Source: Mariprofundaceae bacterium (GTDB lineage Bacteria; Pseudomonadota; Zetaproteobacteria; Mariprofundales; Mariprofundaceae). Taken from it: a DNA stretch of 64,000 bases. The stretch covers positions 1 through 64,000 of the forward strand of contig JAJFLC010000023.1 of assembly GCA_021772895.1 (NCBI GenBank), written 5' to 3'. The first letter of the stretch is position 1. Each line of letters opens with the position of its first letter. The notes under the pieces are model-generated. The model was not told where the DNA came from. It saw nothing but the letters and a program-made list of their open reading frames with translations, and did no database searches. The position numbers were made by a program, and so were the translations under genes. Of this stretch, positions 1-64,000 are shown in pieces.

Positions 1-140
1 GCCTATGATTGAGTTTTTTCACCGCTTCGGCAAGCATCTGGTCCGTTGCCTTTGATAAGTCGCACCCTTTTGGAAAATACTGCCTGAGCAAACCGTTGGT
101 GTTTTCGTTTGTTCCCCGCTGCCATGAGGCATATGGATCG
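1..140 (-). pseudogene. IS30-family transposase, C-terminal fragment running off the window
   Basis: Read on the minus strand, this stretch encodes DPYASWQRGTNENTNGLLRQ followed by YFPKGCDLSKATDQMLAEAV and KKLNHR. The segment around GTNENTNG is the hallmark of IS30-family DDE transposases, with the last catalytic Glu in NEN. The rest of the C-terminus lies outside the window. Upstream the reading frame passes into the repeat at 141-170 and meets a stop codon (TAG) near 175, so the N-terminal two thirds are missing. It is therefore a relic and not a working transposase. The family call is firm; how the break arose is unknown. Confidence 0.85.
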
Positions 141-170
141 GGAGTTTCGGGGACATAATACTTAATTGCT
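141..170 (-). repeat. Dispersed repeat, copy 1, at the broken end of the IS30 fragment
   Basis: On the minus strand this reads AATTAAGTATTATGTC then CCCGAAACT. It matches copy 2 (424-452) at about 21 of 25 positions and copy 3 (35621-35647) at about 20 of 25. Similarity with copy 2 continues outward to GAAAGG near position 181. It lies exactly where recognisable IS30 coding sequence ends. Confidence 0.7.
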
Positions 171-220
171 GTCTATGAAAGGGTAATCCCCCCATTATTA
201 ACCGAAGTTAAAAGTAGAGG

Positions 221-439
221 TTATGTAGCTAACGCCAGTTTTTGAATTGGAGTTATGCCGCCGATAGCCATATTAGGTCTTTCATGATTGTACGTCCATA
301 ACCAACGAGTCGCATGTTCCTGAACTTGTTCAATGCTTTTGAAAATGAATTGTGCCAACCAATCATACCGAACTGTACGATTATAACGCTCAACATAGGC
401 CTTTTGTTGTGGGTTTCCTGGCTGCAGTTCCGGGGACAC
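221..439 (-). pseudogene. IS3-family transposase (OrfB), C-terminal fragment
   Basis: The 72-residue reading frame contains QPGNPQQKAYVERYNRTVRY, then WLWTYNHERPNMAIGGITP. This is the end of the integrase core of IS3-family OrfB proteins, including the last catalytic Glu in YVERYNR. Full-length OrfB is about 270-290 residues, so some three quarters are missing. The recognisable homology starts near 427. The four residues before it (MSPE) come from the repeat at 424-452, and a stop codon lies just upstream. Beyond the transposase stop, 180-195 has a GGTAATCCCCCC tract that could be the element's right terminal inverted repeat. It is a decayed element in the same orientation as the IS30 relic. 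Confidence 0.85.
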
Positions 440-452
440 AGTATTTAATTAG
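424..452 (-). repeat. Dispersed repeat, copy 2, at the broken end of the IS3 fragment
   Basis: On the minus strand it reads AATTAAATACTGTGTC then CCCGGAACT. Copies 1 and 2 are in the same orientation and flank the IS3 remnant. Similarity extends outward on the plus strand through TTAATT(A)GCT..TGAAAGG on both sides. The IS3 relic therefore sits between roughly 40 bp direct repeats. Confidence 0.7.
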
Positions 453-580
453 CTTTTGAAAGGTTTGAGATGAGGATAAGCAATGTATTAATCAACAGTG
501 TTGTTTCCTGCTGTTACAGCGTCAGCATGCCTGATGCTTATTCTGGTGGCAGGATATAGAAAACGGAGATTAATTACGTT

Positions 581-1768
581 ATGAAAATATTCGTTATCAC
601 GCTTGCACTCATCGTAGTCGTTGCGGTGTCGGCAGTTTTGTATTTGAAGTACCGGCTGAACAATACACCGGACAATCAAGACCTTGAAGCCGCCCTTGAT
701 TCGGAAGTGAAGAAGGCCACCCGTGGTGAATTTTCGCATCATGTCGTGATTGGTATTTACAAGGATGGAAAATCATTCATCAAGGGTTACGGAACGGTAA
801 ACGAGGAGAATGCTGCAATTCCGGTTGCCTCAACAATATTTCAAATTGGATCGATCAGTAAGCTTTTTACTGCATCATTGCTCCAGATTCTTTGTGACGA
901 AGGCACCCTTCATATGGATGCAACGCTGGGAGAACTCATTGGAGAATCGTTTGCCCTATCGCCTGCTGCGCAGCAGGTCACCCTGAAACAACTGGTTACG
1001 CATACCTCCGGCTTTCCAAGAGTCCCGGAGATATTGTTGCAAAAAGCGACCCAACTTGCAGGCAAAGAAGACCTGTTGCTGAACCCATATAGCCTCATCG
1101 AACCAAAAGACATTTTCGAATATTTAAAAACTTCAGAGAACAAACGCGAACCCGGTCGATTCGATTATTCGAATTTTGGTATGGGTCTACTTGGCCATAT
1201 TTTGGAGATGGTTACAAAAAAAGATTTCGAATCGCTGGTTGCGGAAAAACTTCTGGCACCGCTGGATATGAAAAACACCGCAATCACACTGACACCGGTC
1301 ATGCAGGAACGTCTGACTCAGGGCTATACCAAGAGTGGTGAACCAAATCCGATATGGACATTCAATGCTTTGGCTGGTGCCGGCGCGTTCAATTCCGATG
1401 CAGAAGATATGATGAAATTTGTTCGGGCGAACATTGAGGATGGTTCCACCTTGTCTCAAACACTCAAGAAAATGCATACACCACAATCCGGCAATGACAC
1501 TGGAATCGGCTGGATGCTACCGTCATTCATCGATAGATTTGTCGGCAATCAATCGGTGGTTTGGCACAACGGAATGGTTGGCGGTTACGCTTCTTACCTC
1601 TCCATCGACACCAAAGCCAGGACCGGCGTTATCATTCTGTCCAGCAAAGCGGTGGACGTTACGATGCTGGGAATGATGCTGACACGTCAGACACGCACAC
1701 AATCGTGGTCATCTCAGTACGTCTCCCAGCATGGCGTTGAGAGGGAGATCGAAAAAGCACAGGAATGA
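581..1768 (+). CDS. Serine beta-lactamase-like hydrolase (class C / DD-peptidase family), membrane-anchored
   Basis: 395 residues. Residues 2-22 form one hydrophobic N-terminal segment, so the catalytic domain is probably exported and anchored in the inner membrane. The three family motifs are present: S91-I-S-K94 with the nucleophilic Ser, Y196-S-N198, and H329-N-G331 in place of KTG. HNG/HTG is common in esterase and peptidase members of the family, and less so in true AmpC beta-lactamases. I infer hydrolysis of a D-amino-acid peptide or an ester; antibiotic resistance cannot be read from the sequence. A Shine-Dalgarno-like CGGAG lies 8-12 bases upstream of the ATG. It is a single gene next to insertion-sequence relics, so acquisition by transfer is possible. 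Confidence 0.85.
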   Translation: MKIFVITLALIVVVAVSAVLYLKYRLNNTPDNQDLEAALDSEVKKATRGEFSHHVVIGIYKDGKSFIKGYGTVNEENAAIPVASTIFQIGSISKLFTASLLQILCDEGTLHMDATLGELIGESFALSPAAQQVTLKQLVTHTSGFPRVPEILLQKATQLAGKEDLLLNPYSLIEPKDIFEYLKTSENKREPGRFDYSNFGMGLLGHILEMVTKKDFESLVAEKLLAPLDMKNTAITLTPVMQERLTQGYTKSGEPNPIWTFNALAGAGAFNSDAEDMMKFVRANIEDGSTLSQTLKKMHTPQSGNDTGIGWMLPSFIDRFVGNQSVVWHNGMVGGYASYLSIDTKARTGVIILSSKAVDVTMLGMMLTRQTRTQSWSSQYVSQHGVEREIEKAQE

Positions 1769-1861
1769 CGATATTATATATTCGATCTCCTTCATTTGCA
1801 GGAGTAATGACCGTTCGTACGATGGATAGTGATATAGATAAGTGACAATTGAAGGCTGCGA

Positions 1862-2176
1862 TCAGCATGGATAAAACACCGCCAGCCAAATGGTAGGCTG
1901 CTCAGGCGTTGTCCATTTCACCCTGTGGCTCTGCCCTGCTTCAATCGTTAAATAGTCGCCGGGTTTTAAGTGAGCTGTTTCATCTGTGAATTCAAGTTCA
2001 GCTTCACCTTGAATCAGCAGTACAAACTCATGTTCCGATTGATCATACCAGCCCCCTTTTTCAGTGACATGCCCATGTGAAATAATCCGTTCAATTCTGA
2101 TGTTTTTATTGCCTGAAATGGTCTCTATCAACTCTTCGGGAAGGGAACCTGGAATCATGCCAAAAATATTTTTCAT
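1862..2176 (-). CDS. Small cupin-domain protein
   Basis: 104 residues forming one cupin beta-barrel. HGHVTEKGGWYDQSEHEFVL gives the first metal-binding motif (His, His/Glu). The second follows in LKPGDYLTIEAGQSHRV, with the PGD turn and a conserved His. Proteins of this size in COG1917-type families bind a metal, but their substrates are mostly unknown. It is transcribed divergently from the EAL gene, whose start is 64 bases away. Function beyond 'cupin' is not assignable. Confidence 0.8.
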   Translation of the reverse strand: MKNIFGMIPGSLPEELIETISGNKNIRIERIISHGHVTEKGGWYDQSEHEFVLLIQGEAELEFTDETAHLKPGDYLTIEAGQSHRVKWTTPEQPTIWLAVFYPC

Positions 2177-2240
2177 ACCGCTATTGTATTTATAACTTCG
2201 AAGGGCTCAACTCTTCCGATTAAAGTGCGATATACTGGAT

Positions 2241-3860
2241 ATGTCCGTATTTGAACATGCCATGCCACTCAATATTCGTTTGTTAAAATCGAAGGTATCC
2301 AAACCTGCTATCAATGGTACGCTCATTGCCATCCTCGCAGTGATGGTCGCAAATGTTGCTGTGTGTTATGCAGAAAATCATGTGCTTACGATAGCTGGTT
2401 TGATTGAAGCGCAAAAAAGCAATATTGCGTTATGGTTTTTAAACCTTATGCCATTTTCCTTTGCTGTCTGGGGGCAATACGTGAGCAACATCGTGGCTCA
2501 GGAAGCAGACACGATGATTATCGATCATACCCATGAGTTATGGGACAAAACAAGAGAGCTTAGAAAACAGGTGAAAATGGAAAGTCAGATTGACCAGCTG
2601 ACAGGACTCCCTAATCGTGACCATTTCAAACAATTATTAAGAGCTATCATCAATAGATCAAGACAAGATAAAACCAACTTCACAGTGATGGTACTTTCAA
2701 TCAATACGATTCAGGAAGTGAATGATATTCTGGGTTATAATCAAGGTGATGAATTGATTAAACATACGGGTGATATATTGAAAAAAAACCTGCCCGATTC
2801 AATTAGCCTGAGTCGCATTAGCGGCAGTGAGTTTGCCGCAATCATCCCTTACCAAAAACAATCCAATTATATTCAAGGCATTCGAGACGAAATTTTCAAG
2901 GTGTTGGCTCAACCATTTGCTGTTGATAATTTAACACTTATTTTAAAAACAAGTATGGGTATAGCAACCTACCCTCAAGATGGAAGCAACCCTGAAACAT
3001 TACTCCGGCATGCTTATATTGCTTCGTTTGTAAGCCGTAAAACAGAAGTTCCATTCACCATCTACTCCCCCAATATTGATGTAAAACAGTTCAGTGATCT
3101 GCATCAGATTGCAGAGCTCGTGAATGCCATGGATAAAAATGAATTTTTCCTGCAATACCAGCCTAAACTTGAAGCAGATGGTGTTGTCCGTGAAGTAGAG
3201 GTTTTGGTTCGCTGGATGCACCCTGATCATGGCATGATTCCACCTGATAAGTTCATCCCCATTATTGAAAAAAACAACATGACCAAAGAGCTGTTACAAT
3301 GGGTCATGAGCCATGCTTTACATCAGATAGCCCATTGGAAAGCGCAGGGTATTGATCTTGCTGTCGCCATTAACTTATCTGCACTTGATCTGCTTGATAG
3401 CAGCCTTCCGGAGACGATTGCGATTATTTTAAAAGAAACAGGTGTTGATTCTTCACATTTAAAACTGGAAATCACTGAAACAACGATTATGACCGATCAT
3501 GAGCGAGCCATGAATGTGCTCAAAAAAATCTCGGACATGAAAATCCAGACATCCATTGACGATTTTGGAACCGGCTATTCATCATTGGCATATTTGAGTC
3601 TGTTGCCTGCTATCGAGGTAAAAATCGATCGATCATTTGTGATGGATATGATTGATAACAAACATAATTCAGTGATTGTGAAAGCAATTATTGATCTGGC
3701 ACACAATCTTTCGATGAAAGCAGTGGCTGAAGGTGTGGAGACGCAGGAGGTTATGGATTCTTTAAAGGAACTCGGTTGTGATTACCAACAAGGTTATTAT
3801 ATCAGCAGGCCATTGGATGCTTCTGCATTGATCGAATGGCTTCAAAACAGGGACAAATAA
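2241..3860 (+). CDS. Membrane-bound GGDEF-EAL protein, probable c-di-GMP phosphodiesterase
   Basis: 539 residues. Two hydrophobic segments lie in the first about 90 residues, then a short helix, then a GGDEF domain (about 130-275) and an EAL domain (about 290-535). The GGDEF signature is degenerate (SGSEF near residue 195), so cyclase activity is unlikely. The EAL domain reads EVL at the signature. It keeps the other catalytic residues: Asn in NLSALD, Glu in LEITET, the DDFGTG pair, Lys in VKIDRS, Glu in AEGVET and Gln in QGYYISRP. It should therefore hydrolyse c-di-GMP, with the GGDEF half perhaps as a GTP sensor. A TATACT hexamer at 2231-2236 would place transcription start near or past the first ATG. 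The second Met codon at 2262 could be the true start; neither has a clear Shine-Dalgarno. Confidence 0.9.
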   Translation: MSVFEHAMPLNIRLLKSKVSKPAINGTLIAILAVMVANVAVCYAENHVLTIAGLIEAQKSNIALWFLNLMPFSFAVWGQYVSNIVAQEADTMIIDHTHELWDKTRELRKQVKMESQIDQLTGLPNRDHFKQLLRAIINRSRQDKTNFTVMVLSINTIQEVNDILGYNQGDELIKHTGDILKKNLPDSISLSRISGSEFAAIIPYQKQSNYIQGIRDEIFKVLAQPFAVDNLTLILKTSMGIATYPQDGSNPETLLRHAYIASFVSRKTEVPFTIYSPNIDVKQFSDLHQIAELVNAMDKNEFFLQYQPKLEADGVVREVEVLVRWMHPDHGMIPPDKFIPIIEKNNMTKELLQWVMSHALHQIAHWKAQGIDLAVAINLSALDLLDSSLPETIAIILKETGVDSSHLKLEITETTIMTDHERAMNVLKKISDMKIQTSIDDFGTGYSSLAYLSLLPAIEVKIDRSFVMDMIDNKHNSVIVKAIIDLAHNLSMKAVAEGVETQEVMDSLKELGCDYQQGYYISRPLDASALIEWLQNRDK

Positions 3861-3871
3861 CCCTTCATTGT

Positions 3872-4648
3872 TTATATAAGCTTGAAAACTCGCAGGGCAT
3901 TCTCTGTGGATTCACTGGCGATTGATTCAAGTGATATGCCTTTCACTTCAGCAATGCATTCTGCAACCTGTTTTACAAAAGCAGGTTCATTGCGTTTGCC
4001 ACGGTGTGGTACAGGCGCAAGGTATGGCGAGTCGGTTTCAATCAGCAATCGATCCATAGGAACCTGCCGGGCCACTTCACGAAGTTCATCATTGCGTTTA
4101 AACGTTACATTACCGGAAAAAGAGATATACATACCCAAATCCAAAGCTTTTTTTGCTGTCTCCCAGCCGGATGAAAAGCAATGCATGATGCCACCACATT
4201 TCTCTATCTTTTCTTCTTTTAATATAACCATGGATGCATCATCAGCCTCACGGTTATGAACAATGACAGGTTTATTGACATGTCTTGCTGCACGGATATG
4301 TGTGCGAAAGCGTGCATCCTGAATTTCCGGTTCAACATGATGCCGAAAAAAATCCATGCCCGTTTCACCGATAGCGACACATTTCACATGATTCGAGAGT
4401 TTGCATAATTGATCGACTGTAGGCTCTTCATTGACTTCATGATTTGGATGAACACCGGCTGAAAACCAGACGCCATCATGATTCTCTGCAAGCTTTTGCA
4501 ATCTGGATAAATGATCAAAATCAACGGCGACTGAAACACAGCGATCAATGCCCTCTTCCCGCATTCGCTCAAACACCTCACTTCGATCATCTTCAAAGTG
4601 CGGGAAATCCAAATGACAGTGCGAATCAAAAAAGGAGAGTTGAGTCAT
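3872..4648 (-). CDS. tatD: TatD-family metal-dependent hydrolase / DNase
   Basis: 258 residues, full length for the TatD/YcfH family. Metal ligands are visible: HCHLDF at the N-terminus, the Glu of ETGMDF, IVHNRE, MHCFSSG, and a late Asp in IETDSPYLAP. Family members are TIM-barrel 3'-5' exonucleases linked to oxidative DNA damage repair. In E. coli a paralogue ends the pabC-yceG-tmk-holB-ycfH cluster. Here the gene is separated from that cluster (36640-40400) and directly follows the HAD phosphatase gene, with only one base between the two genes, so they are probably co-transcribed. Confidence 0.92.
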   Translation of the reverse strand: MTQLSFFDSHCHLDFPHFEDDRSEVFERMREEGIDRCVSVAVDFDHLSRLQKLAENHDGVWFSAGVHPNHEVNEEPTVDQLCKLSNHVKCVAIGETGMDFFRHHVEPEIQDARFRTHIRAARHVNKPVIVHNREADDASMVILKEEKIEKCGGIMHCFSSGWETAKKALDLGMYISFSGNVTFKRNDELREVARQVPMDRLLIETDSPYLAPVPHRGKRNEPAFVKQVAECIAEVKGISLESIASESTENALRVFKLI

Positions 4649-4649
4649 T

Positions 4650-5432
4650 TTATGCTGCGCTCAACTCAAAATTCAGATCCGTGTTCATGATAGCCTGAAG
4701 ATGTTTTAACTGCACATGATGGAGATCTAACGCATAAGGATTAGAAATCAATTTCACAGCCTCAACATCCGGCTCACCCAAATCTGATACCACCAGATCT
4801 GCGCCGTCAAAATCATGGATTCTGGTATAATCATTCACGGTAATAACACATTTTAAATGTGCGGCATGCGCTGCCTTCCAACCATTTCCCGAGTCTTCCA
4901 GTGCCAGGGTTTCTTCAGGAGAGACACCCAGATGTGCCATCGCATAATTATAGATATCAGGCGCAGGCTTTTTGGCAGGCACAATGTCACCCGCTGCCAG
5001 CACAGCAAAACGATCAAACCATTCTTTGCCTAAAGAGTGTTCGATCAGAGCATCCAGAGCTGCGGGCGTGGTCGTGGTTGCAACACCGAGTGTGATACCA
5101 GCCTCATATGCCTCTTCTAAAAGCCTGCGAACACCTGGTCGCAGCGGAATTTGACCTTCAGCAATCAGGCTTTGATAATGGGCTGTTTTACGCGCATGCA
5201 GTCGGGCAATTTCATCAAAAGGCATCGCATGCATATCACCACGTTCAATATCAAACTTGATACGTTCTTTACCGCCTGTAACTTCCAGCAGCTTTCCATA
5301 AGTTGGCACATCCCACTCACGGGCATGCCCTGCCTCATTGAAAGCCATGTTAAATGCAAGCCTGTGGCCATCTCTTTCAGTATCGGCCAACGTACCATCA
5401 ACATCCCAAAGAATACATCGAAGTTCTGACAT
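4650..5432 (-). CDS. HAD-superfamily phosphatase, CbbY-like
   Basis: 260 residues. The HAD nucleophile motif is D10-V-D12-G-T. It is followed by a helical cap (DGHRLAFNMAFNEAG, TGGKERI), the Thr motif in GVATTTTPAALD, Lys in PAKKPAPDIY, and the acidic motif LALEDSGNGWKAA. The order and the TGGKERI segment resemble CbbY, which dephosphorylates xylulose-1,5-bisphosphate, a Rubisco inhibitor. That would hint at a Calvin cycle in this organism. No Rubisco gene is present here, so a general sugar-phosphate phosphatase is equally possible. A Shine-Dalgarno (AGGAGAAAT on the minus strand) precedes the ATG. It shares a 77-base divergent region with clpS. Confidence 0.85.
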   Translation of the reverse strand: MSELRCILWDVDGTLADTERDGHRLAFNMAFNEAGHAREWDVPTYGKLLEVTGGKERIKFDIERGDMHAMPFDEIARLHARKTAHYQSLIAEGQIPLRPGVRRLLEEAYEAGITLGVATTTTPAALDALIEHSLGKEWFDRFAVLAAGDIVPAKKPAPDIYNYAMAHLGVSPEETLALEDSGNGWKAAHAAHLKCVITVNDYTRIHDFDGADLVVSDLGEPDVEAVKLISNPYALDLHHVQLKHLQAIMNTDLNFELSAA

Positions 5433-5509
5433 TCATTTCTCCTAAAAAACATTCTGAAAACATCTTAAAAAAACTCGCGCTCCGGCATCAAAAAGACTAA
5501 AATTCGCAT

Positions 5510-5827
5510 ATGGATACGTCCACCATTGAAACACCGCAAATTCAAACAGAAAAACCACAGCTAAAAAAGCCGCCGATGTATATGGTCATTATGCTTAACG
5601 ATGATTATACCCCGATGGACTTTGTGGTAGAGCTTCTTGTATCGCACTTCAGAAAAACTGAAGAGCAGGCAACACAGATCATGTTACGCATTCATCAGGA
5701 TGGGCAGGCTGTCTGTGCGTATTATCCTAAAGACATTGCTGAAAGCAAAGTACTTCAGGTCGAAGGGTACTGTACAGCGCATGGTCACCCACTTAAATGT
5801 AGGATTGAGGCCGACCAAAACGACTGA
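5510..5827 (+). CDS. clpS: ClpS, ATP-dependent Clp protease adaptor
   Basis: 105 residues. ClpS binds the N-terminal domain of ClpA and delivers N-end-rule substrates. The family core is clear: PPMYMVIMLNDDYTPMDFVV, where the NDD Asp residues contact the destabilising N-terminal residue. It is followed by HFRKTEEQATQIM and the HQDG and YPKDIAESK segments. It lies 87 bases upstream of clpA, the usual pairing. The start is at the ATG following TAAAATTCGCAT, which could hold a promoter -10 (TAAAAT). Confidence 0.96.
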   Translation: MDTSTIETPQIQTEKPQLKKPPMYMVIMLNDDYTPMDFVVELLVSHFRKTEEQATQIMLRIHQDGQAVCAYYPKDIAESKVLQVEGYCTAHGHPLKCRIEADQND

Positions 5828-5851
5828 TACGTGGCATCAAATTTGCATGAT

Positions 5852-5870
5852 AAGTTTACATGATAAACTT
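5852..5870 (+). other. Hairpin in the clpS-clpA spacer
   Basis: Perfect 7-bp inverted repeat AAGTTTA / TAAACTT with a 5-base loop. It has no T-run, so it is not a canonical terminator. It may stabilise the clpS message end or modulate clpA expression. Confidence 0.4.
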
Positions 5871-5914
5871 CAGAGTCATGTTTTATGCGCGATAGATAGA
5901 TTATAGGTGTAATT

Positions 5915-8164
5915 ATGGGAATATTGAGTGAAGACCTTGAACAATCGTTGAACGACATTTTTCGTGATGCTCATATGCGTCGCAGTGAATTTGTAACCGT
6001 TGAACATCTGTTGCTGGGTCTGCTTGATAATGATGAATCACGGAAAATCTTTGAAGGTTTAAACGTCGATGTAGACCATCTTCGAAACCAATTGAATGAA
6101 TTCATTCAGGAGCATGTATCCGTTTTGCCTGAAGGAGCAGGTGAAACTGCAGCCAGCGTTGGCATGCAGCGTGTCATCCAGCGTGCAGTGCTGCATGTAC
6201 AGTCGGCGGGAAAACATGAAGTTTCCGGTATTCATGCACTCGTCGCTATTTTTTCCGAGAAGGATTCACACGCTGTCTATTACCTGAACAGGATGGGAAT
6301 CACCCGTTTGGATATTGTGACTTATATCTCCCATAGCATGGCAGATATTGACAAGAGCCCACAGGATTCAAGGCCAGGTATTGGTGTCGACAAACCTGAT
6401 AACTCAGCCTCTCCACTCAAACGTTATTGTGTTAATCTGATTGAAAGAGCAAAAGAAGGAAAAATCGATCCTTTGATTGGAAGGACCAAAGAACTCTCAC
6501 GTTGCCTGCACATTTTGTGCCGAAGACGGAAAAACAATCCCCTTCTTGTCGGTGATGCCGGTGTGGGTAAAACTGCGATTGCAGAAGGACTCGCCCTCAG
6601 AGTAATTGGTAATGATGTGCCTGAACTGCTTCAGGGAAGTACCATTTATGCATTGGATATGGGCGCTTTATTGGCTGGAACAAAATACCGGGGTGATTTT
6701 GAAGAGCGTCTGAAATTGATTTTGGCAGCACTCGAAAAAGAACCGCATGCCATTCTGTTTATTGATGAAATCCATTCCATTATCGGTGCGGGCGCAGCCA
6801 ATGGCAGTGCTATGGATGCATCAAACCTGCTTAAACCGGCTCTCGCTAATGGAGAACTGCGTTGCATTGGTGCAACAACGTATCAGGAATATCGGCAGAT
6901 TTTTGAAAAAGAGAGTGCGCTTTCCCGCCGTTTTCAGAAAATTGATATCGAAGAACCATCCATTGAACATACGATTGAAATTCTCACAGGGCTGAAGTCG
7001 CGTTTTGAAGCGCATCATGAGATTCGTTACAGCAAAAAGGCCATTGAAACTGCTGCTAAGCTTGCTTCGCGCTATGTGACTGATCGAAAACTCCCGGATT
7101 CTGCCATTGATGTATTGGATGAAGCCGGTGCTGCCATCCATCTTTTACCTGAATCAAAACGCAAAAAACAACTGGGTGTGCATGACATTGAATCCACCAT
7201 CGCTTTGATGGCAAGGATTCCTGCCCGTCAGGTTTCTGCCTCAGACAAACGCGGACTTAAAAGCCTTGAACGCAACCTGAAACTAACTGTTTTTGGTCAG
7301 GACAATGCCATTGAACAATTGGCAGCAAGCATCAAGTTATCCCGAGCTGGTTTGACCCAACCTGAGAAACCCATTGGTAACTTCCTCTTTACGGGACCAA
7401 CCGGTGTGGGAAAAACAGAGGTTGCCAAACAACTTGCGCGTATCATGGGTATTGAAATGATTCGTTTTGACATGTCTGAATACATGGAGGCACATGCAGT
7501 CTCCAGGCTCATTGGTGCCCCTCCTGGTTATGTTGGTTTTGAGCAAGGTGGTTTGTTAACCGAAGCTGTAAACAAGAACCCTCATGCTGTGCTCTTGCTT
7601 GATGAGATTGAAAAGGCACATCAGGATTTATTCAACATCCTTCTTCAGGTGATGGATCATGGCAAACTGACCGATAACAATGGGCGTTCGGCTGATTTCC
7701 GCCATATCATCCTGATTATGACCAGTAATGCCGGTGCATTTGAATTGCAACAAAATGCAATTGGATTTGCTTCCAAAGCCCACTCCAGCGCAGATGAAGA
7801 AGCCATTAAACGCTTATTCACACCTGAATTTAGAAACCGTCTGGATGCAACCATTGGTTTTGCTTCACTTGATGAAGATACCATTCTGCATGTCGTTGAT
7901 AAGTTCCTGATCGAACTGGAGATACAGCTTCTGGAGAAGAAGGTTGAGCTGAATGTCAGTGACGATGCAAAGGCATGGTTTGCATCACACGGTCATGATA
8001 AATTTATGGGTGCAAGGCCTATGACCCGGCTTATTCAGGACAAACTCAAAAAACCTTTAGCCGATGCCATTCTTTTTGGTGATTTGCAAAAAGGCGGTGA
8101 TGTCACCGTTGAACTGAAAGATGGTGAAATATGTGTGGCGTTTCCAAGTACAGTCAGTGAATGA
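5915..8164 (+). CDS. clpA: ClpA, ATPase subunit of ClpAP protease
   Basis: 749 residues, the usual ClpA length. It has an N-terminal Clp repeat domain (about 1-145), where ClpS docks. Two AAA+ modules follow: Walker A GDAGVGKTA with Walker B ILFIDEIH, and Walker A GPTGVGKTE with Walker B VLLLDEIEKAH. A second-module loop, NAIGFASK, carries the [IL]-G-[FL] tripeptide that docks on ClpP. The spacing lacks the coiled-coil M domain of ClpB, which separates it from the chaperone disaggregases. It unfolds substrates for ClpP; clpP is not in this window. The GTG or ATG of the next gene may overlap its end. Confidence 0.97.
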   Translation: MGILSEDLEQSLNDIFRDAHMRRSEFVTVEHLLLGLLDNDESRKIFEGLNVDVDHLRNQLNEFIQEHVSVLPEGAGETAASVGMQRVIQRAVLHVQSAGKHEVSGIHALVAIFSEKDSHAVYYLNRMGITRLDIVTYISHSMADIDKSPQDSRPGIGVDKPDNSASPLKRYCVNLIERAKEGKIDPLIGRTKELSRCLHILCRRRKNNPLLVGDAGVGKTAIAEGLALRVIGNDVPELLQGSTIYALDMGALLAGTKYRGDFEERLKLILAALEKEPHAILFIDEIHSIIGAGAANGSAMDASNLLKPALANGELRCIGATTYQEYRQIFEKESALSRRFQKIDIEEPSIEHTIEILTGLKSRFEAHHEIRYSKKAIETAAKLASRYVTDRKLPDSAIDVLDEAGAAIHLLPESKRKKQLGVHDIESTIALMARIPARQVSASDKRGLKSLERNLKLTVFGQDNAIEQLAASIKLSRAGLTQPEKPIGNFLFTGPTGVGKTEVAKQLARIMGIEMIRFDMSEYMEAHAVSRLIGAPPGYVGFEQGGLLTEAVNKNPHAVLLLDEIEKAHQDLFNILLQVMDHGKLTDNNGRSADFRHIILIMTSNAGAFELQQNAIGFASKAHSSADEEAIKRLFTPEFRNRLDATIGFASLDEDTILHVVDKFLIELEIQLLEKKVELNVSDDAKAWFASHGHDKFMGARPMTRLIQDKLKKPLADAILFGDLQKGGDVTVELKDGEICVAFPSTVSE

Positions 8165-8249
8165 AAGACCGCGAGGTAAAAAGCCTCCAAAAAATTATAC
8201 TGATTCTTTTCCTGTCTCTTCTGAGCTGATTGCCCAAGAGCAAGCGCTG

Positions 8250-8714
8250 ATGCTTAAGCCTATTGGCCTGGTGCATAGCTCTTTTAAAGAACGTTATGCC
8301 GCTCCCCGTCAGCCAGCCCTTGGTGAAAAATCAGGGGAACAAATCACGGCAAGCATTGAACTGTTTGAAGGGTTTAATTTTAATCAGGCTCTGAAAGATC
8401 TTGATCAGTTCTCACACATCTGGGTAATCTACTGGATGCACCTCAATCAGGGTTGGAACCCGACAGTGACGCCTCCCAGAGGACCCAAGACAAAACGAGG
8501 TGTACTGGCAACACGTGCACCGCACCGACCTAACAGTATCGGGCTCTCTGCTGTGAAGCTTTTAAGTGTGCAAGACCGGACACTTGAGATTGCCAGCCAT
8601 GACATGTTAGATGGAACCCCCGTTCTAGATATTAAGCCTTATCTTCCCTACGCCGATTCCATCATCGATGCGTCGCATGGCTGGCTTGAGAACACAGATT
8701 TAATCCCATCTTGA
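8250..8714 (+). CDS. TsaA/TrmO-like tRNA (adenine(37)-N6)-methyltransferase
   Basis: 154 residues from the ATG at 8250, which starts MLKPIGLVHSSFKERYAAPR as in E. coli TrmO. Family motifs follow: FSHIWVIYWMH, PRGPKTKRGVLATRAPHRPN with the conserved SAM/tRNA-binding RxxxRPN, and LDGTPVLDIKPYLPYADS. TrmO adds the N6-methyl group to t6A37 of some tRNAs. An AAGAG stretch 9 bases upstream is a weak ribosome site. The frame is open further upstream, with a GTG at 8157 and a start at 8121 overlapping clpA. Those 31-43 extra residues show no family similarity, so the shorter form is preferred. Confidence 0.85.
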   Translation: MLKPIGLVHSSFKERYAAPRQPALGEKSGEQITASIELFEGFNFNQALKDLDQFSHIWVIYWMHLNQGWNPTVTPPRGPKTKRGVLATRAPHRPNSIGLSAVKLLSVQDRTLEIASHDMLDGTPVLDIKPYLPYADSIIDASHGWLENTDLIPS

Positions 8715-8745
8715 CTTCAATCTTCTATCGTTAACAATCAGCATT

Positions 8746-10812
8746 ATGCAATGTCCAAGTTGCGGCACATGGTATGCCGATACACAAGCCTTTTGTGCCT
8801 CCTGTGGTGATATTCTCACCAAGGACAACACACCTGCAAAATTAGGGCATTATCGCCTGATTGCCCCCATTGGTCAGGGTGGTATGGGCATGGTATTTCA
8901 CGCTTTTGATGAGGATCTGGAACGCGATGTAGCGCTCAAGGTGCTCCACCAACATCTGATTGATGATCATAAGCAAATGGAACGTTTTCGTCGTGAAGCA
9001 CGCACACATGGTCAATTAACACATGCCAACATTGTCAAGGTTCTCGACGCCTACGATTATAATCATTCACTCGCTTTGATCATGGAACTGGTAGAAGGCT
9101 GTACACTAAAAGAATACGCAAGATACAGAGGTGTGCTTGATTTAGGGGAGATCATCACAATTTCCCAAGGTGCACTCGCTGGATTGCAGGCCGCCCATCA
9201 ACATGAAGTTACGCATCGTGACATGAAACTTTCCAACGTTTTTATTGATAATGACAGCACCATTAAATTAATGGATTTTGGTTTGGCAAAAAAACGGGAA
9301 GTCAAAGATGATATCACCAACAGTGGCATCACTGTTGGCAGCTATTATTATATGGCACCTGAACAAATTCTTGGGAACTCGCTTGATGCCCGCACTGATC
9401 TTTATGCCTTTGGTGTCATTCTCTATCGTATGGCAACAGGCAAACTACCCTTCACCTCAAGTGGCGGGGGAGAATTTGAAATTATGGAGAAACAGGTCCG
9501 CCAACAGGCCCCCTCCCCTGAATCAATCAATAAAGATATTCCTGAAGCGCTCTCCTCTGTTATTATGGCATTGCTGGAAAAAAATCCTGAAGAACGTCCG
9601 GAAAACTGTCAGATAGCTTTGGATATGATCAATGCTCTGGGAGAAGGCACTGCATTATCACTTGAGCCCTCCACAGATTCTCAGAAGGTTTCGAGCTTTT
9701 CAGAGTTGCATGAATACCTGATTAGCAAAAAACATAAACACAACGAGTCTACAGAAGGCAATGATGTCACAATCACATCAGAAAAAAGTATTCTGGAAGA
9801 GGTTGTGCCCCATACGCTTTTATGGGCATTCAAAGAGTCTCCTGAAGCCGCTACAGAGGCACCCATTGATCTTCGTTCTCCGCCTCCAATTGATTCCAGG
9901 AAGTTAAAACGATTAAGAGCAGCCATCAGTGATATCCCCCCACTGCCTGAAACATGGGAACGTGTTCAAACCATTCTGAATGCGCCGGATGCATCACCAT
10001 CTGATTTAGCCAAGGAGATTGAACAGGATGCGGTATTAACAGCGCATGTATTAAAAACATGTAATTCTGCTGCTTATCTTATGCCGGGAAGTAAACCTGT
10101 GACCGACGTGGCTCTGGCGCTTACACGATTGGGCATGGATACCGCACACGACATCATTCTTCAAATGGTGGTTCCTGATTTTGGCAATAAAAACAAATCA
10201 GACCCTGAAGTACAATACATCTGGTATCACGGTCAGGCCATTTCTCTCATCTCCCGGACTCTGGCTGAATATAACAATATTTTGGATAGTCGTTCTGCGA
10301 GCCTCTTTGGCATGCTTCATGACATTGGAAAACTGGTGATTCTTCATCTTGAAGAGGAAGACAAATTAAATGAGCTGCGCGAGGCCATTAAGTCCGGTAC
10401 GCCAGCACTCAAAGCCGAATGGGATATTCTTGGTTATACACATATTGATGCAGGCATGATGTTAGCGCTTCACTGGCGCCTTCCAAGAAGTATCCATCAC
10501 TTTATTTATTACCATCATCATCCAGCCTGGCATACACCTGACTGTTGGCCTTCAGATGTACAGGCAGTTATTATGCTTGTGCATATGTCCCATCTGGTTC
10601 TCGGGATTATCGATCAAGACACAAATAAATACGAGGTGTGGGCTTCAAACCGACGTACACACACAGCTGAAACAGAATCCTTTTTGTATAAACCATTGCA
10701 CCTGCCGCTTACCAATGTCGCAGCCTACGCACAGTTGAAACAGGATCTCGATCATTTGAAAATTAATTTTCCGAATCTTTTTCCGGTAGAAGAACTGGTG
10801 GATGCCAAATAG
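8746..10812 (+). CDS. Zinc ribbon / Ser-Thr kinase / HDOD fusion protein
   Basis: 688 residues, no membrane segment. Residues 3-20 form a zinc ribbon (C3, C6, C17, C20). A Hanks-type kinase follows (about 33-300): glycine loop GQGGMGMVF, Lys in VALKVLH, catalytic HRDMKLSN, DFGLAKK, and activation loop TVGSYYYMAPEQ. All catalytic residues are present, with Met for the usual Leu in HRDLK. After a variable linker an HDOD domain spans about 395-600 (LPPLPETWERVQ, LLHDIGK-type motif near 523). HDOD domains are non-catalytic relatives of HD hydrolases seen in signalling proteins. I infer a soluble kinase that phosphorylates, or is regulated through, its HDOD module. The partner is unknown. A paralogue lies at 19779-21689. 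Confidence 0.9.
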   Translation: MQCPSCGTWYADTQAFCASCGDILTKDNTPAKLGHYRLIAPIGQGGMGMVFHAFDEDLERDVALKVLHQHLIDDHKQMERFRREARTHGQLTHANIVKVLDAYDYNHSLALIMELVEGCTLKEYARYRGVLDLGEIITISQGALAGLQAAHQHEVTHRDMKLSNVFIDNDSTIKLMDFGLAKKREVKDDITNSGITVGSYYYMAPEQILGNSLDARTDLYAFGVILYRMATGKLPFTSSGGGEFEIMEKQVRQQAPSPESINKDIPEALSSVIMALLEKNPEERPENCQIALDMINALGEGTALSLEPSTDSQKVSSFSELHEYLISKKHKHNESTEGNDVTITSEKSILEEVVPHTLLWAFKESPEAATEAPIDLRSPPPIDSRKLKRLRAAISDIPPLPETWERVQTILNAPDASPSDLAKEIEQDAVLTAHVLKTCNSAAYLMPGSKPVTDVALALTRLGMDTAHDIILQMVVPDFGNKNKSDPEVQYIWYHGQAISLISRTLAEYNNILDSRSASLFGMLHDIGKLVILHLEEEDKLNELREAIKSGTPALKAEWDILGYTHIDAGMMLALHWRLPRSIHHFIYYHHHPAWHTPDCWPSDVQAVIMLVHMSHLVLGIIDQDTNKYEVWASNRRTHTAETESFLYKPLHLPLTNVAAYAQLKQDLDHLKINFPNLFPVEELVDAK

Positions 10813-11407
10813 GTGCAACACGTTTAAGGCTCTCGGGTGTATCCAGATCATAACTCAGATCCAGTTGTTCTATTTTAATGCCTGATGTTTTTGCTCTTTT
10901 CATAGTCTCTTTTAAAACATGCTCGGAGCTCCATTGGATATCTTGAAACACCTCAATGTATGGCTGATTCATAGCAATCAGATCATAACCGCCATCTTCC
11001 ACAGGCCCAATCACAACATCACACTCTGGCAATCGTTCAATCACCTGATGCAGACGTGATTCGGACATATGTGGCGAGTCCGTTCCTAAAAAAAGGACCG
11101 GCCCTTCTCTATCGGCAAATGCCTGAAGCAACAAATGTGTCATACGAGCACCTAAATCTCCCTCGCTCTGAGAGATCATATTCAATGTAAACGTTTTGAA
11201 AAATGGATGTTCAATATCATCGGAAGCAATCGATACGTGTGAAAATATTCTATTCGCACGCTCAATAACAGTTGTGGCCATAGCCTGATGAATTTCAGCC
11301 GCTTCTTTGGCTGAATAACCTGAACATAGCCGTGTTTTTACAAAACCGGGCACTGGCGCTTTACACATAATGATGACATGCGGGCCATCATTCACTTTAC
11401 CTTGCAT
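10763..11407 (-). CDS. DUF2064 / TIGR04282-type nucleotidyl- or glycosyltransferase-like protein
   Basis: 214 residues. The N-terminus CKAPVPGFVKTRLC matches the start of the DUF2064 family (GT-A fold, related to MobA/CofC). The motifs LFLGTDSPHM (DSP) and VIGPVEDGGYDLIAM are also typical. Activity is not established; these proteins commonly sit beside a TIGR04283-type GT2 glycosyltransferase, as here. The 3' end overlaps the convergent kinase gene by 50 bases. Its start overlaps the end of the GT2 gene by 11 bases, so the three minus-strand genes 10763-13203 form one operon. Confidence 0.85.
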   Translation of the reverse strand: MQGKVNDGPHVIIMCKAPVPGFVKTRLCSGYSAKEAAEIHQAMATTVIERANRIFSHVSIASDDIEHPFFKTFTLNMISQSEGDLGARMTHLLLQAFADREGPVLFLGTDSPHMSESRLHQVIERLPECDVVIGPVEDGGYDLIAMNQPYIEVFQDIQWSSEHVLKETMKRAKTSGIKIEQLDLSYDLDTPESLKRVAPIWHPPVLLPEKDSEN

Positions 11408-12104
11408 GATAATAAAGCTCTGCCAATCGTTTCGGAGTCACCCCTAGCCAATATAAAAAACGTAATTGCCACATCAACATCACGGTTTTTATGATGCCAT
11501 GTTTCTCCCAGCGACGACTGGAAGTCGTGACCTTGTCACGCAAACTGGCAACACGGCCTTGAGACTTCAGTTGCTTGCTGAACTCAACATCCTCCATCAG
11601 CGGCTGATCTGGAAACCCACCGAGCTTTTTAAATACGCCTCGCCTTACAAACATTGCCTGATCGCCTGTGCTAATTTTGCTCATTCGAGAGCGCAGATTT
11701 ATCATGAATTCAATGAGCCTGAATATTGGGTGTGTGCCTGAAAGGGATAGGTCAAAGCGTCCTCCAACAGTACCTGGATCACGCATCATATTTCGCACGC
11801 GATTAAGCAAAGCAGCAGTGATTTTTGTATCCGCATGAAGAAAAAGAATCACGTCCGATTGGCACATTTCAGCACCTTTATTCATTTGTATCGCCCTACC
11901 CGGTCTGCTTTTATAATAATAAAAACCGGACTCAGCCAATAACGTAGCTGTCCCATCAGTCGATTCGCCATCTACAAGAATCACTTCGTCCGCATCCAGC
12001 TGTGCAAGCATTTGCAGTAACTCAGGAAGTTGTGTTTTTTCATTCAAGACCGGTACCACAACTGAAATCGATATGTGTTTCAACCCGTTATCCTTGAATC
12101 TCAA
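11397..12104 (-). CDS. GT2-family glycosyltransferase (TIGR04283-like)
   Basis: 235 residues. Family 2 features: SVVVPVLNE at the N-terminus, VILVDGESTDGT, VILFLHADTKI carrying the acidic metal-binding motif, and a late GDQAMFVRRGVF segment. It lacks strong membrane segments. It is usually partnered with the DUF2064 protein encoded next to it. The donor and acceptor are unknown. The ATG overlaps the end of the ATP-grasp-like gene by 17 bases, which points to translational coupling. Confidence 0.88.
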   Translation of the reverse strand: MRFKDNGLKHISISVVVPVLNEKTQLPELLQMLAQLDADEVILVDGESTDGTATLLAESGFYYYKSRPGRAIQMNKGAEMCQSDVILFLHADTKITAALLNRVRNMMRDPGTVGGRFDLSLSGTHPIFRLIEFMINLRSRMSKISTGDQAMFVRRGVFKKLGGFPDQPLMEDVEFSKQLKSQGRVASLRDKVTTSSRRWEKHGIIKTVMLMWQLRFLYWLGVTPKRLAELYYHAR

Positions 12105-13203
12105 GCGTTACCCAGCCACTGCCTTCTGTCCGAAAATTAGTGACTTGCCCTTGCCAGACGCGGCCTGCTACAGCGATTAACTTTTCACCTTGCGTGAACA
12201 GTCTGACATCAAATTTGAAAGGTTTGTCATGAAGCATCACCACACTGGCAGGCACAAATTTTTGCATGACTGTGTCTGTCCTGTCCAAGGCATCAAAGCG
12301 CTTTCGGGACATCGCTTTACCCAGCAATACACCTTTTCCCCCATGCCGTGCAGAAGGTTTAAACACCCAGTTTTTTCGCTCTTTCCACGCTTTTTCATCA
12401 TCATATTCATTCATGAGATGAATCTCAGGAACAATTTGACGAATCAAATGAATTTCGGAAGCACTCAGGCATGATTCCAGCAGCCCTTCATGCCACCAGT
12501 CAGCCATTCGGGCTTTATCCCCCAGCAGTGCATAGCTGCGGGGATGTGGATTTAACTGAACAAAACCTGCCATGTAGGCTTTTTTAATATCCTGCATAGC
12601 TGCCGAATCAAGATAAAAGTCAGTATGGCGATTGTATATGCCATCAAGCCGGTGCTGATTAAAATAAAGCCCCCTTTCATTTGGCTGATCACCACGCCAC
12701 TGCAAAGCTTCAGGGCTAAGTAAAAATACGTTCCTGTCATCACGTTCAAGTAATGCAGCATAAGCCTGCATTTCAGGAAACATAAACTGACTTTCAATAT
12801 CTTCATCAACAATAGCGATATTTTTCCACGCTTTTGGAAACATATCCAATAACCGTGTTTCAATATCTCCGGGCAACTCACCCATGTCAGGCTGTGGAAG
12901 CCACGGCTGATTTTCACCATCGGCATTGGTATGCGGGCCAATATATAAACCACCGGCATTGTTATTGATTTCAATCAACTTAGGACCATCATCTGTCAGA
13001 TGAAAATCAAACCCCATCAAAATACCGGGTGTATCAGAGCGTGGTTTTGCCGTTACAGGAAGTTTATTATCAAGTAGCCGAGCATAAGCCTCCTGATGCT
13101 TTAATTTGTATATCGTGTTTGAAAACTTAAACATCTGCTCAAAATCAGAGCGTGAAACCGGAACGGGTCTATCTGAGGCAAGTGTGGGTGAAACAAATAA
13201 CAT
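12088..13203 (-). CDS. ATP-grasp-like protein of unknown function
   Basis: 371 residues. FKPSARHGGKGVLLGK near residue 285 looks like an ATP-grasp nucleotide loop. The acidic KLIEINNNAGGLYIG segment, normally the C-terminal Mg-binding motif, lies near residue 75. This order suggests a circularly permuted ATP-grasp fold, as in several peptide- or amide-ligase relatives. The C-terminus (KFDVRLFTQGEKLIAVAGRV) fits the family's central sheet. No substrate can be named. It is the first gene of the minus-strand trio and is divergent from rlmN by 24 bases. Confidence 0.65.
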   Translation of the reverse strand: MLFVSPTLASDRPVPVSRSDFEQMFKFSNTIYKLKHQEAYARLLDNKLPVTAKPRSDTPGILMGFDFHLTDDGPKLIEINNNAGGLYIGPHTNADGENQPWLPQPDMGELPGDIETRLLDMFPKAWKNIAIVDEDIESQFMFPEMQAYAALLERDDRNVFLLSPEALQWRGDQPNERGLYFNQHRLDGIYNRHTDFYLDSAAMQDIKKAYMAGFVQLNPHPRSYALLGDKARMADWWHEGLLESCLSASEIHLIRQIVPEIHLMNEYDDEKAWKERKNWVFKPSARHGGKGVLLGKAMSRKRFDALDRTDTVMQKFVPASVVMLHDKPFKFDVRLFTQGEKLIAVAGRVWQGQVTNFRTEGSGWVTLEIQG

Positions 13204-13227
13204 GCAGCAAGACTACATTAATGCCTA

Positions 13228-14343
13228 ATGACCTGTACAATGCGCGCCATGCGAAATGGATCACAGCAAGAACTTCCTCAACTTTCCAGTCTCACAGTGG
13301 CTGAGCTGAAGACAGAGATGGAATCGTTAAAAGAACCAGGTTATCGAGCCAAACAAATCATTGATTGGCGTAATAAAGGCATGCTTAATCCTGATGACAT
13401 GAAAAACATTCCAATCGCGCTGCGTGTAAAACTTGCAATCGCAATCGTTTTCGAACCTTTACAACTCGTACAACGTCAGTGTTCAAAAGATGGAACACGC
13501 AAATATCTTTTCAAACTCACATCCGGTAAACAGCAGGGAAAAATGGTGGAAACTGTTTTTATTCCTGAAGAAAAACGAGGCACAGTGTGTGTCTCATCTC
13601 AAATTGGCTGTGTTTTAGACTGTCCATTTTGTTACACAGGCACACAAGGTTTTGATGGCAATCTGACTTCGGGTGAAATTGTAGCTCAGGTTTTAGCGGT
13701 TAAATATGATTTATTAAAAGAACCCGTGAATGAATCCAATGCTGAAATATTGCACTCACATGTCACCCACATTGTCTACATGGGCATGGGTGAACCCATG
13801 GCCAATGAAACTGGCCTGCATGAAAGCCTGAATATACTCCTTGATGCTGATGGATTAAAACTTTCGCAACGGAGAATTACCGTTTCCACATCCGGGCTCG
13901 TGCCGCAAATCAATCGATTGGGTGAAACAAGTGCGGTTAATCTGGCTATTTCACTTCATGCTGCCAGTGATGCGCTTCGTGACGTACTGGTTCCAATCAA
14001 CCGGAAGTATCCATTAGAACAGCTTCGCCAATGTCTGGATGCGTATCCTCTAAGTGCACAACGACATATTACATTGGAATATGTCATGCTTGAGGGTGTA
14101 AATGATCGCCCTGAAGATATCGAATCGCTGAATAAATTCGTAAATCGAAGACGTGAGCGGATAAATTTGATCAGCTTTAACGCTTATCCGGGGAACCCTT
14201 ACGAAGGTTCATCAAAGGAACACATGAACAAATTCGCAAAACAGTTGATTTCTAAAGGGATTCGTGCCACGGTAAGGCGTTCGAGAGGTCAGGATATTAT
14301 GGCCGCCTGTGGACAACTAAAAGCAGAAGGCATTGCTGCTTAG
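13228..14343 (+). CDS. rlmN: RlmN, dual-specificity RNA (adenine-C2)-methyltransferase
   Basis: 371 residues. A radical-SAM enzyme that methylates A2503 of 23S rRNA and A37 of some tRNAs. The cluster motif is C-V-L-D-C-P-F-C in GCVLDCPFCYTGTQGF. GMGEPMANETG and a late Cys in DIMAACGQL, corresponding to the catalytic Cys, are present. In-frame ATGs at 13228, 13240 and 13249 are all possible starts; none has a strong ribosome site. A TACAAT hexamer at 13236-13241 would put transcription start close to 13249. Confidence 0.96.
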   Translation: MTCTMRAMRNGSQQELPQLSSLTVAELKTEMESLKEPGYRAKQIIDWRNKGMLNPDDMKNIPIALRVKLAIAIVFEPLQLVQRQCSKDGTRKYLFKLTSGKQQGKMVETVFIPEEKRGTVCVSSQIGCVLDCPFCYTGTQGFDGNLTSGEIVAQVLAVKYDLLKEPVNESNAEILHSHVTHIVYMGMGEPMANETGLHESLNILLDADGLKLSQRRITVSTSGLVPQINRLGETSAVNLAISLHAASDALRDVLVPINRKYPLEQLRQCLDAYPLSAQRHITLEYVMLEGVNDRPEDIESLNKFVNRRRERINLISFNAYPGNPYEGSSKEHMNKFAKQLISKGIRATVRRSRGQDIMAACGQLKAEGIAA

Positions 14344-14362
14344 GTAAATTGGAGGGTTGTTG

Positions 14363-15247
14363 ATGTCGAAAGAAGCCATGACAAAACGTGTCGGCATCAT
14401 CGGCGGCAGCGGACTTTACGCCATCGACGGCGTTGAGATCATAGATCGTCTCCAGATCGACACCCCTTTTGGTGCGCCTTCAAACGATCTTGTACTTGCC
14501 CGAATTCATAATCAGGAAGTTGTCTTTCTCCCTCGGCATGGAAATGACCATCGCATCCCTCCTCACAAAATTAATTATCGTGCCAATATTTATGCCATGA
14601 AACTTGCAGGTGTAGAAAAAATAATCTCTATCTCAGCAGTGGGCTCACTACGTGAAGCCATTGCGCCCGGTGACTTTATCATGGTTGATCAGTTTGTGGA
14701 CCGCACCAAAGATCGTGATTCCACCTTTTTTGATGGGCCTGTTGTGGCGCATGTTTCAATGGCAGATCCTGTCTGTTCTCATCTGCATCAAAAGCTTATT
14801 GCTGCCTGCGAAGCATCAAACATTGTTACACATCAATCAGGTACCTATCTGGTCATGCAAGGGCCTCAGTTTTCAACACGAGCTGAATCAGAGCTTTATC
14901 GAAGCTGGGGCATGGATGTGATTGGCATGACCAACATGCCCGAGGCTAAGTTGGCACGGGAAGCTGAAATCTGTTACGCCACAGTGGCCATGAGCACCGA
15001 CTATGATTGCTGGCATAGTGAAGAGGACAATGTCTCTGTCAGTTCAGTGATTGAGGTAATGCAATCAAATGTTAAAAAGGCACAACGAATGCTCTATACG
15101 TTTTTTGAAAATGATCTAAATCGAGAAGGTGATATAAGTCACTGTGAATGCCAGTCAGCTTTGGATCATGGCATATTTGCAGATTTAAAAGCTCAGGATG
15201 ATGAAGCATTACGCTCTATTCATGCACTTGTGGAGAAATTTCTTTGA
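14363..15247 (+). CDS. mtnP: S-methyl-5'-thioadenosine phosphorylase
   Basis: 294 residues. It splits 5'-methylthioadenosine, a by-product of polyamine and homoserine-lactone synthesis, into adenine and methylthioribose-1-phosphate. Motifs: GIIGGSGLY, FLPRHGNDHRIPPHKINYRA, QGPQFSTRAES, and DVIGMTNMPEAKLAREAEIC. The last holds the Met-Thr/Glu purine and ribose contacts. Two TTG codons precede the ATG at 14363, but a strong GGAGG at 14351-14355 spaces correctly to the ATG, which decides the start. It sits 19 bases after rlmN. Confidence 0.93.
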   Translation: MSKEAMTKRVGIIGGSGLYAIDGVEIIDRLQIDTPFGAPSNDLVLARIHNQEVVFLPRHGNDHRIPPHKINYRANIYAMKLAGVEKIISISAVGSLREAIAPGDFIMVDQFVDRTKDRDSTFFDGPVVAHVSMADPVCSHLHQKLIAACEASNIVTHQSGTYLVMQGPQFSTRAESELYRSWGMDVIGMTNMPEAKLAREAEICYATVAMSTDYDCWHSEEDNVSVSSVIEVMQSNVKKAQRMLYTFFENDLNREGDISHCECQSALDHGIFADLKAQDDEALRSIHALVEKFL

Positions 15248-15288
15248 TTAGCAATTTTATTGGTCAACATTCGATTAAGCCAAACGCA

Positions 15289-16062
15289 ATGCGTCTGCGC
15301 TCAATTAGCCTGAGTATATTGATGGCCAGTATTTTCTTACTTACGGGCTGCCAAAGCAATGTAAAAACCGCTCATGAAGAAAAGCAGATCAAACGCGCTA
15401 AAATTCATTATCAGATTGGTTTGGATGCCCTTCATAAAAATCAACTTCCCAAAGCATTTGAAGAACTCATGCGTTCCGAAAAAATCGATCCAAAACAGCC
15501 CGATGTTCTTGATGCACTTGCTTATGCATGGCGGCTGCGTGGCAACCTTAAAAAATCTGAATTATATTATAAACGAGCCATTCGAGCCGGCGCAAGATCA
15601 GCTACATACAACAATTATGGCAGCCTTCTCCTTGAGATGAAGCGTTTTTCTGATGCAAAAATTCAATTAAAAAAAGCACTTGAAGATCCTCGTTATCGAA
15701 ATCAGTTTATTGCTTATATCAATCTCGGTGATGCTTTGCTTGGGTTAGAAAAGTTTGATGATGCGATCGAGACCTACCGAAAAGCAACTGTATTTAATCC
15801 GAAACAATTACTCTCACGCCTCAAAGAAGCACAGGCATATGTTGCCTCTGATCGATTAAATTATGCCCGAGCGCTTTACGAAACAATGTTTAGAGAGGAT
15901 AAAAAAAATCGTGCTATTATTGCAGGTCTACTTGAAGTTCTGACACTTCAGAAGGATCACGCTACCGCGCTTGCTCAGTTAAAAATATTTATAGCTGAAT
16001 CTGTTTCAGGTCTGGATCGGGCATGGGCTGCAGATGAATTGGCAAAATTAAACCGCAGATGA
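15289..16062 (+). CDS. TPR lipoprotein, PilF/PilW-like
   Basis: 257 residues from the ATG at 15289. An N-terminal lipoprotein signal ends in the lipobox LLTGC. At least four TPR-like helix pairs follow (for example YQIGLDALHKNQLPKAFEEL, YYKRAIRAG, AYINLGDALLGLEKFDDAIE). The architecture and the neighbouring RodZ-like gene match the PilF/PilW pilotin that assembles type IV pilus secretins in the outer membrane. The usual chromosomal context is rlmN-pilF-rodZ-ispG; here ispG does not follow. A start further upstream at a TTG overlapping mtnP is possible, but it would bury the signal peptide. Confidence 0.8.
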   Translation: MRLRSISLSILMASIFLLTGCQSNVKTAHEEKQIKRAKIHYQIGLDALHKNQLPKAFEELMRSEKIDPKQPDVLDALAYAWRLRGNLKKSELYYKRAIRAGARSATYNNYGSLLLEMKRFSDAKIQLKKALEDPRYRNQFIAYINLGDALLGLEKFDDAIETYRKATVFNPKQLLSRLKEAQAYVASDRLNYARALYETMFREDKKNRAIIAGLLEVLTLQKDHATALAQLKIFIAESVSGLDRAWAADELAKLNRR

Positions 16063-16937
16063 ATGATCAAACAGAAATATGCTCTGATCATTCCGGTCAC
16101 ATAGAGGAGATCAGTTCTCAGGATGAGCTTTTGTGTAAGTTGGCACATAGCCTGAAGAATGCTCGGGAAGCCCAAAAATTAAACATTGAAGAAATTGCGC
16201 TATCGTTAAAATTAAGGACTGTTTATTTAAAATCGCTTGAATCCGGTGATTGGAGTGATATGCCAGGCGAAGTGTATGCCGTTGCCTTTTTAAAACAATA
16301 TGCAAGCTTTCTTGACCTCGATATCAGCGAAAGTCTCGAAAAGCTGAAAACCGGCCAATATAAGCTAACCAAACCGTTAACTTTTCCAGATCCACCCATT
16401 GCACCGAATAAAACATGGGGCATTGTCGCTGTTCTTGTGTTTGTGGTGCTGTTTATACTCTTCAATCTCTATGATAATGGAGCAGATCATGTAAGCGACG
16501 AGCAACAGAATGTTTCATCATCAACGCTGATTGAAGACGCACTCCTGCCCGATCCGGCAACACTCACGCAGGATGAAACAGCAAAAGATTCGAACCTTCC
16601 CACAATGACTGAATCAGCGGAGCTTGAATTAGAAATAGAAAAAGAACTTCCTGACGCCACCATTGAGCATGCATATCAACTGACTGCGGTGGGTGATGAC
16701 GTTTGGTTACAACTGTCACTTGAAGGGGCATCTGGAGAACCCCCCATTCTCTTACGTGAGGTCTTGCTCAGAGATGGTCAAAGCACCACGCTTCATCACA
16801 TATCACCATCCCTGCTGTTAACATGTGGAAATGCAATTGCTCTGCAAGTACACATTGATCAAAAACTGATCATAGCTGCCGGGAGTTTGGGTGAAGGTAG
16901 AAAAGTTCTGAGAAACTTCAAACTCGCAGTCCAGTAG
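16059..16937 (+). CDS. RodZ-like membrane protein with N-terminal helix-turn-helix
   Basis: 292 residues. A helix-turn-helix of the HTH_25 type (about 27-90, LKNAREAQKLNIEEIALSLK) is followed by one membrane segment (about 125-145, GIVAVLVFVVLFILFNLY). After an acidic linker comes a C-terminal periplasmic beta domain of the DUF4115 type. RodZ binds MreB through the cytoplasmic HTH and controls rod shape. The gene start overlaps the TPR gene by 4 bases (ATGA), so they are coupled. A cytoskeletal role is inferred from family and architecture. Confidence 0.85.
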   Translation: MNDQTEICSDHSGHIEEISSQDELLCKLAHSLKNAREAQKLNIEEIALSLKLRTVYLKSLESGDWSDMPGEVYAVAFLKQYASFLDLDISESLEKLKTGQYKLTKPLTFPDPPIAPNKTWGIVAVLVFVVLFILFNLYDNGADHVSDEQQNVSSSTLIEDALLPDPATLTQDETAKDSNLPTMTESAELELEIEKELPDATIEHAYQLTAVGDDVWLQLSLEGASGEPPILLREVLLRDGQSTTLHHISPSLLLTCGNAIALQVHIDQKLIIAAGSLGEGRKVLRNFKLAVQ

Positions 16938-16980
16938 TTTCATCAAAACTTTTTCGAAAAGCCGTGATTAAAACCACAGT

Positions 16981-17009
16981 TGTTAGAAATCATCGCGTTG
17001 CTTACACAT
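16981..17009. repeat. 29-bp dispersed repeat, copy A, in a convergent intergenic gap
   Basis: TGTTAGAAATCATCGCG then TTGCTTACACAT. It matches 63297-63325 at 26 of 29 positions. Both copies have the same orientation and lie between the ends of two convergent genes. No terminator-like structure is obvious in it. Confidence 0.6.
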
Positions 17010-18526
17010 CAGATTTTCGAGACAAAACGCAACGACAGTAGACTTCCATCAGGTGAAGGTTGAAAACCTCTGATTTTTGGCCCCGAAATGGCAATGACTG
17101 GTTGATACCAGAGTGGAATATAAACCTGATCCACCTGTGCCTGCGCTTGTACCTTTGTATAAAGTAGCGCCCTTGCTTCCCTATCCTCAAGGCCTGCAGC
17201 AAGATCCAGCCAATCATCCACCTGTTTGTTACTGTATCTTCCACGATTTGAACCGGTAGGTGGCCACATCTCTGAATGCAAAATCCAGCGATAAATATCC
17301 GGATCGGTGATTCCTACCCAGTCCAATGAAAAAGTCTGAAAATCCCCGCGTTTAATACGCGCATAAAAACCACCCCACTCCAGTGATTCAATCGAAACAT
17401 CCACACCCAGTTTCTGCCAGGCATCTGCAATCGCAGTCACCAGCCGAAGGCGTATAGGATTGGTACTTGTTCGATACGTCAGGTGAAACCGTCTACCCTG
17501 CGTGCTTCTTGGAAACCCGGCCGCATCCAAAAGTTTTTCCGCTTTTATAGGGTCAAAGGGTGTCTCATGTAGCAATGCGGCAGCCCAATGAGATGAAGTT
17601 AAAACGGTTTCAGCAAGTTCGGGAAGATCCGAAAACAGTGCTTTTTTCAACCGTTTCCGATCCAAACCCAATGCTAAAGCCCGGCGTACACGTACATCTT
17701 TCAAATATTCGTCTTGCAAATTCAAACCAATATAAGAAAACGTGGTTGATGGCCTGTATTGAATATTGATACCTGTCTGTTTTTGAAGGTATGGCAACAG
17801 ATGAGGAGGCAAATCCCCTTGTGTGAAATCAAGTTCGCCACGGACAAGTTTTAAAACACGGGTCACGGGATCTTTCACACCCACAAATCGAATCCGATTT
17901 ACGCCGTCAGATACGCTCACCGATTTGTTTAGCAACTCAATATCGAGCTGGTTTCCTTGCCATGAAAGCAATCGATATGGCCCACAACCAATCATGTTTC
18001 GAGGTCTGCGGCCCATACGAGCAATGGATTTTGGAATAATTCCGATTTTCAACCTTGTGAGCAGCGATGCATCTGGTTTATTTAACGTAATCCGTAGCCT
18101 GTCATTGGCTAACACTTCAATGCGACGGATTGCAGCCAGCCCCGTACGCAATGGACTTGCCAACGTCTCATCCAGTACCGCTTCCAGGGTTGCGGCAACA
18201 TCAGTTGCCTGAACCATTGAACCATCATGGAAACGAACATGATGCTTCAAAGTGAACTCCCATGTTAACGGATCGGGATGCTGCCAGGATTCCGCCAAAT
18301 CAGGTTGAGGAAGAAATTTTTCATCAAGACGTATCAAACCACGATGCAAAAACTCCTGCACGCGATGTGAAGCCGCATCTGTAGCATAACGTGAATCAAG
18401 ACTCATCGGCAGTTGAGGTAATCCAACACGTATCATATCGTTTTCATTTGCTGAATGACTGCAACTCCCGAGTAGCAAAAAAAACACCATCAGGAATATT
18501 GAAAACAGATGCTTCATCGGATCCAT
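17009..18526 (-). CDS. ABC-type peptide/oligopeptide substrate-binding lipoprotein (SBP_bac_5)
   Basis: 505 residues. A lipoprotein signal (MKHLFSIFLMVFFLLLGSC) starts at residue 4, with the acylated Cys near residue 22. The mature part has the family-5 pattern: DPLTWEFTLKHHVRFHDGS, a central lobe with YIGLNLQ and ALGLDRKRL, and a late DWVGITDPD. These proteins deliver peptides, nickel or other solutes to an ABC permease, but no permease or ATPase gene is nearby, so the partner is elsewhere. It ends convergently to the RodZ-like gene. Its start overlaps the rlmD end by 13 bases. Confidence 0.9.
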   Translation of the reverse strand: MDPMKHLFSIFLMVFFLLLGSCSHSANENDMIRVGLPQLPMSLDSRYATDAASHRVQEFLHRGLIRLDEKFLPQPDLAESWQHPDPLTWEFTLKHHVRFHDGSMVQATDVAATLEAVLDETLASPLRTGLAAIRRIEVLANDRLRITLNKPDASLLTRLKIGIIPKSIARMGRRPRNMIGCGPYRLLSWQGNQLDIELLNKSVSVSDGVNRIRFVGVKDPVTRVLKLVRGELDFTQGDLPPHLLPYLQKQTGINIQYRPSTTFSYIGLNLQDEYLKDVRVRRALALGLDRKRLKKALFSDLPELAETVLTSSHWAAALLHETPFDPIKAEKLLDAAGFPRSTQGRRFHLTYRTSTNPIRLRLVTAIADAWQKLGVDVSIESLEWGGFYARIKRGDFQTFSLDWVGITDPDIYRWILHSEMWPPTGSNRGRYSNKQVDDWLDLAAGLEDREARALLYTKVQAQAQVDQVYIPLWYQPVIAISGPKIRGFQPSPDGSLLSLRFVSKI

Positions 18527-19782
18527 AAACCCATGGCTTCGACATGGCCTGCATAAGGAAATAGATCAAGTGCCCTCAATGTGTGGAGTTTGTAACCCAA
18601 AGAATAAAGTGTTGCTGCATCACGCCCTCCTGAAGCTGGATCACAATTGATCATCACAATCTTTTTTGGCAACAATGTTCCCATCATTTGACAGATTTTT
18701 TTTGCGCCACGTCTCGGCGGATCAAGAATAAGTAAATCAGCACCTGCAAAAGGTTCTGCATCAAACGTTTCAAATAAATTCACCTGCTGGTATTTAGCAT
18801 TCAATCCAAGTCGTTTGGCATTTGCATTTGCCGCCTGAACACTTGCCTGATTAAGCTCAGCCCCTATCACCCTGACACCCAGCGCTTTGGCAAAGGGTAA
18901 AGAAAGGTTTCCAACGCCTGAAAAAAGATCAACCACTACTTTTGCCTGTTTTCCCCACTCGAGAACCTGACAAATCATCTGCCTGTTCCCCTCTGCCTGA
19001 CCCTGAACAAAATCATCCGGTCCTATCCGGATATCAATTTCATTATCATCTAAAGCAATTCGATCATGAAGAGTTGCAACCGGCCGGTTCATGGGAATAG
19101 TCCCGGAGGAAGTCTTAAACCACCACTGAACAGGCAAGCTATTCAACACTGAACATGGAACAGATAAGGATACAGGAGTCTTTTCATACTCAACAATCAC
19201 ATGAATACCATCACTCAACTCAAGCGCCTGTACTGACTTTGCTTGATGAAAATAATCCTGTGCTATTGCAGACTCAATCGTTTCCCGAAGCTGATTAAGC
19301 AAACCTGAGACCACCATGCAATATGGCTGTCGAATGACTTTATGTGAAGCTCTTTCCTTAAATCCAAGAAAGACTCCAGCGGCATCTTCATCAATAAACC
19401 AGCGAACTCTACGTCTGTAAGATTGTCTCTGTCCGATTGCAGGAAGCCAGATACTTGATGATTCAAGGAAATCACGAAAGATATCCAGTACCCACTCCGA
19501 TTTAACTTCCGCATGCTGAGCAGGTTCCAGATATTGTAGTGAACAACCACCACACATATCTGCAATAGGACATGCTGCTTTGATCCTTACAGGTGATGTT
19601 ATGAGTATTTTTTGCAGCGCAGCTCTTTGGCTACCGCGCCTTTTATCCATGGGCTGAATAACAACCGTGTCACCTGGAATAGCATTGGCAACCAAAAAAA
19701 CAGACCCTTCCGACCGCACCAGCGCCTCACCACCTGGCAGCAGCTTTTCAACCTGGCCTGTCAGTTCCTGCCATTCACTCAA
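18514..19782 (-). CDS. rlmD: 23S rRNA (uracil-C5)-methyltransferase, RlmD-like
   Basis: 422 residues. A TRAM-like RNA-binding N-terminus is followed by an iron-sulfur Cys set: C71, C77, C80 and probably C155. This spacing agrees with RlmD/RumA. The methyltransferase half has VVDLFSGVGNLSLPFAK (SAM loop) and LLILDPPRRGAK. It also has MINCDPASGGRD, which carries the catalytic Cys in the C-D/N-P-A motif. RlmD methylates U1939 of 23S rRNA; a paralogous specificity (RlmC/TrmA type) cannot be ruled out from motifs. The start codon overlaps the kinase gene's stop (ATGA type). Confidence 0.88.
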   Translation of the reverse strand: MSEWQELTGQVEKLLPGGEALVRSEGSVFLVANAIPGDTVVIQPMDKRRGSQRAALQKILITSPVRIKAACPIADMCGGCSLQYLEPAQHAEVKSEWVLDIFRDFLESSSIWLPAIGQRQSYRRRVRWFIDEDAAGVFLGFKERASHKVIRQPYCMVVSGLLNQLRETIESAIAQDYFHQAKSVQALELSDGIHVIVEYEKTPVSLSVPCSVLNSLPVQWWFKTSSGTIPMNRPVATLHDRIALDDNEIDIRIGPDDFVQGQAEGNRQMICQVLEWGKQAKVVVDLFSGVGNLSLPFAKALGVRVIGAELNQASVQAANANAKRLGLNAKYQQVNLFETFDAEPFAGADLLILDPPRRGAKKICQMMGTLLPKKIVMINCDPASGGRDAATLYSLGYKLHTLRALDLFPYAGHVEAMGLWIR

Positions 19783-21689
19783 CGAATAAGATCAATCGGA
19801 CCAATTGTGATCGGTTCCGGTGTCTTGAAACGTAACCGAACACTTTTCACATCTTTGAGTGCCTTTTTTGGCCCTCTGATCGTGACAGCAATATCAACAT
19901 CATCTTCTTTCCTTTCAAAGAGCTGGGTCCACTTTCCTTTACTGTTTTGGACTGAAAGCGTGACATAACCACCATCTTTAAAACTTCGTCTGCCCACACT
20001 GGCTTTTTTCAAAACAATCCTGGAAAGGCTGATCGGTTTTTTCAAATAAACCCTAGTCTGCCCTTTTTTAAAGGATCTGAATTTATCTTTCCATCGATAA
20101 CTCTCTAATCCGGTAAACCATACCCGACTACCACCCTTAAATTCGTGTGGCTTTTTCACATCGACACGACTGTTATCACTGCGAACAACCTTATGCGCTA
20201 CAGAGTAAGTCACTGAGCGCCTTACTTTTTTTGCAGCGGCTGGTTTTGTTTTGGTGATTTTTTTCGCAATTTTTTTAGTCACTGTTTGAGCCACAGTTTT
20301 AGTCGCCGTTTTTACTGGTGGTGCTACGACAGGTTTTTCTAAAACCTTAACAACAACTGGCTCAGGCGGTTTAGGTTTTTCCGCTACAGGCTTCAGAGAT
20401 CCATCAATGTTCTGTGATGATTTTTTCACGGCTGGAACATTTGCATTCAAATCTGTTAATGAAGACGTTGATGATGGCCGTTCAGCCAAGTCAAGCACAC
20501 TCACAAGAAGCCAACCAATCCCAACAACAAACAAGGCCAACATACTCCATGTTAAGGGCGCCTGCCATCGTTTGGATATTGGCAGAGACTGCGCAGTTTT
20601 CTTAACCTGTTTCTGTACACTGGATACGCCCGGCTTTATCGAATCAGACGCCGTATGAAAAGCCCCAAAAACTTTTTTCGCCAGAGCCATCAGCAGGCCT
20701 TTTGCAATCGTCACATTGGAATCACCATTGACCTGCCTTGTTGGCATACGAATAGATGCAGATGTTGAGCCATTGGATTCCTGTCTTAATAACGCATGCA
20801 AATCATCACGAACCTCTTTGCAATCCATTGGACGGTCTGCCGGGTTTTTTGCCAACAGACGAAGAATAAGATCGGAAAGAGCCAATGGAAGTGATGGTAC
20901 AAGTTCATGAGGGGCAGCAGGTTCTTCACGCACCTGTTTTTCCATGATTTCAAATTCACCGCCGCCACCAGCAGTGGCATCAAAAGGAAGTTTTCCAGTA
21001 CACATTTGATAAAGAAGAATACCAAAAGCATAAAGATCGGTGCGTGCATCAATGGGCTGATTAAGAATTTGTTCCGGTGCCATGTAGCGAAAAGAACCCA
21101 CGGTCGCACCACTTTGTGTTAAATCATCATCACCGCGTTTGGGTTTGGCCAAACCAAAATCCATTAATTTTACAGAACCATCGGTCGATAAAAGGACATT
21201 GGCAGGTTTCAAATCCCGATGCACCATGCCGAGGTGATGAGCTGCTTCAAGTCCAGCCAAAATCGAATCACATATCTTTACAAAATCAACCAGTGAAAGA
21301 GCAGGATTAACCTTGAGATATTCTTTCAGGTTTTTGCCATGCACCATCTCCATAACAAGTGCCATGTGCTCGCCATCTTCATAGAGCGATAAAAGTGTTA
21401 CCACATTTGGATGCATCAGCTTGGCATGCATGCGTGCTTCACGACGAAAACGTTCTTTCAGGTTGTCATTCTGTAACAGATGCGGGTGCAACACTTTAAC
21501 CGCGATTTCCCGATGCAGCTTTTCATCGGTTGCCTGATAAACGACACCCATGCCACCTTCGCCCAATTTGGCATCAAGACGATATTGACCAAGGTGAGGG
21601 GTATGTTTCTTGTCAATCACTGCAACTCCGCAGTGAGAACAAAATTCCCGATCGTCTGGATTTTCCAGACCACATGTTTGACAACGCAT
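19779..21689 (-). CDS. Zinc ribbon / Ser-Thr kinase with transmembrane segment and periplasmic domain
   Basis: 636 residues from the ATG at 21689. TTG and ATG codons 12 and 7 codons earlier are alternatives. The N-terminal zinc ribbon (C3, C6, C17, C20) has the same spacing as the kinase at 8746. The kinase domain is intact: GEGGMGVVY, IAVKVLH, HRDLKPANV, DFGLAKP, SFRYMAPEQ. Near residues 375-400 a membrane segment follows (MLALFVVGIGWLLVSVLDLA). Then comes a Pro/Lys/Val-rich linker and a C-terminal domain of about 120 residues outside the cytoplasm. It looks like a PknB-type receptor kinase whose ectodomain, beta-rich and perhaps a galactose-binding-like fold, senses an envelope signal. Confidence 0.9.
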   Translation of the reverse strand: MRCQTCGLENPDDREFCSHCGVAVIDKKHTPHLGQYRLDAKLGEGGMGVVYQATDEKLHREIAVKVLHPHLLQNDNLKERFRREARMHAKLMHPNVVTLLSLYEDGEHMALVMEMVHGKNLKEYLKVNPALSLVDFVKICDSILAGLEAAHHLGMVHRDLKPANVLLSTDGSVKLMDFGLAKPKRGDDDLTQSGATVGSFRYMAPEQILNQPIDARTDLYAFGILLYQMCTGKLPFDATAGGGGEFEIMEKQVREEPAAPHELVPSLPLALSDLILRLLAKNPADRPMDCKEVRDDLHALLRQESNGSTSASIRMPTRQVNGDSNVTIAKGLLMALAKKVFGAFHTASDSIKPGVSSVQKQVKKTAQSLPISKRWQAPLTWSMLALFVVGIGWLLVSVLDLAERPSSTSSLTDLNANVPAVKKSSQNIDGSLKPVAEKPKPPEPVVVKVLEKPVVAPPVKTATKTVAQTVTKKIAKKITKTKPAAAKKVRRSVTYSVAHKVVRSDNSRVDVKKPHEFKGGSRVWFTGLESYRWKDKFRSFKKGQTRVYLKKPISLSRIVLKKASVGRRSFKDGGYVTLSVQNSKGKWTQLFERKEDDVDIAVTIRGPKKALKDVKSVRLRFKTPEPITIGPIDLIR

Positions 21690-21721
21690 AACCGTCGATT
21701 GTTGACGCATCCCTGCACATG

Positions 21722-22888
21722 TCAAGCAACTCCCTTTGTTTGCACCAAATCTTTTAATCGATTAAATTGATTCAGATAACCTGGCACAGTATGCCCAATA
21801 TTGAAGCCTTCTACCAATAATTTAAACGTTTCTCCCATTCCAAAAGGCAATAACATCCGTTTGGCATGGGCCAGTTGCTGCACACTCTCTACATTCCCAC
21901 TCGCCGCTAATGATTCGATATGCTTTTGCACGGACGGACTCTGTGCCAACCATGCTCCCTGAGTCATAAAACACTCAGATCTCAAGCCAAGCCTTTCTCC
22001 AATTCGGCGCAGTGCTGTAAAATCAATGTGGGCAGTGATGTCACAGCTGCCCGGTCTATCCAGAACATTTTCTACCACCTGATGACTGCGATGCCCTAAC
22101 AGCGTGCCTTCAACACGTTGTGGACGATAATACTCCTGTTGAGAATAACCATAGTCCACACAAAACAGAAAACCCCGCGTCATCATGTTGGCCACATCTG
22201 CCTGCCATGTTGCAAGGTTTGGGTTCCATTCACTGATATATCTATCGGGCCATGCACTTTTCAAATGGTCATCAACCTCTATCGACTCATCGCGAATCGG
22301 CAAACCATCCTGCCAGATAAAATGGTTCTGACTGTGAGCCACACCACGCTCTATCAATGTTTTATCTCTCCAGACAAATGACTTCACAGGAAAAGCATCC
22401 GGTAGTTCATTACAAAACATCAGGCAGTTTTCCAACTCACCAACATCAGTCAGGTTTGGCATCGATAAAACATCCAGATGATGGGCCATAAAGTGGGTTT
22501 GTTGTCTCTCTCGCATCTGCGAACTGGTTTCAATCATAATGATTTTGGGATCAGCGATCTCTTTTTTCTGTAATAACGTCACCACATCAACAAGTAGCGC
22601 ACCCGAACCACCACCCTGCTCCACCAGCGTCCAGTCAGCAGGCGAACCCAGTTGATTCCAGCCCCACTCAATCAGATCAGCATAACCCAGCGCCAGCCAA
22701 GGGCCTAAGCCCCCACCTGTAATAAAATCCCCATCTTTACCAAAAACTGCTGCTGATTCATAATAACCTGATTTCGGCTCATAAAGGGCTGCGCCCATGA
22801 ACTGATCAAACGGAATCCACCCGCCCGCATCAGCAATACGCTGTGCTATGATCGCTTCCAGATCGGAAGCATTATGGTTGACGCTCAT
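21722..22888 (-). CDS. SAM-dependent methyltransferase, MidA/NDUFAF7 family (COG1565)
   Basis: 388 residues. The start is at the ATG ending at 22888, backed by a GGGGGTGAG ribosome site; the frame extends nine codons further but without such a site. Family features: FDQFMGAALYEPKSGYY, GDFITGGGLGPW, WTLVEQGGGSGALLVDV (SAM loop), FCNELPDAFPV, FCVDYGYSQQEYY and GSCDITAHIDFTAL. The eukaryotic homologue methylates an arginine of a complex I subunit; the bacterial substrate is not established. It lies just upstream of the zinc-ribbon kinase on the same strand. Confidence 0.88.
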   Translation of the reverse strand: MSVNHNASDLEAIIAQRIADAGGWIPFDQFMGAALYEPKSGYYESAAVFGKDGDFITGGGLGPWLALGYADLIEWGWNQLGSPADWTLVEQGGGSGALLVDVVTLLQKKEIADPKIIMIETSSQMRERQQTHFMAHHLDVLSMPNLTDVGELENCLMFCNELPDAFPVKSFVWRDKTLIERGVAHSQNHFIWQDGLPIRDESIEVDDHLKSAWPDRYISEWNPNLATWQADVANMMTRGFLFCVDYGYSQQEYYRPQRVEGTLLGHRSHQVVENVLDRPGSCDITAHIDFTALRRIGERLGLRSECFMTQGAWLAQSPSVQKHIESLAASGNVESVQQLAHAKRMLLPFGMGETFKLLVEGFNIGHTVPGYLNQFNRLKDLVQTKGVA

Positions 22889-22941
22889 CTCACCCCCGTT
22901 TAACTTAGCGGCCAATCATATAAACAGTCATGAGGAATACA

Positions 22942-23274
22942 ATGTCATCTGATAAGATTATCCATGTAAGCGACGACAGTTTTGAAACCGATGTATTAAA
23001 AGCATCCAATGCCGTACTCGTTGATTTCTGGGCACCATGGTGTGGCCCTTGTAAACAAATCGCGCCCATTCTTGATGAAATCATCAATGAAATGGGTGAT
23101 AAAATCACCGTAGCTAAAATCAATATTGATGATAATCCAAACACACCGGGGCGTTATGGCGTGCGTGGCATCCCTACACTGATGCTGTTTAACGATGGCA
23201 ATGTGCAAGGCACCAAGGTTGGCGCTGCGAACAAAAGCAAACTCATCGAATTCATCAACGAACATCTGGACTAG
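22942..23274 (+). CDS. trxA: Thioredoxin
   Basis: 110 residues, thioredoxin size. The active site is [14 protein letters not shown] (WCGPC). The cis-Pro segment RGIPTLMLF and Lys/Asp residues of the fold are in place. Thioredoxin reduces protein disulfides using electrons from thioredoxin reductase. The second ATG (22942) is chosen because TGAGGA lies 6 bases upstream; the first ATG (22930) overlaps that site. It is divergent from the MidA-like gene and followed by a clear terminator. Confidence 0.97.
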
Positions 23275-23302
23275 ACAGACCCGGATTCAGTGAATCAAGT
23301 GT

Positions 23303-23333
23303 AAAAGGCAGGGTCATCCCCCTGCCTTTTTTT
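23303..23333 (+). terminator. Rho-independent terminator after trxA
   Basis: Stem GGCAGGG (23307-23313) and CCCTGCC (23320-23326), extendable with AAAA/TTTT, 6-base loop, followed by seven T residues. It ends the trxA transcript before yebC. Confidence 0.93.
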
Positions 23334-23392
23334 ATGATATCGTGATAGGCTTGCCATCCGTTTGACTTGGAAAAACAGCGAGGGTTTCAGCT

Positions 23393-24148
23393 ATGTCAGG
23401 GCATAATAAATGGTCCAGTATCAAACACAAAAAAGCAGCGTTGGATGCAAAAAGAGGCAAGGTTTTCACCCGTTACATTCGTGAAATTACAGTTGCAGCA
23501 CGCGCAGGTGGTGAAGATCCTGATGCAAATCCAAGACTAAGATCAGCGATCACAGCAGCCAAGGGTGTGAATATGCCCAAGGACAATATCGAACGTGCCA
23601 TTGCCCGTGGTGCTGGTGGCGATGATGGTGTCAATATTGATGAAGTTCGTTATGAAGGATATGGACAAGGTGGTGTAGCTATTTTGGTTGATTGCATGAC
23701 AGATAACCGCAATCGTACCGTCTCCGATGTTCGTTCAGCCTTTACCAAAGGCGGCGGCAGTATGGGAGAATCCGGCTGTGTTGCCTGGATGTTCCACCAG
23801 AAAGGCCAGTTTATTTTTGATGCTGAAGAAACCAGCGAAGATGACATCATGGAAATTGCCATGGAAGCCGGTGCGGAAGATATTCAGGATAATCCAGATG
23901 CAGGCTGCATTGAAGTGACCACCGAGCCTGCTGCTTTTGCTTCAGTTCAGGATGCTTTCGAATCAGCAGGTCTGAAGTCTCAGGTTGCCGAAATTGCATG
24001 GATACCGGAAAACACCATTACAATCGAAGGTGAAGCTGCTGAAAAACTCCTCGGACTCATTGAAAGGCTCGAAGAGCTTGATGATGTTCAAAATGTCTAT
24101 GCCAATTATGACATCTCTGATGAAGACATCTCACAAATCGAAGGTTAA
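23393..24148 (+). CDS. yebC: YebC/PmpR-family protein (TACO1-like)
   Basis: 251 residues. The N-terminus [20 protein letters not shown] is diagnostic of the family. It is followed by [19 protein letters not shown] and [14 protein letters not shown]. Members were described as transcriptional regulators; later work ties them to translation of proline-rich stretches. It is the first gene of the yebC-ruvC-ruvA-ruvB series conserved in gammaproteobacteria, 9 bases from ruvC. Confidence 0.96.
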
Positions 24149-24157
24149 ATAAAACCG

Positions 24158-24661
24158 ATGCGTATTCTTGGCGTAGATCCCGGCTCACAAAAAACCGGCG
24201 TAGGCATCATTGAAATTCAAGGCAACCGCCTCACCCATATTCACCATTCTGTCATCCGATGCGGCACCGGAGAGTTCACCGAAAGGTTAAACATTCTCTT
24301 TTCACAGTTGAAAAAAATGATTGCCCAATATCAACCACAGTGTGCAGCGATGGAAGATGTGTTTGTATCCAAAAATGTTTCATCCGCACTGAAATTAGGC
24401 CAGGCAAGAGGTGCATTGATTGCCGCATGCGGTGATTCAGGTCTACAGGTTACACCCTACGCTCCAACCAAGATAAAACTGGCCACCACAGGCCATGGCA
24501 AAGCGGACAAACAACAGGTTCAACACATGATCAGGCTGATTCTAAAGCCACCCATGCCGCTTCCGGAAGATGCAGCAGATGCGCTTGCTGTATGCATCTG
24601 CCACGCGCATCATGCGCCCATGATTGGACAGCAGAACAACAAACAAAGCGTAAAACAATGA
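24158..24661 (+). CDS. ruvC: RuvC, Holliday junction resolvase
   Basis: 167 residues. It cleaves Holliday junctions bound by RuvAB. Acidic catalytic residues are visible: D7 in GVDPG, E66 in MEDVFV, and two Asp in LPEDAADALAV. The resolvase acts with ruvA and ruvB encoded directly downstream. Its stop overlaps the ruvA start (ATGA). Confidence 0.97.
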   Translation: MRILGVDPGSQKTGVGIIEIQGNRLTHIHHSVIRCGTGEFTERLNILFSQLKKMIAQYQPQCAAMEDVFVSKNVSSALKLGQARGALIAACGDSGLQVTPYAPTKIKLATTGHGKADKQQVQHMIRLILKPPMPLPEDAADALAVCICHAHHAPMIGQQNNKQSVKQ

Positions 24662-25224
24662 TCGGCTGGTTAACGGGTACCGTACGAGATCTTGATCCAA
24701 CAGGATCAATTCTTCTTGAAACCCATGGTGTGGGTTATGATGTTACCGTTAGCATGCAGGCACTCTGCACCCTCAAACAGGGAGAAAAAGCGGATCTCTA
24801 CATTCATAGCCATGTGAGAGAAGATCAATTTACCCTATTTGGCTTTCTCACCCCCCATGAACGTGAATTATTCCGCAAACTTAATACGGTTTCAGGCATT
24901 GGTGCCCGGATTGCACTGAATCTCATGTCCGGTATGCCAGCAACCGAACTCTTGCAGGCGATTGAAAATGCAGATGATGATGCCATTGCCCGTACACCTG
25001 GTATTGGCAAAAAAACAGCCCAACGTCTGATTCTTGAGTTGAAAGGAAAGCTAACGGTTGAAGATAACGAAAGTGCTGCACTTCCGAACGAAGTCAATGA
25101 TATTCGCTCCGCCCTGCTAAACCTTGGCTATAAACCTTTACAGGTTGATAAGGCACTTAAAGGTATTGATGTAAGTGTTGGTTTTGATAATGCTTTTCGC
25201 TCTGCATTAAAGGCTGTTTCATAA
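24658..25224 (+). CDS. ruvA: RuvA, Holliday junction branch migration subunit
   Basis: 188 residues from the ATG at 24658, which overlaps the ruvC stop by 4 bases. A longer reading frame starting inside ruvC is rejected because RuvA begins MIGWLTGTV. It has an OB domain, two helix-hairpin-helix motifs ([24 protein letters not shown]) and a C-terminal domain that contacts RuvB. Confidence 0.97.
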
Positions 25225-25237
25225 TGAGGAACGGTTC

Positions 25238-26272
25238 ATGATGGATCACGGGATCAACGAAGATCGCATCCTTGATGCCGATCAACGCACTGAGGACTGG
25301 GATGTCGCCTTGCGTCCAAAACGGTTATCAGAATATGTTGGCCAACAAAAGATCAGGGATAACATCGCCGTTTATATTGAAGCGGCCAAACGTCGTTCTG
25401 AAGCGCTGGATCATGTGCTTCTGTTTGGCCCTCCCGGACTCGGTAAAACCACCTTGGCCCATATCATCGCCACAGAGTTGGGAAGCAATATTCGTTCAAC
25501 ATCCGGCCCTGTCATTGAACGTCCCGGAGACCTCGCAGGCATGTTAACCAATCTTGAAGAAGGTGATGTACTCTTCATTGATGAAATCCATCGTCTCTCA
25601 CCACAGGTTGAAGAGATTCTTTACCCTGCAATGGAAGATTTTCAACTTGATATCATGATTGGTCAGGGTCCGGCAGCTCGCTCAATCAAGATGGATATCC
25701 CTCGCTTTACCCTGATTGGTGCCACCACCCGTGCAGGCTTGCTCACCAACCCGTTAAGAGATCGTTTTGGTGTTATTGAACGTCTTGAGTTTTATAGCGA
25801 TGATGAACTGGCCAGCATTGTTCATCGTTCAGCCAAATTACTTGAGATTAATACCACGGAAGATGGCGCATCTGAGGTAGCCAAACGATCACGAGGCACA
25901 CCACGCATTGCCAATCGCCTGTTACGCAGGGTTCGTGATTTTGCCGAGGTCGAGCATGATGGCCTGATTGATCAAAAGGTTGCTGATCATGCATTGGGCC
26001 GATTGGAAGTCGATCATTTAGGCTTGGATCAACTGGATCGAAAACTTTTGTTAAGCCTGATTGATAAATTTTCAGGTGGACCAACGGGTCTTGATACATT
26101 GGCAGCAGCGATTTCTGAAGAACGCGATACCATTGAAGATGTCCTGGAACCTTATATGATGCAGGAAGGTTTGATTGCACGCACGCCGCGTGGCCGTGTT
26201 GCAACAGCCCTCGCCTATTCACATCTCGGACGCGATCTGCCAGATGCTATCAGGCAAGGCTCTTTGATATGA
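25238..26272 (+). CDS. ruvB: RuvB, Holliday junction branch migration ATPase
   Basis: 344 residues. AAA+ motor: Walker [10 protein letters not shown], Walker [10 protein letters not shown], sensor LIGATTRAG, arginine finger in NPLRDRFG, and a winged-helix C-terminus. It forms hexameric rings on RuvA-bound junctions. A GAGGAACGG ribosome site precedes two consecutive ATG codons (25238 and 25241). Confidence 0.97.
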
Positions 26273-26348
26273 ACATCGATCATAATAGCTCAGTCATAAG
26301 CGTCCATCGCAGGACATCCATCATAAGTATTTGTTATGAGTATTCATC

Positions 26349-26789
26349 ATGAGTCATGTCAGTCATCGTTTTCAATGCCGCGTCTATTATGAAGATACTG
26401 ATCACGGTGGCATGGTTTATCATGCCAATTATCTAAAATTTATGGAGCGTGGCCGCACCGAGTATCTACGTGCCGTTAATATTGAGCTGGATGATGTAGA
26501 ATTCAGTGAAGGTGTCATGTTTGCCGTCACCGAAGCTAATATTCGTTACCTCTCCTCTGCTTTATTTAATGATATTCTGGAAATTGATAGCATGCTGACA
26601 TTTGCACGCGGCGCACGCCTGAGTTTTAAACAACAGGTTTGGCGTATGCACCGGGAAAATGAGACCCGCGACACATTATTGGCCGAAGCAGAGATTAAGC
26701 TTGCCTGCGTCGACAGAAGTGGTCATGCCAGACGTATTCCTGCATCACTGCTTCCCGCCCTGAAAATACATCAAAGTAACACCCCCTAA
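26349..26789 (+). CDS. ybgC: YbgC, acyl-CoA thioesterase of the Tol-Pal cluster
   Basis: 146 residues, hot-dog fold. The catalytic motif is YYEDTDHGGMVYHANYL with D18 as the likely active Asp. In many proteobacteria ybgC is the first gene of the tol-pal operon and is linked to phospholipid metabolism. The 76 bases before it hold ATCATAAG-type short repeats but no clear terminator for ruvB. It is 14 bases upstream of tolQ. Confidence 0.95.
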   Translation: MSHVSHRFQCRVYYEDTDHGGMVYHANYLKFMERGRTEYLRAVNIELDDVEFSEGVMFAVTEANIRYLSSALFNDILEIDSMLTFARGARLSFKQQVWRMHRENETRDTLLAEAEIKLACVDRSGHARRIPASLLPALKIHQSNTP

Positions 26790-26803
26790 ACGAGGAGCAT
26801 GAA

Positions 26804-27493
26804 ATGGCTGAACAAATGACTGTATGGAACCTGATTTTCGGAGCCGGCATTGTTGTAAAAGGTGTGCTGGCATTGTTGATGTTCCTCTCAGTGATGTCAT
26901 GGGGAATTATCTTCAATAAATGGCGCCTCTACCGGAAAACCAAACAGGATGCAGATACATTCTCCGCATCTTTTTGGGGTGGTTCGGATATGGATACGCT
27001 GTTGGCCGGTATTCCGCAGCAATATAAAAACAGCCCGCTGCCTAATATCTTTCAGGCAGGGTATCGGGAATATATGCGCCACCGCAGAGACTCCGATGAT
27101 AAACATGAAGGGAAAATTGTTGCAGGCGGTGGACTTGATGGTATCCGTCGCTCACTTGATGCTGCATTCTCCCGCGAACTTGAAGGGCTCTCGCGTCATT
27201 TGGCTTTTCTGGCTACGGTGGGTTCCACCTCACCCTTTATTGGCCTCTTTGGTACGGTATGGGGAATCATGGGCGCTTTTCAAAACATCGGGTTATCACA
27301 AAGCACCTCACTGACAGCCGTTGCCCCGGGCATTGCTGAAGCACTGGTTGCAACCGCATTTGGACTTGTTGCCGCCATTCCTGCTGTCGTAGCTTACAAC
27401 AAATTTACGGCTGATTTGAAACGCATCGCATCGGGCATGGAGCAGTTCTCCTCTGAATTTCTAAACATCATGTCCCGTCACATCCGGAGCTAA
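26804..27493 (+). CDS. tolQ: TolQ, proton channel subunit of the Tol-Pal system
   Basis: 229 residues of the MotA/TolQ/ExbB family. It has three membrane segments: near residues 15-40 (VVKGVLALLMFLSVMSWGII) and two in the C-terminal half (FLATVGSTSPFIGLFGTVWG, ATAFGLVAAIPAVVAYN). With TolR it uses the proton gradient to energise TolA during envelope constriction. An AGGAG site precedes the ATG. Confidence 0.96.
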   Translation: MAEQMTVWNLIFGAGIVVKGVLALLMFLSVMSWGIIFNKWRLYRKTKQDADTFSASFWGGSDMDTLLAGIPQQYKNSPLPNIFQAGYREYMRHRRDSDDKHEGKIVAGGGLDGIRRSLDAAFSRELEGLSRHLAFLATVGSTSPFIGLFGTVWGIMGAFQNIGLSQSTSLTAVAPGIAEALVATAFGLVAAIPAVVAYNKFTADLKRIASGMEQFSSEFLNIMSRHIRS

Positions 27494-27496
27494 ATC

Positions 27497-27913
27497 ATGT
27501 GGGCAGGTCAAAGTAAATGGGATAAAGAGACAGAACCCATGGGTGAGATCAATGTCACGCCCCTTGTTGATGTCATGCTGGTATTGCTGATTATTTTTAT
27601 GGTCACTGCACCGTTACTTACACAGGGCGTCAATGTTGACCTGCCGGATGCCGATTCTCCTGCCATGCAGCAGAATGTTGAGCCAGTGGTCATCTCCATT
27701 CATAAAAATGGAAAAATTTATATCCAAAAACATCAAATCAAACTCAAAAAACTTGCGCCACGCATTTCAGCCATGAGAAAAAACAAACCAAACCTCCCTG
27801 TATTTATTCGTGGCGATGCCAAAACAGCTTATGAACATATTGCACAGGTCATGAGTACGTTGGAACAGGCTGGCATTAAGAAGGTTGGACTTGTCACTGA
27901 ACCTGGCCGTTAA
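27497..27913 (+). CDS. tolR: TolR, inner membrane protein of the Tol-Pal system
   Basis: 138 residues, ExbD/TolR family. A membrane helix contains the proton-carrying Asp: INVTPLVDVMLVLLIIF (the Asp of LVDVML). The periplasmic part follows (VVISIHKNGKIYI, YEHIAQVMSTLEQAG). It starts 3 bases after tolQ. Confidence 0.96.
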   Translation: MWAGQSKWDKETEPMGEINVTPLVDVMLVLLIIFMVTAPLLTQGVNVDLPDADSPAMQQNVEPVVISIHKNGKIYIQKHQIKLKKLAPRISAMRKNKPNLPVFIRGDAKTAYEHIAQVMSTLEQAGIKKVGLVTEPGR

Positions 27914-28580
27914 ACCCGCAGGCCAAAACAGTCTCAATGCCGCAGATTTTATATTTGCAGGTATCATCCATCTGATTGTGATTCTATTGATTGTTATCTT
28001 AAGCTGGTGGCAATCTGTGCCTGATCCGGAACCGTTAAAACGTATCGAAGTTCAAATGATTTCTGCCAAAGAACTCGCAAAACTTCAAAAGCCAAAAACT
28101 GCAGTTCGGCAAAAAAACAAACCACTCAAAGAAAAACCTCGCCCTGTTTTAAAGCTTGAAACAAAACCGGAAAAAACGAACAAAGTAATTGAAGATGATT
28201 TTGATCCTTTTGCACCCATGCAGTCCCAAAGCGATGTTGTTACACCCAAAAAAGCGCTGCAAAACGATATGGTTGATGCCATAGGCAAACAGCTTTCACA
28301 ACAGGAAATCGATCGTTATATCGCGATGATGCAACAAGCGGTTCAGAGTCATTGGAAGGTTCCCGCAGGTGTTGACAGCGCTACGCCTGATCCATTGGTG
28401 GAGATGACGCTCAGACGAGATGGATCAGTGCTTAGTGCCCGTATCACAGAATCCTCAGGAAATGCATCGCTGGATCAAACCCTGATCAATGCCATTTATG
28501 CAGCATCACCTTTTCAGCTGCCCAAACAGCAGTTTGAGGCATTCAGCACCAATCAGCTGCGCTTTAGACCACTAAAATAG
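27891..28580 (+). CDS. tolA: TolA, inner membrane tether to Pal/TolB
   Basis: 229 residues, much shorter than E. coli TolA (421). One N-terminal membrane segment (FIFAGIIHLIVILLIVIL) is followed by a Lys/Pro/Gln-rich linker and a TonB/TolA-type C-terminal domain (VQSHWKVPAG, VEMTLRRDGSVLSARITESS). The only start codons before the membrane segment are TTG (27885, 27891) or CTG. The TTG at 27891 has AAGAAGG six bases upstream and is preferred. The gene overlaps tolR by 23 bases. The short linker suggests a less extended TolA domain II. Confidence 0.88.
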   Translation: MSLNLAVKPAGQNSLNAADFIFAGIIHLIVILLIVILSWWQSVPDPEPLKRIEVQMISAKELAKLQKPKTAVRQKNKPLKEKPRPVLKLETKPEKTNKVIEDDFDPFAPMQSQSDVVTPKKALQNDMVDAIGKQLSQQEIDRYIAMMQQAVQSHWKVPAGVDSATPDPLVEMTLRRDGSVLSARITESSGNASLDQTLINAIYAASPFQLPKQQFEAFSTNQLRFRPLK

Positions 28581-28628
28581 ATCGCCAAACAATTCAATAA
28601 AACAATATTACCACAAAGGACACTGACT

Positions 28629-29888
28629 ATGCGCTTTATGCTACTTTTGCTTTCTATGGCCTGTTCAACTTCAATTTTTGCAGTGGAGTTTGATGTTTAT
28701 CAATCCGAATATCGCCCACTCCAACTGGCTTTGGTGGTTGATGGCTATGCAGAATCACAAAGTGAAGAAACAAAGCTTTATCAGATCATAAAAAATGATT
28801 TGATCAGCAGCCAGTCCTTTTCCACACTCGATCCTTTAAGCTTTATTGCCGATGCAAACACAACATTACAAAAAATTGAGTATGCAGATTGGCGAATCAT
28901 CGGGGCCGATGTGGTAACCGCATGCCTGTTAATCCAAACAGAAAGTGGCTGGCAGGCTGAAGTTCAGGTGCACGATCCTTTTCGTGGTAAACATCTTGCC
29001 AGCAGGACCTTTAATGGTGAAGCCAATGAATTCCGCAGCCTTGCGCATCAGGTTTCAGACTTTATTTACCATACAATTATTGGTGTTCAAGGCCACTTTA
29101 ACTCTCAGGTTCTTTATGTGAAAAAGAGAGGTGATCATGCCGATCTGATTTATATGGATCAGGATGGCAGTAATCGGCAACCTGTTGGCAAAAATTTCAC
29201 ACTGCTGCTCTCGCCTGACTGGGCTCCCGATGGTCAACATGTTGCGTTGAATACTTATGTAGGTAATCGCCCCAGACTGGAAACTTTTGACCTTGCAACG
29301 GGCAAACGCAGCGCATTTGGAAGCTTTAAAGGTTTAAACAGTACACCCGAGTATTCGCCGGACGGACGTTTTATCGCAGCCGCACTCTCTTATACCGGCA
29401 ACACCGAAATACATATTTACGACATCAAAAAAGGTACATGGCGCCAATTCACACATCATTCAGGCATTGATACGACACCCACATGGTCACCGGACGGTAC
29501 ATGGATTGCTTTTACCAGCAATCGAAACGGAACCCCCCAGATTTATCGCAAACGTCTTTCCGGTGGTAAAGCCGAACGTATTAGCTTGAAAGGCAATTAT
29601 AATACCTCCCCGGTCTGGGCACCACATGGTGATCGTATCGCTTTCATCACCCAGAAAAATTGGAAATATGCGCTTGCGACCGTGCATATTGATGGCAGCG
29701 GATTGCGTTATTTGGTAACCGGACAACGTGTTGAATCACCAAGCTGGTCTCCCAATGGGCAAATGTTACTCTATTCGGCAGAAAATGGCGGTGCCCGCCG
29801 TATCTACCGAATTCCAGCCTGGGGCGGAAATGCAGTCGCCATCACACCCGCAAATATTGATGCATCCGATGCTGCATGGTCACACTAA
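28629..29888 (+). CDS. tolB: TolB, periplasmic beta-propeller
   Basis: 419 residues. Signal peptide ends near FAVEF. An N-terminal alpha/beta domain (to about 150) is followed by a six-bladed propeller. Its repeats read LLLSPDWAPDGQHVA, TPEYSPDGRFIAA, TPTWSPDGTWIAF, SPVWAPHGDRIAF, SPSWSPNGQMLLY. TolB binds Pal and TolA. A GGA-rich ribosome site precedes the ATG. Confidence 0.96.
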   Translation: MRFMLLLLSMACSTSIFAVEFDVYQSEYRPLQLALVVDGYAESQSEETKLYQIIKNDLISSQSFSTLDPLSFIADANTTLQKIEYADWRIIGADVVTACLLIQTESGWQAEVQVHDPFRGKHLASRTFNGEANEFRSLAHQVSDFIYHTIIGVQGHFNSQVLYVKKRGDHADLIYMDQDGSNRQPVGKNFTLLLSPDWAPDGQHVALNTYVGNRPRLETFDLATGKRSAFGSFKGLNSTPEYSPDGRFIAAALSYTGNTEIHIYDIKKGTWRQFTHHSGIDTTPTWSPDGTWIAFTSNRNGTPQIYRKRLSGGKAERISLKGNYNTSPVWAPHGDRIAFITQKNWKYALATVHIDGSGLRYLVTGQRVESPSWSPNGQMLLYSAENGGARRIYRIPAWGGNAVAITPANIDASDAAWSH

Positions 29889-29981
29889 CGACGAGAAAAA
29901 CATCCGCGCTAGACAGCATGAGAAGTTTGGTGTTCAATTGTGAAAGTTACTGAATACAGAACATTTATCGGGAGGATTCCA

Positions 29982-30464
29982 ATGAATCTCAAACATTATT
30001 CAAAACTGGCCTTGATCGGGCTGGCAACAGCAAGTTTACTGTTTGTTGGTTGTGCAAAAAAAGAAGTTGTGACTGAAACTTCTGCACCTGCACCAAAAGC
30101 ATCAACGGCACCAGTTAAAACAATGGTGAACAAACCAACTTCAAACTCTGTCTATTTCGCCTATGACAGTGCAAGTCTTGATGGTGCTTCCAAAGCAGCA
30201 TTGAATGCACACGCGGCATGGCTCATGGATCATTCAGGCAAGAGTATAACCGTTGAAGGAAATTGCGATCAGCGTGGTAGTCGCGAATATAACCTGGCCC
30301 TGGGTCAACGCCGTGCAGACAGTGTTAAAGCTTATCTGGTAGCGCAAGGTGTCAAGAGTAGTAATATTGATACGGTTTCTTTTGGTGAAGAACGCCCTGA
30401 CTGCACCGGTAGCGGTGAAGCATGCTGGGCACAGAATCGCCATGCGGACATTGTTAACCGTTAA
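29982..30464 (+). CDS. pal: Pal, peptidoglycan-associated lipoprotein
   Basis: 160 residues from the ATG at 29982, fixed by a strong GGGAGGA upstream; the frame runs 14 codons further 5' without such a site. Lipoprotein signal ending in LFVGC. OmpA-like domain with VYFAYDSASLD, VEGNCDQRGSREYNLALGQR and RADSVKAYL, the peptidoglycan-binding residues. It anchors the outer membrane to the cell wall. Confidence 0.96.
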   Translation: MNLKHYSKLALIGLATASLLFVGCAKKEVVTETSAPAPKASTAPVKTMVNKPTSNSVYFAYDSASLDGASKAALNAHAAWLMDHSGKSITVEGNCDQRGSREYNLALGQRRADSVKAYLVAQGVKSSNIDTVSFGEERPDCTGSGEACWAQNRHADIVNR

Positions 30465-30483
30465 TCAAACAGCTTTGATTGAT

Positions 30484-31269
30484 ATGAAGCGGCCATCGGT
30501 TTTTCCGGTGGCCGTTCTTTTCATGCTGTTGGTTTTTTCAGGATGCGTAAAAAAAGATGTTGGCACATGGGAACAGGATAAAGCCGTAATCATGGCGTCC
30601 GTTCAACAAATGCATGAAAATCATGCAGCCATGGAAACAAAATTAAAAACCATGGAAGCCAAACTTTTTGAACTTGGAAAAAAAATCAAACAACAGGAAG
30701 CAAATAACAGTGCGCTTACTGCAAGTCTGAAGGCACTACGTAAAAAACTTCCACGTAAAACAACACCTTCAAAAGCTTCCAGAAAAAATCAGAAACTTGT
30801 AAAAAAATTACAGAAAATTGAGTCCAGCATTCGTTCAGCCGCCACAAAAGGCACTGCAATGATTCAACCCAATGACAAAAGCATTGAAAAAAACAGTTAT
30901 ACAGCAGCCTACCTCGCTCTGAAAAGCGGACGATATGAAGAGGCTTCCATTGGTTTCAAGGTATTATTAAAAGATTATCCACAAGGTGAATATGCTGATC
31001 AGGCCTATTTTTGGCTTGGCGAAAGTTATTTTGCCCAACATAAAATGAAAGAAGCTATTAAAGCTTTTAAAAAAGTTGCCAGCAATTATCCTGACAGCGC
31101 CAAACATCCGGCAGCTCTTATCAAACTGGCTGCTGCCTATCAGGAATCTAAACGTAAAGGTGATGCGAAGGCAGTGCTTCAACGTCTGATCAAGCAACAC
31201 CCTGAATCCAATGCTGCTGAACAGGCACGCACTCAATTAAAAACACTCGAAGCGGGGCAAAAAAAATAG
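30484..31269 (+). CDS. cpoB: CpoB/YbgF, Tol-Pal system coordinator
   Basis: 261 residues from the ATG at 30484. The longer frame overlapping pal has no signal peptide at its start and is rejected. The signal here ends in LLVFSGC, a lipobox, so this copy is probably lipid-anchored, whereas E. coli CpoB is soluble. A coiled coil (about 30-85) is followed by three TPR units (YLALKSGRYEEASIGFKVLL, YFWLGESYFAQHKMKEAIKA, ALIKLAAAYQESKRKGDAKA). It ties peptidoglycan synthesis to Tol-Pal. A terminator-like hairpin lies within its first codons. Confidence 0.93.
   Translation: MKRPSVFPVAVLFMLLVFSGCVKKDVGTWEQDKAVIMASVQQMHENHAAMETKLKTMEAKLFELGKKIKQQEANNSALTASLKALRKKLPRKTTPSKASRKNQKLVKKLQKIESSIRSAATKGTAMIQPNDKSIEKNSYTAAYLALKSGRYEEASIGFKVLLKDYPQGEYADQAYFWLGESYFAQHKMKEAIKAFKKVASNYPDSAKHPAALIKLAAAYQESKRKGDAKAVLQRLIKQHPESNAAEQARTQLKTLEAGQKK
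30490..30521 (+). terminator. Terminator-like hairpin inside the start of cpoB
   Basis: Stem CGGCCATCGG (30490-30499) with CCGGTGGCCG (30505-30514), all paired apart from one T-G wobble, loop TTTTT, followed by TTCTTTT. It looks like an intrinsic terminator. Because it lies 6 bases inside the cpoB reading frame, translating ribosomes would disrupt it, so it may act as a partial terminator or attenuator between pal and cpoB-queE-queC. Confidence 0.55.
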
Positions 31270-31928
31270 CTTCTGCCAGAACACTTCGTATTCATGAAAT
31301 TTATGAGAGTGTACAGGGTGAAAGCACATTGGCTGGTACGCCCTGCACATTTATCCGTCTCGCAGGCTGCCCGCTGGCATGCCACTATTGTGATACTCCT
31401 CAGGCAATACCTGTCGATTCGGGGGCTCCGATGGCTATCTCTGACATTCTCAAGCAGGTCACCAACTACGCTCACCCACTGGTCCTTGTGACTGGGGGCG
31501 AGCCTTTGGCCCAGCGAAATTGCATGTGTTTATTAGACAGCCTTATGAACACAGGCAGATCGGTTCAACTTGAAACCGCAGGTGCCCATGATATTTCAAA
31601 CGTACCTGATGGCATATCCATCATCATGGATATCAAAACGCCTGACAGTGGCGAAGTAGCGCGTAATCGCTGGCAAAATATCGACCATCTTAAAAAAAAT
31701 GATGAAGTAAAGTTTGTCATCAACAGTCAAAATGATTACGAATGGGCCAAAGATGTTATCCATAGCAGAGGTATTACAGCATTAAACATTCCAATTCTCT
31801 TTTCACCCGCATGGAAACGTCTTGCACCTGCCACACTTGTGCAATGGATTCTTACAGATCATTTACCCGTAAAATTACAAATTCAGCAACATAAATATAT
31901 ATGGGGCGCGGAAAAGACCGGTGTATAA
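31266..31928 (+). CDS. queE: QueE, 7-carboxy-7-deazaguanine synthase
   Basis: About 220 residues. A radical-SAM enzyme of queuosine/7-deazaguanine synthesis. The cluster motif is C-P-L-A-C-H-Y-C in RLAGCPLACHYCDTPQA, followed by VLVTGGEPLAQ. The essential upstream segment HEIYESVQGESTLAGTPCTF is encoded in frame before the first TTG (31329). No ATG, GTG or TTG exists between the upstream stop (31218) and that segment. The best-fitting start is ATA at 31266, overlapping the cpoB stop as ATAG and followed by GCT (Ala); ATT codons at 31236 and 31290 are alternatives. The 3' end overlaps queC by 8 bases. Confidence 0.88.
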   Translation: MASARTLRIHEIYESVQGESTLAGTPCTFIRLAGCPLACHYCDTPQAIPVDSGAPMAISDILKQVTNYAHPLVLVTGGEPLAQRNCMCLLDSLMNTGRSVQLETAGAHDISNVPDGISIIMDIKTPDSGEVARNRWQNIDHLKKNDEVKFVINSQNDYEWAKDVIHSRGITALNIPILFSPAWKRLAPATLVQWILTDHLPVKLQIQQHKYIWGAEKTGV

Positions 31929-32616
31929 TCAAACCTCTTCAAACAAAGCGGTTGTTTTGCTTTCAGGCGGCCTGGACTCTGCCACAGCCTTAGCCTGGGC
32001 CAGTAAAGAGCAAGGCTGGCAATGTCATACCGTGGCATTCGATTATGGTCAAAGACATCGAATCGAACTTGAAGCATCTGCAAATGTAGCCCGTTCACTC
32101 GGCGTTCAGGATCATCGTATCATCACTGTCGACCTTGCTGCCATTGGTGGTTCAGCCCTCACCGAAGATATTGATGTACCAAAAGATCAACATCACGATG
32201 CCACGATTCCTATCACCTATGTCCCTGCCCGCAACATGATCTTTCTTTCATTGGCTGCCGGGCTGGCTGAAACAGTTGGTGCCAGTAAAATCATCATAGG
32301 TGCCAATATTGTGGATTATTCCGGTTATCCTGACTGTCGGCCGGCTTTTCTCAATTCATTTGCCAAAACCGCAACTTTGGGGACTAAAACAGGTTCTGAG
32401 GGTTCGCCGCTTGAAATTGTTGCACCGCTTCTTAAACTGGATAAATCAGAGATTATCACACTCGGATTGAAACTTGGTCTTGACTATGGCCTTACCCGCT
32501 CCTGTTATGATCCGCACCCTGATGGTATGCCATGTGGTCATTGTGATTCCTGCCTTTTCCGTCAGGAAGGTTTTGCCAAACTATCTAAAACTGATCCCCT
32601 GCCCTATCCTGAATAA
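31921..32616 (+). CDS. queC: QueC, 7-cyano-7-deazaguanine synthase
   Basis: 231 residues with a GTG start overlapping queE. It converts 7-carboxy-7-deazaguanine to preQ0 using ATP and ammonia. The PP-loop is VLLSGGLDSATAL. The zinc site is formed by Cys in SCYDPHPDGMPCGHCDSC near the C-terminus. Together with queE it forms a small queuosine module behind tol-pal. Confidence 0.95.
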   Translation: MYNQTSSNKAVVLLSGGLDSATALAWASKEQGWQCHTVAFDYGQRHRIELEASANVARSLGVQDHRIITVDLAAIGGSALTEDIDVPKDQHHDATIPITYVPARNMIFLSLAAGLAETVGASKIIIGANIVDYSGYPDCRPAFLNSFAKTATLGTKTGSEGSPLEIVAPLLKLDKSEIITLGLKLGLDYGLTRSCYDPHPDGMPCGHCDSCLFRQEGFAKLSKTDPLPYPE

Positions 32617-32702
32617 CGCTGAAAACACCACCTTCAGTTGATATGTATAAGGCCAATGATAAAATGCTGTCAAGGCTACTTGGAAGCTGGAGAGGTCATC
32701 AA

Positions 32703-33734
32703 ATGGAGAATGACGTGAACTTAATCATAAAACGAGTCACACTGCTGTTTGCAGCACTATGCTTCGTCCCATTTTTTACCACACTCCTTTTTGCAACTGA
32801 AACACCCTACCCCATCTCTGAGCAAGAAATTAATGCCTGGAGATTGACTGAAGTTCCTTATCCTGAATCAAACCCAAATCAGAAAGCTGTTGAAGAACTT
32901 GGCAAACAGCTGTTTTTTGATCCACGTCTTATTGGTGACCGGACCTTCTCTTGTGCCGCATGTCATTTTCCAGGCACAGGCTGGAGTGATCCACATCCCA
33001 ACAAAATAAAAAATACTCAGGGCATGGATCGTCAGGCTCCCAGCTTGATTAATGTTGCCTTCCAGAAGGCATTTTTCTGGGATGGGCGTAGCAAAACACT
33101 TGAAGATGCGATTGAAGTCCATTTAAAAGAGCTCTCGCTTACCAGTGGTTATAAAACTTCTGCTCTTCCGCAAGCCTATCAACAGAAATTTCTGCATATC
33201 TTTGGTACTTCATCAACTTCATCAACAAATATTGCCAAAGCAATCGCAAATTTTCTGCGCACCATTGTTGTTCAGGATTCTCCATTTGATCGCTGGATTG
33301 CGGGAGATACATCCGCACTGTCTCAATCAGCCAGACGGGGTTTTTTACTCTTCATCGGTAAAGCGGAATGTTCCAAATGCCATAGCGCACCCAATTTCAG
33401 TGATTCAAAATTTCATAATATCGGGCTAAACACACTTGATCCAGGACGCCTTGATGTAAGCCAAAAGAAAGTAGACAAAGGCCGTTTCCGAACCAGTTCA
33501 CTGAGACAAATTTCCCGTACCCCGCCTTATATGCATACAGGAACAAAAAACACACTGATGGCTGTGATCGAGTTTTATAGCCATGGTGGTGATCGCCATG
33601 AACCAAGCAATGAGTTGAAGGTTCTAAATTTAACCGAACAGGAAGAGCGTGAGATTTTAGATTTCCTGACAAGCCTGACCGGTAGCAACAGTTCAATTGT
33701 TATCCCTCAAATGCCCATCAGCAATGCGCCCTGA
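32703..33734 (+). CDS. Di-heme cytochrome c peroxidase / MauG-family protein
   Basis: 343 residues from the ATG at 32703, which has GGAGAGG upstream; a start 20 codons earlier lacks this. An N-terminal signal (LIIKRVTLLFAALCFVPFFTTLLFA) exports it. Two heme c sites are visible: CAACH near residue 85 and CSKCH near residue 225, with LGKQLFFDPRL and QAPSLINVAFQKAFFWDGRS typical of the family. It probably reduces peroxide in the periplasm; a MauG-like modifying role cannot be excluded. Single gene. Confidence 0.9.
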   Translation: MENDVNLIIKRVTLLFAALCFVPFFTTLLFATETPYPISEQEINAWRLTEVPYPESNPNQKAVEELGKQLFFDPRLIGDRTFSCAACHFPGTGWSDPHPNKIKNTQGMDRQAPSLINVAFQKAFFWDGRSKTLEDAIEVHLKELSLTSGYKTSALPQAYQQKFLHIFGTSSTSSTNIAKAIANFLRTIVVQDSPFDRWIAGDTSALSQSARRGFLLFIGKAECSKCHSAPNFSDSKFHNIGLNTLDPGRLDVSQKKVDKGRFRTSSLRQISRTPPYMHTGTKNTLMAVIEFYSHGGDRHEPSNELKVLNLTEQEEREILDFLTSLTGSNSSIVIPQMPISNAP

Positions 33735-33863
33735 GCCAGTAAATATTCAGGCACTGAAAGGCACAAGTTATTCCTACCACCAACGCCCTTAAATCAGGCT
33801 TGCAACTATTTTATGCCTGCTCTAAAGCCCTGAAATTTTAATGTCCTTTTCATTCACTTACCA

Positions 33864-34229
33864 TCACTTCCCGAATCCAAAAAATGGACTGAGTGAAACA
33901 TATAAAATAAATAATACTGCCATCAAGAGCATCAAAAAGCGGACAGGATGCTCCAATATTTTATCAATTACCGTTTGATGTCTGCCCTCTTTTTTCAATT
34001 GTTTGTATGCTATTCGGGCTGCCATTGCTCGCTGCTGCTGATAGGTTTCAATCAATGATGTCGCTTCTTTCAATCGATGATCATCATGCAACCATATACC
34101 CGGTAGTGAAATCCCCCAGCTACCTGCGTTGGTTTCATAAAAATCAATGTGATGATCGCTTAGCAGTTGCCGAACCTCTTCAGCCTCATCATCAGGCACA
34201 CTTCTAAGTTTAAACAGTAATTCCGACAT
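33864..34229 (-). CDS. Small membrane protein, DUF6164-like
   Basis: 121 residues from the ATG ending at 34229, preceded by GAGGAAGAAGG. The N-terminal half (LLFKLRSVPDDEAEEVRQLL, IDFYETNAGSWGISLPGIWL) looks like a small ferredoxin-like signal-transducing domain of the DUF2007/DUF6164 kind. A Lys/Arg-rich helix and one C-terminal membrane segment (FLMLLMAVLFILYVSLSPFF) follow. Function unknown. Confidence 0.7.
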   Translation of the reverse strand: MSELLFKLRSVPDDEAEEVRQLLSDHHIDFYETNAGSWGISLPGIWLHDDHRLKEATSLIETYQQQRAMAARIAYKQLKKEGRHQTVIDKILEHPVRFLMLLMAVLFILYVSLSPFFGFGK

Positions 34230-34311
34230 CCTTCTTCCTCTCACATAACACTAAACATCTATCAAGAATCCATACAAAAATCACGATACACACAAAAGTC
34301 TTCAAATCACA

Positions 34312-34349
34312 CGTGACAACTATAGTGAAAGCATAATAGTCACGATACA
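34312..34349. promoter_or_regulatory. Possible operator upstream of the GT4-like glycosyltransferase gene
   Basis: Inverted repeat CGTGAC (34312-34317) and GTCACG (34339-34344), 21 bases apart, around a CATAAT hexamer (34332-34337). The sequence TCACGATACA occurs twice, at 34281-34290 and 34340-34349. No good -35 box is seen, so this is only a suggestive site. Confidence 0.3.
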
Positions 34350-34357
34350 GTTGCCAC

Positions 34358-35590
34358 GTGAAACTCAAGCTTCTGATCATTGGTTATGTTTGGCCGGAAC
34401 CGCACTCTTCCGGTGCAGGTGTGCGCATGATGGAGTTGATTCATCTCTTTCTTGCACAGCAGTGGAACATCACCTTTGCCAGTCCTGCCGCACTTTCTGA
34501 ACATATGGCCGATCTTGATGCGCTGGGTGTTAAAAAAGAAAATATTGCAGTCAATGACAGCTCTTTTGATCATTTTATCCTGGAGATGGCACCGGAAATC
34601 GTGCTTTTTGATCGTTTCATGATGGAGGAACAATTTGGTTGGCGTGTTGAAACACAGTGCCCTTCAGCACTGCGACTCATTGAATCCATTGATCTCCATT
34701 GCCTGCGTGATGCCAGACATCAGGCCAGCAAAAAAAAACGTACAGTCGAACTCAGTGATCTTTATAGTGACATGGCCAAACGTGAAATCGCCGCCATTTA
34801 CAGATCTGATCTTACCATTCTTATTTCTGATTATGAGTTAAAACTATTGCATGAAACGTTTTCAGTTCCCAAAGATTTACTTCATCTCTGCCCATTCATG
34901 TTTGATGAAACACAGATCATAGATCCACTGCCTGCTTTTAAATCACGAAACCACTTCATCACGATTGGAAACTTTCGCCATGCGCCCAACTGGGATGCCG
35001 TATTATGGCTTAAACAGATTATCTGGCCGCTGATTCGTAAAGCTTTGCCTGAAGCCGAACTCCATATTTATGGTTCCTACCCACCACCCAAAGCCACCGC
35101 ACTACACACACCCAAAGATGGTTTTCACGTGCTTGGCTGGGCGCCTGATGCCATGGAAGTTATGAAACAGGCCAGAGTCTGCCTGGCACCTTTACGATTC
35201 GGGGCCGGGATCAAAGGCAAACTTGCCGATGCCATGCTTGCAGGCACACCCAACGTCACCACCGATATCGGTGCAGAAGCCATGACAGGTGGATTGCCCT
35301 GGGCTGGCAACATTGAAAATGATCCAGAAGCCTTCGCAGAAGCGGCCATTCAACTCTATCAGGATGAGCAAGCCTGGCATCAAGCTCAAAGTCGCGGCTT
35401 TGATATCATCCGCCATCTCTTTAACAAACAACAAAATGGTGATGCGCTGATTCAACATATTCATGCGGTGTTGGAAAACCTTGATTCACATCGCCTGCAT
35501 AACTTTACAGGCTCCATGCTGCGACATCACAGCCATCGCAGTATAGAGTTCATGTCCCGCTGGATTGAAGCCAAAAATAAAACTTTATAA
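34358..35590 (+). CDS. GT4-like glycosyltransferase
   Basis: 410 residues with a GTG start. N-terminal Rossmann fold (LLIIGYVWPEPHSSGAG, where acceptors bind). The C-terminal donor half has FITIGNFRHAPNWDAV, HVLGWAPDAMEVM and FGAGIKGKLADAMLAGTPNV, with the conserved Glu of GAEAM. This is the Glycos_transf_1_4 pattern of nucleotide-sugar glycosyltransferases. It stands alone, so its polysaccharide or glycoprotein target is unknown. Confidence 0.85.
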   Translation: MKLKLLIIGYVWPEPHSSGAGVRMMELIHLFLAQQWNITFASPAALSEHMADLDALGVKKENIAVNDSSFDHFILEMAPEIVLFDRFMMEEQFGWRVETQCPSALRLIESIDLHCLRDARHQASKKKRTVELSDLYSDMAKREIAAIYRSDLTILISDYELKLLHETFSVPKDLLHLCPFMFDETQIIDPLPAFKSRNHFITIGNFRHAPNWDAVLWLKQIIWPLIRKALPEAELHIYGSYPPPKATALHTPKDGFHVLGWAPDAMEVMKQARVCLAPLRFGAGIKGKLADAMLAGTPNVTTDIGAEAMTGGLPWAGNIENDPEAFAEAAIQLYQDEQAWHQAQSRGFDIIRHLFNKQQNGDALIQHIHAVLENLDSHRLHNFTGSMLRHHSHRSIEFMSRWIEAKNKTL

Positions 35591-35620
35591 CAAGCATTAT
35601 TCGTTATTTAATAGAAATAG

Positions 35621-35647
35621 TATTAAGTATTACGTCCTCGGAATTAC
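35621..35647 (+). repeat. Dispersed repeat, copy 3, no transposase attached
   Basis: TATTAAGTATTACGTCCTCG then GAATTAC. It matches copies 1 and 2 (141-170 and 424-452 minus strand) at about 20 of 25 positions. It lies between the GT4 gene and the DUF2188 gene. Confidence 0.55.
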
Positions 35648-35699
35648 AAGGGAATACGAAAATCTGTAGCGGAAAGAGCAAATCATCCCCGAAACTAAA

Positions 35700-35730
35700 T
35701 AAAAGAAAGGGCGAAGCCGAAACCCCGCCC
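35700..35730 (-). terminator. Probable intrinsic terminator after the DUF2188 gene
   Basis: On the minus strand a GGGCG / CGCCC stem (35726-35730 with 35709-35713) is followed by TTTCTTTTATTT. It sits 10 bases beyond the stop codon of the small gene. Confidence 0.65.
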
Positions 35731-35739
35731 ATCCATTAG

Positions 35740-35964
35740 TTAGCCACGTGGTGGAAATTTATCATTTCCGTGACTATCTTTGCTGCCAATCTTTCCATCC
35801 TTATTATGGATGACAAGTTCGCTGCCCTTGTTCTGACTGATCTCACGAGCACGATCAACCGCAGATTGTTTCGTGTCATGATGACTAGATGAACGCTGGG
35901 CACCACCGCCTTTAATATTCCAGCCGCCTTTTGAGTCTGGAACAACGTGTGTTGTATTAGCCAT
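35740..35964 (-). CDS. DUF2188-family small protein
   Basis: 74 residues. HVVPDSKGGWNIKGGGAQRS followed by SAVDRAREISQNKGSELVIHNKDGKI and HGNDKFPP matches the DUF2188 pattern of a short beta-rich protein. Function is not established; some relatives are stress-inducible. An AGGAG ribosome site lies 7 bases before the ATG and is enclosed in a hairpin (35965-35979). The nearest promoter is the CIRCE-bearing one at 36249-36276, so heat-shock type (HrcA) control is inferred. Confidence 0.8.
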   Translation of the reverse strand: MANTTHVVPDSKGGWNIKGGGAQRSSSHHDTKQSAVDRAREISQNKGSELVIHNKDGKIGSKDSHGNDKFPPRG

Positions 35965-35979
35965 TTCTAGCTCCTAGAA
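35965..35979 (-). promoter_or_regulatory. Hairpin holding the Shine-Dalgarno of the DUF2188 gene
   Basis: TTCTAG-GAG-CTAGAA on the minus strand: a perfect 6-bp stem with a 3-base loop that covers AGGAG, ending one base before the ATG. Such an arrangement could limit translation until melted, as in small RNA thermometers. The stem is AT-rich and short. Confidence 0.5.
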
Positions 35980-36235
35980 GGTGTCTTGTTCTTGTGCTAT
36001 AAATAGATATGATTCACGTGCCTTTTCTTGCTGAGATTAGGGCATCCATGCACAAGTCTACATGCCTTCTTTCATGTAAATAATTAATGTGTATCAACCG
36101 AGGGAGGGTTCAAGTTACAGCTTGGACTCTCTCCTCACACATGCCAGATAAGTCTGTAATCCATCACAAAACCGAAGCTAGCAGTTGTGCAATCAGTAAG
36201 CTTAATTTCACAAAGAAATCAAAGCATCTTACCAT

Positions 36236-36262
36236 TTAGCACTCCCAGAATGTAAGTGCTAA
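36236..36262. promoter_or_regulatory. CIRCE operator (HrcA-binding site)
   Basis: TTAGCACTC - 9 bases - AAGTGCTAA. The CIRCE consensus is TTAGCACTC-N9-GAGTGCTAA, so 17 of 18 arm positions match. HrcA represses heat-shock genes such as groE and dnaK through this site. No chaperone gene is in this window. The site overlaps a minus-strand promoter leading to the DUF2188 gene. Confidence 0.85.
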
Positions 36263-36276
36263 AACCAGCCTGTCAA
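36249..36276 (-). promoter_or_regulatory. Minus-strand promoter overlapping CIRCE
   Basis: On the minus strand: TTGACA (36276-36271), 16-base spacer, TACATT (36254-36249). The -35 box is perfect and the -10 has 4 of 6 matches. Transcription would start near 36242, inside the operator, and run to the DUF2188 gene about 275 bases downstream. Confidence 0.6.
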
Positions 36277-36316
36277 GCGATCTAAATCTCTACATATAGC
36301 ATACATACTATCTACA

Positions 36317-36336
36317 AGATACTAACTGTAGTATCT
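36317..36336. other. Perfect 8-bp hairpin in non-coding DNA
   Basis: AGATACTA-ACTG-TAGTATCT. It has no T-run on the plus strand and none clearly on the minus strand. Its role is unknown; it could be an operator or an RNA stem. Confidence 0.45.
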
Positions 36337-36639
36337 AGAAGCTAAAATGAGTCCTCGTGATTGAGATAAAACAACCGGAGTCAGTCTTATTTGACACTAA
36401 CGCGTAATCGCTCTGAGGCCTTGTTTGGTACATTCCTGTGCCTATATTTGTTTTGTGTTTGATCATATCTACCTCTCCCCAAAATATCAGCTTAGGCATC
36501 AGAAATAACTTTGAAAATTTAGATAAAATAAGCGAAAAATAGAATTAAGTATAATTTCATCAAAAATCTCTATTAAAAAAGGCCATAAATGACTTCTTAG
36601 AGAAAGCTAATTGATTAGTTTTATATATTTTAAAAAGAG

Positions 36640-37599
36640 CTAAGCCACTGCACAGGACTTTAAAACTAGACGCAATTCAAGCAGCAACGCCATCAAGGCT
36701 GGGCCTGCACGCAAGCTGTGGCGTACCACTTCCTTCGGCCATGCTGCCAGCGACCACATGGTTTTTAACAACGATTCACGCGATGTGAAAGAGCCTGTTC
36801 CATCCCATTGAGATTGAATCTCCTGCAATGCCACATCAATTATTAATTCATGCGGAATCATGGTCAAGTGCGTATCCAGCCAGTTCTGCAAATCACCCAC
36901 ATCGGCCCGTTGCACATCTTTCAACAACGCCTGCCACTGCAACAAGCCATCTACCACCTTATGATCCTGTAAACAGGCCACATGGCCGGGACGGCCTCCT
37001 GCGATTTCCACCGCCATCTTTTTAGCGACATCACTGAATTCCATACCAGCCAATACATGGTTCATATGTGTATCGCCCAAAGGTGCACAATGACCAAGCA
37101 TACAGCGTGAACGTATGGTGGCAGGAAGACGCATCAGATCATGACATACCATCAACAATAAACTTCCGCCTGACGGCTCTTCCAGCCCTTTCAACAAGGC
37201 ATTGGCCGCCTGAAGATTCATCATCTCCGCATCATTGAGCACCACCACACGCTTTTCACTCTGCATACCCGTCAGTGAAAGAAACGAAAGCACCTCCCGA
37301 ATCTGATCGACGGTGATATCCCGCTTTTTCTCCAGCCGCTCAAGCATGATAAAATCGGGGTGTGAACCAGCCTTTAACATACAACATCCATGGCATTCAC
37401 CGCAGGCATGTGCGCCTTGCTGCTCACTCCCGTTTCGATGTTCACAAAGATAAAGTGCCGCCATCGCCATTGCTTCGCAGGCCTTGCCAATGCCCTTCAT
37501 GCCATAAAGCAGCCAGGCATGATGTAATCGCTGTTCCTCCAGGGCTTTAGAGAAACGGACATGAATCGCCTCGTGACCCAGCGCAGGTTTGAAATTCAC
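36640..37599 (-). CDS. holB: HolB, DNA polymerase III delta' subunit
   Basis: 319 residues with a GTG start overlapping the tmk stop (GTGA). Part of the clamp loader. Features: LLYGMKGIGKA in place of a standard Walker A (delta' does not hydrolyse ATP), zinc module CGECHGCCMLKAGSHPDF, LSLTGMQSEKRVVVLNDAEM, ANALLKGLEEPSGGSLLLMV and ATIRSRC. It closes the pabC-mltG-tmk-holB operon. Confidence 0.92.
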   Translation of the reverse strand: MNFKPALGHEAIHVRFSKALEEQRLHHAWLLYGMKGIGKACEAMAMAALYLCEHRNGSEQQGAHACGECHGCCMLKAGSHPDFIMLERLEKKRDITVDQIREVLSFLSLTGMQSEKRVVVLNDAEMMNLQAANALLKGLEEPSGGSLLLMVCHDLMRLPATIRSRCMLGHCAPLGDTHMNHVLAGMEFSDVAKKMAVEIAGGRPGHVACLQDHKVVDGLLQWQALLKDVQRADVGDLQNWLDTHLTMIPHELIIDVALQEIQSQWDGTGSFTSRESLLKTMWSLAAWPKEVVRHSLRAGPALMALLLELRLVLKSCAVA

Positions 37600-38258
37600 A
37601 CAAGACCCCGCTCTGTAAACACGGCCTGAATCTGTTGTTGAACCCTGTCAATGGCTTCAGATGCATCAATGCGAGAAATACGATCACTGTGTACGCTATG
37701 AAGTTTAGCAAAAGCCGCGTGCACGGATTCGTGAAATGACTGCGCCTCCTCATCAAGCCGGGTGCTTGCTTCACCCATGCTGCTACGACTTCGAATCCGG
37801 TGCAGCGCTTCTGTCACAGGCAGATCAAACCAGAGTGTCAGATCAGGTGAAATACCAAGTTCAGCGAAGCTCAGCATTGAATTGAGACCTTCCAAATCGG
37901 CGAGTTTCCGCCCTGCTAACTGATAAGCCATGGTGGAATCAGAATAACGATCACACAATACCCACTCTCCGGCTTCCAATGCTGGCATCATCACTTCGCG
38001 GACATGCTGGGCACGATCAGCCAGAAACATCAGCAACTCACATTCAGGTACAGGGGTATATTCACCTTCCAGCAACAGCCTGCGAATCTCTTTACCCAGC
38101 TGTGTATCTCCCGGCTCATGTGTGACACGCACCTTATAACCCTGTTCAGACAACCATGTTTCAGTCATATGAAGTTGTGTGCTTTTGCCTGAGCCATCTC
38201 CACCCTCAAATGTAATCAAACGCCCTGTATTGCTACGCCCATCAGTCATGATCGTCAC
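37596..38258 (-). CDS. tmk: Thymidylate kinase
   Basis: 220 residues. It phosphorylates dTMP to dTDP. P-loop FEGGDGSGKSTQ, the DR(Y/S) motif in LCDRYSDSTMAYQ, and the lid segment RIRSRSSMGEASTRLD are present. A GTG at 38258 with AAAGG upstream is used; the ATG at 38249 is an alternative. It overlaps holB by 4 bases. Confidence 0.95.
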   Translation of the reverse strand: MTIMTDGRSNTGRLITFEGGDGSGKSTQLHMTETWLSEQGYKVRVTHEPGDTQLGKEIRRLLLEGEYTPVPECELLMFLADRAQHVREVMMPALEAGEWVLCDRYSDSTMAYQLAGRKLADLEGLNSMLSFAELGISPDLTLWFDLPVTEALHRIRSRSSMGEASTRLDEEAQSFHESVHAAFAKLHSVHSDRISRIDASEAIDRVQQQIQAVFTERGLV

Positions 38259-38260
38259 TG

Positions 38261-38548
38261 TTAACCTTTATCATTTAAATTCTCCTTGCCGCCCTTGCCC
38301 ATTTTTTGAACATTTTTCTGCCATTGCCATTCACCTGTAATTTTCACGTTCAGCGAAGCAGGAAGCGATTCAAGCCAGTCATACAGGTCGTGCAATTGCT
38401 CCGGTGTTGTCCAAAACTGCTGTTTCTTTTTCTCCGGATCAAAACAGCGGACTGTTGCCAGACCATCTTCACCCTGTAACAGGCTTTGCAACAGCACGCA
38501 TTGCGATTCGGGCAATACAACTTCAACAATCATCACATCAGAACTCAT
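38261..38548 (-). CDS. Small protein of unknown function (DUF4911-like)
   Basis: 95 residues. The pattern VEVVLPESQCVLLQSLLQGE followed by GLATVRCFDPEKKKQQF and LHDLYDWLESL resembles DUF4911, but I am not certain. The tail is Lys/Gly-rich. It lies between mltG and tmk, 2 bases from tmk, in a position empty in E. coli, so it is co-transcribed with the operon. Confidence 0.6.
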   Translation of the reverse strand: MSSDVMIVEVVLPESQCVLLQSLLQGEDGLATVRCFDPEKKKQQFWTTPEQLHDLYDWLESLPASLNVKITGEWQWQKNVQKMGKGGKENLNDKG

Positions 38549-38598
38549 GGGTGTCGATCACGCTTATGCCGGTTATGATTTCCATACTATATACAATT

Positions 38599-39582
38599 TC
38601 ACTTACGTTTTCGTTCAATGTTTACCCAGGCTTTCACATTTGCCTGATGTTCTTCAAATGTGGAGGCAAATGCATGCCCTCCTGTGCCATCAGCAACAAA
38701 ATAAAGGTATGAGACATCTGCAGGCGTTGCGGCAGCACGCAGGCTCGCCGCGCCCGGATTACAAATAGGTGTCGGAGGAAGACCTCTGCGTGTATAGGTG
38801 TTCCATGGTGTATCGCTCGCCAGATCTTTTCTTCTGATATCACCTGAAAAAGTACCATCACGTCGCCAGATTCCGTAGATCACCGTTGGGTCCATCTGCA
38901 ACGGCATACCTTTTTCAAGCCTGTTACGGATGGCTGCCGAGACCAAGGGTCGCTCAGCATCCACAGATGTCTCCTTTTCAATAATCGAAGCGATGATGCG
39001 CAATTTTTCGGTGTTCAAGGATCCTGATGCCACAAGTTCTGAACGAATGGATGCCAACACCCGCTGCTGCGCTACAATCATCTGTGCAAGGATATTCTTC
39101 GCATTCACTGGTTTGAAATAGGTGTAAGTTTCAGGGAGCAAACGCCCCTCCCTCTCTTCATCATGCAAAAGTGCTTCTGCTGCCAAATACCATAGTTTTT
39201 TTTCTGTAGCTGTTTTTTCCGCCAACAACAACAAAACATCCTGTGTGCGCAAACCCTCAGGTACGGTTACCTGAAAGTGCATCACATCACCTCGCTCAAT
39301 TTTCTTTAAGACATCCCAGAGGCTAAGCTCTCCTTCAAAATGATACTGACCCACTTTTAATGCGCCGGCCTTGCCTGTCAGACGCACCAGAAGTTTAAAC
39401 TTCCACGCCGCATGAATCACATTTGATGCTGCCAGTTTCCGAGCAATATGAGCACTGGCAAAACCGGATTCGATCACAACATCGACCGGTTCAATGTTAT
39501 GTTTATTGTATACCTGTTGATAACCAACAAATATAAACAAAAATGGCAAAAGCACCCATATTTTCAGCCAGTCTTTACTCAT
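38599..39582 (-). CDS. mltG: MltG, endolytic murein transglycosylase
   Basis: 327 residues. One N-terminal membrane segment (WVLLPFLFIFVGYQQVY), a LysM-like middle region (VTVPEGLRTQDVLLLLAE), then the YceG catalytic domain. The catalytic Glu lies in IASIIEKETSVDAERP, with QMDPTVIYGIW and WNTYTRRGLPPTPICNPG following. It cuts nascent glycan strands and sets their length. Its ATG overlaps the pabC-like stop. Confidence 0.95.
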   Translation of the reverse strand: MSKDWLKIWVLLPFLFIFVGYQQVYNKHNIEPVDVVIESGFASAHIARKLAASNVIHAAWKFKLLVRLTGKAGALKVGQYHFEGELSLWDVLKKIERGDVMHFQVTVPEGLRTQDVLLLLAEKTATEKKLWYLAAEALLHDEEREGRLLPETYTYFKPVNAKNILAQMIVAQQRVLASIRSELVASGSLNTEKLRIIASIIEKETSVDAERPLVSAAIRNRLEKGMPLQMDPTVIYGIWRRDGTFSGDIRRKDLASDTPWNTYTRRGLPPTPICNPGAASLRAAATPADVSYLYFVADGTGGHAFASTFEEHQANVKAWVNIERKRK

Positions 39583-40400
39583 AACTTTGGCATTCCCGGT
39601 TTATCTCTTAAAACCTGATAAAGCATCTCAAATGCATGATGTTCTCTGTTTAACTTTCTGCCATTTATCATGCTGGCAGGCTGAATGAAAACGCCACTGT
39701 TTGTAAACCCTATCGCCTCACAATCATCAAGCCATGAGACAGGGCAATCAGATAACGTAAGCACGGATGCAGCAACAAACTCATTCCTGATAATACCTTG
39801 TAGCACCCCACCATTCGACCCATCCGGTGTATACCACACCCCTTCCCGATAAAGCAGCACGTTGGCAGTCAGACCCGAAAGCACAAGGCTATTTTTACAA
39901 ATGAGTGGTGTTATTTCTTCAGACAAGCCTTCATCTTTCCACTGCTTTGTCGCACGCAGACTTAAAGCATAATCACTGCTGAACTTGGCCTGTTTCAACT
40001 CAGTGGCATATGGCCATTCGACAGTTGATAACACGAGCTTCTGAAGTTTTGGAATATACGGTATGCACTGGATGTATACTGTGGGTTGTTGATCTTTATT
40101 TCGAATAAGACCCCATTCCGCTATCCCGCCTGTGACAGTCACTTTTACCAAAACATCATCAGCAATGCCTGCTGCATGTTCAATGGCCTGCGCCCGAATC
40201 GATTCCATATTACCTTTGGATAATAAAATACCAAAAGACTTCAGACCATCAGCAAGACGTGAGAAATGTTGATCAAGAGCAAACACGTTACCTTTAATCA
40301 CTCGAAAGGTTTCAAAACAGGCCTCTCCATAGCCAATCCCGCGATCTAACACGTTGGAAAATTGAATATTTAGTTGAACATTTAAATCTGTCTTGGTCAC
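39579..40400 (-). CDS. pabC: Class IV aminotransferase, PabC-like (aminodeoxychorismate lyase family)
   Basis: 273 residues with a GTG start after GAAGGTGG. The PLP fold is recognisable: GYGEACFETFRV, K139 in KQAKFSSDY as the likely PLP lysine, and SGLTANVLLYREGVWYTPD. Position and order (pabC-mltG-tmk-holB) support aminodeoxychorismate lyase, which yields p-aminobenzoate for folate. Where E. coli PabC has a Glu contacting the PLP ring nitrogen (TECCAANLF), this protein has S175. Activity may be altered, and a D-amino-acid or branched-chain role is possible. Confidence 0.78.
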   Translation of the reverse strand: MTKTDLNVQLNIQFSNVLDRGIGYGEACFETFRVIKGNVFALDQHFSRLADGLKSFGILLSKGNMESIRAQAIEHAAGIADDVLVKVTVTGGIAEWGLIRNKDQQPTVYIQCIPYIPKLQKLVLSTVEWPYATELKQAKFSSDYALSLRATKQWKDEGLSEEITPLICKNSLVLSGLTANVLLYREGVWYTPDGSNGGVLQGIIRNEFVAASVLTLSDCPVSWLDDCEAIGFTNSGVFIQPASMINGRKLNREHHAFEMLYQVLRDKPGMPKL

Positions 40401-40427
40401 ACGCCCACCTTCATGTTATAACGCCGC

Positions 40428-41936
40428 ATGCTGAATTTATACCTTGAAGCGATTGAACACGCACGTGTCTATGACGTAGCACGCGAAACGCCGCTGGAGC
40501 TTGCACCCAAACTTTCCAGACGGCTTAATAATGAAGTGTTGCTCAAGCGCGAAGATTTACAACCTGTTTTTTCTTTTAAGCTGCGCGGCGCATACAATAA
40601 AATATCACAACTCAGTGATGAAGAAAAAAAACGTGGTGTCATCGCTGCATCTGCGGGAAATCATGCTCAGGGTGTTGCCCTGGCTGCCAAAAAGCTCGGC
40701 ATTGCAGCAACGATCGTGATGCCACAAACCACTCCGGAGATTAAAGTAAATGCTGTGAAATCATTGGGTGCAAGCGTGGTGCTTATCGGTGACAGTTATT
40801 CCGATGCCAGCGCGCGCGCTTATCAGCTTCGTGATGAAACAGGCATGACCTATATTCACCCTTTTGACGATCCACAGGTCATTGCAGGCCAGGGAACCGT
40901 TGCTGAAGAACTGCTGCGTCAATCAAGCAATGACATGGATGTGGTATTTATCCCAATCGGTGGTGGTGGCCTTATTTCAGGCATGTCGCTTTATCTTAAA
41001 CACTTTTCACCCACCACAAAAATCATTGGTGTTGAACCTGTTGATTCGGCTGCGATGCATGATTCGGTCAAAGCCGGTAAGCGAATCACACTCGAACAGG
41101 TCGGTATTTTTGCCGATGGTGTAGCAGTCAAGCAAGTCGGTGAACACACTTTTGATCTGGTCAAACAATACGTGGATGAAATCATACTGGTTGATACCGA
41201 TGAAATCTGTGCTGCCATCAAAGATATTTATGATGATTCCCGGGCCATCGTTGAACCTGCCGGTGCGTTGGCTGTTGCAGCCATGAAAAAATACGTAAAA
41301 CAGCATCAACTGCGTGGCAAGGTACTGGCTTGTGTCAACAGTGGTGCCAATATGAATTTTGATCGTCTGCGCCATGTCGCGGAACGTGCCGAAATGGGCG
41401 AATGTCGTGAAGCCGTTTTTGCCGTAACCATTGATGAAACGCCTGGATCCTTCCTCACATTCTGCAATCTGCTCGCACATCGTGGCATTACTGAATTTAA
41501 TTACAGAATATCCAGCCGCAATGAAGCACATGTGTTTGTAGGGGTTAGCGTTGCCAGTAACGAAGAAAATCAGGAAATTCAATCGACATTGGAATCTCAT
41601 GGTTATGCCGTGGTTGATCTGCTTGATAATGAACTGGCTAAGCTACATGTCCGGCATATGGTTGGAGGTAAAAGTCATTTAGCCCGGCATGAGGTATTGT
41701 ATCGTTTTGAATTCCCGGAGCGTCCACGCGCACTTCTGGATTTTTTGACACAGCTCGCCGGGCGCTGGAACATTTCTCTGTTTCACTATCGCAATCACGG
41801 TGCAGCTTATGGTCGGGTGCTGGCAGGCTTTGAGGTACCCAAGCCGGAGCAGAAAGATTTTCAGCTGTTTTTGGATAGACTTGGTTATGCCTATGCCAAC
41901 GAAGATAACAACCCCGCCTTCAAACTTTTTCTCTGA
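40428..41936 (+). CDS. ilvA: Biosynthetic threonine deaminase
   Basis: 502 residues, the long biosynthetic form. It converts threonine to 2-oxobutanoate, the first step to isoleucine. PLP lysine in SFKLRGAYNKI, phosphate-binding loop GGGGLISG, and VEPAGALAVAAMKKY are seen. Two C-terminal ACT-like regulatory domains (about 330-500; VTIDETPGSFLTFCNLL, FEFPERPRALLDFL) give isoleucine feedback. It is divergent from the pabC-like operon. Confidence 0.95.
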   Translation: MLNLYLEAIEHARVYDVARETPLELAPKLSRRLNNEVLLKREDLQPVFSFKLRGAYNKISQLSDEEKKRGVIAASAGNHAQGVALAAKKLGIAATIVMPQTTPEIKVNAVKSLGASVVLIGDSYSDASARAYQLRDETGMTYIHPFDDPQVIAGQGTVAEELLRQSSNDMDVVFIPIGGGGLISGMSLYLKHFSPTTKIIGVEPVDSAAMHDSVKAGKRITLEQVGIFADGVAVKQVGEHTFDLVKQYVDEIILVDTDEICAAIKDIYDDSRAIVEPAGALAVAAMKKYVKQHQLRGKVLACVNSGANMNFDRLRHVAERAEMGECREAVFAVTIDETPGSFLTFCNLLAHRGITEFNYRISSRNEAHVFVGVSVASNEENQEIQSTLESHGYAVVDLLDNELAKLHVRHMVGGKSHLARHEVLYRFEFPERPRALLDFLTQLAGRWNISLFHYRNHGAAYGRVLAGFEVPKPEQKDFQLFLDRLGYAYANEDNNPAFKLFL

Positions 41937-41988
41937 CCTTCCCGTACAACGTTAAGGAGATAGAAATCAGTCTTTCAAAGGCCTGTTT

Positions 41989-43836
41989 TTAGCGCCGTAA
42001 TAATGATTTTTGTGAATGATTACGACTCCGCAAAGTAGATTGAATACGAAGTAGGTTCTGTTGCGCCATTTGAAAGTCTGGAAGTGTCTTCACAGCTTTT
42101 TTAAACATGGCTTCAGCTTCTGAAAGTTGTCCACTCATCATATAAGCTGCACCCAGCATATTAAGCGCAGGCGGATTATAGGGGAAAATCTTCTCAAAAT
42201 GGATCAGATACTCAATACTGTCCGCATAACGTTTCTGCTGATAAGCCATTTGAGCTTTACCAAATACTGCACGGAAATTATACGCATCCCATGCATAAGC
42301 CTTATCATAATAAGAACTTGCAACCACAGGCTGGCGCATATGTGCCATGGCCTGACCGACATGCCACTCAGAGACAATCCATCGTACCGGCCAAACAGTC
42401 AGACAGATGATGCTTAATAAAAGGATGGCAGCGATGCTTTTATTCCACGCTATTGAAAAAACTTTTTCATGTGCATGACTGTGCCGTGCATGCGCCCACC
42501 AGCAACCACCCAACAGCGAAAAAACAAACATACTTGCCGGATTAAAAAACACATGGTTAAACATGGCATCAAACATGACCGCACTGATCGCCACCACACC
42601 CGCTGCAGTCCATGCATCCCATGCGTTCCAAAGAGAACGTATCAGTCGATACCAGAAAAAAGTAAGCAGACCCAGGAAAATAAGTGTGGCAGGGATTCCA
42701 TTTTGCGTCGCAATTTGCAATACAATATTATGCGGATTTGTTGTAAAGGTACGTGCACTGCTTAAAGGATCTCGAAAGTCCGGGAATCGATTACTGTAAC
42801 CCGGATAAACCCATGCAAAGTTGCCTGTCCCCTGTCCTAAAAACGGTGCATCAAGAGCCATGGCTGTGGCTGATGCATACATCGGTGTTCTTACGCCAAG
42901 CAAAGGATTTAAAGATTGCCACAATGAAACAAATGGGGGTTGCTCCGCGCCTTCTGTAATGTTTTTGGATTCAAATGTTGCTTCTATTGTTCCCGATATA
43001 CGGGCTAAATCTCTGTAATGATACGGTAAAGATTGATACACAATAAACGAAGCAATCAGCGCCGTAACGACCCAAAGCAACGGTGCTAACGTCAGTTGCC
43101 TGTTTTGAAATAATGCAAACCACATCTTTGCATATTTCAATGCAAAGGGAATAAGAATCAACAGGCCAAGAAACAATCCCCCCAGTGCACCACGGCTTGA
43201 TGCTACCAGTAAAACGGTGGCCATGGTTGCAACAGAAAACCAGTTCAGAATCTTTAGCACAGGCTCAGTGCGAATCGCTAACAAACAGATCGATGCAGGT
43301 AATAAAACGATAAGGACATCACCCGTGAAATTCACATGTCCAACAGGTGAAAAAAGCACACTTAAATTGTATCCCTGCTTACCATAATCAAGCACATAGC
43401 TCCACCAGTAGCGCAACGAAAATACAAAAGTGCCTAGCGAAACAGACCAGCTTAATGCATGCATCCATCCTTTTTGATGACGTATAGCCCACGCTGAGAC
43501 CAACCAGATCGCACCACAAACAAGCCAAAAAGAAAAACGAATAGCTCCCTCAATCATATTAGGGCCTACAAAAACACTGATTCCCAAGAGCACAAAAAAG
43601 ATAATGAAAAACAATCCTGAGACTGAAAGTCGAGTTTGTAACAGCTCTGAACGTCGCCAGCATAACCAACAGGCAGCGATCCCCATCCACAAACCACACA
43701 AAACCAACACCGCCCACTTGGGCTCTTCATTGGGTGCCACAAATGGAAAAACACGCAGGTTGATCATAAACGGAAACAACAACAGGGGTGCGCCGATCAA
43801 ATACCATATGGGTAAAACATCTTTTAATTTTGACAT
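41989..43836 (-). CDS. O-antigen ligase / Wzy-like membrane protein with TPR tail
   Basis: 615 residues. About ten membrane segments. The central periplasmic loop carries GTGNFAWVYPGYSNRFP and TTNPHNIVLQIATQNGI, typical of Wzy_C (O-antigen ligase or polymerase, or glycoprotein ligase). The last about 120 residues form TPR-like repeats (FGKAQMAYQQKRYADSIEYL, LNMLGAAYMMSGQLSEAEAM). It could attach or polymerise LPS O-chains, or glycosylate pilins (PglL type). The acceptor cannot be told from sequence. Confidence 0.82.
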   Translation of the reverse strand: MSKLKDVLPIWYLIGAPLLLFPFMINLRVFPFVAPNEEPKWAVLVLCGLWMGIAACWLCWRRSELLQTRLSVSGLFFIIFFVLLGISVFVGPNMIEGAIRFSFWLVCGAIWLVSAWAIRHQKGWMHALSWSVSLGTFVFSLRYWWSYVLDYGKQGYNLSVLFSPVGHVNFTGDVLIVLLPASICLLAIRTEPVLKILNWFSVATMATVLLVASSRGALGGLFLGLLILIPFALKYAKMWFALFQNRQLTLAPLLWVVTALIASFIVYQSLPYHYRDLARISGTIEATFESKNITEGAEQPPFVSLWQSLNPLLGVRTPMYASATAMALDAPFLGQGTGNFAWVYPGYSNRFPDFRDPLSSARTFTTNPHNIVLQIATQNGIPATLIFLGLLTFFWYRLIRSLWNAWDAWTAAGVVAISAVMFDAMFNHVFFNPASMFVFSLLGGCWWAHARHSHAHEKVFSIAWNKSIAAILLLSIICLTVWPVRWIVSEWHVGQAMAHMRQPVVASSYYDKAYAWDAYNFRAVFGKAQMAYQQKRYADSIEYLIHFEKIFPYNPPALNMLGAAYMMSGQLSEAEAMFKKAVKTLPDFQMAQQNLLRIQSTLRSRNHSQKSLLRR

Positions 43837-43862
43837 GACCTATACAATCCCCTCAAAAGCAC

Positions 43863-44963
43863 TCAAATATGCAGAATATACATCCACTGACCACCATGTT
43901 TCACTTTAAGGCGGCGTTTCACGGGCAAACCCAGTGCCTGTTCGCAAGCACGTTCAGGAGAAAAAACGGCCATTCTCCAATCACGATAATCCCTTTGATA
44001 CAACTTACCCAACGCAGCATAAAGGCCACGCACATTGGTATCAATACGCTGCCCATAAGGGGGATTGCAAACGATCAAACCCGGTTCATCACGTTCAGGT
44101 TTGGATAGTTCTTTTACGTCTTTCTGTTCAATGCTCATAAGCTTCTCAACGTTAGCTCTTTGAGCATTTCTCTTCGTTACCTCGATAGCATCCTGATTAA
44201 TATCTGATGCATAAACAGGTAAAGAATCAATGTTCTTTACCATCGTCCGAGCACGTTTGAGCACACGTTCCCAAGCTTTTTGTTTTAATTGCGGCCAGGC
44301 TAAAAAAGCAAATGCATGATTAAGGCCCGGTGCCTGATGAGTCGCCGCAATCGCAGCCTCAATCGCAAACGTTCCTGAACCACACATAGGTACCATAAGT
44401 GTTTCGGCTTGCGTCCATTCCATCCACTGCAAAACACCTGCCGCAAGCGTCTCACGAAGCGGAGCCTTTCCACCTTCCAAGCGATAGCCTCTTCGGTCGA
44501 GACGTTCTCCGGATGTATCAATACTCAACAAACACCGATTATTCTCAATGCGGATAAAAACTTGCTGTGTGTTGTCTTCAGAATTCAGCGAAAATCCTGA
44601 CTTTTTGATTGCTTCACATATTTCAGCTTCAATTTTGGCCGTATGCATAAGTTTTGATGCATGGCAGCTGACATGTACACGCAAAGAAACATTGGCATTT
44701 AAAAAACGTGCCCACTCAACCTGCTGAGTTTTTTCTCTGATATCGTTTAACGACATGGCAGTAAATCGTTTCAAACGGAGAAGTACACGGGTAATGCAAC
44801 GACTTCTGATATTCACCCTAAACATTGTATCCATGGTTCCGGAAAAATGAACACCACCATTATCCTTCTGAATTTCATGTGCAGAAAGCTGTTCAAGCTC
44901 TTTCATCGCAATATCTTCAAGGCCTGGAATCACAACTGCATAAAAACGATAGGGATATGACAT
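43863..44963 (-). CDS. THUMP-domain RNA (guanine-N2)-methyltransferase, RlmL-like
   Basis: 366 residues. An N-terminal THUMP region (about 1-160) is followed by a Rossmann methyltransferase with LMVPMCGSGTFAIEAA and IVCNPPYGQRI (NPPY active site). E. coli RlmL is fused to a second methyltransferase (RlmK); only the RlmL half is present here. Probable role: m2G2445 of 23S rRNA, though a tRNA target is possible for this family. Confidence 0.85.
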   Translation of the reverse strand: MSYPYRFYAVVIPGLEDIAMKELEQLSAHEIQKDNGGVHFSGTMDTMFRVNIRSRCITRVLLRLKRFTAMSLNDIREKTQQVEWARFLNANVSLRVHVSCHASKLMHTAKIEAEICEAIKKSGFSLNSEDNTQQVFIRIENNRCLLSIDTSGERLDRRGYRLEGGKAPLRETLAAGVLQWMEWTQAETLMVPMCGSGTFAIEAAIAATHQAPGLNHAFAFLAWPQLKQKAWERVLKRARTMVKNIDSLPVYASDINQDAIEVTKRNAQRANVEKLMSIEQKDVKELSKPERDEPGLIVCNPPYGQRIDTNVRGLYAALGKLYQRDYRDWRMAVFSPERACEQALGLPVKRRLKVKHGGQWMYILHI

Positions 44964-45050
44964 TTGCCAATCTTATGCGAATTCATACCACTTCACACTA
45001 GACAGTTTACAGCACGGACTTGCGGCAAAGACTCCTATCTCATAGATTAT

Positions 45051-45066
45051 GCTAAATATTTTTAGC
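45051..45066. other. Hairpin upstream of the nitronate-monooxygenase-like gene
   Basis: GCTAAA-TATT-TTTAGC, a perfect 6-bp stem. It lies 80 bases before the gene in the 183-base divergent region. Possible operator; no regulator can be named. Confidence 0.35.
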
Positions 45067-45146
45067 TCAACCGCATTGATTTTGCCCTTCTAAATTGATT
45101 TTATTAAAATTTAAAGACCAAACGTGATGAGCTCACAAGGAATTCC

Positions 45147-46547
45147 ATGTCGTTTTTGCTAGAACCCATTCAACTCTCAGGAAAAGAAGTATTGCCACTC
45201 ATCGAAGGTGGTAAAGGCGTCGCCGTCTCTACCGGTGAAAGTTCAGGTGCCTGGGCAGCCGCAGGTGGCATTGGCACAGTTTCCGCTGTTAATGCAGATA
45301 GCGTTGATGCAGAAGGCAATATTGTTCGTACTGTATACAAGGGTAAAAGCCGACTGGCCAGATTCGACGAGCTTGTTGAACAGGCTATTGCTGGTGGCAT
45401 TGATCAAGCACGCATTGCACATGATGTATCAGGTGGTGAAGGTCGTATTCATTTGAATGTACTCTGGGAGATGGGTGGTGCTGAGCGTGTGCTTGAAGGT
45501 GTACTCGAAGCTTCCAAGGGTATCGTCCATGGCGTCACCTGTGGTGCTGGTATGCCATTCAAACTGGCGCCACTTGCAGCAAAATATGGGGTGCATTATT
45601 ACCCGATTATCTCATCAGCGCGCGCATTTCGTGCGCTTTGGTTACGTTCCTATCGCAAAGCTCCGGAATGGCTTGGGGGTGTCGTTTATGAAGACCCATG
45701 GCTGGCCGGTGGACATAACGGGTTATCCAACTCCGAAGACCCTGAAAAACCTCAAGATCCATATCCACGCATTATTGAATTAAGAAAAACCATGAACAGT
45801 TTCGGTTTGGAAAAAACACCGATTGTTATGGCAGGCGGTGTATGGTTTCTTCGCGAATGGTCTGACTGGTTCAACAACCCTGAAGTTGGACCGATTACAT
45901 TCCAGTTTGGGACACGCCCACTGCTTACTCAGGAGAGTCCGATCTCCGATGCATGGAAACAACGCTTGTTGCACTTAAAACCAGGTGACATCAAGTTGAA
46001 TAAATTCTCACCGACCGGTTTTTACTCATCAGCTGTTTATAATGATTTTCTTCATGAGCTGTATGAAAGATCTGATCGTGAAATTACCTTTGTGGATCAT
46101 CCTGCTGGTGACCATAGCGAATTGTTTGTTTTTGGTGTGCGCGATCGCGAAGTTTATGTGACCCGACATGATAAAAAACTGGCGGAAAACTGGATCAAAG
46201 AAGGACTCAGCAAGCCTTTAATAACGCCTGATTTAACACTGGTATTTGTCAGCCCTGAAAAAGCAAAAGAGATTCGCCAGGATCAATTGGATTGCATGGG
46301 TTGTCTATCTCAATGTGCTTTCTCCAATTGGGCAGCCAATGAACGTGGCACCACAGGCCGAAAAGCTGACCCACGCAGCTTTTGTATTCAAAAAACCCTA
46401 CAGGAGATCGCCCATGGTGGAGACCCTGATTCGCAGCTGATGTTTGCAGGCCATGCAGCTTACCGTTTTGCAGAAGACCCATTTTATGCCAATGGTTTCA
46501 TTCCCACGGTGAAAGAATTAGTCGATAGAATTGCTACGGGTGATTGA
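45147..46547 (+). CDS. Flavin oxidoreductase of the nitronate monooxygenase family
   Basis: 466 residues. TIM-barrel FMN protein: VSTGESSGAWAAAGGIGTVS, ITFQFGTRPLLTQESP, IVMAGGVWF and the GGHNGLSN segment fit the NPD/2-nitropropane dioxygenase superfamily. It is longer than classical members (about 350). A C-terminal tail holds four Cys: C-x2-C-x3-C near residue 382, then SFC. This may bind a metal or iron-sulfur cluster. The substrate is unknown. AAGGA precedes the ATG. The 3' end overlaps convergent lpxB by 14 bases. Confidence 0.82.
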   Translation: MSFLLEPIQLSGKEVLPLIEGGKGVAVSTGESSGAWAAAGGIGTVSAVNADSVDAEGNIVRTVYKGKSRLARFDELVEQAIAGGIDQARIAHDVSGGEGRIHLNVLWEMGGAERVLEGVLEASKGIVHGVTCGAGMPFKLAPLAAKYGVHYYPIISSARAFRALWLRSYRKAPEWLGGVVYEDPWLAGGHNGLSNSEDPEKPQDPYPRIIELRKTMNSFGLEKTPIVMAGGVWFLREWSDWFNNPEVGPITFQFGTRPLLTQESPISDAWKQRLLHLKPGDIKLNKFSPTGFYSSAVYNDFLHELYERSDREITFVDHPAGDHSELFVFGVRDREVYVTRHDKKLAENWIKEGLSKPLITPDLTLVFVSPEKAKEIRQDQLDCMGCLSQCAFSNWAANERGTTGRKADPRSFCIQKTLQEIAHGGDPDSQLMFAGHAAYRFAEDPFYANGFIPTVKELVDRIATGD

Positions 46548-47679
46548 TACGTTTATCTTCAATCAACTGAAAAACAAGTTTTGCAACATTTTCAGCAGGG
46601 TCACTGGTTCCAAGTAAGTACCTGAGATTAGCGAAGTTTTCACGTTGCTTCACAGCAGCCTTTCCAGTGATGATAGCAGCCAATTCCCGAATAATGTTTT
46701 TTACAGTCGCGGCTTCCTGAATCAATTCAGGCATCACTGTTTGATCACCTAAAAGGATATTGGCCAAACCCGCACACTTAACCTGAACCAGCTTGCGTGC
46801 AAGCCAGATCATTCCGCCTGTACCACGGTAAACAAGCACAGTTGGAACATCCCACAAAGCAAGCTCAAGTGTTGCAGTCCCTGAAACAGCAACAGCGGCA
46901 TCAGCAGGCATGGCATAATCTTTTTGCATACGATCAATCACTAAAACACCTGAATTTAATAACGGTTCGAGCTGTGCATCCGTCACATCAGGTGCCCGGG
47001 TTGTTACAACTTTGATATGTGGAAACTGGTTTTTAATCTGTTCATTTACATCGGCCAGTAACTGTACATGCCTTGATAGTTCTCCGGGACGGCTTCCTGG
47101 CAAAAGAGCCAATAAAAAATCGTGTTGATTCAGCCCAAGCTTACGATTTAAATCATCTCTATTCCAACCATCACGACAGGAAATAACACTTGGGTTGCCA
47201 ACATATCTTGCATCAATGTGGTGCTGCTTAAACCAGTCCGTTTCAAAAGGAAGAATTGATGCAAGACAATCCTGAGATTGCATCAGTTTCTTTGATCGCC
47301 AAGCACCCCATGCCCAAAGTTTTGGTGCAATATAATGAAGCACAGGAATTCCCATGGCTTTAAGTTTTTTACCAAGACGCATATTAAAACCAGGGAAATC
47401 AACAAGGATTGCGACATCCGGTTGATTTTTTTGAACCCATGTACACAAAGAAGCTTCAATACGCCGGATTCTTGGAAGTGCACGAATCACATCGCCAATG
47501 CCCATGACATTTAATTCATGCATGTGATGAATTGCACTACAACCCGCTTCATGCATGGCAGGGCCTACAACACCATAAAATTCTGATTGCGTGTCCACAG
47601 ACTGAATCGCACGGATCACACTGGAAGCATGGATATCACCTGATACTTCACCCGCACAGATGAATATCTTATTGGCTAT
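46534..47679 (-). CDS. lpxB: LpxB, lipid A disaccharide synthase
   Basis: About 381 residues. It joins UDP-2,3-diacylglucosamine and lipid X. The frame must include KIFICAGEVSGDIHASSVI, because the GExSGD segment is invariant in LpxB; the first GTG (47619) falls after it. Upstream to the next stop there is no ATG, GTG or TTG. The best start is ATA at 47679-47677, followed by GCC (Ala) and preceded by AAAGGA eight bases away. This gives the usual length and overlaps lpxI by 11 bases. Later motifs: PKLWAWGAWR, LLPGSRPGE, SGTATLELAL. Confidence 0.92.
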   Translation of the reverse strand: MANKIFICAGEVSGDIHASSVIRAIQSVDTQSEFYGVVGPAMHEAGCSAIHHMHELNVMGIGDVIRALPRIRRIEASLCTWVQKNQPDVAILVDFPGFNMRLGKKLKAMGIPVLHYIAPKLWAWGAWRSKKLMQSQDCLASILPFETDWFKQHHIDARYVGNPSVISCRDGWNRDDLNRKLGLNQHDFLLALLPGSRPGELSRHVQLLADVNEQIKNQFPHIKVVTTRAPDVTDAQLEPLLNSGVLVIDRMQKDYAMPADAAVAVSGTATLELALWDVPTVLVYRGTGGMIWLARKLVQVKCAGLANILLGDQTVMPELIQEAATVKNIIRELAAIITGKAAVKQRENFANLRYLLGTSDPAENVAKLVFQLIEDKRINHP

Positions 47680-48517
47680 CGACTTCGTCCTTTGTCATGC
47701 CATAGACTGAAATGTCATACTGTTTCACCAAATCAGCAATCTTTTGCCGTTCAAGCATCAATGTGGCTTCAGCCTCAACCACCAGTGTTTTACAGCCTGA
47801 TGTATGCATGATTTTTAATGTGTCCGGGCCAAAAGCCGGCACATCAAATCGAAGATCCTGATCAGGTTTCGCTACCTTGACCACCACAGCTTTACCATTG
47901 CCAAGACTACCGCCTCTTTTTATTGCCTCATCTGTACCTTCGATAGCTTCCACGGCAAGCATCGCCTGATCCTGAACAACAACAGTCTGACCAATATCCA
48001 TTCCAGCAACCGCTTTAGCCTGTACAAAACCAAAACAGGCATCTTTCAACTGTTTTGAGTTTATTTTTTTGCCAAAAAGAAGTCCTTTTCCGGCAATCAT
48101 CTCACCTGAATGTTCAATCTGAGATAAAACAGTGATGCCTGCATCAGCAAGAATACCTGTCACGCCCAACATAATAGAGTCATCACGGCGATCTGGAAGA
48201 TTCATTAAACTTTTAAGTGCAATGAAATCAGGTCTAAAATTACGAAACAAATGGAGTTTCTTTACTTTCCCGGCCATCACAACTTCGCTTACACCGGCAT
48301 TTTTAAAAGCCTTGATCATGGCTCCAATTTGCCCTACGTGCAGCCAGCAGACCGAGGTCGCCACCGACTCAATATCCGGTGATGTCTCCTCACGCACTGC
48401 GACAACATGAATTTCATAACCAAATTTATTCAATTCAGCTGCCATCTCCAAAGGGAATGAACCATAACCAGCTATCAAACCAATTTTGGGAGGATCGCCC
48501 ACAGTAAAAACTTTCAA
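47669..48517 (-). CDS. lpxI: LpxI, UDP-2,3-diacylglucosamine pyrophosphatase
   Basis: 282 residues (DUF1009 family). It hydrolyses UDP-2,3-diacylglucosamine to lipid X in organisms lacking LpxH. Family segments: KIGLIAGYGSFPLEMA, VVMAGKVKKLHLF, ADAGITVLSQ and DVPAFGPDTLKIM. Its place between lpxA and lpxB is typical of LpxI users such as alpha-, delta- and zetaproteobacteria. Confidence 0.95.
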   Translation of the reverse strand: MKVFTVGDPPKIGLIAGYGSFPLEMAAELNKFGYEIHVVAVREETSPDIESVATSVCWLHVGQIGAMIKAFKNAGVSEVVMAGKVKKLHLFRNFRPDFIALKSLMNLPDRRDDSIMLGVTGILADAGITVLSQIEHSGEMIAGKGLLFGKKINSKQLKDACFGFVQAKAVAGMDIGQTVVVQDQAMLAVEAIEGTDEAIKRGGSLGNGKAVVVKVAKPDQDLRFDVPAFGPDTLKIMHTSGCKTLVVEAEATLMLERQKIADLVKQYDISVYGMTKDEVDSQ

Positions 48518-48531
48518 AAAAGTTAAACCAT

Positions 48532-49323
48532 TTAATCCCGGCAGTGAACGGTCATTCCACGTTCGGAACTGCGTACAAACTCAACCAGATGAAGTGCATC
48601 TTCATCTTCACCAGCAATAGTTACAGCCTCATCAATACGCGCTTCAATTTTCCCTTTTTTCTGCAAAAGAATACGATAGATCTCTTTTAAAACCTTGATA
48701 CGTTCATGATTAAAACCATGTCTTCTTAAGCCAACAAGATTCAAGCCTGCCAGGCTGGGACGATATCCACCTGCGGTAAGGCAATAGGGTGGAATATCTT
48801 TTACAACCCCACTCATACCACCAATCATTGAGTGCCTTCCAATGCGTAAAAATTGATGAATCGCAGACATACCACCAATAATCGCACCATCATCGACTTT
48901 CACATGACCTGCAAGTGTTGCGTTATTCGCCATGACGATATTATTTTCCAACAGGCAATCATGTGCAATATGGCAATAAGCCATCAACAGATTATTGTTT
49001 CCGATGCGGGTTAACATGCCCCCACCTTCGGTGCCCGGGTTAATCGTAACACTTTCACGAATCGTATTCTGATCTCCAATGATCAGTTCTGACGGTTCGC
49101 CATGAAATTTCAAATCCTGAGGTTCATGGCCAATGCTGGAGAAAGGAAAGAAACGATTGTTTGAGCCAACTGTTGTATGCCCGGCAATCACCACATGTGA
49201 AATCAACTCACATCTATCACCTAAAACAACATGTTCATCAACAACACAATACGGACCAATTTTAACTTCATTACCAATGCTGGCCTTATCGGAAACAACC
49301 GCTGTTGGATGGATAGACGTCAT
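48532..49323 (-). CDS. lpxA: LpxA, UDP-N-acetylglucosamine acyltransferase
   Basis: 263 residues. The first step of lipid A synthesis: transfers a 3-hydroxyacyl chain from ACP. Left-handed beta-helix built of hexapeptide repeats ([40 protein letters not shown]). [14 protein letters not shown] holds the catalytic His. The ATG overlaps the fabZ stop. Confidence 0.96.
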
Positions 49324-49766
49324 TCTTTATCCTTAGGCATCAGTGTAGCCATGAGCGTGCCTTCACAAACCAGTTCACCATCAACAAAGGCTTCGCCTTT
49401 AAATCGCCATATAAAACCTCTCCGGCGAAGACAGGTCAATTCCAGAACCAGCTGATCACCTGGACGTACCGGTTTCCGAAAACGAACACCATCAATACCA
49501 GTAAAATAAACCAGAAAATCCTGATCTTTTGGAGCAGACTGAAATGCCAGTATGCCACCGACCTGTGCCATAGCTTCAACAATCAAAACTCCAGGCATCA
49601 CAGGGAAATCTGGGAAGTGCCCCATAAAATGAGGCTCATTAACCGTAACATTTTTAATCGCTTTAATGGATTTCTCCAGCGTAAAATCCAGAACTCTATC
49701 GACAAGAAGAATCGGATAACGATGGGGAAGACAAGAAATTATTTCATCAATATTCAATGTTGGCAT
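49320..49766 (-). CDS. fabZ: FabZ, 3-hydroxyacyl-ACP dehydratase
   Basis: 148 residues, hot-dog fold. Catalytic His and Glu lie in [20 protein letters not shown] and the following EAMAQ. The substrate pool is shared with LpxA and LpxD, which explains the location. It also carries [13 protein letters not shown] near the N-terminus. Confidence 0.97.
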
Positions 49767-49785
49767 TATATTCTCTCAATAGGGT

Positions 49786-50787
49786 TTACTTTTTTTTTCG
49801 AATCTGATTCCAAATTTCAGGTAATCGAGCGGTCAAGGCGGAAACCTTTAACCATGTTCGGTGATGTATGGCAGGATAACCTGCATAGGTACCACCTGCA
49901 TCCAGATCACCCAAAACACCGCTTTTGGCAGCCAGTTTTATACCGTCACCAATATTTAAATGTCCTGCGATACCAGCTTGCCCACCAATTTGGCAACCTG
50001 CACCAATCTTTGTAGAGCCGGAGATTCCAACCTGACTGGCCATAATAGAATATGCCCCAACTTCAACGTTGTGGCCAATCTGAATCTGGTTATCCAGTTT
50101 AACCCCTTGCCTGATCACCGTATCACCAAGTGCACCCCGATCAATACAGCTGTTTGCACCTACTTCCACATCATTTTCGAGAACGACACGCCCGGTCTGA
50201 GGAATTTTAAGATGTTCTTTTCCTGTCCACGCATAACCAAAACCATCTGAACCAATGACAACACCTGATTGCAGGATCACTCTGTCACCTATCACTGAGC
50301 CATAACTAATCACCGAACGTGCATGAATCATACAGTCATGCCCAATTGAGCTCTCTTTTTCAATCACTGAACCTGCACAAACAATGCTGCCGGAAGCGAT
50401 TGTCACGCCGGCTTCTATGACAACGTACGGCCCCACATCCACATCATCAGCCAGTAATGCTGCGCTGTTGATGATCGCAGTGGGGTGTCTTTTTCCAGAT
50501 GAACATGTCGCTGGATGAAAATGTCTTTGAAGTTGTGCAAATGCCAGATAGGGATCAGCAACCTTAATGAGGTTTTTACCCCGCGAATGCTCTTCAGGGA
50601 AATCCAATGCAACAAGAAAAACGCCTGCCTTACTGCGATGCAAATCCGCTTTATATTTCATGCTTGCCAAAAAAGACGCTTCATCCTCACGGGCATTCTG
50701 AAGTGTGTTTACAGCAACAATCTCTGCATCAGGATCGTCACTCTGCAAGGTTCCACCAAGCAGGTTGGCTAATGCTTTAATATTCAA
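49786..50787 (-). CDS. lpxD: LpxD, UDP-3-O-acylglucosamine N-acyltransferase
   Basis: 333 residues. An N-terminal uridine-binding domain (about 1-95) is followed by hexapeptide repeats (VGPYVVIEAGVTIASGSIVC, LDNQIQIGHNVEVGAYSIMA with the catalytic His) and a C-terminal helix ending in lysines. It adds the second acyl chain. Confidence 0.96.
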   Translation of the reverse strand: MNIKALANLLGGTLQSDDPDAEIVAVNTLQNAREDEASFLASMKYKADLHRSKAGVFLVALDFPEEHSRGKNLIKVADPYLAFAQLQRHFHPATCSSGKRHPTAIINSAALLADDVDVGPYVVIEAGVTIASGSIVCAGSVIEKESSIGHDCMIHARSVISYGSVIGDRVILQSGVVIGSDGFGYAWTGKEHLKIPQTGRVVLENDVEVGANSCIDRGALGDTVIRQGVKLDNQIQIGHNVEVGAYSIMASQVGISGSTKIGAGCQIGGQAGIAGHLNIGDGIKLAAKSGVLGDLDAGGTYAGYPAIHHRTWLKVSALTARLPEIWNQIRKKK

Positions 50788-50810
50788 ATCTATTCAGTGA
50801 TGAAACTTTT

Positions 50811-51323
50811 TTATTTATCCAATAGTTTAGTAATTTCACCCGTCACATCATGTGCAGGATTCGAATAAAGCACAATTTGCTGTGTTTTAGGAACAATGAG
50901 ATCATACCCACCTTTTTTCCCAAAATCACTTAAGGCTTTTTTAAACTTCACACCCAGTTTTTCATCCATTTTACTTTTTTCTGCAACAATTTCTTCCTGA
51001 GCATCCTGCTGCTTACGAGTGTAGAGCTTTCTAAGATCTTTAATATCTGATTGCTTTTGAGAGAGACGTTCGGGTGACATAGCCATAGATTGACCAAGCA
51101 TATCTTTTTCTGATTGCTCAATTTTTCCTTTTAAAGCGTCCAACTCTTTCTGCTTGTTTGCAACCAATCCCTTGAGTCGATTTAATCCTTGCTGGTATGA
51201 TTTGGTATTTTCAAATGCACTTTTAACATCAACAACACCAATCTTTAACTCAGCTGCATTCAGCAAACTTACAGGCAACAGACCCGCGGCTAATATTACA
51301 CCAAAGAGCGATTTCATCTTCAT
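50811..51323 (-). CDS. OmpH/Skp-like periplasmic chaperone
   Basis: 170 residues. A signal peptide ends near LLNAAE. KIGVVDVKSAFENTKSYQQG and a long Lys/Glu/Gln-rich coiled coil (about 55-130) form the Skp 'tentacles', ending in YDLIVPKTQQIVLYSNPAHD. It keeps outer membrane proteins soluble on the way to BamA, encoded just upstream in the transcript. Confidence 0.92.
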   Translation of the reverse strand: MKMKSLFGVILAAGLLPVSLLNAAELKIGVVDVKSAFENTKSYQQGLNRLKGLVANKQKELDALKGKIEQSEKDMLGQSMAMSPERLSQKQSDIKDLRKLYTRKQQDAQEEIVAEKSKMDEKLGVKFKKALSDFGKKGGYDLIVPKTQQIVLYSNPAHDVTGEITKLLDK

Positions 51324-51351
51324 ACATACTCCTAAAAATAATAACTAAAAT

Positions 51352-53688
51352 TTAAAAACTAGCACCCAAAGCAATCTCAAAGTTTCTTTCCAAATCACCC
51401 GCCACCTTATTGATTGGGATGCCCCATGCAAGTGATAATGGTCCAACTGGAGACATCCACTCAATACCAAGTCCCACCGAAGTGCGTATTTTTGAGGCGG
51501 AAAGTTTCTCATTTACGATTAATGATTGTGCCCCAACTGTCGTGTTAACATTACCCCACACTGTACCTGCATCCGCAAATATAACACCACGAAACCCGGC
51601 AGTCTTCATATAAGGTAACGGAAAAAACAAATCCAATGATACTCTGACCTCTTTATCACCACCAATGGCCTGACTCGTAGCCGGGTCGCGCAAACTTACA
51701 CCGTATGAATCAAAACCACGCAAACTGCCCACACCACCCATCGAGTAGCGGCGAAATATTGGCAGCTCTTTACCACCAAAACCAGTAATCGACTTAAAAC
51801 TAAATGTTGGGCGCAAAACAAAATCATCACTCAATGAAAAATAACTCTGAGATGATGCGGTTATTTCATAAAAGCTACTATCTCCCCCCAGTCCTGCAAC
51901 GTTTAGAGCTAAAGTCTCTGCATGCCCATAAGTAGCTCCGACCGCACGGTCCCGAGTATCCCAAGTCAGAGCATTTCTAATTTCACTCGTAGTTTGAACG
52001 CCTTCCTGAGAACGCAAAACAAGTGAAGAACCCACCGGTATATCGGTTAATTTAGATCGATTATACTGATAGGCAATCGAGTAGCTTATAAACTCTGTAA
52101 GTGGAATACCAAACCCAAAACCTCCACCAAAGCTATCCTGAGTATAAGCCACAGTTGCCACATCCGTAAGATCAGTCTGATTTTTAAAAAAATTAATGGA
52201 CGCACTTACATCCGAATCAAGAAAATAAGGATCTAAAATATTGCCTGTGAAGTTTTGAGTTCTGGCACCAACATCCGCCTGTAAATTGGTTGTGTAACCT
52301 TTACCTAAAAAATTCCTCTCTTCAACTTTTGCGGTTAAAAAAACTTTTTGGACTTGTGAAAACCCAGCACCAAATGAAAAACTTCCTGTTTTATCTTCTT
52401 CAACATTCACATTCATTTTTACACGATCTTTTTCACCTTCTTTATCCAGGTCAATTCTAACATCATTAAAAAGCCGCAACCGTTGCAAGCGCTCCTTACT
52501 TCGCTTCACTGCACTCGCAGCATAACGTGCGCCCTCATACTGTCTTAGCTCACGCCGAACCACCTTATCTGTCGTTTTCTCATTCCCGGAGATCTCAATG
52601 CGTTCAACATAAACTTCTCTTCCTTTCTCAATATCGAAAGTAATCGATAATTTCTGTGCCTTTACATCGCGGTGAAATAAAGGTGTTACACTGACAAATG
52701 CATAACCTTCATCGCCAACCAATTGCTCCATCGCCTGAATAGCATTTCTCAATGCTGTTACTGAATAGATATCTCCCTTTTCAAGCTTAATCGCCTCGAA
52801 GAGGGCTTTTTCCGAAGGTATTACATCACCCTGTAAATCAATTTTATCTATCGTGTATTGCGGTCCCTCGTAAAGGCTAAAAGTTAGATAAAAGTTTTCT
52901 TTATCCGGTGTCAAAGAGAGTTGAGCAGACTCGATTTTCACATCAAGATAGCCATGATTCAGATAGTAATGTTCTAATATTTGGGAATCGGCACCAAATC
53001 GTTCCCGATCAAAAACATCACGATCAGTAAACCAGCTTGAAAACCCCGATTGTTTTGAAGCCACCTCATCTCGAAGCGTTTCATTTGAAAATTTTTCATT
53101 ACCAACGAAACGAATTCGTTTGATATGAGTCACCCCGCCTTCCTGAATATTGAGAATTAAATCAACCCTCCCATCTTCACGAACTGTTTTGTCTGCACTT
53201 ATATTAACCTGATAATATCCCTTTTTCAGATAAGCTTTTCGGATTGTATTTCTGTCTTTTCTTAATGTTGTCTCACTAAAAACTCGCCCCGGTTTCAGTT
53301 TAAGTTTTGGTTTTAAATCCTTGTCAACAATCTCATCATTACCAAGAATCTTTAATTCCGCAATTAAGGGGTTTTCTTTCACGATATAAACTAAACGAAC
53401 CCCTCCTTCTTCAAGAACGCCTTCCACATGAACATCTTCAAAGTAACCTGTTTTAAAAAGTGCACGCACATCCCTGCTAATCTGCTTCTTACTTAAAAGT
53501 TCACCCGATTTTGATTCGATATTAGCCAGCACAGCCGCACTTTCCACATAACGATTGCCAGACACCTCAATGGCTACAACCATTTTTCCATCGCTGGCAG
53601 CACTTCCCAAACAAGGAAAAAGCATAGACAACGATACGGCCAGCAGACAAAAATTTCGCAGTGAAATATATAAACGAACAGCGTACAT
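51352..53688 (-). CDS. bamA: BamA, outer membrane protein assembly factor
   Basis: 778 residues. Signal peptide, five POTRA domains (about 35-430; for example VVAIEVSGNRYVESAAVLAN, VTHIKRIRFVGNEKFSNETL), then a 16-strand barrel. The barrel has the GSLRGFDSYG lid-lock region (VRGF/RGF-type motif) and a C-terminal Phe (LGASF), the usual outer membrane signature. Core of the BAM complex. Confidence 0.97.
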   Translation of the reverse strand: MYAVRLYISLRNFCLLAVSLSMLFPCLGSAASDGKMVVAIEVSGNRYVESAAVLANIESKSGELLSKKQISRDVRALFKTGYFEDVHVEGVLEEGGVRLVYIVKENPLIAELKILGNDEIVDKDLKPKLKLKPGRVFSETTLRKDRNTIRKAYLKKGYYQVNISADKTVREDGRVDLILNIQEGGVTHIKRIRFVGNEKFSNETLRDEVASKQSGFSSWFTDRDVFDRERFGADSQILEHYYLNHGYLDVKIESAQLSLTPDKENFYLTFSLYEGPQYTIDKIDLQGDVIPSEKALFEAIKLEKGDIYSVTALRNAIQAMEQLVGDEGYAFVSVTPLFHRDVKAQKLSITFDIEKGREVYVERIEISGNEKTTDKVVRRELRQYEGARYAASAVKRSKERLQRLRLFNDVRIDLDKEGEKDRVKMNVNVEEDKTGSFSFGAGFSQVQKVFLTAKVEERNFLGKGYTTNLQADVGARTQNFTGNILDPYFLDSDVSASINFFKNQTDLTDVATVAYTQDSFGGGFGFGIPLTEFISYSIAYQYNRSKLTDIPVGSSLVLRSQEGVQTTSEIRNALTWDTRDRAVGATYGHAETLALNVAGLGGDSSFYEITASSQSYFSLSDDFVLRPTFSFKSITGFGGKELPIFRRYSMGGVGSLRGFDSYGVSLRDPATSQAIGGDKEVRVSLDLFFPLPYMKTAGFRGVIFADAGTVWGNVNTTVGAQSLIVNEKLSASKIRTSVGLGIEWMSPVGPLSLAWGIPINKVAGDLERNFEIALGASF

Positions 53689-53689
53689 T

Positions 53690-55048
53690 TTAACCTCTAA
53701 ACAAGCGTGCTAAATCATTATAAAAAGCAAACAACATAAGAATGGCAATTAAACTAATACCTATGATCTGGGTCTTTTCCATTAACGCTGGGGAAAGCGC
53801 TTTACCACGCACTTTTTCAAGGCCAATATATATTAAGTGCCCACCATCCAGTACCGGAATAGGCAAAAGATTCAAGACGGCAAGGTTAACCGAAATAAGT
53901 GCCAAAAACGATATAAATGAAACCAGCCCTAACTCTGCTGTTTTCCCTGCAAGTTGTGCAATCGCAATCGGGCCACCCAGATTTTCAGGAGAAATTGCAG
54001 CCGTTAGCATTTTCCCCATCACCTGACCCGTCATGATGGTCATCTCCCAGGTTCTTACAAATCCAAACATCACACCATCAGCAAAACCCATACGATATGT
54101 CACAGGCTCATGAACAGGTATAGCGTTAAGGCGAATACCGACCCGACCAAATCCAGCCTCATCAGCCACAGGAATCACAGTCAGGTTCAACACTGTTTTA
54201 TCACGTAACACATGAAATTTAACCGACTGACCTGCATGTTTTCGAATGACTTCGATCAATCCACGGATGCTTTGCGCTGGCACACCCTGTATCTGCAAAA
54301 TTTGATCGCCGGATTGAAGTCCGCCTCGCAGAGCGGCAGATTCACTCTCAACCGAATCGACCATAACTTTAATCCCGGGAGAAATACCAAGCTGCATGTC
54401 AGCGACATTAATCAGAAGAACATCCTCTTCAGGCACTGGCAATTCAAACTTTACAGAATAATTGCCACTATCTCGCTCCAGCTCTACTTCAACAAGCTCC
54501 CCTGACGCCAACTTCAGTTTCTCTTCCATCTCCTGCCATGAATGAATACTATGATTATTCAGCTTGCGAACAATATCCCCTTCCAGCATGCCTGCCTGCT
54601 CTGCAACCGAGGCAGGTGAAATGTTTCCAATGACGGGTGGCAATACTGTCTGCCCAATCCATCCAATGCACATATAAGCAATGATCGCAAAAATAAAATT
54701 AAAAACTGGTCCCGCAACTGCTACCGCAGCTCTTTTCCAGGGTAGCTGAACATCAAAAGCACGTTTTTTATCTGCTTCAGACACCTCCTCTTTTGTTTCC
54801 TTGCCCTGCTCTGTCAAGTTTTCACCCAGCATTTTCACATAACCACCAAGTGGAATTGCAGCAATGATATACTCAACTTCCTTATCCCTGCTTCGCCATG
54901 ATAACAGGGCAGGTCCAAAACCAATCGAGAATTTTTCGACTTTAATGCCAAGTTTACGTGCCACAATAAAGTGGCCAAATTCATGCACTGCAATCAACAA
55001 TGCAATGGCAACCACAAATGCCAATATGGTATGTAGTGTTTCTAACAC
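53690..55048 (-). CDS. rseP: RseP, site-2 intramembrane protease
   Basis: 452 residues. Zinc motif HEFGH in LIAVHEFGHFIVARKLG, two PDZ domains (SVAEQAGMLEGDIV, SAALRGGLQSGDQILQIQGV) and the third zinc ligand in LLPIPVLDGGHLIY. It cleaves anti-sigma factors and leftover signal peptides. It lies between dxr and bamA as in most proteobacteria and overlaps dxr by 7 bases. Confidence 0.96.
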   Translation of the reverse strand: MLETLHTILAFVVAIALLIAVHEFGHFIVARKLGIKVEKFSIGFGPALLSWRSRDKEVEYIIAAIPLGGYVKMLGENLTEQGKETKEEVSEADKKRAFDVQLPWKRAAVAVAGPVFNFIFAIIAYMCIGWIGQTVLPPVIGNISPASVAEQAGMLEGDIVRKLNNHSIHSWQEMEEKLKLASGELVEVELERDSGNYSVKFELPVPEEDVLLINVADMQLGISPGIKVMVDSVESESAALRGGLQSGDQILQIQGVPAQSIRGLIEVIRKHAGQSVKFHVLRDKTVLNLTVIPVADEAGFGRVGIRLNAIPVHEPVTYRMGFADGVMFGFVRTWEMTIMTGQVMGKMLTAAISPENLGGPIAIAQLAGKTAELGLVSFISFLALISVNLAVLNLLPIPVLDGGHLIYIGLEKVRGKALSPALMEKTQIIGISLIAILMLFAFYNDLARLFRG

Positions 55049-56232
55049 GTTATCATCACCTCTTCTGCCAAATATCGCGCATCGCGATCATACGACCATA
55101 CTTCATCCAGTGTATCTACGGGGAGATTTTTCACCTGCCCAAGAACCGACTCAACAACCTGCACAATCTGCATAAAACCAATACGCCGTTCTCTGAATGC
55201 CCTGTTTGCCACTTCATTGGCCGCATTGAGCGTAATCGACAGAGAGTCTTCACCTTTCATAACATCCTGAACGAGTCGCATCGCAGGAAAACGCTCATCA
55301 TCCACAGCCTGAAATGTTAACGACCCGGTTTTTGCCAGATCAAGCCATGGAATACCACTCTCTAACCGGGATTCTGAATGCATCGCATAAACAATCGGTG
55401 AGCGCATATCCGGCTCTGCCATCTGAGCCAAAATGGATCCATCCCGATATTCTACCATCGCATGCACAATGCTTTGAGGGTGGATTATCGCCGATAATTT
55501 TTCTGCCGGCATATTAAACAGCCAGCGAGCTTCAATAAGTTCCAGTGCTTTATTCATCATGGTTGCTGAATCAACACTGATCTTTGCCCCCATATTCCAA
55601 TTGGGATGTGCAATCGCCTCTTCAGGTGTGACGTTTTTCAATGTCTTCGGATCACGATCTCGAAAGGGGCCACCGGATGCGGTTAAAATAATCTTAGTTA
55701 CCGATTCTTTATCATGCCCTGTCAGGGCTTGATGCACAGCTGCATGTTCTGAATCAACCGGCACCACCTCAGCACCACTAGTGCTGGCTGCTTGCATAAA
55801 AATACGCCCTGCAGTTACTAAACATTCTTTGTTCGCCAAACCAACTCGTTTTCCCGCACGAACAGCAGCCAAAGCCGCCGGCAATCCCGCAGAACCCACC
55901 ATGGCAGCCATCACCATATCCACAGAACTCTCAGCAGCAGCCTCAACAGCAGCATCCATACCTGATTCAAGCACGACACCTTTTGGCAATGTTCCTTTTA
56001 ATGCCATTGCAGCAGCCGGATCAGTCATAATTACTTTTTCAGGCTGTACCATTTTCACAAGCTCACGCATTTTTTCAACATTCTGATGTCCCACCAGCGC
56101 ATAGGCAGAAAATCGGTCTGAATGCCTTCGCATGACATCAATGGTATTTGCGCCAATTGAGCCTGTTGCCCCAAGAATGGTAAGTTTCATACAAGCATGA
56201 TCCGGTTTTATGTCAGTGGCATCCTGGGTCAT
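55042..56232 (-). CDS. dxr: Dxr, 1-deoxy-D-xylulose-5-phosphate reductoisomerase
   Basis: 396 residues from the ATG at 56232, which overlaps the cdsA stop (ATGA). The Met at 56190, right before [12 protein letters not shown], is an alternative start. NADPH loop GATGSIG, metal/substrate motifs [18 protein letters not shown] and [18 protein letters not shown]. It commits carbon to isoprenoids through the MEP pathway, feeding UppS nearby. Confidence 0.95.
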
Positions 56233-57038
56233 AAGATCGCCATCCAAATAAACCCTACAGCCGGAATTGATGGTAACAATGCATCCGCCCGATCCAAAAT
56301 ACCACCATGCCCTGGCAGTATCGAACCACTATCTTTCGCTCCTACTGCTCGTTTGAGTGCTGATTCAGCCAAATCACCACCCACAGCAAGCAAAATTAAC
56401 ATGATAGAAAGCAGAGTCGCTTGCAGCATAGGCATACCCAACATCAGCACCCACACCGATGTGGCCGCAAAAGAACCAAATAGCAACGCACCACAGAAAC
56501 CTTCAACCGTTTTTCCCGGACTGACTGCCTGGCAAAGTTTCTTTGAGCCAAAAGCCTTTCCAACAAAATAAGCCGCAATGTCCGCACTCCAGACCCCAAC
56601 CATGGCGCCAGACAAAAACCATACACCACCGTCCTGCCGGTGAAGAATCATCAAAGACCATGCAAAGATAAGCAAAAGCGTCATCATCCACTGGATATAC
56701 ACGAGATTTTTAAAGTCATCGGGAAGTGAACTTTCCGTAGTATTCAGAAAAAACAGTAACGTCCACATCAGCATAGAAAAGAGAATTGCCGCTAACACGC
56801 CAACTCCAGCAGGAAAAACTGCCCAGCCAAGTAGTAAAACGGCCCAGGTCAATGCGGCACTCAACGCATAAAAAAGTATCCTGCGCATACCCACCATCAC
56901 CAATAATTCAGCAGTCATCATGAGTCCAACAATGGCTGCAAGTCGATCAAACCATGCATCGGAAAGAAAAAACATCCACAAAACTGCAAAAACAAACAAA
57001 ACCAAAGCCGTGATGATTCTTTTACTTAATTCACCCAT
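56229..57038 (-). CDS. cdsA: CdsA, phosphatidate cytidylyltransferase
   Basis: 269 residues from the ATG at 57038, which overlaps the end of uppS. About seven to eight membrane segments. The family signature [19 protein letters not shown] followed by ILDRAD is complete. It makes CDP-diacylglycerol for phospholipids. The frame extends 19 codons upstream, but those belong to uppS. Confidence 0.94.
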
Positions 57039-57789
57039 GTTTAGATACCTGTTCACTGGTTTGGCCAAATCGGCGTTCCCGTGAGGCAAAGTCATTCAAC
57101 GCATATTGAAGTTCATCTTTTGAATAATCAGGCCAATAGATATCACTGAAATAAAGTTCCGCATAAGCGGCATCCCAGAGATGGAAATTAGAAATTCGGC
57201 ATTCTCCACCCGTACGAATTAACAAATCCACAGGCATGAGATCATGCCGCCATAGGAAATCGCGAAATTGTTCGACACCAATTGATTCAAGTGCTTTTTC
57301 AGGCTCAGGCTGCTCACATACCCAGTGATACATATGTTTTACGCCAGCGATAATTTCCTGCTGTCCACCATAATTCAGACACAGTATAAGATCGATACGG
57401 GCGTTTAGCCTTGTTTCGTGGCAAGCATGGTTCACTGCTTTTTGTGCGCGTTCCGGCAATAGGGATAAATCACCAAGCGTTAACAGGCGGACACCGTTTT
57501 TTTGCATCCGGCCGAGTTCTCTGGGCAAAAGCATCGATAACAACGCCATCAAACCACGGACTTCTGCCTTGGGTCGATCCCAGTTTTCTGTGGAAAATGC
57601 ATAGAGAGAGATTTGTTTTACGCCTGCATCTGCAGCCCATTCAACCACTTCACGGGCACGCTCAGCGCCTTGACGATGTCCTTCCAGTCGAGGTAACCCC
57701 CGCTCTTTGGCCCAGCGTCCATTGCCATCCATGATAATAGCAACATGCCTTGGAACAGAACATGAAGTTCCATCAGTGGACCGATTCAT
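57031..57789 (-). CDS. uppS: UppS, undecaprenyl diphosphate synthase
   Basis: 252 residues. [20 protein letters not shown] includes the catalytic Asp; FSTENWDRP and [18 protein letters not shown] follow. It builds the C55 lipid carrier for peptidoglycan and O-antigen. Confidence 0.95.
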
Positions 57790-57800
57790 AAATTAGTTGA

Positions 57801-58343
57801 TTATACCGTTAGAATTTCTTTATCTTTATGCTCAATAATCAGTTCAACTTCTGCAATAAACTGATCTGTTACTTTCTGAACCTTGTCCTGCAAACGCTTC
57901 GTTTCATCTTCAGGAATCGCCTCATCTTTTTTCACTTCATCATTTGCATCACGGCGAATATTTCGAATTGAAACTTTAGCTTTTTCACCAATCTGCTTCA
58001 CCTGTTTCACAAGCTCTTTGCGGCGATCTTCTGTCAGCTCCGGAAGAACAATCCGTATAATCTCACCATCGTTGCTGGGGTTAAGTCCAAGATCGGAGGC
58101 AAGGATCGCTTTTTCGATGTCTCCTAACAGGCTCTTTTCCCATGGCGTTACGGTAATCATTCTAGGCTCAGGCACAGCCAGGCTTCCCACCTGTGCCAAT
58201 GGTGTGTTCGAGCCATAATAATTAACAAAAACATGATCAAGGAGTGATGCGTTAGCACGTCCCGTTCGAATCGTTGCCAACTCTGTTTTTAAAGCCGTGA
58301 TACTTTTTTGCATTCTGGATTCAAGTGCATCAAACATATTCAT
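57801..58343 (-). CDS. frr: Frr, ribosome recycling factor
   Basis: 180 residues, slightly short (usual 185). N-terminal [20 protein letters not shown], then [20 protein letters not shown] and [20 protein letters not shown]. It splits post-termination ribosomes with EF-G. It overlaps pyrH by 14 bases. Confidence 0.96.
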
Positions 58344-59100
58344 TCTCCCCTTCTTTCACAAGCGTCCCCACCGACTCTCCAGAGACAGCTTTTAGCATCT
58401 GACCCTGTGTAGTCACATCAAAAACAATGATTGGCATTTGATTATCACGACAAAGTGATAGTGCCGTTGCATCCATCACGCCCAGCTGGCGATTTAAAGC
58501 TTCAGTAAATGTGAGTGTATCGTAACGCATGGCTTCCGGATCACGCATAGGATCGGCCGTATACACACCATCCACCTTGGTTCCTTTAAGCACCACATTC
58601 GCCTGAATTTCCATCGCTCTGAGACTTGCCGCTGTATCTGTTGTGAAATATGGATTACCCGTTCCCGCAGCAAAAATAACAATGCGCCCTTTTTCAAGGT
58701 GTCGGATAGAACGTCTGCGGATGTAAGGCTCCGCAACTTCTTTTACATGCAAGGCTGAAACAACCCGAACAGGCTCACCCTGACGTTCAATCGCATCCTG
58801 CAAGGCGATGGCATTCATCACCGTTGCCATCATGCCCATATAATCAGCACTTGCGCGATCCATGCCTGAAGCGGTACCCATCATGCCACGAAAGATATTT
58901 CCGCCGCCGATCACAATGGCAAGCTCCACGCCGCTTTTACGCACTTCAATCAACTCACGGGCAAGACGGTTAATTGTTTCAGGCTCAATACCATAACCGG
59001 AGCCACCCATTAATACTTCACCGGAAAGCTTCAACAGCACCCGTTTATAAGGCAATGTTGAAGTTGATCCGGTTTTAGCAATCATATCAGACTCAGCCAT
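58330..59100 (-). CDS. pyrH: PyrH, UMP kinase
   Basis: 256 residues, amino-acid-kinase fold. [50 protein letters not shown] and [10 protein letters not shown]. The first Met overlaps the tsf stop; a later start (Met6) would give 251 residues. It converts UMP to UDP. Confidence 0.95.
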
Positions 59101-59989
59101 TCACCTGTGCAGCAACTTCAGCAGCGAAGTCCTCTTCTTTTTTATCAATGCCTTCACCAAGCTGGAAACGAGCAACAGAAACGATCTCTGCATCTGCCTG
59201 AATATTGGCAAGAGCCTTACCAACCTTCACATCAGTATCCATTACAAAATCCTGTTCAAGCAAACATACGTCTGAGTAAAACTTGCTCAACTGACCCGCA
59301 ACAATCTTTTCAATGATGGCTTCAGGCTTGCCACTTGCCGCTGCGCGCTCAGAAAGAACTGCACGTTCGCGTTCAACAGCCTCAGAAGACACATCAGCAC
59401 GCGCAATAAACTGCGGATTTACCGCCGCCACATGCATCGCCACACCACGTGAAAAATCATTCAATGCATCTGATGCGGCGCCTTTAATGCCGACCAACAC
59501 ACCAATTTTACCTGCACCATGTACATAAGCTGCAACCGCACCTGATTCAACTTTCACCAGTTCAAAACGACGAATACTCATGTTTTCACCAATCGTAGCG
59601 ATCAACTGTGATAACGCCTGTTCAACCGTCTGTTCCGCAGTGAAATTCAAAGCTTTAAGTGTATCTACATCCGCTGGGCTTTCCTTGATAATAAGTGAAG
59701 CAAGATCTTCAACAAAAGCTGTGAAGCTCTCGTTTTTACTTACAAAATCAGTTTCAGCATTTACTTCGATAACAACAGCCTTATTACCCACTGCCTTTGC
59801 CAAAACCACACCTTCCGCAGCGATTCGGCCAGCCTTCTTCGAAGCAGCTGACAGGCCTTTCTTACGCAGATAATCTACTGCAGCATCCAGGTTACCATCG
59901 GTTTCAACCAGTGCTTTTTTACAATCCATCATGCCTGCGCCACTCATCTCACGCAGTTTTTTCACATCAGCAGCCGTAATCTGGGCCAT
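59093..59989 (-). CDS. tsf: Elongation factor Ts
   Basis: 298 residues. [20 protein letters not shown] followed by [21 protein letters not shown] is the EF-Ts N-terminal UBA region; [14 protein letters not shown] is the second signature. It exchanges GDP on EF-Tu. It follows rpsB. Confidence 0.97.
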
Positions 59990-60047
59990 CGTTCAATCCT
60001 CCATTATCTTTATGTGGCATCTTCATGCCTTTAAATCATTCAGTTGA

Positions 60048-60887
60048 TCAAGCGGCCTCAGCCTCATCTTTCTTTTCAACGACAACTTCCGATGTCTCAA
60101 CAACGGCTTCCGCGCTTTTTTCAGAATTTTCTTCAGAGGTTTCTTCCGAATTAGCGGCCATGTTTTCTACAAGGTCATCACCATCTTCAGCGTTTTCTAT
60201 CTGCCATGCTTCTGAACCTTCAATAATTGCATCTGTAATCTTACTACAGAACAAACGAACCGCACGAATCGCATCATCATTACCCGGAATAATATAATCA
60301 ACACCATCCGGGCTACAGTTTGAATCCACAACAGCAACAACTGGAATACCCAGCTTATGTGCCTCTTTCACTGCCAGTTCCTCTTTACGCACATCAACCA
60401 CAAACAGGCAATCCGGTAAATGAGTCATTTCAGCAATACCGCCAAGCGAGCGCTCCAGCTTATCCAGCTCACGCTGTTTCTGTAATGCTTCTTTCTTGGT
60501 CAAGAGCTCAAACGTACCTTCTTCTTTCTGACGCTGAAGATTTTTCATTTTACGAACAGACTGCTGTACAGTCGCAAAGTTAGTCAGTGTGCCACCCAGC
60601 CAGCGATGATTCACGTAGTAGTGACCTGCACGCAGACCTTCCTCTTTAATTGCATCACGCGCCTGACGTTTGGTACCAACAAACAAAACGCGACCACCAG
60701 CTTCTGCAAGATGCTGCATAAATGAATAAGCTTCATTGGCCATGCGAAGTGTTTTTTGAAGATCAATAATATGGATTCCGTTACGTTGACCGAAAATATA
60801 AGGGGCCATTTTTGGATTCCAGCGACGGGTCTGATGACCAAAGTGAACACCTGCTTCAAGCAGCTGTTTCATAGTAAAGTTAGACAT
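60048..60887 (-). CDS. rpsB: Ribosomal protein S2
   Basis: 279 residues from the ATG ending at 60887, which has GGAGGA five bases upstream; the frame extends 10 codons further without support. [35 protein letters not shown] and [13 protein letters not shown]-type segments are present. The last about 50 residues are a Glu/Ser-rich acidic tail, longer than in E. coli. First gene of the rpsB-lpxB run. Confidence 0.97.
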
Positions 60888-60917
60888 AAAGTCCTCCGAT
60901 TGTTTTATTTCCTCCAC

Positions 60918-61065
60918 CGTCCGTCACCCAGTTAGCTGTCAACATGGGCACAATGGATCAGACAGTGTGCGAATTCACTCATGGTGCATGCACCAGTGAG
61001 CGGGCGCGCTTTCTACCGAAAACGTATGATATAATCAAGTGTCACGTCTATTTCAGCAAAAAAAG
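60918..61065 (-). promoter_or_regulatory. Leader/promoter region of rpsB with a palindrome
   Basis: Contains GGTGCATGCACC (60983-60994), a perfect 12-base palindrome, with flanking CTCA/TGAG pairs forming a longer imperfect stem. On the minus strand GCACA...TGTGC makes a second possible stem. S2 represses its own synthesis through the leader in gammaproteobacteria. No promoter boxes are clear. Confidence 0.4.
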
Positions 61066-61725
61066 TTACGCACCCATAGCCCAGCCAATCAGTGCAAAAC
61101 TACCGCCCATAACCAACGGGCCAATCACGGTCTGAAACACACCAAAGATCAGCAGCGCAACAATAATTAGAAATCCATAAGGTTCGATTCGGGACAATTG
61201 GTAAGCCATAGGGCCAGGAAGCAAACCCACAGCCACCCGCCCACCATCCAAAGGTGGTAGTGGAAGCAGGTTAAAAATAAATAATACAAGGTTAATAATG
61301 ATCGATGCCTGACACATCAAAGCCAGCGGTTCCGCCATCCAGACCATGCCTTGTGGCATCTGTACCGCAACAGCCAATAACAACGTACTCACCAGCGCCA
61401 ACAGTAAATTGGTAACAGGGCCAGCCAAAGCCACCCAAATCATATCCCGTTTTGGGTTGCCCAGTTTACGAAAATCAACAGGGACTGGCTTGGCATAACC
61501 AAAAAGAAACGGTGAACCGACCACAAGTAACATTAAGGGGATTAAAACCGTTCCAACCGGGTCAATATGCTTGAGTGGATTCAACGTCAATCGTCCCATA
61601 AAGCGGGCTGTATTATCACCCAAACGATCAGCCACCCATCCATGTGCGACTTCGTGCAGCACAACAGCCAACACAACTGGCAATGCCCAGATACTTATCC
61701 CTCGAATGATTGCTTCAATGTCCAT
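61066..61725 (-). CDS. M50-family site-2 protease-like membrane protein
   Basis: 219 residues, five to six membrane segments. Zinc motif HEVAHGWVADRLGD and the second motif LLPLPPLDGGRVAV. This is the small PDZ-less class (COG1994, YwhC-like), unlike RseP. Its substrate is unknown. Its 3' end lies 179 bases upstream of rpsB in the same orientation. Confidence 0.9.
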   Translation of the reverse strand: MDIEAIIRGISIWALPVVLAVVLHEVAHGWVADRLGDNTARFMGRLTLNPLKHIDPVGTVLIPLMLLVVGSPFLFGYAKPVPVDFRKLGNPKRDMIWVALAGPVTNLLLALVSTLLLAVAVQMPQGMVWMAEPLALMCQASIIINLVLFIFNLLPLPPLDGGRVAVGLLPGPMAYQLSRIEPYGFLIIVALLIFGVFQTVIGPLVMGGSFALIGWAMGA

Positions 61726-61729
61726 GCGC

Positions 61730-61784
61730 GAACCTTAACAACCCACTGAAAAGAGAACAGTTATAATTATAATCGTTAAGGTTC
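61730..61784. promoter_or_regulatory. Inverted repeat and TATAAT palindrome between the M50 gene and cfa
   Basis: GAACCTTAAC (61730-61739) and GTTAAGGTTC (61775-61784) are a perfect 10-bp inverted repeat, 35 bases apart. Between them TTATAATTATAA (61761-61772) contains TATAAT on both strands. The site starts 4 bases from the M50 gene's start and may control both divergent genes. Confidence 0.5.
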
Positions 61785-61983
61785 ATTAAACTGTTTTGGG
61801 CTTAATACTTCAATACCTTACACCCGGTGTATTCACCAAACCAGTTTGCAGAATTTCGGCCATTGCCTGAATTTTTGATGATTTATGGTTAATAAAGCAC
61901 TTCACTCGTTATGCATGTGCAATTTGCATCTTCTTCGATGATGCTTAAGCTCCAACGCTGATAAGATAATACAGGAGGGAGAG

Positions 61984-63294
61984 ATGCCACTTTTCTCAGA
62001 TCAGGATCGTCTGACAGCAGCTCGTAAACTTTTCGAATATGTTGGAAAGCTGACTAATTTACGCATTTCAATCCGCCTGTGGGATGGTTCAATGGTTCCA
62101 CTGAGCAACGATGTTGATCCGAATTTCTTTATTTCAATCAGCGGCCCCGGTGTTTTGGGTGCTCTGATGCGCAAACCAACCTATGAAAACCTCCTGTTTC
62201 ATTATGCCAGTGGATATATTGATATACACGGTGATCTCATTGATTTTTCTACGGTTGCACGCGAAAAACGTCCAAAAGATAAACTCAAAAAAATCAGTAA
62301 GTTACAAATACTCAAGCAGGCATTTCCGCTTTTTCTAACCCCTTCCGATAAACCTGTCGTTCAACATGAGTTTCAACACGATGCCATTGGCCGCAAGGAA
62401 TCACGCAGGGATAACAAAGAATTTATTCAATTCCATTATGATGTCAGCAATGACTTTTATGCCCTCTTTCTCGGCAAAGAGATGCAATACTCCTGCGGTT
62501 ATTTTAAAGAGCCGGGCAATTCTATCGATCAGGCTCAATTTGATAAACTGGATATGATCTGCAAAAAGTTGCGATTGAAGCAAGGTGAAAAGATGCTCGA
62601 CATCGGTTGCGGCTGGGGTGGTCTGATCTGTCATGCCGCTCAACACTACGGCGTGCAGGCACATGGCGTGACGCTGTCGCAAAAGCAGTTCGATTTCGCT
62701 ACAGCCAAGGTGAAAAGACTCGGCCTCGAAGATCAGATCAAAATTGAGTTACGTGATTATGCCACCCTTGATGGCACTTACGACAAAATCTCAAGTGTCG
62801 GCATGTTTGAGCATATCGGCATTGCCAATATGCCTCACTATTTCCAAAAAATAAATTCCCTGCTTCGAGATCGCGGTATTTTGATGAACCACGGCATCTC
62901 AAGAAAAGCAAAAGCAACCCCCCGTGCTGCAAAAAGAATTCGCCCTGAACGCAGGCTTCTGCTAAAATATATTTTCCCAGGCAGTGAATTGGACAATGTC
63001 GGCCATACGATTGATACGATGGAGTTAAGCGGCTTTGAAGTTCACGATGTCGAAGCCTGGCGTGAACATTATGCTTTAACCACTCAACACTGGTACCGTG
63101 AGCTCATGAACAAAAAAGAAGAGGCCATCGCATTTGTCGGAGAAGAAAAATTCCGTATGTGGGCCCTTTATCTGGCGGGTGTATCCATTGGCTTTGCCGA
63201 TGGTTCCATGCACATATGTCAGGTTGTAGCCACCAAACGTGCCAGCAAAGGGCCATCTGACCTGCCACTCACACGTAGCGATTTATATCAATAG
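61984..63294 (+). CDS. cfa: Cyclopropane-fatty-acyl-phospholipid synthase
   Basis: 436 residues. N-terminal lipid-interacting domain, then the SAM fold: MLDIGCGWGGLICHAAQHYG, with YSCGYFKE, MFEHIGIANM and YIFPGSELDNVGH. It transfers a methylene group from SAM to unsaturated chains of phospholipids, usually in stress or stationary phase. AGGAGGGAGAG before the ATG is a very strong ribosome site. Confidence 0.95.
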   Translation: MPLFSDQDRLTAARKLFEYVGKLTNLRISIRLWDGSMVPLSNDVDPNFFISISGPGVLGALMRKPTYENLLFHYASGYIDIHGDLIDFSTVAREKRPKDKLKKISKLQILKQAFPLFLTPSDKPVVQHEFQHDAIGRKESRRDNKEFIQFHYDVSNDFYALFLGKEMQYSCGYFKEPGNSIDQAQFDKLDMICKKLRLKQGEKMLDIGCGWGGLICHAAQHYGVQAHGVTLSQKQFDFATAKVKRLGLEDQIKIELRDYATLDGTYDKISSVGMFEHIGIANMPHYFQKINSLLRDRGILMNHGISRKAKATPRAAKRIRPERRLLLKYIFPGSELDNVGHTIDTMELSGFEVHDVEAWREHYALTTQHWYRELMNKKEEAIAFVGEEKFRMWALYLAGVSIGFADGSMHICQVVATKRASKGPSDLPLTRSDLYQ

Positions 63295-63296
63295 CA

Positions 63297-63325
63297 TGTA
63301 AGAAACCATCGCGTTGTTTACACAT
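63297..63325. repeat. 29-bp dispersed repeat, copy B, after cfa
   Basis: TGTAAGAAACCATCGCG then TTGTTTACACAT, 26 of 29 identical to 16981-17009. It begins two bases after the cfa stop codon in the gap that converges with ilvD. Confidence 0.6.
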
Positions 63326-63365
63326 TTGCTATGAACATGGAGATGTTACTCATGTTTGATCAACT

Positions 63366-63407
63366 ATTTGCATCATATTGCAAATGCTAACCAGACGCTA
63401 ACCAGAC
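63366..63407. repeat. Short hairpin followed by an 11-bp tandem repeat
   Basis: ATTTGCA-TCATAT-TGCAAAT (63366-63385) is a perfect 7-bp inverted repeat. Directly after it GCTAACCAGAC occurs twice in tandem (63386-63396, 63397-63407). No T-run, so not a canonical terminator for cfa or ilvD. Confidence 0.5.
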
Positions 63408-63451
63408 AATGTGACATCCATATTTTACTGAGGTCGCCACGCCTACATAAG

Positions 63452-64000
63452 CTACTTCAATTGCTCAAGATCGCGTACAGCTCCCTTATCAGCAGACGTT
63501 GTCAAAGCAGCATAGGCTTTCAGTGCCTTTGAAACCACACGCTCACGGGAAACGGGTTTCCATGCATCATCACACCTGGCTTCCATGACCGCGCGACGAG
63601 TCGCCAACACATCATCGGAAACAGCCAGATGAATGGTACGGTTTGGAATATCGATTTCGATGCTGTCACCCTCTTCAATCAAAGCAATGGCACCGCCCTC
63701 GGCCGCTTCAGGTGAAGCATGACCAATCGACAGGCCTGACGTTCCGCCGGAGAAACGACCATCTGTCAGCAATGCACAGGATTTACCCAACCCTTTGGAC
63801 TTCAAATAAGAGGTCGGATAAAGCATCTCCTGCATACCCGGACCACCCTTTGGCCCTTCATAACGGATAATCACAACATCACCAGCAAGTACCTTGTCAT
63901 TCAAAATAGCAGCAACGGCATCATCCTGTGATTCAAACACACGTGCTTTGCCTGTAAATGTCCAGATGGACTCATCCACACCGGCCGTTTTTACAATGCA
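63452..64000 (-). CDS. ilvD: Dihydroxy-acid dehydratase, C-terminal part (truncated by the window)
   Basis: About 183 C-terminal residues; the gene continues beyond the right edge. [60 protein letters not shown] and SADKGAVRD are diagnostic. The SGGTSG Ser is the catalytic base. It makes 2-oxo acids for valine and isoleucine, in the same pathway as IlvA at 40428. Confidence 0.96.

What the first reader, a model, noticed from the sequence alone, without database searches (positions are those of the whole stretch)
36236..36276. CIRCE operator in a promoter with no chaperone gene
TTAGCACTC-N9-AAGTGCTAA matches CIRCE at 17 of 18 positions and overlaps TTGACA-N16-TACATT on the minus strand. HrcA sites nearly always precede groE, dnaK or hrcA. 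Here the only downstream gene is a 74-residue DUF2188 protein, after a leader of about 275 bases. Either this small protein is a new HrcA-regulon member, the leader is a heat-shock small RNA, or the site is the remains of a lost chaperone operon.
Basis: partly seen in the sequence, partly recalled or inferred. Interest (0 to 1): 0.66.

Follow-up and report, generated by a model that had tools for sequence, protein, structure and literature searches.

The report
Heat-shock operator on DUF2188 gene
A near-perfect binding site for the heat-shock repressor HrcA overlaps the promoter of a lone 74-residue protein of unknown function (a family listed as a phage-defence candidate), so this small protein is probably an unusual member of the cell's heat-shock response, although no experiment has yet shown it.

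Summary
The site at 36236-36262 matches CIRCE at 17 of 18 positions; shuffles give none, and about 0.002 such sites are expected by chance per genome. It lies over the -10 box and inferred start of TTGACA-N16-TACATT on the minus strand. The genome encodes HrcA and has CIRCE before groES, rpoH and hrcA. Across 74 genomes of the family there are 35 CIRCE sites with at most one mismatch: 34 precede groES, rpoH or hrcA, and this is the only exception. The promoter, the 3' half of the leader, the gene and a terminator recur as a unit in a congeneric genome at another locus, but without CIRCE. So the site is not the relic of a chaperone operon; this promoter gained the operator, or its relative lost it. 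A Riflebacteria MAG independently has a perfect CIRCE 25 bp before a DUF2188 gene. The protein matches PADLOC's unvalidated defence candidate PDC-S16. Best reading: an HrcA-repressed, monocistronic DUF2188 gene with a long structured leader. Binding, heat induction and the protein's function are untested.

The parts
36236..36262 (.). CIRCE operator TTAGCACTC-N9-AAGTGCTAA (1 mismatch to consensus), predicted HrcA site
36271..36276 (-). -35 box TTGACA; in the context GATNGCTTGACA it is conserved in the congeneric orthologue
36249..36254 (-). -10 box TACATT, inside the operator
35965..36242 (-). 5' leader of about 278 nt (transcription start inferred from the -10 box, not mapped)
   Evidence: inference
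36087..36142 (-). conserved leader hairpin (AUGUGU...ACACAU outer stem, GAGAGUCCAAG...CUUGAACCCUC inner stem), shared with G003 with a few compensatory changes
35740..35964 (-). 74-aa DUF2188 protein (PF09954), match to PADLOC PDC-S16; ribosome-binding site AGGAG at 35975-35971
35709..35730 (-). terminator-like hairpin after the gene, so the unit is probably monocistronic

Best explanation
The element is a functional HrcA operator. In unstressed cells an HrcA dimer bound to CIRCE covers the -10 box and start site of a sigma-70-type promoter and blocks transcription of a monocistronic unit: a leader of about 278 nt, the 74-aa DUF2188 gene and a terminator. When unfolded proteins occupy GroEL, HrcA loses activity, as known for other HrcA systems, and the gene is induced with groESL and rpoH. 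A congener has the same promoter, leader and gene elsewhere without CIRCE, so either this lineage gained CIRCE or the congener lost it. Shown by sequence: operator, promoter overlap, hrcA, canonical sites, unit structure, second CIRCE-DUF2188 case. Inferred: HrcA binding, repression, heat induction, start site. Not known: what DUF2188 does.
For: 17/18 match and 0 in shuffles; 0.002 expected per genome. HrcA gene, E 3.5e-54. CIRCE before groES and rpoH (perfect) and hrcA (3 mismatches) in the same genome. Family-wide, 34 of 35 sites with <=1 mismatch precede groES (20), rpoH (13) or hrcA (1) and the window's is the only one that does not, whereas 11 of the 16 classified 3-mismatch sites face none of these genes. 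The -10 box lies inside the operator, as at rpoH of the same genome: TTGACT-N16-TATAAT with CIRCE starting 12 bp after the first base of the -35 box, against 14 bp here. The promoter segment is conserved in the congener's DUF2188 unit (0 of 1000 shuffles as good). A Riflebacteria MAG has a perfect CIRCE 25 bp before a DUF2188 ATG, behind TTGACC-N17-TATAAT, and CIRCE also before its groES. HrcA control of non-chaperone genes is known: Waddlia wcw_0502 by ChIP-qPCR (PMC12038028), and genes of other or unknown function changed in a Lactobacillus plantarum hrcA mutant (PMC3842655).
Against: The operator is absent at the orthologous promoter of the only congener with the gene. Only 1 of about 125 other DUF2188 loci examined has CIRCE, so CIRCE is not a general feature of this gene family. 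The distance to the start codon (272 bp) is longer than at the groES, rpoH or hrcA sites of this family (at most 151 bp). No expression or binding data exist.
Confidence: 0.8

Rival explanations
1. The operator is real, but the product that matters is the leader: an RNA thermometer or a small regulatory RNA released from the 5' UTR, with DUF2188 secondary.
For: The 3' half of the leader is conserved in the congener beyond chance (score 60 against a shuffle maximum of 36), with a hairpin and some two-sided pair changes; the congener's leader is unusually stable (z -4.7).
Against: Only two sequences, so covariation is weak evidence. The window's leader is only moderately stable (z -1.8). No Rfam family reaches threshold. 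The element occurs in none of the 76 other genomes of the class, and no poly-U tail follows the hairpin, so a free sRNA is not indicated. The first half of the leader is not conserved.
Confidence: 0.12
2. Relic: the site is left over from a lost or moved chaperone operon and now regulates nothing, or DUF2188 by accident.
For: The place between a glycosyltransferase gene and holB is not where the congeners keep this unit, so rearrangement took place here.
Against: The promoter around the operator is homologous to the congener's DUF2188 promoter; groES, rpoH and hrcA all keep their own CIRCE sites; no chaperone gene or fragment was recognised among the neighbouring ORFs or beside holB in the congeners.
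Confidence: 0.03
3. Chance palindrome in an AT-rich promoter.
For: The operator is not conserved in the congener; with 3 mismatches, chance sites are common in these genomes.
Against: At <=1 mismatch about 0.002 sites are expected per genome, and the family-wide survey found no unrelated site at that stringency among the 34 others. It also falls exactly on a conserved promoter.
Confidence: 0.05

Closest known systems
HrcA/CIRCE class I heat-shock operons (groESL, hrcA-grpE-dnaK, rpoH)
   Same: Operator sequence, N9 spacing, overlap with a sigma-70-type -10 box and start site, hrcA in the genome; rpoH under CIRCE is described for Geobacter sulfurreducens (PMC545781)
   Different: The regulated gene is not a chaperone or regulator but a lone 74-aa DUF2188 protein behind a leader of about 278 nt
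Non-chaperone HrcA targets (Waddlia wcw_0502, PMC12038028; L. plantarum lp_1880 and lp_1268, PMC3842655)
   Same: Single non-chaperone genes of unknown or other function reported as HrcA targets
   Different: Unrelated proteins; those have binding or mutant data, this one has none
DUF2188 (PF09954) / PADLOC PDC-S16 phage-defence candidate
   Same: Full-length match (E 6e-23 and 8.7e-35)
   Different: Elsewhere often next to or at the head of a defence-like cassette (ThsB, HORMA/AAA, multiubiquitin/ThiF, GmrSD, HsdM); here alone between unrelated genes and controlled by CIRCE

Membership tests
HrcA/CIRCE regulon | Operator TTAGCACTC-N9-GAGTGCTAA with few mismatches | tested here: met
   17/18
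HrcA/CIRCE regulon | hrcA gene in the same genome | tested here: met
   PF01628 at G000:C19, E 3.5e-54
HrcA/CIRCE regulon | Operator overlaps a promoter or transcription start | tested here: met
   -10 box inside the operator, as at the genome's rpoH; start site not mapped
HrcA/CIRCE regulon | HrcA binds the site and represses; heat or loss of hrcA derepresses | not testable with these tools
   needs EMSA, an hrcA mutant and expression data
HrcA/CIRCE regulon | Operator kept at the orthologous promoter in relatives (supporting, not defining) | tested here: not met
   absent in G003, the only congener held that has the gene
HrcA/CIRCE regulon (canonical targets) | Target is groE, dnaK, hrcA or rpoH | tested here: not met
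   target is DUF2188; a non-canonical member
DUF2188 / PDC-S16 | Match to the family profile over its length | tested here: met
   PF09954 residues 6-65, 81 bits against cut-off 22; PDC-S16 residues 1-74 of 75
DUF2188 / PDC-S16 as a phage-defence system | Defence-island neighbourhood | tested here: not met
   nearest neighbours are a glycosyltransferase and holB; the further ones read as queC, a cytochrome peroxidase, tmk and mltG by eye, none a defence gene
DUF2188 / PDC-S16 as a phage-defence system | Protects against phage | not testable with these tools
   PDC candidates are described as unvalidated (PMC12988326)
Known structured RNA or heat-shock sRNA (Rfam) | Match over the gathering score | tested here: not met
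   no family at threshold on window or congener leader

The most novel reading that the evidence does not exclude
HrcA is used to put defence genes under chaperone-titration control: when phage proteins or other misfolding clients occupy GroEL, HrcA lets go of CIRCE and a DUF2188 defence gene is induced. The window unit and the CIRCE-DUF2188-ResIII helicase operon in a Riflebacteria MAG would be two independent cases.
Probability: 0.1. Interest if true: 0.75.

Novelty: new member of a known kind. Interest (0 to 1): 0.42.

Why it matters
HrcA regulons are usually tiny and built of chaperones and their regulators, so a non-chaperone member points to a protein the cell wants exactly when proteins misfold. 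DUF2188 is a widespread family without known function; a link to the heat-shock response, and separately its frequent place beside defence genes, give two testable leads on what it does.

Tried and rejected
Lost chaperone operon: rejected on promoter homology with the congener. Known RNA in the leader: RAGATH-7 scored 21.6 bits on the opposite strand against a threshold of 111.8 and did not recur in the congener's locus, so taken as chance. Leader homologues elsewhere: a DNA search of the family, a profile search of all loci held then and a covariance-model search of 78 class genomes found only the window and G003. CIRCE before other DUF2188 genes: about 125 further loci from genomes, viral contigs, plasmids and phages gave one case, L040; the CIRCE in L035 belongs to groES on the other strand. 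Fold search of the DUF2188 model (pLDDT 83, beta3-alpha-beta2) against PDB found nothing below E 0.001; the weak resemblance to AcrIF5 (TM about 0.5) and UPF0339/YegP is not used. No solved-structure relative by sequence.

Full report
What is there. The palindrome TTAGCACTC-CCAGAATGT-AAGTGCTAA at 36236-36262 matches the CIRCE consensus at 17 of 18 positions, and no shuffled window has such a match at up to 3 mismatches. With the window's base composition, 0.002 sites with at most one mismatch are expected in a genome of 2.45 Mb. On the minus strand TTGACA-N16-TACATT overlaps it; the -10 box and the inferred start site lie within the operator. The only mismatch is the first T of TACATT, so it may be the price of the overlapping -10 box (inference). 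Downstream on the minus strand come about 278 nt without another gene, a good ribosome-binding site, the 74-residue DUF2188 gene (35964-35740; PF09954, E 6e-23) and a terminator-like hairpin.

Is the repressor there, and are such sites reliable? The genome has one hrcA and CIRCE before groES-groEL, rpoH (both perfect) and hrcA-grpE (3 mismatches). I surveyed the 74 genomes held of the family and classified the sites by the gene they face. All 35 sites with at most one mismatch were classified: 20 precede groES, 13 rpoH, 1 hrcA, and 1 is the window's. Of the 16 three-mismatch sites classified, 11 face none of these genes. So at the stringency of the window's site the family shows no false positive, and the window's site is the only non-canonical one. 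(Notebook entries 2 and 3 differ on this count; 34 of 35 is the right one.)

Geometry. In this genome's rpoH promoter (TTGACT-N16-TATAAT) the -10 box also sits within CIRCE, which begins 12 bp after the first base of the -35 box; in the window the offset is 14 bp (offsets counted from the printed sequences). This is the expected arrangement for repression by occlusion.

History. A congeneric genome (G003) has an orthologue (70% identical by tblastn). A 310-bp block covering terminator, gene and the proximal leader aligns at 75%. Further upstream, the promoter segment and the 3' half of the leader align far better than 1000 shuffles (promoter 35 against a maximum of 29; 3' half 60 against 36), while the first half of the leader does not (19 against a mean of 18). 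The unit lies elsewhere there: beside mutS in G003, beside holB in the window. holB in the three congeners has no DUF2188 next to it, and the mutS flank of the window's genome has none. Thus promoter, leader, gene and terminator have moved as one unit. CIRCE is missing from G003's copy. With two sequences I cannot tell gain from loss. DUF2188 itself is patchy: 6 of 74 family genomes and 58 of 399 phylum genomes.

A second case. Among 66 DUF2188 loci from a scan of 84,980 species genomes, one, L040 from a Candidatus Riflebacteria MAG, has a perfect CIRCE 25 bp before the ATG, behind TTGACC-N17-TATAAT. The same genome has CIRCE before groES and before an FmdB-type zinc-ribbon gene. Its DUF2188 gene is followed after 12 bp by a ResIII/DEAD helicase gene. 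Of about 125 further DUF2188 loci in all, this is the only other one with CIRCE. One hit in 125 is not strong statistics for a general link: if each genome has about three CIRCE-controlled genes in 3,500, about 0.1 is expected by chance. It does suggest that CIRCE control of DUF2188 arose more than once.

What DUF2188 may do. No function is published in the papers found. The window protein matches PADLOC's PDC-S16 over its whole length (E 8.7e-35). PDC families were collected by 'guilt by embedding' and most are unvalidated (PMC12988326). In related loci the gene stands directly before ThsB (L035; 7 bp), before AAA-hypothetical-HORMA genes behind a divergent HTH/ImmA-IrrE pair (L303, L304), before multiubiquitin-ThiF (L239), before a GmrSD-domain gene (L268) and HsdM (L016). 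In the window it has no such neighbours. A defence role here is therefore a lead, not a finding. The predicted fold is a small beta3-alpha-beta2 unit (pLDDT 83) without a convincing PDB match.

The leader. The hairpin at 36087-36142 (minus strand) recurs in G003. The window's leader is moderately stable (z -1.8), G003's clearly so (z -4.7). A covariance model finds it only in these two genomes, each time before DUF2188, in 78 genomes of the class. That favours a cis-acting leader over a free small RNA, but the model rests on two sequences.

Verdict. The relic reading is contradicted, the small-RNA reading unproven. It is a new member of a known kind; binding, heat induction and protein function are not shown. 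The organism's name is withheld; the small single-order class it belongs to would fit Zetaproteobacteria, but I did not test that.

Noticed in passing
L002 (G000:C20:8587-8613), L073, L100-L106, L111, L274, L276, L277, L283, L285, L287, L288: rpoH (sigma-32) is preceded by CIRCE in many genomes of this family, in the window's genome with the -10 box inside the operator, so HrcA appears to control the heat-shock sigma factor here, as reported for Geobacter sulfurreducens.
   Followed up: partly
L133 (Hsp20 confirmed); 141-aa ORFs 28 bp from CIRCE in L142, L154, L160, L164, L175, L187, L207, L209, L225 look alike in length: 104 stretches of viral contigs hold an exact CIRCE; of 58 adjacent proteins scanned, 10 are Hsp20 and 2 Hsp90, suggesting that phages put small heat-shock genes under host HrcA control. 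Some contigs have two or three tandem CIRCE copies (L157, L228, L234).
   Followed up: partly
L241:1501-1527 and 1565-1951: In the Riflebacteria MAG a perfect CIRCE precedes an FmdB-type zinc-ribbon gene.
   Followed up: no
L035, L042, L016, L239, L268, L303, L304: DUF2188 genes often stand at the head of different defence-like cassettes (ThsB, HsdM, multiubiquitin/ThiF, GmrSD, AAA-HORMA), several behind a divergent HTH + ImmA/IrrE pair.
   Followed up: partly
L249:1726-2886, L125:2427-3623, L253:295-1455, L258:1729-3165: Proteins of 386-478 aa without PADLOC match (and, where scanned, no Pfam match) follow DUF2188 after 19-37 bp in several loci; possibly an undescribed partner.
   Followed up: no
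window 36026-36261 (+): Weak RAGATH-7 match on the strand opposite the leader (21.6 bits, threshold 111.8); not seen in the congener's locus, taken as chance.
   Followed up: yes
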